The notes beneath the pieces are model-generated. The model made no database searches, was not told the origin of the DNA, and saw only the letters and a list, made by a program, of their open reading frames with translations. The position numbers and the translations under genes were made by a program. From positions 1-28,590 of the IMG/VR virus record IMGVR_UViG_3300044655_001613: 28,590 nt of DNA, one strand, 5' to 3'. Below, piece after piece: positions 1-28,590 of this stretch; positions within the stretch are counted from its first letter, which is position 1, and the number at the start of each line of letters is the position of its first letter. Source of the DNA: a virus.

Positions 1-380
1 TATTAGGCAATCTTGGTAAAGATCCTGAGTTAAGACATTTACCAAATGGTGACGCAGTTTGTAATTTTAGTCTAGCTACAACTGAATCATGGAAAGACAA
101 AGAAGGAAACAAGCAAGACAAGACCGAGTGGCATAACGTGGTTATATTTAGAAAGCTTGCAGAGATAGCAGGCGAGTATTTAAAAAAAGGTCGCCCTGTG
201 TATATTGAAGGCCGACTTCAAACTCGTAAATGGCAAGACAAGGAAGGAAAGGATCGTTACACCACAGAAATCGTTGCAGACCAAATGCAAATGTTAGGCA
301 GTCGTGAAGAAGCAAAAGAAGTTGCTAAAACACCTGCACCAGCTAACTTCGATGACATGGAATCAGACATCCCTTTTTAA
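1..380 (+). CDS. ssb: Single-stranded DNA-binding protein (SSB), 5' end outside window
   Basis: The reading frame is open from base 3 and enters already inside the gene. The first residues, [11 protein letters not shown], match the conserved beginning of bacterial and phage SSB OB-folds, so only a few N-terminal residues are missing. Further matches are the TESWKDKEG...TEWHNVV segment and the [21 protein letters not shown] strands. The C-terminus ends in an acidic tip, DDMESDIPF, the peptide through which SSB recruits replication and repair partners. An internal GTG near base 138 is not the start, because conserved SSB sequence continues upstream of it. SSB coats single-stranded DNA in replication and recombination. 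It is followed within 3 bases by the next gene and shares a block with the recombination genes NinB and NinG. Confidence 0.95.
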
Positions 381-383
381 ACT

Positions 384-587
384 ATGCAAGATGATTTTGA
401 CAGAGCCAGCGATTTAGAACAACACGATAGAGATGAAGCTATTAAACATATTAGAGATCATCAAAAAACTATTGAATCAAACGGCTCTTGTCTAAATTGT
501 CACGAACCTTCTATTAAACGCTTTTGCGATATAGATTGTCGCAATGATTACGAGAAACGACACTATGAGAACAGATTACTTACCTAA
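384..587 (+). CDS. Small TraR/DksA-like zinc-finger protein
   Basis: A 67-residue protein. The N-terminal half has the pattern DDFDRASDLEQHDRDEAI, resembling short phage TraR/DksA-type proteins (D-x-A-x-x-LE/Q...R-x-x-A). The C-terminal half holds four cysteines, CLNC then CDIDC, suitable for one zinc ion. TraR/DksA proteins bind RNA polymerase through its secondary channel and alter promoter choice; whether this one does so is inference from the family. It starts 3 bases after ssb, and its 3' end overlaps the next gene in another frame, so it is part of the same transcription unit. Spacing in the second cysteine pair is unusual (three residues between the cysteines), so it could be a generic zinc ribbon. 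Confidence 0.6.
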   Translation: MQDDFDRASDLEQHDRDEAIKHIRDHQKTIESNGSCLNCHEPSIKRFCDIDCRNDYEKRHYENRLLT

Positions 588-1026
588 AGTTATTAGACTT
601 GTAGGAAAGCTGCAAGCCGACACAGCCATAAGCGCAATACAAAATGCACCAATAGATATTGAACGGCCACTTGAAGTTATTATTCGTGAAGAACAAAAGG
701 GCAGATCATTAAGCGCTAATGCTTTGATGTGGGCAGGCCCACTAAACGATATAGCTACACAAGCATGGGTGCATGGCAAACAATATTCAGCTTTGATATG
801 GCACGAATACTTTAAAGAAAAATTCTTGCCTGACTTTCCCGACCCTAAACAAGTTAAAGAAGGATATTTAAAATACGAAGAAACGCCTGACGGCAGACGA
901 GTGCTAACAGGATCAACCAATAAACTTACCAAGCATGGCTTTAGTTTATACATGGAACAAATATATGCTTACGGTGCAGAATTGGGAGTAAGATTTAGTG
1001 AAACCGATCAAGCCCAAGAAGTGTAA
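565..1026 (+). CDS. ninB: NinB/Orf-family recombination mediator
   Basis: About 153 residues from the ATG at 565; an in-frame ATG at 544 would add seven residues. The signature is the segment RSLSANALMWAGPLNDIA followed by the WHG-like VHGKQYSALIWHEYFKEKFLP and, near the C-terminus, GFSLYMEQIYAYGAELGVRFSE. This order matches the lambda NinB (Orf) family, which binds single-stranded DNA and SSB and helps load recombinase during phage recombination. It overlaps the preceding zinc-finger gene and the following NinG gene, in keeping with the ninB-ninG pairing seen in lambdoid phages. The preferred start at 565 keeps MRTDYLPKVIRL as N-terminus; neither start has a strong Shine-Dalgarno sequence, so translation may be coupled. 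Confidence 0.85.
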   Translation: MRTDYLPKVIRLVGKLQADTAISAIQNAPIDIERPLEVIIREEQKGRSLSANALMWAGPLNDIATQAWVHGKQYSALIWHEYFKEKFLPDFPDPKQVKEGYLKYEETPDGRRVLTGSTNKLTKHGFSLYMEQIYAYGAELGVRFSETDQAQEV

Positions 1027-1534
1027 GGTTTGTAAGGTAAAATTCACGCCAAACAAACCGCTTCAGCAAGTATGTGGGTTTGAATGTGCATTAGAGTTAG
1101 CTAAAGACAAAAGAATTAAAACCGTTAAAAAAGAAGTTAAAGAAGCCAAGTTAAAACTAAAGAGCCGATCCGATTGGTTAAAAGATACACAAGTAACATT
1201 CAATAAATATATTAGGTTAAGGGATCAAGATGACGGTTGTATTAGTTGTGGGTCAAAGAGTGCCTTCTCATATCATGCAGGCCATTACAGAAGCATTGGA
1301 AGTGCAGGACACCTTCGATTTAACGAGCTTAACTGCCACAGACAATGCTCGGCCTGTAACACCCATTTATCTGGTAATCTCATCCGATACAGAAGCGGAC
1401 TTATTAGAAAAATTGGAATACACGCTGTTGAAGCACTCGAATCTGATAACGACACAATAAAGATTGGTATAGAAGAAATAAAGCTACTCAAGGCTCATTT
1501 TTCTGCTAAAATAAAAGCTCACGAGTCTAAATAG
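998..1534 (+). CDS. ninG: NinG/Rap-family recombination nuclease
   Basis: 178 residues from a GTG start that overlaps the end of ninB by 29 bases. An N-terminal cysteine cluster (C9, C12, C26, C30) precedes a lysine-rich helix. The C-terminal half has the hallmark C81-x-x-C84, then HAGHY (93-97), GSAGHLRFNELN and the C113...C117-x-x-C120 cluster, which is the HNH-like zinc fold of the NinG/Rap family. Lambda Rap is a structure-specific nuclease that targets Holliday junctions and D-loops. Together with SSB and NinB this forms a small recombination module. Length is close to the usual 190-200 residues. Confidence 0.9.
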   Translation: MKPIKPKKCKVCKVKFTPNKPLQQVCGFECALELAKDKRIKTVKKEVKEAKLKLKSRSDWLKDTQVTFNKYIRLRDQDDGCISCGSKSAFSYHAGHYRSIGSAGHLRFNELNCHRQCSACNTHLSGNLIRYRSGLIRKIGIHAVEALESDNDTIKIGIEEIKLLKAHFSAKIKAHESK

Positions 1535-1541
1535 CTTGTGA

Positions 1542-1557
1542 AAATTTAGCTAAATTT
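1542..1557. promoter_or_regulatory. 16-bp perfect palindrome between ninG and the next gene
   Basis: AAATTTAGCTAAATTT reads identically on both strands. It sits 8 bases after the ninG stop and 24 bases before the next ATG. A perfect 16-bp palindrome without a loop is more typical of a dimeric DNA-binding protein site than of a terminator; no T-tract follows. The function is inferred only. Confidence 0.35.
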
Positions 1558-1580
1558 AAGATTAAAATAAGGAACATATC

Positions 1581-1799
1581 ATGGGTATGAAAGATAAAGA
1601 AAAATATACACCAGGTGCATCAGGTGAGAAAATGCCTAAAGGCGTTTTAGCTTCTGATAAAACAGGTGAAAGAAAAGAATCAGTAAAAGGTGGCGTTGGT
1701 ATGGGTATGAAAGACGCTGTTGGTGCTGATAAGCTATTCAAAGGTGGTAGCTCAGAAAAAGTTTGCTACGATCACAAAAGAAATACTTACGCTAAATAA
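1581..1799 (+). CDS. Small Gly/Lys-rich protein of unknown function
   Basis: 72 residues, rich in Gly, Lys and Ser, with no hydrophobic segment. It contains an internal repeat: GMKDK at the N-terminus and GMGMKDAVG in the middle. A single cysteine lies near the end (KVCYDHKRN). The start is supported by an AAGGA Shine-Dalgarno in the leader ATAAGGAACATATCATG, which is nearly the same as the leaders at 2599 and 9138. The family is not recognised; a basic, disordered nucleic-acid-associated or virion protein is possible but not shown. It precedes an 80-base gap containing a hairpin. Confidence 0.7.
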   Translation: MGMKDKEKYTPGASGEKMPKGVLASDKTGERKESVKGGVGMGMKDAVGADKLFKGGSSEKVCYDHKRNTYAK

Positions 1800-1815
1800 G
1801 GTAATTAAACGAAAA

Positions 1816-1840
1816 CCCAACCAGGCTTAGGCTGATTGGG
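1816..1840 (+). other. Imperfect hairpin in intergenic leader
   Basis: CCCAA-C-CAG, loop GCTTAGG, CTG-A-TTGGG gives an 8-bp stem with one mismatch. It follows the stop at 1799 and precedes the GGAGG of the next gene at 1861. No uridine run follows, so it is more likely an mRNA processing or stabilising structure than a terminator. Confidence 0.35.
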
Positions 1841-1873
1841 AATTCTAACCAAGTAATAATGGAGGTTTATTAA

Positions 1874-2119
1874 GTGGCTACATCAAATTCTACAGATAGT
1901 TGTTTGTCTTGTAAATTCTTTATTACAGGCGGAAAACTTGGCGCTTGTCACAGATACCCACAATCACTTACTAAATCACCTAGCGAATGGTGCGGTGAAT
2001 TCCTTTTTGCTAATGTAGCAAGAACTAAAGACGAAGTAGTGCCTGAACCCATTACTAGTAATTTATTAGAATCTAAACCTATTGAAATTGAAAACAAACC
2101 TAAAAGGATTAAGAAATGA
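1874..2119 (+). CDS. Small Cys-rich phage protein, unknown function
   Basis: 81 residues from a GTG start, backed by a GGAGG Shine-Dalgarno eight bases upstream. The first half has CLSCKFF, then GACHRYP and SEWCGEF: the spacing C-x-x-C, C-x-R-x-P, W-C-G-E-F is the pattern of small phage and environmental proteins likely to bind a metal through four cysteines. The C-terminal tail is charged and Pro/Glu/Lys-rich, probably disordered. The stop overlaps the GroES-like start by four bases (ATGA), indicating translational coupling. No specific function can be assigned. Confidence 0.75.
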   Translation: MATSNSTDSCLSCKFFITGGKLGACHRYPQSLTKSPSEWCGEFLFANVARTKDEVVPEPITSNLLESKPIEIENKPKRIKK

Positions 2120-2424
2120 TTAGACCCTTTGCAGACAAGATTTTAGTAAGACCTATTGAGCGTGAAGCAAAGTCAGCTATACCTGGCTTTATATACCATG
2201 AGGAATACAATACAGGCGAAGTTGTAGCAGTTGGGCCTGGTAAAAAGATAAAAGAAGGCAAATATGATATTATGCCTGTATCTGTAGGTGACCGAATTAG
2301 ATTTGGCGTTATGGGTAAAGACGAATATCTTAAATTTCAACCTGTCATGGATAACGGTGAAAAGTTCTTACTTATGTCATGGCAAGACGTAGCATTTATT
2401 GAGGAGCAAGAAGATGGCAGCTAA
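2116..2424 (+). CDS. Phage GroES-like co-chaperonin
   Basis: 102 residues aligning along the whole GroES fold: IRPFADKILVRPIE at the N-terminus (GroES has IRPLHDRVIVKR), a mobile-loop region at about residues 17-30 (REAKSAIPGFIYHEEYNT), the GEVVAVGPGKK strand, the VGDRIRFGVMGKDEYLKF core and a C-terminal LLMSWQDVAFIEE. GroES caps the GroEL chamber during folding. Phage versions such as T4 gp31 work with host GroEL to fold capsid protein, so a role in folding the coat protein encoded downstream is a reasonable inference. The mobile loop lacks the usual GGIVL and has IPGFI instead, which may tune GroEL affinity. It overlaps the genes on both sides. Confidence 0.88.
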   Translation: MIRPFADKILVRPIEREAKSAIPGFIYHEEYNTGEVVAVGPGKKIKEGKYDIMPVSVGDRIRFGVMGKDEYLKFQPVMDNGEKFLLMSWQDVAFIEEQEDGS

Positions 2425-2572
2425 ACCTGGACTTTATGCAAATATTCACGCAAAACAAGAAAGAATCAAGCAAGGAAGCAAAGAAACTATGAGAAAGCCA
2501 GGATCACCAGGCGCTCCGACAGCTAAAGCATTTAAACAAGCAGCAAAGACAGCAAAAAAACCAGGAAAGTAA
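2414..2572 (+). CDS. Small basic Lys/Ala-rich protein
   Basis: 52 residues, beginning MAAKPGLYANIHAKQERIK and ending in Ala/Lys-rich sequence TAKAFKQAAKTAKKPGK. It overlaps the end of the GroES-like gene by 11 bases, and a GAGGAGCAAGA Shine-Dalgarno lies within that gene. The strongly basic, cysteine-free composition suggests nucleic-acid binding. Similar short 'KPGLYANIHAK' proteins occur in many environmental phage genomes as hypothetical proteins. Function unknown. Confidence 0.7.
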   Translation: MAAKPGLYANIHAKQERIKQGSKETMRKPGSPGAPTAKAFKQAAKTAKKPGK

Positions 2573-2598
2573 TTTATTAATTAATTAAGGAGCATATC

Positions 2599-2796
2599 AT
2601 GGCCATTAAGTTGGAACTTGAAATCAAAGAAGCAGAATTAGTAGTAGCAGGTCTATATAAACTTCCAATGGAAGTAGCAGAGCAAATCGTAGTTAAGATT
2701 AAAACTCAAGCTATTCCACAAATAGCAGCCGAGCAAGAAGCGGCTAAAGCTAAAGAGGAAGTTAAGACAGACGAGCCTGCTCCAAATGCAGATTGA
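2599..2796 (+). CDS. Small acidic protein, unknown function
   Basis: 65 residues. The N-terminal two thirds looks like a compact helical domain (KLELEIKEAELVVAGLYKLPMEVAEQIVVKIKTQ); the end is a Glu/Ala/Lys-rich tail, probably disordered. AAGGAG lies 9 bases before the ATG, in the same leader type as other genes of this phage (TTAAGGAGCATATCATGG). The stop overlaps the start of the methyltransferase gene by 11 bases. The pattern resembles phage proteins found just upstream of terminase or methylase genes, but no family name can be given. Confidence 0.7.
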   Translation: MAIKLELEIKEAELVVAGLYKLPMEVAEQIVVKIKTQAIPQIAAEQEAAKAKEEVKTDEPAPNAD

Positions 2797-4021
2797 AAAA
2801 CGTAAGTTATCGGAGCTAATTCCGTATATCAACAACTCTAGGAAGCATTCAGACGATCAAGTCACGCAAATAGCGGCTTCGATTAAAGAGTTTGGATGGA
2901 CTAATCCTATATTAGTTGATGGTGATAATGGAATTATTGCAGGTCATGGTCGAATTATGGCGGCTAAAAAGCTAAACATGAATGAAGTTCCTGTCATTGA
3001 GTTAGCACATCTATCTAAAGAACAACGCAAAGCATTAATCATTGCGGACAATAAACTAGCACTAAACTCTGATTGGGATACAAATTTATTAGCAATAGAA
3101 TTACAAGATTTGAAAGATTTAGATTTTAATCTTGATTTAACAGGATTTAGTTCAGAAGAGTTAGATGGATTATTAAATGTTTTAGAAGAAACAGAAGGAT
3201 TGACGGATGAAAATGAAATTCCTGAAATTCCTGTAGAACCTATAACAAAACCAGGTGATATATATCAATTAGGCAATCATAGATTAATGTGCGCTGATTC
3301 TACAGATATTGAAGCAGTAGAAATGTTATTGGAAGGCGATGAAATAGATTTCTTATTTACAAGTCCTCCATATAATGCTGGCGATTCTGAAAAGTTATCA
3401 GGAAACACACATACAACAGATAACAAATATGGAATGTATCAAGACAATAAGTCTAAACACGATTATTATGATCTTTTATGTGGATTTACTAATGCTTGGT
3501 TACATTTTACCAAGTGTATGGTTATTAATATTCAACAATTAGCAGGAAACAAAGTAGCAGTTTTAGAATATCTTAATCAATATAAAAACAATTTTATTGA
3601 CATGGCTATTTGGAACAAAGGACACGCAGCACCGGCAATGGCAGAAAAAGTTATGAATTCTTGCTTTGAATACATGATATTCCTATCACCACAAGAAAAT
3701 CCGTCACGAGCAATACCTTCTGCACAATTTAGGGGCACAATTAAGAATGTGTATGATGGGGCACCTAATAGAAACAATGAATTCTCTAAAGTTCATGCAG
3801 CAACCTTTCCAATTGATCTTCCCGAATGGGCTATAACATCATTTACAACAAATGGTGCTATTGTAGGTGATTGCTTTGGAGGAACAGGAACAACTATGAT
3901 TGCTTGTGAAAAGATAGGAAGAAGAGCAAGATTAATGGAACTTGATCCCAAATATTGTGACGTAATAGTCAAAAGATGGGAAGATTTCACAGGTAAGAAG
4001 GCAGAGTTATTAAGTGATTGA
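2786..4021 (+). CDS. ParB-like/DNA methyltransferase fusion protein
   Basis: 411 residues in two parts. Residues 1 to about 100 are a ParB/Srx-type domain: LSELIPYINNSRKHSDDQV, IKEFGWTNPILVDGDNGIIAGHGR and the ADNKLALNSDWD helix. Residues 150-411 are an amino-methyltransferase: motif IV TSPPYN at 192-197, then motif I with FGGTGTT at 364-370 and the acidic MELDPKYCDVIV strand. Motif IV coming before motif I is the beta-class order of N6-adenine/N4-cytosine enzymes. It would transfer a methyl group from S-adenosylmethionine to DNA, and phages use such enzymes against host restriction. No restriction enzyme gene is visible nearby, so it looks like an orphan methylase. Target sequence cannot be read from the protein. 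Confidence 0.9.
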   Translation: MQIEKRKLSELIPYINNSRKHSDDQVTQIAASIKEFGWTNPILVDGDNGIIAGHGRIMAAKKLNMNEVPVIELAHLSKEQRKALIIADNKLALNSDWDTNLLAIELQDLKDLDFNLDLTGFSSEELDGLLNVLEETEGLTDENEIPEIPVEPITKPGDIYQLGNHRLMCADSTDIEAVEMLLEGDEIDFLFTSPPYNAGDSEKLSGNTHTTDNKYGMYQDNKSKHDYYDLLCGFTNAWLHFTKCMVINIQQLAGNKVAVLEYLNQYKNNFIDMAIWNKGHAAPAMAEKVMNSCFEYMIFLSPQENPSRAIPSAQFRGTIKNVYDGAPNRNNEFSKVHAATFPIDLPEWAITSFTTNGAIVGDCFGGTGTTMIACEKIGRRARLMELDPKYCDVIVKRWEDFTGKKAELLSD

Positions 4022-4062
4022 TTTACAACGCTTACTTTTAAACACTTTGGGTCAATAAAAAG

Positions 4063-4410
4063 ATGCTAGAACATATACCTACAGACAAGACTAAAGAACA
4101 AGTATTAAGTGCTTCAGGGCTAGGATTGCCTCAACTGCAAATAGCTGCATTACTTGGCATATCCGATGTGACGCTACGCAAACATTATGAGAAAGAGCTA
4201 GCGGTGGGCAAAGCAACTGCATCGGCTCAAGTGGCTAAATCTTTATACAATAAAGCTGTGTCAGGTGACACAACTGCTGCAATATGGTGGACAAAGGCTC
4301 AAATGGGCTGGGGTGAAACCAATACCACTAAATTTGGTAATATTGATGGCACGCCACTTGAAGGCATACAAGTCACCTTCGTAAAGTCAGATGGATCAAC
4401 AACAACTTAA
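4063..4410 (+). CDS. terS: Putative small terminase subunit
   Basis: 115 residues. The first half is a helix-turn-helix of the type that reads LPQLQIAALLGISDVTLRKHYEKEL; the middle, ASAQVAKSLYNKAVSGDTTAAIWWTKAQMGW, is typical of phage small-terminase-like proteins. The subunit recognises phage DNA and regulates the large subunit. The identification rests on the fold and on overlap by 20 bases with the large terminase gene. An in-frame stop at 4039 excludes a longer N-terminus. The Shine-Dalgarno is weak (AAAAAG). Confidence 0.78.
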   Translation: MLEHIPTDKTKEQVLSASGLGLPQLQIAALLGISDVTLRKHYEKELAVGKATASAQVAKSLYNKAVSGDTTAAIWWTKAQMGWGETNTTKFGNIDGTPLEGIQVTFVKSDGSTTT

Positions 4411-5680
4411 AGATGCAATCGCCAGGGTTCAGTTTCCACAAAAACTAGAATGTTTATTTGAACCTAAAGAATCACGCTATCGCATTTTATATGGTGGCCG
4501 AGGCGGTGCAAAATCATGGGGTGTGGCTAGAGCATTATTGATTAAAGGCGCTAGAAAGCCTATAAGAGTATTGTGCGCTAGAGAGTTTATGACATCTATC
4601 AAAGACTCGGTGCATAAATTGTTATCCGATCAAATAGATGACATGGGTTTAGGTGGGTTCTATGAAATAACCCAAAACTCAATCAAAGGATTAAACGGCA
4701 CAGAGTTTGCTTTTGTAGGATTAAAGAACAATATTGCCAATGTTAAGTCGTTTGAAGGTATAGATATTGCATGGGTTGAGGAAGCGCAGACGGTTTCAAA
4801 GACCAGCTGGAATGTGCTGATTCCAACAATTCGTAAAGAACAATCAGAAATATGGATCACGTTTAACCCTGAATTAGAAACAGACGAAACTTATCAGCGC
4901 TTTGTAGTTAATCCGCCTGATCAATCCGTTGTTCAACGCATTAATTGGAACGATAACCCTTGGTTTCCTGAAACGCTACGCTTGGAAAAGGATGCGCTAA
5001 AGAATAGAGATTTACAGGCTTACAATAATGTTTGGGAAGGCTTATGCCGACTCACCGTTGATGGCGCTATATTCGCTAATGAGATGAATATGGCGGAGCT
5101 ATCAGGCAGAATTACAAGAGTGCCTTACGATGCCACCAAACCTGTTCACGCAGTATTTGACTTAGGTTGGGCAGATCACACAGCTATTTGGTTTGTGCAA
5201 TTTATAGGCATGGAAACAAGGCTCATTAAATATATGCAAGATACGCAAAAGACTATCACTCATTATTTGCAGGAAATGCAAAAACTAGGTTATTTATACG
5301 ATACACTACACCTACCACATGATGCCGAGAGTAAAAACATTGCGTCTAATGGCCGTTCTATTAATGACATAGTAAGAGCAGCAGGGTTTAAAACAAACAT
5401 TTTACCGAGAGTTCCTGTTGTTGATTCTATAAACGCTGCACGAACTATATTCAATAGTTGCTATTTCGATAGAGAAAATTGTGCGGATGGGTTACAATGC
5501 TTACGTCATTACCGATATGAAGTAGATGTTGACACAGGTCAATTTAGTAGAAATCCACTCCATGATGTATATTCTCATGGCGCTGACGCATTTCGCTACA
5601 TAGGTTTAATGATTCAAGACAAGAAAGAACGTAAAGCTCAAAAATTAACTTATAGTCCTGGCGCAAGCTGGATGGGATAA
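4391..5680 (+). CDS. terL: Large terminase subunit (PBSX/phage TerL type)
   Basis: 429 residues. Walker A is GGRGGAKSWG at 35-44; Walker B with the catalytic acid is IDIAWVEEA at 124-132; a coupling motif region follows (WITFNPE). The C-terminal nuclease begins with FDLGWADHTA, whose Asp is near residue 257, continues through the HLPHDAE segment and ends with HDVYSHGADAFRY. This is the ATPase-plus-RNase-H-like nuclease that cuts concatemeric DNA and pumps it into the prohead through the portal. Length fits the family. It overlaps the small terminase gene and is followed by a 109-residue gene and then the portal. Confidence 0.96.
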   Translation: MDQQQLKDAIARVQFPQKLECLFEPKESRYRILYGGRGGAKSWGVARALLIKGARKPIRVLCAREFMTSIKDSVHKLLSDQIDDMGLGGFYEITQNSIKGLNGTEFAFVGLKNNIANVKSFEGIDIAWVEEAQTVSKTSWNVLIPTIRKEQSEIWITFNPELETDETYQRFVVNPPDQSVVQRINWNDNPWFPETLRLEKDALKNRDLQAYNNVWEGLCRLTVDGAIFANEMNMAELSGRITRVPYDATKPVHAVFDLGWADHTAIWFVQFIGMETRLIKYMQDTQKTITHYLQEMQKLGYLYDTLHLPHDAESKNIASNGRSINDIVRAAGFKTNILPRVPVVDSINAARTIFNSCYFDRENCADGLQCLRHYRYEVDVDTGQFSRNPLHDVYSHGADAFRYIGLMIQDKKERKAQKLTYSPGASWMG

Positions 5681-5683
5681 ATT

Positions 5684-6013
5684 ATGGTAGATTTAGTCAC
5701 TTCAGAAAACAAAGAAGAATACATACAAAAAAAGTTAGATCAACTTAAACCAAGTCATAGAAATGAATTTTATAGCAATTATAAAGACAAGTTAGAATAT
5801 CATCCTGAATATCACGACTTTGTAAAAGCTAATTGGCCTCATATAAACGAACACGCTACTAAAATTAAAGATCAAATCAATAAATACGGCATATCTGACA
5901 AAGAAAAACAAAAAAGAATTAATAGACAAATGGCTGATGCTAGAACTCATGTAACAGAAGCTTGGAGTTCAATGATAAAATCTAAAGAATATAAAGAAAA
6001 AAATAAGGATTAA
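5684..6013 (+). CDS. Charged helical protein between terminase and portal
   Basis: 109 residues, rich in Lys, Glu, Asp and His, without hydrophobic segments or cysteines; predicted mostly helical. Starts 3 bases after the terL stop with ATG and ends 1 base before the portal start, so it is cotranscribed and probably coupled. Sequence landmarks: EEYIQKKLDQLKPSHRNEFY, YHPEYHDFVKANWPHINEH and DKEKQKRINRQMADARTHV. No family recognised. The position suggests a packaging or head-assembly accessory role, which is inference only. Confidence 0.75.
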   Translation: MVDLVTSENKEEYIQKKLDQLKPSHRNEFYSNYKDKLEYHPEYHDFVKANWPHINEHATKIKDQINKYGISDKEKQKRINRQMADARTHVTEAWSSMIKSKEYKEKNKD

Positions 6014-6014
6014 C

Positions 6015-8090
6015 ATGGCAGACGATAGCATACAACAAAGTGACAATGACCCACGCATAGCTAATGCGATTAAATTCTTACAGTTTGCTAATGAAGCAGA
6101 CCAAATGAATAGATCAGAAGCTTTAGAAGATTTAAAGTTTGCAGCAGGCGATCAATGGCCTGTTGAAATCCAAAACAGTCGAGTATTAGAAGCTCGCCCA
6201 TGTCTAACAGTAAACAAAGTTGACGCTTATTGCCGTCAATTAACGAATCAAATGCGCCAACAAAGACCACGCATCAAAGTGCATGGCATGAATAACCAAT
6301 CAGATGCAAGAATGGCACAAATCTTACAAGGTATATGCCGACACATTGAGAATCATTCAGATGCAGACCAAGCTTATGACAAAGCTGGTGACTTTGCCGT
6401 TAGAATGGGTTGGGGTTATTGGCGTATTACTACAGATTATGTGCGTGACGATTCATTCGACCAAGAAATCTACATTAAAGCTATTGATAATCCTTTTACC
6501 GTTTACTTTGATCCCAACTCTGTTATGCCTGACGGTTCAGATGCAGAAACAGTTTTAATTACTACAGTCATATCCAAAGAAAATTTTAAGAAAATGTATC
6601 CTAACGCTGAAACTGAACAAGGTTTCACGATGCGAGGAACAGGCGACACTAATCCTGAATGGGTTATGAAAGAGGACATTAGATTAGCTGAATACTTTTA
6701 CACAGAACGCAAAGCTATTAAGGTTCACTTGCTATCAGACGGATCAAGCGTTAAATCAAGTGACTTACCTCCGCAAGAAGTATTAGACGCAGCAGGTATT
6801 ACTATTGTTGAATCTCGTGATTCTTTTGAGAAAAAGATTAAAGTATGCAAATTAACTGCTATGGAAGTATTAGAAGAAGGCGAATGGGCAGGTAAATATA
6901 TTCCTATCGTTCCTGTTTATGGTCAAGAAACTGTGGTTGAGAACAAGAAAAAGAAATTTGGTATTGTTCGCATGGCTAAAGACCCACAAAGAATGTATAA
7001 CTTTTGGCAAACTTCTCTTACTGAGTCAGTTGCATTAGCCCCTAAAGCTAAATGGTTACTTGCTGAAGGTCAAGACGAAGGCCATGAGAATGAATGGGCA
7101 ATGGCTAATATTAAATCTATGCCTGTTTTGCGTTATAAGCAAAAAGACATCGATGGTCAGCCAGCACCTCCACCACAAAGATTACAACCTGAACCACCAC
7201 CAGCAGGCATTATGGCTGCGGCTCAATCTATGACTACTGACTTAATGCAAGTAGTGGGTATATTTGATCCAAGCCAATTACCGCAAGGCAATATTTCAGG
7301 CAAAGCGCTACAAGGCCAACAACAACAAGTGGACATGACTAACTTCCACTATTACGACAACTTAACTCGTTCTATCCGTCAAACAGGTCGCATTATTCTT
7401 GATCTAGTTCCAAAGATTTACGATAGAGAAAGAGTATTGCGTATCATTGGTGACGATGGCAAACCTGAAATCCTAACTATTAACCAATATGGCCAAGACG
7501 AAGAAGGCATTGATAAGATTCTTAATGACGTCACAGTAGGTGAATATGATGTTGTTATGGATACAGGCCCAGGTTATAACTCTAAACGCCAAGAAGCAGT
7601 AGATTCTATGATGGCTTTATTTGCAGCTGATCCAACATTAATCCAACAAGCTGGTGATCTATTAGTAAGAAACATGGACTTCCCAGGCGCTGAAACTATT
7701 GCTGATAGATTAGCCGTAAACAATCCATTAGCTAAAGTGGATGATAAGTCTAAAGTTCCACCAAGAATCCAAATGGAATTACAACAATTACAAGCGCAAA
7801 ACCAACAAGCTCAACAAGCTATACAACAGCTTCAAATGGTTATTCAACAACGTCAAGACATCGAAGGAGTCAAACAAGATGCAGAAACTAAACGTAAACT
7901 TATGGATGTCACAGCTAAAGCAAACGATACTGAAATGCGTGAAGAAACTAGCAAACGCAATACAGACGCTGATAACAACACTAAAATCGAAATTGAATTG
8001 CTTAAAGCGCAAATGGCTTTGATATTAGCTAAGATGAGCGGTTCAAACGCTGATATAGTAAATGCAGAAACTATTGAAAGAGCTGTTTAA
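6015..8090 (+). CDS. P22-like portal protein
   Basis: 691 residues, close to P22 gp1 (725). N-terminal landmarks are ALEDLKFAAGDQW, RPCLTVNKVDAYCRQLTNQMRQQRPRI and AVRMGWGYWRI..D, followed by the IDNPFTVYFDPNSV strand, all typical of the P22/Sf6-type portal clip and wing. A conserved PIVPVYGQE segment lies in the middle. The last ~110 residues are an Gln/Ala-rich coiled coil (QLQAQNQQAQQAIQQLQ...) corresponding to the barrel helix that extends into the head in P22. The dodecamer forms the DNA channel at one capsid vertex and binds TerL and then the gp4-like adaptor. A 75-base leader with a promoter-like sequence follows. Confidence 0.93.
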   Translation: MADDSIQQSDNDPRIANAIKFLQFANEADQMNRSEALEDLKFAAGDQWPVEIQNSRVLEARPCLTVNKVDAYCRQLTNQMRQQRPRIKVHGMNNQSDARMAQILQGICRHIENHSDADQAYDKAGDFAVRMGWGYWRITTDYVRDDSFDQEIYIKAIDNPFTVYFDPNSVMPDGSDAETVLITTVISKENFKKMYPNAETEQGFTMRGTGDTNPEWVMKEDIRLAEYFYTERKAIKVHLLSDGSSVKSSDLPPQEVLDAAGITIVESRDSFEKKIKVCKLTAMEVLEEGEWAGKYIPIVPVYGQETVVENKKKKFGIVRMAKDPQRMYNFWQTSLTESVALAPKAKWLLAEGQDEGHENEWAMANIKSMPVLRYKQKDIDGQPAPPPQRLQPEPPPAGIMAAAQSMTTDLMQVVGIFDPSQLPQGNISGKALQGQQQQVDMTNFHYYDNLTRSIRQTGRIILDLVPKIYDRERVLRIIGDDGKPEILTINQYGQDEEGIDKILNDVTVGEYDVVMDTGPGYNSKRQEAVDSMMALFAADPTLIQQAGDLLVRNMDFPGAETIADRLAVNNPLAKVDDKSKVPPRIQMELQQLQAQNQQAQQAIQQLQMVIQQRQDIEGVKQDAETKRKLMDVTAKANDTEMREETSKRNTDADNNTKIEIELLKAQMALILAKMSGSNADIVNAETIERAV

Positions 8091-8097
8091 GTAAGAA

Positions 8098-8126
8098 TTG
8101 ATTAATAAGTAGTTTTATAGTATAAA
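8098..8126 (+). promoter_or_regulatory. Sigma70-type promoter candidate upstream of scaffold gene
   Basis: TTGATT (8098-8103), a 17-base AT-rich spacer, and TATAAA (8121-8126). The gap between portal and scaffold is one of the few in the rightward block that could hold a promoter. The predicted start would be near 8133, just before a hairpin. Promoter activity is inferred from box similarity and spacing only. Confidence 0.45.
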
Positions 8127-8137
8127 GCAACAATCTA

Positions 8138-8153
8138 CCAATGGAATCATTGG
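8138..8153 (+). other. Hairpin in 5' leader of scaffold/coat mRNA
   Basis: CCAATG-GAAT-CATTGG forms a perfect 6-bp stem with a 4-base loop, extendable by a bulge (TA...GTA). It lies 12 bases before the GGAG Shine-Dalgarno and close to the predicted transcript 5' end, a position where hairpins can protect phage mRNA. Confidence 0.4.
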
Positions 8154-8174
8154 GTAAAAATCTTGGAGTCATCC

Positions 8175-9104
8175 ATGTCAGAAAAAGAAGCAGGAAGTGT
8201 AATAACTTCTGCCAACGCAGAAGAGTTTTATGCAAACAAATTGGGTTTAGCTGAAGAAGCACCTGTTGAGGCTGTAGTTGAAGAAAAAACCGCAGAGCCG
8301 ACAGAGGAAGCAACCGATCAGAGTGAACAGCCAATTGAAGAAACAGAAACAAAAGCAACAGAAGAGAAGAAACAAAACCCCAAGCTTGAAAAGAGATTTT
8401 CAGAGCTAACAAAGCAACGTGAAGAAGCTCGCAAAGAAGCGGCTAAAGAACGTGATGCTCGTGAAGCTTTAGAGAAACGAATTTCAGAGCTAGAAGGAAG
8501 AGCTGAACCAAAACCTGTAGAGGAAAACGTTAAGCCTTCACCAAGTCAGTTTAATGATGCGTTTGAATACGCTGAAGCATTAGCTGAATGGTCGGCAGAA
8601 AATGCCCTTTTGAATAGAGATAAAGCTGAAGCTGAACGCAAAGAACAAGAACAACGCCAAAGCGTTATTAAATCTTGGAATGAGCGTTTAGAAACTGTTA
8701 AGGCGGATTTGCCTGACTATGATGAAATGATTGCCTCTGCATCTGACATAACTGTCAACGATGCTATAAGAGATGCAATGTTAGAGTCCGAACAAGGGCC
8801 TAGAATTTTATATCATTTAGCAGAAAATCCTGAGCTAGCAGAAAAGTTAAATACTCTATCAACAGTTAGCGCCCTTCGAGAAATTGGGAAGTTAGAAGCA
8901 AAGTTTGAGGCTAGTGAAACACCTAAAGATGCCAAAACTGAAGCTGAAACGAAACCTTCTATTGCACGCAGTAAAGCACCTGCACCAATTAGTCCTATAA
9001 AGACGAGTTCAGCAGTTGCCGATGTTGGCGTAGGCTCAGATGGTGAATTCCATGGCACTTATCAACAATGGCGTGAATCTCGTAAAGCAGGAAAGATTAG
9101 GTAG
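8175..9104 (+). CDS. Putative scaffolding protein
   Basis: 309 residues from the ATG at 8175, which has GGAG six bases upstream; a TTG at 8163 is open in frame but falls on that Shine-Dalgarno. Very acidic and helical: Glu/Ala/Lys-rich N-terminal third, coiled coil KNPKLEKRFSELTKQREEARKEAAKERDAREALEKRISELE (split over about residues 55-115), and a C-terminal motif GTYQQWRESRKAGKIR. A basic, short C-terminal coat-binding segment and ~300 residues are the features of P22 gp8. Scaffolding guides prohead assembly around the portal and leaves before packaging. Position directly between portal and coat supports the assignment. Confidence 0.85.
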   Translation: MSEKEAGSVITSANAEEFYANKLGLAEEAPVEAVVEEKTAEPTEEATDQSEQPIEETETKATEEKKQNPKLEKRFSELTKQREEARKEAAKERDAREALEKRISELEGRAEPKPVEENVKPSPSQFNDAFEYAEALAEWSAENALLNRDKAEAERKEQEQRQSVIKSWNERLETVKADLPDYDEMIASASDITVNDAIRDAMLESEQGPRILYHLAENPELAEKLNTLSTVSALREIGKLEAKFEASETPKDAKTEAETKPSIARSKAPAPISPIKTSSAVADVGVGSDGEFHGTYQQWRESRKAGKIR

Positions 9105-9137
9105 CAGGATATTAAACTCTTAAAATAAGGAAATATC

Positions 9138-10376
9138 ATGGCTAATAATTTACTAACCATTAGCAAGATCACCAACGAAGCGTTGATGGTTTTGGAAAAT
9201 GAATTAACATTCACATCAGAAGTTGACCGTAACTATGACGACCAATTTGCAGTAGTAGGCGCAAAAATTGGTAACACAGTAAACGTTAGACGTCCTGGTC
9301 GTTTTATCGGAACAACAGGCCCAGCATTAAACGTTGAAGATTTCAACGAAACATCAGTTCCTGTTACTTTATCAACACAATTCCACGTTGACACACAGTT
9401 TACAACTCAAGACTTAGCATTATCTTTAGATATGTTTAGCGACAGAGTTCTTAAACCAGCTGTGGCAGCTATTGCGAATAAGATTGACAGAGATGGTCTT
9501 ACAACTGCTAAAAACAACACAGCTAATATCGTTGGCACAGCAGGCACAACTCCAACAAGCTTAATCACATACTTAACAGGTCAAGCGTTCCTTGATTCTG
9601 AAGGCGCTCCAAGAGATGGCCGCAGATCATGTATCGTTGAGCCATTTACATCTGCAACTATTGTTGACAGCTTAAAAGGTCTTTTCAATCCACAAACAGC
9701 TATCTCTGCTCAATACACTAAAGGTTTAATGGGTCGTGATTCAGGCGGTATGAATTGGAAATTAGATCAAAACGTTGTTTCACAAACTTTTGGTTCTTAT
9801 TCAACTTCTGTTCTTTCATGTAACGTTACAACAGCAACAGGCTTCCTAACAAGTGGTTGGGCTTCAAGCTCTAACATCACTATTGGTGCAGCTACTGCTA
9901 ATGCTTCATTAAACCAAGGCGATGTAATTACTATTGCTGGCGTATATGGTGCTAACCCACAAAATCGTCAATCTTATGGTAAATTGCGTAACTTTGTTGT
10001 TAATGCACCTGTAACTATTACTTCAAGCGGCACAGCTACAGTAAACGTTTCACCAGCTGTTATTACAGCAGGTCAATTCCAAAACGTAGTTGTAACTTCT
10101 TCAGGTTCACAAACAGTTACACCATTTAACAACACAGGTATCACATCACCACAAAACATCATTATGCACAAAAATGCGTTCACACTAGCAGTAGCTGATC
10201 TTGAGCTACCTGACGGTGTTCACTTCGCTGGTCGTGCATCTGACAAAGAAATTGGTCTTTCAATGCGTGTTGTTCGTCAATACACAATTAACAATGACTC
10301 AATTCCTACACGTTTAGATGTTTTATACGGTTGGGCGCCACTCTACCCTGAGTTAGCTTGCCGAGTAGCAGCTTAA
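9138..10376 (+). CDS. Major capsid (coat) protein, P22 gp5-like
   Basis: 412 residues; P22 gp5 has 430. The N-terminus MANNLLTISKITNEALMVLENELTF and the following DRNYDDQFA.VGAKIGNTVNVRRPGRF are hallmarks of the P22-type HK97-fold coat family; later come VTLSTQFHVDTQFTTQDLALSLD and the C-terminal RVVRQYTINNDSIPTRLDVLYGW. A strong AAGGAAATATCATG leader, the same type as other highly expressed genes here, fits its large output. Thr/Ala/Asn-rich strands at about residues 220-330 look like an inserted telokin-like domain. Folding of P22-type coat is aggregation-prone, which may explain the phage GroES-like gene. A terminator-like hairpin follows the stop. Confidence 0.95.
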   Translation: MANNLLTISKITNEALMVLENELTFTSEVDRNYDDQFAVVGAKIGNTVNVRRPGRFIGTTGPALNVEDFNETSVPVTLSTQFHVDTQFTTQDLALSLDMFSDRVLKPAVAAIANKIDRDGLTTAKNNTANIVGTAGTTPTSLITYLTGQAFLDSEGAPRDGRRSCIVEPFTSATIVDSLKGLFNPQTAISAQYTKGLMGRDSGGMNWKLDQNVVSQTFGSYSTSVLSCNVTTATGFLTSGWASSSNITIGAATANASLNQGDVITIAGVYGANPQNRQSYGKLRNFVVNAPVTITSSGTATVNVSPAVITAGQFQNVVVTSSGSQTVTPFNNTGITSPQNIIMHKNAFTLAVADLELPDGVHFAGRASDKEIGLSMRVVRQYTINNDSIPTRLDVLYGWAPLYPELACRVAA

Positions 10377-10389
10377 ATAATGTAACGGT

Positions 10390-10411
10390 GAGAGGGTGTA
10401 AAAGCCCTCTC
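10390..10411 (+). terminator. Terminator/attenuator hairpin after coat gene
   Basis: GAGAGGG, loop TGTAAAAG, CCCTCTC: a perfect 7-bp GC-containing stem starting 14 bases after the coat stop. Only a short AT stretch follows (TATTAATC), so it may partly terminate transcription or stabilise the coat mRNA. Confidence 0.6.
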
Positions 10412-10441
10412 TATTAATCAAACAGAAAAGGAAAATTTATT

Positions 10442-10864
10442 ATGGCAAATCCAGGCCCAGCAGTAACCTCAAGCGCACATCCGCAGCTAGTCGGAACCAA
10501 TCAGGCTTTACGCTTATTGGCTGTGTATCAAGGTGTTAATGCAAACGTAACAGGCGACACAGTTTTACCAATCATTAACTCAACATCTTACTCTGTAAAA
10601 AATGTTGTTTTTACAAACGCTTCAATTAGCTTAACTACAGCTGCCGCAGGTTTATTTACTGCTCCAGCAGCAGGTGGAACAGGTATTGTTGCTAACGCAG
10701 CTTTATCAGGTTTATCAGCTTCAACAGTTGTGTCAGAAAGAACAGTTGCTTCTACAGCAGCTCAAACAGCTCAAAACTTATATGTAAACGTTGCAACTGC
10801 ACAAGGTGCAGCAGCGACATTTGATGTATATGTTTATGGCTACGATTTAACACAACAAAACTAG
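10442..10864 (+). CDS. Small beta-rich virion protein candidate
   Basis: 140 residues, Ala/Thr/Val/Ser-rich, no cysteine, predicted as beta strands throughout (LRLLAVYQGVNANVTGDTVLPI, TFDVYVYGYDL). AAGGAAAATTTATT precedes the ATG. It sits between two hairpin terminators downstream of coat and is therefore likely transcribed with it as a separate, highly expressed unit. Its size and place suit a head-decoration or cement protein, but there is no motif that proves it. Confidence 0.7.
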   Translation: MANPGPAVTSSAHPQLVGTNQALRLLAVYQGVNANVTGDTVLPIINSTSYSVKNVVFTNASISLTTAAAGLFTAPAAGGTGIVANAALSGLSASTVVSERTVASTAAQTAQNLYVNVATAQGAAATFDVYVYGYDLTQQN

Positions 10865-10884
10865 TAATGTGCAATAAAGAGAAG

Positions 10885-10913
10885 AAGCCATTAAATTTCT
10901 AATGGCTTTTTTT
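10885..10913 (+). terminator. Rho-independent terminator
   Basis: AAGCCATTA, loop AATTTC, TAATGGCTT followed by five more T bases. A 9-bp stem plus T-run is a classic intrinsic terminator. It closes the coat plus downstream-gene unit and precedes a perfect TATAAT at 10925-10930 that lacks a good -35. Confidence 0.85.
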
Positions 10914-10953
10914 CTATTAAAGTTTATAATTTAACTAATTCAAGGAAACAATC

Positions 10954-11301
10954 ATGGCTAATACCACAGTTTTAAGACCAGCAGGAAAAACCGCTGTCAT
11001 CGCTGTTACAGCTACATCTTCAACCTCAATCACTATTAACGATACAACTAACGATCAAGTTACTTTTGCTACATTTTTAAATGCTGGCACTAAAGCTTGT
11101 GCTGTAACCGTTTCTAGTTTAGCTACTGCTCCAGCTTCAGTATTTCCTGTAGCAGGAACACCAGGTGATTTTGTATTACCAGCAAGTATGACACTTCCAA
11201 TAACATTAGCAGTTCCAACAGTTCCGTTTCAAATTACAGCAATTTGTGGTGGATCAGATACAACCACACTATATGTAACGCCTGTTGTCGATCAATCTTA
11301 A
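10954..11301 (+). CDS. Second small beta-rich virion protein candidate
   Basis: 115 residues, of the same Ala/Thr/Val/Ser-rich composition as the previous gene, starting MANTTVLRPAGKTAVIAVTA. Strand-like segments include TSITINDTTNDQVTFATFLN and FQITAICGGSDTTTLYVTP. The CAAGGAAACAATCATGG leader gives a good Shine-Dalgarno. The compact, all-beta look and location between head and tail-fibre genes suggest a decoration or fibre-related protein; no named family is recognised. Confidence 0.65.
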   Translation: MANTTVLRPAGKTAVIAVTATSSTSITINDTTNDQVTFATFLNAGTKACAVTVSSLATAPASVFPVAGTPGDFVLPASMTLPITLAVPTVPFQITAICGGSDTTTLYVTPVVDQS

Positions 11302-11310
11302 GGAAATATA

Positions 11311-13659
11311 ATGACTAGTCCTGCTCAATCTACAATTCAGAATTTATTGCCTGTTCAGGCATATTTTGACTTACAAGATAACTTTGTAACATTTATTGGG
11401 CAGAACAAGCCATTTTCAGCAACAATTGATCCTGACCAATCAGGATTAAACATTACAAGCAGCACGATCAATAGCACGACTATTGGTGCATTAGTTCCAT
11501 CTACAGGTAACTTTACTAATATATCTACAGTTACAGGCACTATTTCAACAACACCTTCTGCGGCTACTGATATTGCTAATAAACAATATGTAGATTACGC
11601 ATTATTAGGCATTTCATGGAAAGCGCCAGCCAAAGCAGCTACGACTGCAAACATTACGCTTTCAGGCCCACAAACTATTGACACCGTATCAGTTGTTGCA
11701 GGTGATACAGTTTTAGTTAAAAACCAAACATTGCCAGCACAAAATGGTATTTATACCGTTCAAACAGGTGCATGGACTTACGCCACAGGTTCTACAACAT
11801 GGGCGCAATACGTTGGTGCAGTTATTTATATAGTATCAGGAGGTCAAGCGACTGCTGCGTTCTACACAACAGCTCAACCAGGTGGCACATTAGGTGTTAC
11901 CGCAATGGATTGGTATAACCTTTCATTCTCATCAAGCTATACAGCAGGCACAGGCCTTACTTTAGCAGGCACACAATTTAGTATTACAAACACAGGCGTT
12001 ACTGCTGCAACTTATGGATCAGCTTCCAATGTTCCTGTGATTGCATTTAACGCACAAGGTCAAGCAACATCGGTAACTAACACAGCTATATCTATTGCTA
12101 ACACACAAGTTACAGGATTAGGCACATTAAGCACCCAAAACGCTAGTTCAGTAGCAATTACAGGTGGAACTATTAATGGCACAACAATTGGGGCTACAAC
12201 AGCCTCTACAGGTGCTTTTACAACGCTTGGTGGCACAACTATTACAGCTTCAACACAATTTAGTGGCGCTGGCACAGGTTTAACAGGCACAGCTACTTCA
12301 TTATCTATTGGTGGTAATGCTGCAACTGCAACTTCAGCTACTTCAGCTACAACAGCTACTAATTTGGCTGGTGGTTTAGCAGGTTCATTACCATATCAAA
12401 GCGGTGCAGGCGCTACAACATTCTTATCAGCTGGCACTAATGGACAAGTATTAACTTTAGCTAGTGGTGTTCCTTCATGGGCTACACCTTCAGCAGGAAC
12501 AGTTACATCTGTGACAGGCACAGGAACAGTATCAGGTATCAGCTTATCAGGAACAGTTACAAGCTCAGGCTCATTAACTTTAGGTGGATCATTAGATTTA
12601 TCTAGCCCTCCTGTTATTGGTAACACATTGGCTGCCGCAATTACAGGCACAACTATTACTGCAACAACTAGCTTTGTTGGGTCAAATTTTAATGCAGCAG
12701 GATCAGGCGGTGGATCATTAAAGACTAATACAGGAAATGCTTGCTTACAATGGGGTGGTGGTGGTGGCACAAACGTTACAATAGATGGCGCAATTAATAT
12801 GAACGGTGCAAATTCGGCCATTAGTATAGCCCCAACTGGAACTGGAACTGCAACAATTAATCCAGCAACCGCATCAACAATGAATAACGTAGCTATTGGT
12901 GGAACAACGCCTTTAGCTGGAACATTTACTGATCTTAGAATAAACAATACAATTTCATTAGCTGGGTCAACAGGCACAGCAGGTTATGTATTAACATCTA
13001 ATGGGGCTTCTGCACCTACATGGCAAGCAAATGCTAGTGGATTAGCAATTACAGACGACACAACTACTAATGCAACTCGTTATTTAACATTTACAAGCGC
13101 TTCAACTGGTTCAATTACTGGAGCAGATGTATCTTCTACTAAATTAGCTTTTAATCCAAGCACAGGCGCTTTATCTGCAACATCATTTAATGGAGCAGGT
13201 GTATTTACAACATTATCTGCATCTAGCACAGCAACATTTACAGGATCATCTAGTGCTTTAGCGGCTGTATTTACAAACGCAGCAGAAACAACAACTATAT
13301 CTGCTACAGCTGCAACAGGAACAATTAACTACGATGTAACTACTCAATCAGTTCTTTACTACACATCTAATGCATCAGCTAATTGGACAGTAAACTTTAG
13401 AGCTTCAAGTGGCACATCATTAAATACAGCTATGTCAACAGGTCAATCAGTTACCGTAGTATTTTTAGTAACTCAAGGTGCAACAGCTTACTATAACAAC
13501 GCAATTACAATTGACGGCACATCTGTCACACCTAAATATCAAGGTGGCACAGCGCCAACGTCAGGTAACGCTTCAGGCATAGACGCTTACTCATACACTA
13601 TTGTTAAAACAGGTTCAGCCGCATTTACAGTATTAGCAGCACAAACACAATTTAAGTAG
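11311..13659 (+). CDS. Putative tail fibre protein
   Basis: 782 residues, very rich in Thr, Ser, Gly and Ala. The segment ATDIANKQYVDYAL near residues 80-95 is the NKQYVD-type motif common in trimeric fibre shafts. Residues ~95-200 (SWKAPAKAATTANITLSGPQTID...VLVKNQTLPAQNGIYTV) are a domain often found in environmental phage fibres. Later come short repeats of the type T-G-x-F-T-x-L (STGNFTNIS, STGAFTTLG, LAGTFTDLR, GAGVFTTLS) and G-T-x-G-x-V-L-T-S-N-G-A-S-A-P-T-W, as expected for a beta-helical, trimeric fibre. It probably contacts the host surface. The C-terminal domain ends KTGSAAFTVLAAQTQFK. TAAGGAAATATAATG precedes the start. Confidence 0.82.
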   Translation: MTSPAQSTIQNLLPVQAYFDLQDNFVTFIGQNKPFSATIDPDQSGLNITSSTINSTTIGALVPSTGNFTNISTVTGTISTTPSAATDIANKQYVDYALLGISWKAPAKAATTANITLSGPQTIDTVSVVAGDTVLVKNQTLPAQNGIYTVQTGAWTYATGSTTWAQYVGAVIYIVSGGQATAAFYTTAQPGGTLGVTAMDWYNLSFSSSYTAGTGLTLAGTQFSITNTGVTAATYGSASNVPVIAFNAQGQATSVTNTAISIANTQVTGLGTLSTQNASSVAITGGTINGTTIGATTASTGAFTTLGGTTITASTQFSGAGTGLTGTATSLSIGGNAATATSATSATTATNLAGGLAGSLPYQSGAGATTFLSAGTNGQVLTLASGVPSWATPSAGTVTSVTGTGTVSGISLSGTVTSSGSLTLGGSLDLSSPPVIGNTLAAAITGTTITATTSFVGSNFNAAGSGGGSLKTNTGNACLQWGGGGGTNVTIDGAINMNGANSAISIAPTGTGTATINPATASTMNNVAIGGTTPLAGTFTDLRINNTISLAGSTGTAGYVLTSNGASAPTWQANASGLAITDDTTTNATRYLTFTSASTGSITGADVSSTKLAFNPSTGALSATSFNGAGVFTTLSASSTATFTGSSSALAAVFTNAAETTTISATAATGTINYDVTTQSVLYYTSNASANWTVNFRASSGTSLNTAMSTGQSVTVVFLVTQGATAYYNNAITIDGTSVTPKYQGGTAPTSGNASGIDAYSYTIVKTGSAAFTVLAAQTQFK

Positions 13660-13669
13660 GAATTAGTTA

Positions 13670-16186
13670 ATGTCATTATTGTCAAGACTAGCTGTGCAAG
13701 CCGCAAGAGCTTATGGTATTTTATCGTTATCTGATAAAACCAAAGTATCTGCTTCCTATCTTGTTGTAGCTGGCGGTGGCGGTGGTGGTAGTGATGGAGG
13801 TGGTGGTGCAGGTGCAGGCGGTTTATTAACTTCTACTGCAACATTATCTACTCTTAATACATACGCTATTACCGTTGGTGCTGGTGGTTCTGCTGGAACA
13901 GCATCAGGTGATGGTGGAACAGGTAATAACTCTGTATTATCAGGCACAGGACTTACTACTTTAACTGCATCAGGCGGTGGCGGTGGTGGTGGATTTTCAC
14001 GAGTAGGTGTTAATGGTGGTTCTGGTGGTGGCGGAGGCATGAGAAATGCTAGAGCTGGAGGCACAGGAGTATCAGGACAAGGTTTTGCTGGTGGAACAAG
14101 CTCTTCAGGAACAGGTGACGGAGCTGCAGGTGGTGGCGGAGGTTCTTCTGCTGTTGGAGGTAGTGCATCAGGCACAAAAACAGCAGGTAATGGTGGAGCA
14201 GGAACTGCATCTAGTATATCAGGTTCTAGCGTAACTGACGCTGGTGGCGGTGGTGGTTCTACAAGAAACTTTGACGGAACATATACCAACGGAACAGGCG
14301 GTGCAGGTGGAGGTGGTAATGGTGCATTACAAAATGCTGCAGCAGGTAATGGAACTACTAATTTAGGTGGCGGTGGTGGAGGAGGAGATGCTAATTCTAC
14401 AGGTGCAGGTGGTTCTGGCGGTTCAGGCATAGTCATCATATCTTACGCATCTGCTACACCTAAATTTGTAGGTGGCACAATTACTACTTCAGGTGGTAAC
14501 CAAATTCATACATTCACAGCTTCAGGTTCATTAGTCCCTGCTACAGCAGTTACAGCTAGTTATCTAATAGTGGCTGGTGGTGGTTCAGGTGGTTATTGTG
14601 CTAATGAAGCTGGCGGTGGTGGTGGAGGTGCGGGTGGTTATAGAACATCTACAACAACACTTTATTACCCAGCAACATATACAGTAACAGTAGGTGCTGG
14701 AGGTGCTGGTGGTTCTAATGTAGCAACAAATGGTAATGATTCAGTATTATCAGGAACAGGAATTACTACTATCACATCTTCTGGTGGAGGTTCTGGTGGT
14801 AGCTGGCACAATGGCACACTTAAAAATGCTACTAATGGCGGTTCTGGTGGTGGTGCTGGATATGGTAATGCAGCAACAAAAGGCACAGGAAATACTCCAT
14901 CAACTAGCCCATCTCAAGGTAATAATGGTGGAGATGGTTTAAGTACAGGAGGGTATCCTGGTGGTGGTGGAGGTGGTTCTTCTGCTGTTGGAAGTAATGC
15001 AAGTGGTAATACTGGTGGTAATGGTGGTTCAGGAACTGCATCTAGCATTTCAGGTTCTAGTGTAACCTATGCTGGTGGTGGCGGTGCAGGAGTATGGGCT
15101 GGCACTGCTGGTACTGGTGCAGCAGGTGGAGGCAATGGCTCAACTTCTAGCACTGGTTCAAATGCAACAGCAAATACAGGTTCTGGTGGCGGAGGTGGAG
15201 CATCTAATAATGGAACAATATCTGCTGCTGGTGGTAGTGGTGGTTCAGGAACAGTTATCATCTCATACGCTGGCTCACAACAATTTACAGGTGGAACTGT
15301 AACATCATCAGGTGGAAACACAATACATACATTTACTGCAAGTGGAAGTTTAGTGCCTGCTTATTCTGCTGACTATTTAGTAGTTGCTGGTGGCGGTGGA
15401 ACTTCTTTAGACAGAAATGGCGGTGGTGGTGGTGGAGGATATAAAACTTCATCTGCATTGTTAAATATAGGAACTACATATACTGTAACAGTTGGTGCTG
15501 GTGGTGCTGGTGGTTCAGGAGCTTCCAATGCAACTTCTGCCCAAGATGGCTCTAATTCTGTAATTTCAGGAACAGGTCTTACTACAATTACTTCTACAGG
15601 AGGTGGTGGTGGTAATGGTGCTGGTGGAGCTGGTAGAAATGGTGGTTCAGGTGGTGGTGGAGGTGGTAATGGCTCAACATCAACAAGTGGCGGAACAGGA
15701 ACTTCAGGTCAAGGCACAAACGGTGGCAATGGTGCTTCAGTATCGTTTGGTGGTGCTGGTGGAGGTGGTGGCGGTGCAACATCTGCTGGTGCTAATGCTT
15801 TAACTGGATTTATTGGCGGTGCAGGTGGAGCTGGTACTGCTTCTTCTATAAGCGGTTCATCTGTTACTTACGCAGGTGGTGGCGGTGGTGGAGCAAGCAC
15901 AACAGGCGGCACAGGCGGTGCTGGTGGTGGCGGTGCAGGAGCAGGTGGGCAACCAGCAACACAATTAAAAGGCGCTAATGGAACTGCAAATACAGGTGGT
16001 GGAGCTGGTGGTGGAACTGATTATTCTGTAACTCCAGTAACTCAAGCAGCAGGTGGTTCAGGTGTTGTAATATTATCTGTTCCTACAACTAAATATTCAG
16101 GAACTACAACAGGAAGCCCAACAGTAACAACATCAGGTGCAAATACTATATTAACATTTAATGCTTCAGGAAGTTATACAGCTTAA
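13670..16186 (+). CDS. Glycine-rich three-repeat putative adhesin
   Basis: 838 residues with runs of glycine broken by Ser, Ala, Thr and Asn. After a 26-residue leader the protein consists of three repeats of about 269 residues, starting at ASYLVVAGGG (residue 28), ASYLIVAGGG (296) and ADYLVVAGGG (567). Each repeat has TYxVTVGAGGxxG, then VLSGTGxTTxTSxGGG, then GTASSISGSSVTxAGGGG and ends near GSGxVIISYA and TFTASGS. Glycine-rich domains of this kind occur in phage adhesins such as T-even gp38, where polyglycine helices pack as a tip, but homology to these cannot be asserted. The cognate surface receptor is unknown. Confidence 0.78.
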   Translation: MSLLSRLAVQAARAYGILSLSDKTKVSASYLVVAGGGGGGSDGGGGAGAGGLLTSTATLSTLNTYAITVGAGGSAGTASGDGGTGNNSVLSGTGLTTLTASGGGGGGGFSRVGVNGGSGGGGGMRNARAGGTGVSGQGFAGGTSSSGTGDGAAGGGGGSSAVGGSASGTKTAGNGGAGTASSISGSSVTDAGGGGGSTRNFDGTYTNGTGGAGGGGNGALQNAAAGNGTTNLGGGGGGGDANSTGAGGSGGSGIVIISYASATPKFVGGTITTSGGNQIHTFTASGSLVPATAVTASYLIVAGGGSGGYCANEAGGGGGGAGGYRTSTTTLYYPATYTVTVGAGGAGGSNVATNGNDSVLSGTGITTITSSGGGSGGSWHNGTLKNATNGGSGGGAGYGNAATKGTGNTPSTSPSQGNNGGDGLSTGGYPGGGGGGSSAVGSNASGNTGGNGGSGTASSISGSSVTYAGGGGAGVWAGTAGTGAAGGGNGSTSSTGSNATANTGSGGGGGASNNGTISAAGGSGGSGTVIISYAGSQQFTGGTVTSSGGNTIHTFTASGSLVPAYSADYLVVAGGGGTSLDRNGGGGGGGYKTSSALLNIGTTYTVTVGAGGAGGSGASNATSAQDGSNSVISGTGLTTITSTGGGGGNGAGGAGRNGGSGGGGGGNGSTSTSGGTGTSGQGTNGGNGASVSFGGAGGGGGGATSAGANALTGFIGGAGGAGTASSISGSSVTYAGGGGGGASTTGGTGGAGGGGAGAGGQPATQLKGANGTANTGGGAGGGTDYSVTPVTQAAGGSGVVILSVPTTKYSGTTTGSPTVTTSGANTILTFNASGSYTA
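13748..16183 (+). repeat. Three tandem ~269-residue coding repeats
   Basis: Repeat units begin at about bases 13748, 14552 and 15365; Tyr of the ASYL/ADYL motif falls at residues 30, 298 and 569. The spacing (268 and 271 codons) is nearly constant, while the DNA is diverged, so duplication is old or has been under selection. Confidence 0.8.
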
Positions 16187-16202
16187 CAACAAAGGAAATA
16201 AC

Positions 16203-16568
16203 ATGGCACATTTTGCAAAATTAGAAAACAATATAGTAACCCAAGTAATTGTGGTTGCTAACCAAGACATTTTAGATGAAAACGGACAAGAGTCAGAACA
16301 AAAAGGTATAGACTTTTGCTCTAATCTTTTAGGTGGAACTTGGAAACAAACATCTTATAACGGCAACATTCGTAAGAACTATGCTGGTATTGGTTACACT
16401 TACAATGAAACACTAGATGCTTTTATTGCACCTAAACCATATAACTCATGGTTATTAGATGAGGATAAAGCACAATGGAAAGCACCTGTAGATTATCCAA
16501 CTGAAGAAGGTCGCTATACATGGAATGAAGCAACATTAACTTGGGATGCAATCAATGAACAACTATAA
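16203..16568 (+). CDS. Small fibre-associated protein
   Basis: 121 residues from the ATG at 16203, which follows AAAGGAAATAAC; an upstream in-frame start at 16161 would run back into the glycine-rich gene. Sequence MAHFAKLENNIVTQVIVVAN, WKQTSYNGNIRKNYAGIGYTY and PKPYNSWLLDEDKAQWKAPVDYPT is a pattern known from many environmental phages, where such proteins sit beside fibre genes. Function unconfirmed; a virion structural or fibre-assembly role is likely by context. The 3' end overlaps the next gene. Confidence 0.72.
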   Translation: MAHFAKLENNIVTQVIVVANQDILDENGQESEQKGIDFCSNLLGGTWKQTSYNGNIRKNYAGIGYTYNETLDAFIAPKPYNSWLLDEDKAQWKAPVDYPTEEGRYTWNEATLTWDAINEQL

Positions 16569-16872
16569 ATGGAAACTTTTAGAAGTAACCGCAGAGAATG
16601 ATTTAGTGACTCACGCTTATTATCATGTAACTGCAACTGACGGTGAAAATTCTGTAGAAACAGAAGGCAACCATTACTTTAAAGGTAAAGACGTTGTTAT
16701 TCCTTATGCAGAGATCAGAGAACAAACAATTTTAAATTGGATTAATGACGAAACAACCGTAGGTGAGGTTTCTAGTATAAAATCTCGTTTAGATGAGCAA
16801 TTATTAGAGCTAAAAAAAGACAAAAAAGTTGGTTTTCCTTGGCTCTCTAACACATTTACACCTAATATCTAG
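16555..16872 (+). CDS. Hypothetical phage protein, fibre region
   Basis: About 105 residues from ATG at 16555; an in-frame ATG at 16546 would add three residues. GGGA lies about nine bases before 16555. The sequence begins [40 protein letters not shown], predicted as a beta-sandwich, followed by a charged helix with [19 protein letters not shown]. This protein and the one before it overlap, so they are probably cotranslated and act together. Environmental phage homologues are usually annotated hypothetical. No specific activity is apparent. Confidence 0.65.
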
Positions 16873-16880
16873 GATTTATT

Positions 16881-17870
16881 ATGCCAAAGCCAATAGACAT
16901 CATATCAAGAGCCATGAAAGACATCGGTGCATTAGCATCGGGTGAAACTCCAACGGCAGACGAAGCCCAAGACGCTTTTGATATGTTAAACGACCTTATT
17001 GACCAATGGTCAAATGAGGACATGATTGTCTTTAACACAACTGAGATTATATGGCCTGTTGTTGCAGGACAAGTTCAATACACTATTGGGCCTAGTCATA
17101 CATCATCTAATTTTATTGGCGCAAGTTTTACAGGATCAATTACAGGTAATGTTTTGACCGTAACTAATATATTGTCAGGCGCAGTTTCTCAAGGACAAAC
17201 GTTAAGTGGCACAGGTATTACTGCTGGCACTAAAATTTTAGAGAACATAACAGGCGCAGGCGGAAATGTGAACTACGCAGGCACATACTTACTTAATGTT
17301 ACTTATGCAAGCCCTGTTGCATCTACCACTATTCAAGCTTATTATCAAAAACCTCTTGGCATTGATTCTGCTTATGTTCGTATCAATACAACTTCTAACG
17401 GCCAACCAATTATAAATGGCGGTTTAGATTACCCTATTGCTATTTTAGCTTTAGATGACTACAACATGATTGGATTAAAGACTTTAAATGGCCCTTGGCC
17501 TAAAGCTTTATACTTCAATCCTAATTCTGACAATGGTAATGTTTTTGTATGGCCTAATCCTGCACAGGGTGAAATTCACATGTTTGCTCAAACCTTGTTT
17601 AGAAACTACGCATCTATAAATGACGATATAAACCTCCCACAAGGCTACACAATGGCGCTACGTTGGTGTTTAGCCGAAAGATTGATGCCTATGTATGGAA
17701 AAGCCTCTCAAACGCAAATAGCGATGATTGTGGCGTTTGCTGCACAAGGTAAAGCTACACTAAAACGCACTAACATGAAACCTATGCAATCTGCAAGGTT
17801 TAACGATGCTTTACTATCTAGCCGTCAAAAAGACGCTGGTTGGATATTAACAGGCGGATTCTTTAGATAA
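16881..17870 (+). CDS. P22 gp4-like head-to-tail adaptor
   Basis: 329 residues. The N-terminus [43 protein letters not shown] is the helical signature of the P22 tail accessory factor gp4 family, which forms the ring bound under the portal. The C-terminal part ([35 protein letters not shown]) is the second helical half. P22 gp4 has 166 residues; some excess is an inserted beta module at about residues 80-153 ([14 protein letters not shown]...GTYLLNV) that resembles a module in the next gene. TAA overlaps the next ATG by one base, indicating coupled translation. Confidence 0.82.
17127..17342 (+). repeat. Inserted beta module shared with the gp10-like gene
   Basis: Codons 83-154 of the adaptor read [31 protein letters not shown] and GTYLLN. 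The same order and words occur twice in the downstream tail factor ([27 protein letters not shown]). The module is beta-rich and Thr/Gly-rich, unlike the helical adaptor around it. Confidence 0.65.
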
Positions 17871-19978
17871 TGGCTGATTTTGGCTTTGTAGGCCCAAGTT
17901 ATGAAGCACCTTCCATTTATCAAGATGGCCAAGAGTGCATTAACTTTCGCCCTGAAATTGATCCATTAAAAGGCGAAGGTCAAAGAGGTGTTGTAGCTTT
18001 ATACCCAACGCCTGGCCTTACAGCATCGATTGTATTTCAAAACAAACAAGAAGTTCGTGGTATGCGAACTGTATCAGGTGGCGAATACATGGTGGCAGTT
18101 GTTGGCCCTTCTGTATATATTTTAACTAATGAATTTACACCTACATTAATAGGTCAATTAAACACTTCAACAGGCCGAGTAGGCATTAGTGATAACGGAT
18201 TAAACGTTTATATTGTTGACGGATCTTATCGCTACACATGGCGCATTTCTACTCCTTCAAGCGCTTTATTTACAGGTTCTATTTCAGGAACAACTTTAAC
18301 AGTTACCGCAGTTACATCAGGCACAATAGGTATTAATCAAGCTTTATTTGGTTTAGGCGTTACTAATGCAACTGTAATTACAGCTTTAGGCACAGGAACA
18401 GGTGGTGTTGGAACATACACAGTTAATCAAAGCCAAACAGTAGCTTCAGGATTAATGAATACTGCTGCTGTAGCGTCAGTATTAACTGCTTCAATGTCAG
18501 GCACTACAATGACAGTAACAGCTAGCTCAGGCACATTGTTTCCAGGCCAAACTATTCAAGGTTCAACTGTTTCAGCTAACACCATAATTACTGCTTTAGG
18601 TAATTCTTCAGTATTAAGCCAAACAATTGCCGCAGGTGGCACAGGTTATGCAGTCAATGATACTGTAACTGTATTAGGCGGTGTTTACGGAACAACACCT
18701 GCAACTTATACGGTTTCAACTGTAGCAAGCGGAGTAGTAACAGGACTAACTTTAACTAATGCTGGTTCTTACACTTCACAACCTTCTAACGATGTATCTA
18801 CTTCATCAAGTGGCGCTGGCACAGGTTTAAAACTTACATTAACGTTTGGCACAGGATCAGGTTCAACAGGAACATATCCTATAAGCGCATCTCAAACTGT
18901 AACGTCTAGAACAATGTATGCGTTAAACTTTACTGTTTTACCCACTACTGATGGTGCATTTGAAGGTGGCAATACAGTTGACATTGTAGATAACTATTTT
19001 GTTTACAACAGACCTAGCTCACAACAATGGGCTGCTACTAATCCTTTAAGCCCAATTACACCAGCTTTAAGCTTTTCATCTAAAGACGGATCGCCTGACG
19101 ATTTAGTATCTATAATTGTAGATCATAGAGAAGTATATTGTCTTGGTGAAAATTCATCTGAAGTATGGGTAGATGTAGGAACATTTCCTTTTCCTTTTCA
19201 AAGAATTCCAGGCACATCAACGCAACATGGTATTGCAGCTAAATTCTCAATGTCTAGACTAGGCAACTCGTTTGCTTATGTATCTAGAAACAATCGTGGC
19301 GAAGCTCAAATTATGATGATGAATGGATACGTTCCTACTCGTATCTCAACTCATGCTGTTGAACAAACATTATTAAATAAAAATATAGATAACGCTATTG
19401 CGTGGACTTACCAACAAGAAGGTCACGAATGTTATGTTGTTACATTTCCTACATTAGACTTAACTTGGGTGTATGACGTATCAACATCAATGTGGCATAA
19501 ATGGTTATGGATAGACAATACTAATACTTACCATAGACATCGTGGTAATTGTGCAGCTTTATTTCAAGGTAAAGTTTATGTAGGCGATTATGAAAACGGT
19601 ATTATTTATTTGCTTGATCCTAGTAACTTTACTGACAACGGTCAAGAAATTCGTAGATTACGCAGAGCGCCTCATTTAGTAACAGATTTACAACGTCAGT
19701 ATTTAGATGAATTACAAATTCAATTTCAACCAGGCGTAGGCAATCAAGTTGACCCAGGTCAAACACCTCAAGCTATGCTTCGTTGGTCTAATGACGGTGG
19801 CTCTACATGGTCAAACGAACATTGGACTTCTATTGGCGCAGTCGGTCTATATAAAAATCGTGCTATTTGGCGCAGATTAGGTTGGTCTAGAGATAGAGTT
19901 TTTGAAGTTGTAGTTACAGACCCTGTAAATGCAGTTATAATATCGTCTAATCTTAAAGCTTCGGTAGGGGAAAACTAA
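17870..19978 (+). CDS. P22 gp10-like tail accessory protein (packaged DNA stabilisation)
   Basis: 702 residues. Landmarks of the gp10 family: [14 protein letters not shown] at the start, [28 protein letters not shown], then [17 protein letters not shown] and [19 protein letters not shown] and the terminal [15 protein letters not shown]. gp10 forms the second ring that closes the P22 portal channel and holds packaged DNA. P22 gp10 has 472 residues; here codons 134 to about 348 (some 215 residues) are an inserted block of two beta modules, the second of which contains a further nested insertion. Removing it leaves ~487 residues, close to P22. The start overlaps the stop of the gp4-like gene. 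Confidence 0.88.
18269..18913 (+). repeat. Nested beta-module insertion in the gp10-like gene
   Basis: Module A (codons 134-200) reads [14 protein letters not shown]...[13 protein letters not shown]. Module B (from codon 205) reads [14 protein letters not shown]...[11 protein letters not shown], is interrupted at about codon 246-326 by a different unit ([16 protein letters not shown]...[19 protein letters not shown]), and resumes with [19 protein letters not shown]. The interruption splits B exactly where A carries GTGTGG. Confidence 0.65.
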
Positions 19979-20220
19979 TGTCCACAGGAAATGGTATTTA
20001 TGGATCAAGTCAAACTAATCCATACCCACAGACAGAATTTTTAGATGCTTCATCAAAAAGACCAACTCGTGCTTGGCAACAATTCTTTATTAACTTGCTT
20101 AATTTTAGTAGTTCACAATCAGCAACTACAGGAACAGCAACGTTACCTGCTAAACCAGCAGGATTTATCAATATGACAGTAAATGGCCAGCCTGTAAAAG
20201 TGCCATATTACAATGTCTAG
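19978..20220 (+). CDS. Small tail-associated protein
   Basis: 80 residues starting one base into the preceding stop (TAATG). The central phrase DASSKRPTRAWQQFFINLLNF followed by a Thr/Ser/Ala-rich region and ending VNGQPVKVPYYNV is a pattern shared by short proteins downstream of tail genes in P22-like and podovirus genomes. The AWQQF motif suggests a conserved docking segment. Without a known biochemical activity it can only be called a probable minor tail or assembly protein. Confidence 0.6.
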   Translation: MSTGNGIYGSSQTNPYPQTEFLDASSKRPTRAWQQFFINLLNFSSSQSATTGTATLPAKPAGFINMTVNGQPVKVPYYNV

Positions 20221-20584
20221 TAAAGCTATAAATGTTATTTATGAATTATTAAAAGATAGATTAGATGTTACACCTGAACAATTTGCAACAGCCATGAAAG
20301 ATTGGGAGTTTGTAGAACTTAAAGAAGGTGAAGATGTAATTGGTGCTGTAATGGTAAAAGAAAATGAATTACATATAGGATATTCTAAAAAGCCTAAATT
20401 TAGTATTAAAAAACATTTAAAAGACACATTAAGAAAGACTATAGATTTATATGGTTTTGCAATAACATCAGTAATGAAAAGTAATGAAAAAGGTTTAAAG
20501 TTTTGTAAGCGTCTTGGTTTTGAAATAGAAAAAGAAGATCAAGATAAATTTTATTTAAAATGCGATAGGTGCAACTATGTTTAA
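20213..20584 (+). CDS. Putative GNAT-family acetyltransferase-like protein
   Basis: 123 residues; the start overlaps the preceding gene by eight bases and the end overlaps the next by eight, so it is cotranslated with tail and ejection genes. The C-terminal half, TIDLYGFAITSVMKSNEKGLKFCKRLGFEIEKEDQDKFYL, has the GNAT pattern N-x-x-G-x-x-F-x-x-x-L-G-F ahead of the last strand. The region KPKFSIKKHLKDTLRK would sit where the acetyl-CoA pyrophosphate loop is expected, but the classic Q/R-x-x-G-x-G/A signature is not clear. GNAT-fold proteins without obvious catalysis are found near internal virion genes of T7-like phages. An assembly or substrate-modifying role cannot be separated. Confidence 0.55.
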   Translation: MSSKAINVIYELLKDRLDVTPEQFATAMKDWEFVELKEGEDVIGAVMVKENELHIGYSKKPKFSIKKHLKDTLRKTIDLYGFAITSVMKSNEKGLKFCKRLGFEIEKEDQDKFYLKCDRCNYV

Positions 20585-21398
20585 TCGAAGATTTGTTGGT
20601 ATTCTCAAACATCCAGGCTATAACGATCCATTTTCAGCTGCTATTGCTGTAGGAGGTTCTTTAATTGGTGGCGCAATGTCAGCCGATGCAGCAGAGGATG
20701 CAGCCAATATACAATCTGCGGCAGCCGATAGACAAATGGCTGAACAAAGACGAATATTTGAAATACAAAACAAACAACAAGCTCCATATAGAGCGCAAGG
20801 TTATTCAGCGCTTAATCAAATTGGTTCAATGCTTCCTGGCTCATATCAACAATATGATGCGGAAGGCAATCCAATTGGAACAGGAACAGGAACAGGTTAT
20901 CTTACCCAACAATTTACCAATCAAGACTTAAACGCTAATTTAGCGCCTAATTACGCATTTCAATTAGGTCAAGGTCAAGGTGCAACAAGAAATCTTGCTA
21001 ACGCTTCAGGTGGCCTCATAGGCGGTAACGCTTTAACAGGATTGCAAGATTATACTCAAAACTTTGCAGGCAATGCTTATCAAAATGCTTTTGCAAACTT
21101 TCAAGGTCAACGCTCTAACATTTATAATACATTAGCTGGTATTGCAGGTATTGGTCAAACTGGTCAAACAGCAACTAACCAATTAGCTACAAATTACGGA
21201 ACTAATATGGCTAATTTAGGAACAGGTCAAGCCGCAGCTTTAGCAGCAGGAAGAGTTGGCGCAGCTAATGCTTATTCAGGCGCAATACAAAATGCAGGAA
21301 ATACATATATGTTAAGTAATCTTTTAGGTCAAAAAGGAACTGTTCCAGGCTACACAGGTGGGTATTCATCAGGTGGTGGTGTTGGTGCGTTTTTATAA
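20577..21398 (+). CDS. Putative DNA ejection (internal virion) protein
   Basis: 273 residues, Ala/Gly/Gln/Asn-rich. Near the N-terminus is a hydrophobic stretch AAIAVGGSLIGGAMSADAAEDAAN, then a helical segment with ADRQMAEQRRIFEIQNKQQAPYRAQGYSALNQIGSML, a pattern typical of phage DNA transfer proteins of the P22/Sf6 gp7 type. The rest is low-complexity (GQGQGATRNLANASGG, QTGQTATNQLATNYGTNMANLGTGQAAALAAGRVGAAN). In P22 such proteins leave the virion with DNA and help form a channel across the envelope. The position after the tail genes and before a lytic transglycosylase gene supports this. Confidence 0.72.
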   Translation: MFNRRFVGILKHPGYNDPFSAAIAVGGSLIGGAMSADAAEDAANIQSAAADRQMAEQRRIFEIQNKQQAPYRAQGYSALNQIGSMLPGSYQQYDAEGNPIGTGTGTGYLTQQFTNQDLNANLAPNYAFQLGQGQGATRNLANASGGLIGGNALTGLQDYTQNFAGNAYQNAFANFQGQRSNIYNTLAGIAGIGQTGQTATNQLATNYGTNMANLGTGQAAALAAGRVGAANAYSGAIQNAGNTYMLSNLLGQKGTVPGYTGGYSSGGGVGAFL

Positions 21399-21409
21399 TA
21401 GGATAAATC

Positions 21410-22741
21410 ATGGCATTTAATATAGACCCAAGCATTTCTTTAAACGTTAAACCTCCTCAAGCTATGTCTTTAGGCGATATGCTTAATATTGCTCGTGGCA
21501 CACAAGAATATCAACAAAGACAGAAACTTAATCCTGTTGAATTGGAAACAGCAGAATCAGAAAAAGAAAAAAGTTTATTAGGTCAAAGATTAGCTAGGGA
21601 AACATTACAACCAAAAATACAACAACAAGAAGCACAAACAGGTTTAGCTCAAACTCAAGAAAAAGCTGGTAGTTTAGATTTTCAAAATAAACAAGCTCAA
21701 ATTATATTTGATGAAATAAATTCTACTGCAAATGATCCTAGAATTAAAAATGCAACAGACGATGCTAAAGGTGCAAAAGGCGCTTTAGATGCAATTTTGA
21801 CTGCAAAAGAAAGACTTTTAAAAAGAGGTGTAGATAAATACCAAGCAGAATCTATTGTTGCTCCATATATTCAAATGGCAACAAAAAATCCTAGTGCTAT
21901 TTACCAAGAATATGTAAATTCACAAAGAGCTGGTGTAGGTGCTGCAAATCAAGCAGTTCTTAATGCCCCACAAACTATGACTAATGCTCAAGGTCAAATT
22001 GTGCAAGTTACACCTGGAACAGGTAATGTATCTGTTGCTGGTCAACCTGCTAATATGCCTGCTAATGCTCCAATACTAAACCCTAATCCAACTTCTGCTG
22101 AAGCTGCTTTGGCAAATAGAACGGTAGAAACTAATGTGCAAAATTTTGGTGACTATCAAAAAGATTTAACTTCTAGAGTTCAAGCAAGCACAAACAATCT
22201 TATAAGAACAACTGAAGCTAGAGATTTAATGAGCAAATTTAAAGCGGGTGCAGGTAGTTCAGTTTATGCAGATGTTGCTCAAAAACTTCAAGCAATTGGT
22301 GCGCCACAATCTTTAGTTGATAAAGTTGCAGGTGGTGATTTAGGTGCTACGCAATCATTTAATAAATTTTTAGCTCAAAGCGTTATTTCAGGAGTAAGAC
22401 AAGCTTCAGGTGGCGATCAAGCTCGTGTTGCAGAAGTTGAAAACTTTATTAAAAACAATCCAACTATTAATACAGACCCTAGAGCTTTAAATAAATTATT
22501 TGACTTTACTGATAAACTTGCTAAAAAAGATTTTATGGAGCAAGAGTTCTTACTTAATAAAATAAAAACAAACAAATTAAATCCTCAAACACATTTTGGT
22601 GAAGCTCAACAATTTTTAAGAGAACAAAATATAGTTCCTAAAGTTGGTGAAAGCAAATCACATGGTAAAATTGTTGCAACGGCTAAAAAAGGCAATGTAA
22701 CTTATGTTAAATATGAAGATGGATTTGTTGCGCCTCAATAA
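21410..22741 (+). CDS. Putative ejection protein, Gln/Asn/Lys-rich
   Basis: 443 residues. The first half is helical and Gln/Glu-rich (EYQQRQKLNPVELETAESEKEKSLLGQRLARETLQPKIQQQEAQ). A low-complexity linker near residues 180-230 (QTMTNAQGQIVQVTPGTGNVSVAGQPANMP) precedes a second helical half (TRVQASTNNLIRTTEARDLMSKF...) and a short beta end, GKIVATAKKGNVTYVKYEDGF. No enzyme motif is visible. Its place between two ejection-type genes suggests an internal virion protein; P22 and similar phages carry three such proteins in series. The stop overlaps the next start by one base (TAATG). Confidence 0.65.
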   Translation: MAFNIDPSISLNVKPPQAMSLGDMLNIARGTQEYQQRQKLNPVELETAESEKEKSLLGQRLARETLQPKIQQQEAQTGLAQTQEKAGSLDFQNKQAQIIFDEINSTANDPRIKNATDDAKGAKGALDAILTAKERLLKRGVDKYQAESIVAPYIQMATKNPSAIYQEYVNSQRAGVGAANQAVLNAPQTMTNAQGQIVQVTPGTGNVSVAGQPANMPANAPILNPNPTSAEAALANRTVETNVQNFGDYQKDLTSRVQASTNNLIRTTEARDLMSKFKAGAGSSVYADVAQKLQAIGAPQSLVDKVAGGDLGATQSFNKFLAQSVISGVRQASGGDQARVAEVENFIKNNPTINTDPRALNKLFDFTDKLAKKDFMEQEFLLNKIKTNKLNPQTHFGEAQQFLREQNIVPKVGESKSHGKIVATAKKGNVTYVKYEDGFVAPQ

Positions 22742-24861
22742 TGAATAATTTATACGCATCTTTAGAAGAACGTTATGGATTGCCTGAAGGCACTTTATCA
22801 GCCGTTGAAAATGTAGAAAGCGGTGGAAAAGATACTGCTGTAAGTCCAAAAGGCGCAAAAGGTAGATTTCAATTTATGCCTGATACTGCAAAAGCTTATG
22901 GGGTAGACACTTCTGATCCTATAAGTTCTGCGTATGGTGCAGCACAATATTTATCTGATTTAACTAAACAATATGGAAGCGTGCAAGCCGCATTAGCTCA
23001 TTACAATGGTGGCACAAAAGCAGGTCAAGCTGTATCTCAAGGTCAAGAACCTCCAGCGCTAGAAACTAAAAATTATCTTACTAAAGTTACATCTAAACTT
23101 ACAACTCCTCAAGATTTAGAGTGGAGTCCAATTGAAGCAAGCCCTCAAGCACAACAAGAAATACCTTCTGATTTAGAATGGTCTTCTGTTTCTGAATCCT
23201 CAAAAGATATGACTAAAAAAGAACCTAATAAATTTGAAAAAATGTCTTTTGGCCAACAATCTATTGAAGGTTTAAAAAAATCATTTAGAGATTTAAGTTT
23301 AGGCGCAAAACAATTAGTGGATATGCCTGTAAAAGAAATTGCAGAAAGATATCCTGAAACTGTTTCTGCTTTAGATAAATTTGGTTCTAAATTTGGATTG
23401 CCAACTGCAAAAGAAAGTATTGAGCAAACACCAAAAGAAATATTAAAAGAACGTGAAGAGTTTGCGCCATTAATGAAAACAGGTGGCGGAATTACAGGAC
23501 ATATTGCTGGTGACGTTGGAACATCTTTAGTTGGTGGATTGGCTTTAAAAGGATTGGGTGCATTAAAAGCAGGTCAAGCATTATTAAACCCATCTACTTA
23601 TAAAGCTGCCGCAGGTCTTGGTGCTGTGCAAGGTGCATTACAACCTACTTTACCTGAAGAAAACAAAACATTTAATACCGCAGCTGGAGCAGCGGCAGGA
23701 ATGTTAGGTTTAGGCGCTGTAAATGCAATTGGAAGAGTTGCTCAACCTGTAAAAGATACTCTTGGAAAAATTGGTCAAGAATCAGTTGATATTCTTAAAA
23801 AAGCTGGCGTTCCTTTAGATGCAGCACAAACAACAGGATCAGCATTGTTAGGTAGAATTAAAGCTGCTTTAAATGACAACCCATTAACAGCAGGAGCAGA
23901 AAATTTATTCACTTCAACTCAAAAATTAGCATATAACAAAGCTATTGCAAAAACTATGGGTGAAGATGCTTCTCAAATTACTCCAGGCGTTATTGCTAAT
24001 GCAAAACAAAGAATTGGAAATATTTATGATTCTATTGCAGATAAAATTAATATTAATGTTGATAATAAATTTTTAAGCAATCTTGCGTCTTTAGACGATG
24101 AAGCTAAAAATGTTTTAAATGATTCTCAATATGGAATTGTTGATAAAAACATTAAAAATATTATGGAAAAAGCTGCAAAAGAAGGAAACCAATTAAGTGG
24201 CCAACAATATCAAGCTATAAAAAGAACTCTTGATAAATTATCAAAAAGCGCAGATACCGATGTTGCGTCTTATGCTCGTGATTTAAGAGATGTATTAAAT
24301 AAAGGTTTAAGTGATTCAGCAGAAACTTCAGGAAACAAAACTTTGGTTGCCCAATTAAAAGAAGCCAATAAACAATGGGGTAATATGCGAAAAATTGAAG
24401 ATATTGCATTAAAAGATGTTGAAGGAAATATTAGCCCTTCACTACTTTATAATTCACTTGCAACCAAAGGTAAGCGTAATGCTTTCTATGCAGAGGATCA
24501 AGAATTAGCTAAATTAGCTGCCGCAGGAAAAATGATTTTACCAAGCAAAGTGCCTAATAGTGGAACTGTTGCAAGAATAGCAGCTCAAGCAGCTCCTGCT
24601 TTAGCTACAGGTGCAGCTTATGGTGCATACAAAGGTGACTGGGAAAGTGCCGCTCAAGGCGCAGCTTTAGGTTACGCTTTACCAAAAGCTATGCAAAAAG
24701 TTATAAACAATCCTTCTGCTGCATTGTATTTAGAAAGAGGATTAAAACCAGGCGCATTAAGAACAACATTGGAACTGCCTAAAAAACTTCAAGGGCAAAG
24801 AATTCCAATTTCAGATTTTAATGCCTATTTACAATCTGTTCCACGAGAAAAGAAAGAATAA
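22741..24861 (+). CDS. Ejection protein with lytic transglycosylase domain
   Basis: 706 residues. Residues 1-115 are an SLT-type lysozyme-like domain: VENVESGG with the catalytic Glu at 26, GAKGRFQFMPDTAKAYG, SAYGAAQYL and ALAHYNGG. It would cleave the peptidoglycan glycan strand during DNA entry. The rest is helical with Ala/Gly-rich, weakly hydrophobic stretches (GGITGHIAGDVGTSLVGGLALKGLGALK; AAGAAAGMLGLGAVNAIG; AAQAAPALATGAAYGAYKG) that could insert into membranes. The pair of transglycosylase and long helical tail is known from virion-associated lysins (T7 gp16 kind). No signal peptide, as expected for an ejected protein. Starts by overlapping the preceding stop. Confidence 0.85.
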   Translation: MNNLYASLEERYGLPEGTLSAVENVESGGKDTAVSPKGAKGRFQFMPDTAKAYGVDTSDPISSAYGAAQYLSDLTKQYGSVQAALAHYNGGTKAGQAVSQGQEPPALETKNYLTKVTSKLTTPQDLEWSPIEASPQAQQEIPSDLEWSSVSESSKDMTKKEPNKFEKMSFGQQSIEGLKKSFRDLSLGAKQLVDMPVKEIAERYPETVSALDKFGSKFGLPTAKESIEQTPKEILKEREEFAPLMKTGGGITGHIAGDVGTSLVGGLALKGLGALKAGQALLNPSTYKAAAGLGAVQGALQPTLPEENKTFNTAAGAAAGMLGLGAVNAIGRVAQPVKDTLGKIGQESVDILKKAGVPLDAAQTTGSALLGRIKAALNDNPLTAGAENLFTSTQKLAYNKAIAKTMGEDASQITPGVIANAKQRIGNIYDSIADKININVDNKFLSNLASLDDEAKNVLNDSQYGIVDKNIKNIMEKAAKEGNQLSGQQYQAIKRTLDKLSKSADTDVASYARDLRDVLNKGLSDSAETSGNKTLVAQLKEANKQWGNMRKIEDIALKDVEGNISPSLLYNSLATKGKRNAFYAEDQELAKLAAAGKMILPSKVPNSGTVARIAAQAAPALATGAAYGAYKGDWESAAQGAALGYALPKAMQKVINNPSAALYLERGLKPGALRTTLELPKKLQGQRIPISDFNAYLQSVPREKKE

Positions 24862-24864
24862 TAT

Positions 24865-25596
24865 ATGTCAGTCAATCTATCACCCATAGGCAACGGAGTT
24901 AGCTTTTTAGGCGTCACAGGCCTACCATTATCAGGTGGCAAGCTATATAGTTACCAAGCTGGCTCATCTACACCGTTAGCTACATACACAACTGTTAGTG
25001 GAACAATAGCTAATGCTAATCCAATTATATTAGGAACTGACGGTAGAGCGCCTAATGAAATTTGGCTAACTTTTGGCTATAACTATAAATTTATATTACA
25101 AGACTCAGCTGGCGCAACAATTGCTACTTACGATGACATATATGGTATTTTAGGAACTATTCCTGCTGTTGCATCCGTATTGCCTACAGGCATGATTCTT
25201 TTATGGTCAGGTTCAATTGGTTCTATTCCTGCTGGATTTTTATTATGTGACGGAAATAACTCAACACCTGACCTTCGCAATCGTTTTGTTATTGGTGCTG
25301 GTTCTACTTATTCAGTTAATCAAACAGGTGGTAGTGCAGATGCAATTGTGGTATCTCATACACATACTGCAACGGTAACTGATCCTGGCCATAATCATAC
25401 AGTAGTAGTTGGAAATCAAAGCGCTGTAAATGGTTCTGTTTCAGGTGGCGGCAGTATTGCAACTACTAGCCCATCTACTCTTACAACAGCAACTAATACA
25501 ACAGGCATCACAGTTGCAAACGCAACATCAGGCACAAGCGGAACAGGTGCTAACCTTCCTCCGTATTATGCACTTTGCTACATTATGAAGAGTTAA
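24865..25596 (+). CDS. Tail spike/collar protein with metal-binding HxH motifs
   Basis: 243 residues. Residues ~1-95 (GGKLYSYQAGSSTPLATYTTVSGTIANANPIILGTDGRAPNEIWLTFGYNYKFILQDSAGATIATYDDIYGI) match the pattern of the P22-tailspike-type head-binding region. Residues ~108-165 are a tail-collar domain: PTGMILLWSG, IPAGFLLCDGNNSTPDLRNRFVIGAG. Next comes HTHTATVTDPGHNH, the HxH signature that binds iron along the axis of trimeric phage fibres such as T4 gp12. The C-terminal end is Thr/Gly-rich and closes with LPPYYALCYIMKS. It probably trims the tail tip and contacts the cell surface. ATG at 24865 is directly downstream of the ejection gene. Confidence 0.8.
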   Translation: MSVNLSPIGNGVSFLGVTGLPLSGGKLYSYQAGSSTPLATYTTVSGTIANANPIILGTDGRAPNEIWLTFGYNYKFILQDSAGATIATYDDIYGILGTIPAVASVLPTGMILLWSGSIGSIPAGFLLCDGNNSTPDLRNRFVIGAGSTYSVNQTGGSADAIVVSHTHTATVTDPGHNHTVVVGNQSAVNGSVSGGGSIATTSPSTLTTATNTTGITVANATSGTSGTGANLPPYYALCYIMKS

Positions 25597-25598
25597 TT

Positions 25599-25766
25599 AT
25601 GGTTAAACATTCACTTACAGAAGTAGATAGTCGTTTAAGCGTTCACGAAGAAATATGCGCTTTAAGATATGAAGAAATTGGCGCAAGACTCAAACGTTTA
25701 GAAAGCATTTTAATGGCAAGCGCAGGCGCTATTATTATTTTATTATTAAGCATAGTTTTAAAATAA
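25599..25766 (+). CDS. Small single-span membrane protein, lysis cassette
   Basis: 55 residues from the ATG at 25599, the start best separated from the upstream gene; an alternative in-frame ATG at 25575 lies inside that gene. The first 36 residues are charged and helical (DSRLSVHEEICALRYEEIGARLKRLESI), the last 19 are hydrophobic (LMASAGAIIILLLSIVLK), so it has one C-terminal membrane span and a cytoplasmic coiled coil. XhlA-type hemolysin/holin accessories combine a coiled coil and a membrane span in this way. It precedes the holin and endolysin genes by a single base. Confidence 0.65.
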   Translation: MVKHSLTEVDSRLSVHEEICALRYEEIGARLKRLESILMASAGAIIILLLSIVLK

Positions 25767-25767
25767 C

Positions 25768-26133
25768 GTGGATCCGATTACCTTACTTGCAACGTTAGGG
25801 CCACTTGCTGTTGATTTAGGCAAGTCTTTAATTAATAAATTTATAGCACCTGATGTATTCAAACCAGCAACCATAGAACAGTATGCTCAAATGAAGCAAA
25901 TTGATTTAGAGTTTTTTAAAGTAATGAATGAAGCTGGTAGTGGCAATCCTTCTTATCCTTGGGTGGAAGCTGCGGTTAGATTAATGCGCCCTATTATTGG
26001 CATTATTGTATTAGGAACATGGGCATACACAGTATTCCATGGCACGATGTCAGATGAAGTTAATAACTTTGCATCCGCAGTTGGTTTTTACTTGTTTGGT
26101 GAGCGTTCACTATTTTACGTTAAAAAGAAATGA
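25768..26133 (+). CDS. Putative holin (3TM-holin family)
   Basis: 121 residues from a GTG start one base after the preceding stop. The N-terminus MDPITLLATLGPLAVDLGKSLINKFIAPDVFKP is followed by a charged helix; one clear membrane span is RPIIGIIVLGTWAYTVF (residues ~74-90) and a weaker hydrophobic segment is FASAVGFYLFGERSLFYV. The pattern W-x-E-A-A-x-R-x-x-R-P-x-I followed by an aromatic membrane span is characteristic of the GTA/phage 3TM holin family. It would collapse the membrane to release endolysin. The next gene, an endolysin, overlaps by four bases (ATGA). Confidence 0.72.
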   Translation: MDPITLLATLGPLAVDLGKSLINKFIAPDVFKPATIEQYAQMKQIDLEFFKVMNEAGSGNPSYPWVEAAVRLMRPIIGIIVLGTWAYTVFHGTMSDEVNNFASAVGFYLFGERSLFYVKKK

Positions 26134-26570
26134 AATTAACTCAGCACTTTACATTAGAGGAGCTTTATGCCTCTGAATATGCTGATCGCAACAACATAGA
26201 CAATATGCCTAAAGATGCAACCATATTAAATAATATAAAATGGTTAGCAGATAACTTGCAAAGGATTAGAAATGTTCTTAATTATCCTATTCATGTTAAT
26301 AGCGCTTATCGTAGCTTACTCGTTAATGCAGGTATTGGAAGTAAGCCTACTTCTAGTCACGTTAAAGGATTGGCTGCGGACATTATATGTCCTGGCTTCG
26401 GTAGTCCTCGTGCTGTGGTGGATGCTATTATTTCTAGTGATATTGAGTATGACCAAGTTATTTTGGAGTATGATAGATGGTGTCATATCGGCTTTGCACC
26501 AAAAGGCGACAAACAAAGATTACAAAAACTAATTATTGATAAATCAGGAACTAGAAAATATGGCAACTAA
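26130..26570 (+). CDS. Peptidase M15A-type endolysin
   Basis: 146 residues. The peptidase M15A signature is complete: SSHVKGLAADI gives His77 and Asp84, and WCHIGF gives His119, the zinc ligands; NSAYRSLLVNAGIGSKP is the conserved preceding loop. These enzymes are zinc L,D- or D,D-peptidases that cut peptide stems of peptidoglycan. The start overlaps the putative holin by four bases, the usual lysis-cassette coupling. There is no signal peptide, so export through the holin is expected. It belongs to the same cassette as the two membrane genes before it. Confidence 0.93.
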   Translation: MKLTQHFTLEELYASEYADRNNIDNMPKDATILNNIKWLADNLQRIRNVLNYPIHVNSAYRSLLVNAGIGSKPTSSHVKGLAADIICPGFGSPRAVVDAIISSDIEYDQVILEYDRWCHIGFAPKGDKQRLQKLIIDKSGTRKYGN

Positions 26571-26709
26571 AATGAAACTTGAAGAATTAAAACCTTCTAT
26601 TAGACATGAAAAAAAAGAATACGTTGTTGAGCGTCAAATTAAAGAGCTAAAGCAAGAATTAAAAGCTCATATTAAAACGCCAATGTCTAAAGCACACCCT
26701 AAAAAATAG
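26560..26709 (+). CDS. Small basic coiled-coil protein, lysis region
   Basis: 49 residues, Lys/Glu-rich, with EYVVERQIKELKQELKAHIK predicted as a short coiled coil. The start overlaps the endolysin end by 11 bases; a second in-frame ATG at 26572 would give 45 residues. No hydrophobic segment, so it is unlikely to be a spanin by itself. Its stop TAG overlaps a GTG start of the next candidate by one base (TAGTG). Function unknown. Confidence 0.55.
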   Translation: MATKMKLEELKPSIRHEKKEYVVERQIKELKQELKAHIKTPMSKAHPKK

Positions 26710-26819
26710 TGGATGACTTTGCTTTTGTTTGCGTATCGTTTGTCACTACTATGTGCCTTCTTTGCATTGTTAGCATACCTTTACGTTTCATTCTAGAATA
26801 TGTTATTTGCTATTGGTAA
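26709..26819 (+). CDS. Tiny hydrophobic protein at end of lysis cassette (candidate)
   Basis: 36 residues from a GTG overlapping the previous stop. Sequence: DDFAFVCVSFVTTMCLLCI, VSIPLRFILEYVICYW, one long membrane span with four cysteines. A second hydrophobic frame, 27 residues from ATG at 26713 (MTLLLFAYRLSLLCAFFALL), lies within it in another frame. Neither has a clear Shine-Dalgarno, and no lipoprotein box is visible. It could be a small lysis membrane protein, or chance coding in a T-rich leader. Confidence 0.35.
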   Translation: MDDFAFVCVSFVTTMCLLCIVSIPLRFILEYVICYW

Positions 26820-26820
26820 A

Positions 26821-26843
26821 TAAAAAAGGGCATTTCTGCCCTT
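26821..26843 (-). terminator. Terminator at the convergent junction, U-run on minus strand
   Basis: AAGGGCA-TTTC-TGCCCTT is a 7-bp stem. On the minus strand it reads AAGGGCAGAAATGCCCTTTTTT, a textbook intrinsic terminator for the leftward genes; on the plus strand the hairpin is followed by AATTAAT only, so it could still weakly stop the rightward genes. Confidence 0.85.
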
Positions 26844-26897
26844 AATTAATGGTGGATAAGTTTTTCTGAGGAACGCTATTCACCCTATTTAAAATAA

Positions 26898-26969
26898 CTA
26901 TTTATTCATTACATACATAGTTACTTCAAATCCAAATCTCATTTCAGTAGCTGCTGGAGTTGTCCACAT
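26898..26969 (-). CDS. pqqA: PqqA-like PQQ precursor peptide
   Basis: A 23-residue gene in the gap between lysis genes and the 2OG oxygenase. On the minus strand ATG is at 26969-26967 and TAG at 26900-26898. The peptide starts MWTTPAATEMRF and continues GFEVTMYVMNK. The W-x-x-P N-terminus, the G-F-E-V-T-M-Y core and the basic C-terminus match bacterial PqqA (for example MWxKPAxxDLRxGxEVTxY in known sequences). Glu15 and Tyr19, spaced by three residues, are those that PqqE crosslinks and that become pyrroloquinoline quinone. A Shine-Dalgarno AAAGGA lies at 26983-26978, 8 bases upstream. Genes for PqqB, C, D or E are not in the window, so host enzymes would have to process it. It is the last gene before a strong leftward terminator. 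Confidence 0.88.
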   Translation of the reverse strand: MWTTPAATEMRFGFEVTMYVMNK

Positions 26970-26987
26970 AATATTTGTCCTTTATCT

Positions 26988-27011
26988 GTAACAAGCAAAA
27001 TTACTTGTTAC
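26988..27011 (-). promoter_or_regulatory. Inverted repeat in the pqqA 5' leader
   Basis: GTAACAAG and CTTGTTAC form a perfect 8-bp stem around an 8-base loop, ending four bases before the AAAGGA Shine-Dalgarno of pqqA. There is no U-run, so it is not a standard terminator. It could be an operator, an RNA processing site that separates pqqA from the upstream oxygenase gene, or an mRNA stabiliser. Confidence 0.5.
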
Positions 27012-27055
27012 GCAAATTATGGCTTTTTTGCAAGACAAAACCATCAAGAAAATCA

Positions 27056-27595
27056 TTAATTATTCTTTACCTGTAAAACGCAATTAATCACAATTCTATT
27101 TACATGATCTTTAGGTGGAGTTGCGTTATGAAACACATTAGATTTAAACCATGCACAGTTTCCAGCTTTAGGTTTAATTCTTTCCACAACTTCAGTTTTA
27201 TCTTTGTTATAAATAATAGTATCGCCATCTGAATCATTAACATAATAAATAAAAGTTACAAAGTCATCTTTAGTAAGCTCAACATCTGTGTGAACCGCTA
27301 GTTTATTTTGCTCTTCAGTCAATATTCTTTGCGTCATCATATTTATTTTAATTCTATAAATATTAGTTATTTCAAATCCTGTGTGCATTTCAAAAAAATA
27401 CAATAAAGGTTTAATCTTTTCAAAGTGTTCGCTTGTATATCCATATTCATTTTTAATAACATGAACTAATTGAAATATACCGTCTTGGCCTTCGTAGGTA
27501 GAATTCTTATTGAAGAACCATGCAAAATTGACATGATCTATTAAATTCTGCAATAAAACCTTAAAGGAATCAGGAATAAACTTTTCAATCAACAT
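27056..27595 (-). CDS. 2OG-Fe(II) oxygenase-like protein
   Basis: 179 residues. The double-stranded beta-helix iron site is complete: HTD (His102, Asp104), a distal His156 in VFHNATPP, and Arg167 in NRIVINCVLQ, which would bind the 2-oxoglutarate carboxylate. Between them lie FVTFIYYVNDSDGDTIIYN and KAGNCAWF, the usual G-x-T-x-I-Y strand. Family members hydroxylate proteins, nucleic acids or small molecules; the substrate is not evident. Similar phage enzymes are known from T4-like cyanophages. It overlaps the preceding DUF6378 gene by 11 bases and ends 87 bases upstream of pqqA, so it is the closest upstream gene of the pqqA transcript. Its start is the first ATG after the overlap. Confidence 0.88.
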   Translation of the reverse strand: MLIEKFIPDSFKVLLQNLIDHVNFAWFFNKNSTYEGQDGIFQLVHVIKNEYGYTSEHFEKIKPLLYFFEMHTGFEITNIYRIKINMMTQRILTEEQNKLAVHTDVELTKDDFVTFIYYVNDSDGDTIIYNKDKTEVVERIKPKAGNCAWFKSNVFHNATPPKDHVNRIVINCVLQVKNN

Positions 27596-27845
27596 TTTTA
27601 AGTCTTTCTGATACTAAAGTGGCATAACCAGCAATATCATCCCAATGATCTTTATAATTAGGGTTGCCATATAAGATTCTGCTTAACTTAACCAAGATCA
27701 TATGGATTGCTTCTTTTTGATCCGCTTCTAAATCATTCCAAGCATTTTTGCTAATAATATCTTGAACTTTCTCAATAAAACGTGATTTAGCCATAAAATC
27801 ACCATGAGTTTCTTCACGTTCTGTCAGTATAGGGCTATTTCGCAT
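27585..27845 (-). CDS. DUF6378-like phage protein
   Basis: 86 residues from the ATG at 27845-27843, which has AAGAGG nine bases before it; reading upstream would overlap SprT in a different frame and give no conserved sequence. The signature TEREETHGDFMAKS, IHMILVKLSRILYGNPNYKDHWDDIAGYATLVSERL matches the DUF6378 family of phage proteins (R-x-x-THGD, K-x-x-RI-x-x-G, DHWDDIAGYA). These proteins are all-helical; some annotations place them near nucleotide metabolism or DNA modification, but the activity is unknown. The stop overlaps the oxygenase start, and the gene follows SprT by one base, forming one leftward operon. Confidence 0.83.
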   Translation of the reverse strand: MRNSPILTEREETHGDFMAKSRFIEKVQDIISKNAWNDLEADQKEAIHMILVKLSRILYGNPNYKDHWDDIAGYATLVSERLKNVD

Positions 27846-27846
27846 T

Positions 27847-28191
27847 TTAAAGCCTCTTAGGGTCGAAACCGTAAATTGTGGATATTTGGTCAGCCAACTT
27901 ATAAAAAGCTTTGCCATGCGCATCCCAATGCTTATAACCTTTGTTATAAAGCGCAAGGTGACACATTTCATGCAATAAAGTTTCTGAAATTGTAGAAAAA
28001 TGCAAACAACGGCCTTTTGAGATTTCTATAGTTAAATGAGGATCACAATTAAAATAACCATAAGCGGTTGAATCATTAATTATTTTCCATTTTATTTTTC
28101 TAGCGGTGGGTAGATCATAGCGATCAAAAGGTGGCATGAGTCTAAACGCTGAATAAAGAGCTGCAATATATTTAGCGCTTAATAATGTCAT
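27847..28191 (-). CDS. SprT-like zinc metallopeptidase
   Basis: 114 residues from the ATG at 28191, preceded by AAAGG; an in-frame start at 28215 would add eight residues and overlap the upstream gene. The catalytic motif is LLHEMCHLALY (His74, Glu75, His78) and the third ligand is His92 in DAHGKAF. This is the compact SprT/Wss1-like protease domain without the zinc-ribbon. SprT-like proteases, including eukaryotic SPRTN, can cut proteins crosslinked to DNA; phage versions are found beside DNA repair genes. Cleavage of host proteins is the alternative. Here it is next to a metallophosphoesterase, in the same operon. Confidence 0.85.
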   Translation of the reverse strand: MTLLSAKYIAALYSAFRLMPPFDRYDLPTARKIKWKIINDSTAYGYFNCDPHLTIEISKGRCLHFSTISETLLHEMCHLALYNKGYKHWDAHGKAFYKLADQISTIYGFDPKRL

Positions 28192-28193
28192 TT

Positions 28194-28590
28194 TTAACCT
28201 TTCCAGCTTACCCATTCTGATTTATCTGAATTTTCAAACGATACATCCACATTGACAGGCATTGAAAAAGTAATGCCATGATAAGGATGCGTTATCCATA
28301 AAGCTTGCCTTGGTGGTTCAAACCCAAAGTTATTGCTATAGGCATATTCACAATACCCTTTTAAAGACCCATTTACAATAAGTCTTTCTAATTGTATTAA
28401 TTGGTGGAAGTGACCGATTATCATAGTATCGTATTCCATATCAATTTGAGCATTTCTAGACCGCTTTTTATGGTCACCACGAATAATAGGCCCTAAAGCA
28501 CCAATTACTCCGTCACCGCCTCTAAATTGATCGCCATGGGTTAATAGGTATTTATGGTTGTAAATGGCATATAAAGCGTCAGGGCCATCA
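28194..28590 (-). CDS. Metallophosphoesterase, N-terminus outside window
   Basis: The minus-strand frame is open from the right edge to the stop at 28196-28194. Visible calcineurin-like motifs are LLTHGDQFRGGDG (the second half of the binuclear metal site), GVIGALGPIIRGDHKKR and MIIGHFHQ (GHxH near the C-terminal third). The start and the first D-x-H motif lie beyond base 28590, so length cannot be judged. An ATG at 28439 is internal because motif sequence precedes it. Family members hydrolyse phosphodiesters; phage members are often nucleases or phosphatases in DNA repair or nucleotide salvage. It is the first gene visible in the leftward operon. Confidence 0.85.
   Translation of the reverse strand, partial: DGPDALYAIYNHKYLLTHGDQFRGGDGVIGALGPIIRGDHKKRSRNAQIDMEYDTMIIGHFHQLIQLERLIVNGSLKGYCEYAYSNNFGFEPPRQALWITHPYHGITFSMPVNVDVSFENSDKSEWVSWKG

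Follow-up and report, generated by a model that had tools for sequence, protein, structure and literature searches.

A 23-codon pqqA gene with a host-type upstream element in a P22-like phage, and its counterparts in other phages of methylotrophs

A phage-borne pqqA gene has been published before, in the Lake Baikal virus population VP_266 (PMC7678222, 2020); no promoter analysis of phage pqqA was found in the accessible part of that paper. More recently, pqqA, pqqD and pqqE appear, in the available portion of PMC13188868 (2026), in a list of virus-encoded genes from reservoir sediments. PQQ is not mentioned in the papers describing the methylophages MEP301 and MEP401/402, and it appears in the Melnitz paper only as a medium supplement. 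The Methylophilaceae (OM43, Ca. Methylopumilus) are abundant methanol oxidisers of coasts and lakes, and hosts are described as having 3-12 pqqA copies against one pqqBCDE set (PMC4109929).

The window, i.e. the whole stretch of DNA analysed here, corresponds to one whole IMG/VR virus record (28,590 bases); the genome it represents is probably incomplete. The gene content is that of a P22-like podovirus: SSB, NinB, NinG, ParB/methyltransferase, terminase, P22 portal, scaffold, P22 coat, ejection proteins and tail fibre, with an M15 endolysin, this series lying on the plus strand. A minus-strand series comprising an exonuclease-like gene, an SprT-like gene, a DUF6378 gene and a 2OG-Fe(II) oxygenase gene ends in pqqA. 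An Rfam scan of the window returned no known RNA family. As P22-like structural genes extend across the window and pqqA is also found in the genomes of isolate phages, the window is a P22-like phage and pqqA resides inside a genuine phage genome, not in a host flank. The features of the locus, in the direction of transcription, are:

27056..27595, minus strand: upstream neighbour, 2OG-Fe(II) oxygenase-type protein (Pfam PF13640, 40.6 bits)
27043..27060, minus strand: host-type pqqA element ATTAATGATTTTCTTGAT, a degenerate copy of the palindrome TMATGA-WWW-TCATKA and putative activator site centred near -42 (de novo motif)
27016..27021, minus strand: CATAAT, predicted -10 box; the element starts exactly 39 bp away (position from sequence)
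26988..27011, minus strand: predicted 5'-terminal stem-loop of the pqqA mRNA, GTAACAAG-TAATTTTG-CTTGTTAC (RNA fold)
26978..26983, minus strand: Shine-Dalgarno sequence AAAGGA, 8 bases 5' of the start codon
26898..26969, minus strand: pqqA, 23-codon gene of the PQQ precursor peptide, MWTTPAATEMRFGFEVTMYVMNK plus stop (translation; PF08042, TIGR02107; same peptide in P19250A and many Methylophilaceae)
26826..26843, minus strand: intrinsic terminator 3' of pqqA, AAGGGCAGAAATGCCCTT and then a T run (terminator scan, one found against 0.3 in shuffles; fold)

PqqE crosslinks the Glu and Tyr residues of an E-x-x-x-Y core in PqqA. The 72 bases of pqqA, translated on the minus strand, yield a peptide in which W2-x-x-P5, Glu15 and Tyr19 are all present; the plus-strand reading was rejected, as it encodes an unrelated peptide. 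Both curated profiles match the peptide at about twice their cut-offs, Pfam PF08042 with 40.3 bits (curated cut-off 21.1, E=3e-10) and NCBIfam TIGR02107 (PQQ_syn_pqqA) with 38.8 bits (curated cut-off 20, E=5.6e-10). The original prediction, which had named a PqqA ORF with W-x-x-P and the Glu/Tyr core and had proposed a PqqA profile as a check, agrees with the translation and with these scores; its description of 26898-26969 was right in content and lacked the strand, the ORF being on the minus one. The Shine-Dalgarno sequence it had claimed is present as AAAGGA at 26983-26978, and pqqA is a short stand-alone gene with its own start and ribosome site, as is typical of the PqqA class (about 22-30 codons).

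The peptide is that of a known family of hosts. A genome scan with the pattern EMRFGFEVTMYV returned at least 120 genome stretches, and the titles among the matches listed were Methylotenera, Methylophilus, Methylobacillus, Methylovorus, Methylopumilus and OM43, along with compatible unresolved MAGs. Since the exact peptide of the window is the commonest PqqA of the Methylophilaceae (56 of about 130 among the matches listed), the host of the phage very probably belongs to this family, in keeping with the PQQ-producing and plausibly methylotrophic host that had been proposed. The GFEVTMY core pattern was present in 185 of 187 Methylophilaceae genomes, mostly in 2-12 copies each, and a reversed control pattern had zero matches in the same genomes; these counts agree with the copy numbers in the literature (PMC4109929). 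Given its identity with host PqqA, the peptide would very likely be converted to PQQ by PqqB-E.

With its own terminator and its own predicted promoter, pqqA looks like a one-gene transcription unit. The stem formed by GTAACAAG and CTTGTTAC starts at the predicted 5' end of the window mRNA. The 5' leaders of pqqA fold better than dinucleotide shuffles (mean z of -2.2 for the 72 leaders from phages and -1.9 for the 108 from hosts, start sites being predicted), and the sequences that form the stem differ. The simplest reading is that the 5' hairpin may protect a very abundant short mRNA. At the other end of the transcript, the end of pqqA and its trailer (26930-26880, minus strand) are predicted by the mRNA fold to pair into a long stem, AUUUGAAGUAACUAU / AUAGUUAUUUUAAAU.

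The same DNA element stands upstream of phage and host pqqA. An EM script, run on the upstream regions of each set by itself, returned the motifs [AT]TTmATGATTTT[AC][CT]nTA[GT] in 84% of 115 phage regions and TCATGA-www-TC[AC]T[GT]AG in 95% of 124 host regions, motifs of the same palindrome family, in a comparison affected by the partial relatedness of phage and host sequences by descent. The likelihood of these motifs is about tenfold that of shuffled input. Of 122 phage loci scored with a matrix trained on hosts, 57 have the pqqA site as their best match, against an expectation of 1.3. The window element, the right half-site of which is degenerate, ranks fifth in the window with that matrix; with the phage matrix, whose training set included the window, it outscores every other site there (21.6, the runner-up having 12.7). 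Measured from the first base of the motif, the -10 box lies 38-40 bp away in 38 of 75 phages (mode 39 bp) and 61-63 bp away in 51 of 79 hosts; in the 24-column host motif a second half-site lies 23 bp nearer the -10 box, i.e. at 39 bp. The element was not found at enterobacterial- or Methylobacterium-type pqqA, which came out of one scan together with the GMEITAY phage genes described below and served as negative controls, and the matrix scan gave no good match to it at the pqqA of MEP401/402.

An activator that overlaps the -35 region classically sits near -41.5 (class II activation). With its start 39 bp ahead of the -10 box, the window element has its centre near -42, and from this geometry we propose a putative class II activator-type role for it. 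A generic sigma-70 consensus scan missed the pqqA promoter of the window; its -35 box is poor, as expected if transcription is activator-dependent. Six Methylophilaceae genomes were searched for the exact palindrome TMATGAWWWTCATKA; five have 1-3 copies each and the sixth has none (host loci L298-L310). Of the 13 sites, 8 precede pqqA and one precedes pqqB, the palindrome apparently being an undescribed pqq operator of the hosts. No published account of an element upstream of pqqA was found in the literature searched, the scope of which lay outside subscription journals.

Unannotated homologues had been thought likely in related phages, and tblastn against 50,697 phage records detected the peptide in nine records of cultured methylophages (P19250A, Venkman, MEP301, MEP401/402 and four of Melnitz) and in the environmental podovirus ctXG6705, with no pqqA annotation in any of these that were inspected; for Melnitz and ctXG6705 the annotation has an opposite-strand ORF in its place. 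The accessible part of PMC7678222 says that P19250A, a phage of Methylophilaceae, encodes none of these genes; contrary to this, P19250A carries an unannotated pqqA whose peptide is identical to that of the window (tblastn, E=5e-8). An IMG/VR scan with the GFEVTMY core returned at least 120 stretches, and all 120 listed decode as stand-alone PqqA-type ORFs; a second scan, in which residues 14-23 were left free, likewise returned at least 120. The gene is spread over very different phages (the P22-like window, P19250A, Zobellviridae, Kyanoviridae), and single-linkage grouping of the neighbourhoods was rejected as a way to count lineages, as it merges 174 of 211 loci via common phage genes.

In none of 95 pqqA-bearing virus records did PqqE reach its cut-off. 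As many of the records are fragments, a single absence carries little weight, but the total is telling. This supports the precursor-only supply originally suggested, in which phages provide the PqqA substrate alone. We consider it likely that pqqA of the window is a self-contained phage unit under host-like control that feeds host PQQ synthesis. The unit would consist of an activator-type site, a -10 box 39 bp on, a 5' hairpin, a Shine-Dalgarno sequence, the 23-codon pqqA and a terminator. During infection, host RNA polymerase would transcribe it with the aid of a putative host activator of pqqA, the peptide would be turned into PQQ by PqqD/PqqE and the other Pqq enzymes of the host, and PQQ would go to the methanol dehydrogenases of the host, sustaining methanol oxidation and the ribulose-monophosphate carbon flow. 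Because one PqqA is consumed per PQQ, extra copies of the substrate gene can by themselves raise PQQ supply, and the hosts themselves adopt this solution, with many pqqA and one pqqBCDE set. We infer activator binding, transcription, processing and the metabolic effect from the DNA; PQQ output or methanol oxidation may be raised in infected cells.

The absence of PqqE from these records would also fit a peptide that acts as a brake, binding PqqD/PqqE or flooding peptidases so that PQQ falls, or operator copies that titrate a host regulator: phages often shut off host functions, and replication of the phage genome would multiply pqqA sites. We hold this to be unlikely, since a titrating site needs no coding sequence and a decoy is expected to lose its reactive residues, whereas all substrate residues, Glu15 and Tyr19 included, are strongly selected and the peptide is often identical to host PqqA. 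Glu15, Thr17, Tyr19 and Asn22 are invariant in 123 loci (120 of them unbiased) among the matches listed to the search in which codons 14-23 were free; over these codons pN is 0.063 against a pS of 0.768 (pN/pS 0.08), and the entropy at codon positions 1, 2 and 3 of viral pqqA is 0.19, 0.13 and 0.98 bits, again among the matches listed. The viral PqqA peptide is held by purifying selection.

A PQQ-dependent dehydrogenase accompanies pqqA in 1 of 50 virus records, and methanol dehydrogenase was rejected as the usual companion of the gene. The one 72-kb virus record L051 carries pqqA together with a PQQ-dependent alcohol dehydrogenase above the NCBIfam cut-off, like VP_266 of Lake Baikal. That so few pqqA phages encode a PQQ enzyme would be compatible with another use of PQQ or of modified PqqA in place of methanol oxidation, be it redox protection, signalling or release to neighbours; this we regard as rather improbable, the hosts being methylotrophs in which the main known PQQ users are methanol dehydrogenases (PMC4109929 and established knowledge).

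A gene acquired from the host together with its promoter might be a passenger that brings the phage no benefit; identity to host PqqA and a promoter element common to both are what such a passenger would display. The silent sites of viral pqqA are, however, near saturation while the peptide is conserved, the gene turns up in phages of very different kinds, the spacing of the element has stayed fixed although the flanks have diverged, and the codon choice of the phages is unlike that of the hosts, all of which makes a passenger very unlikely. Of 111 viral genes, 36 encode Arg11 by AGA, as against a single one of 112 host genes, a bias which indicates that phage pqqA genes were not freshly copied from hosts and have long resided in phages.

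Some matches were set apart from the phage genes. Enterobacterial-type PqqA (MWKKPAF.D.RLGLEVTLYISNR) occurs near contig ends (L258, L261, L266, L268, L269, L272, L275, L280, L286, L287, L290); several lie on 38-42-kb contigs that have lambda-like tail genes, at about 400-500 bp from the contig end. This arrangement suggests prophages integrated beside pqqA, perhaps at a recurrent attachment site; those in contigs of about 40 kb were set aside as probable prophage flanks, L290 beginning with part of an apparent TonB-receptor gene before pqqA. 'Acinetobacter phage MD-2021a' (L009, CAKLQF020000010.1) was rejected as a phage pqqA because the record is a bacterial chromosome, with pqqBCDE adjoining pqqA and with ppk and fur, and it is apparently mislabelled. 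More divergent PqqA peptides are found in the virus contigs L012, L021, L026, L032, L033, L036 and L087, some of which may come from phages of other PQQ producers; the matrix scan did not find the Methylophilaceae element at L021. That the virus contigs are mislabelled host DNA, and pqqA simply a host gene, is scarcely credible. IMG/VR can include host flanks, and the enterobacterial-type contigs and the Acinetobacter record would fit such a reading, but phage structural genes fill the window, and the presence of pqqA in the genomes of cultured phages already contradicts it.

About twenty virus contigs (L252-L255, L257, L259, L263, L264, L267, L273, L274, L277-L279, L282, L285, L289, L292, L294-L297) encode peptides of the type MWTxPxATExRxGMEITAYVMNR, which also score above the PqqA cut-off. 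The GMEITAY core pattern was found in none of the 187 Methylophilaceae genomes, where the GFEVTMY core is nearly universal, and it appears to be a phage-only core within the genomes sampled, host genes beyond the sample being possible. At these phage genes, held out of the training, the element has rank 1 in nearly all. A wider proposal, which we advance tentatively and do not quite favour in its entirety, is that phages of methylotrophs carry as a guild a substrate-only pqqA cassette, plugged via a copied operator into an undescribed host pqqA regulon, some having evolved the GMEITAY core, through which PqqA might evade the host's control of PQQ synthesis or be better suited to host PqqE.

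If many methylophage lineages do bring a host-wired pqqA, cofactor supply is probably a bottleneck of infection, and viruses would influence methanol turnover via a 23-residue peptide overlooked by gene callers. The shared element exposes a DNA site, and hence a regulator, of PQQ synthesis in the hosts. Cultured phage-host pairs exist for methylophage pqqA.

Compared with pqqA of the host Methylophilaceae, that of the window has the identical peptide, and the upstream palindrome and the tendency to a leader hairpin are common to both; the host gene is multi-copy and has its site mostly at 61-63 bp with the second half-site at 39 bp, whereas most phages keep the 39-bp position only. The cultured methylophages P19250A, Venkman, MEP301, MEP401/402 and Melnitz each have a stand-alone pqqA, as in the window, but belong to other phage groups with other gene neighbourhoods, and the pqqA of Melnitz is overlapped by a wrong-strand ORF. 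VP_266, as the accessible part of PMC7678222 presents it, is a Methylophilaceae virus with an annotated pqqA for which a boost of methanol oxidation was proposed, as it is here for the window; it differs in being a single case and a T4-like contig that also encodes methanol dehydrogenase, the window being P22-like. PMC13188868 treats viral pqqA, in the portion available, as a phosphate-solubilisation gene, with no methylotroph link or regulation discussed there. Phage pqqA is already known as a kind; its breadth among phages, its regulatory wiring and the phage-only core appear to be new.
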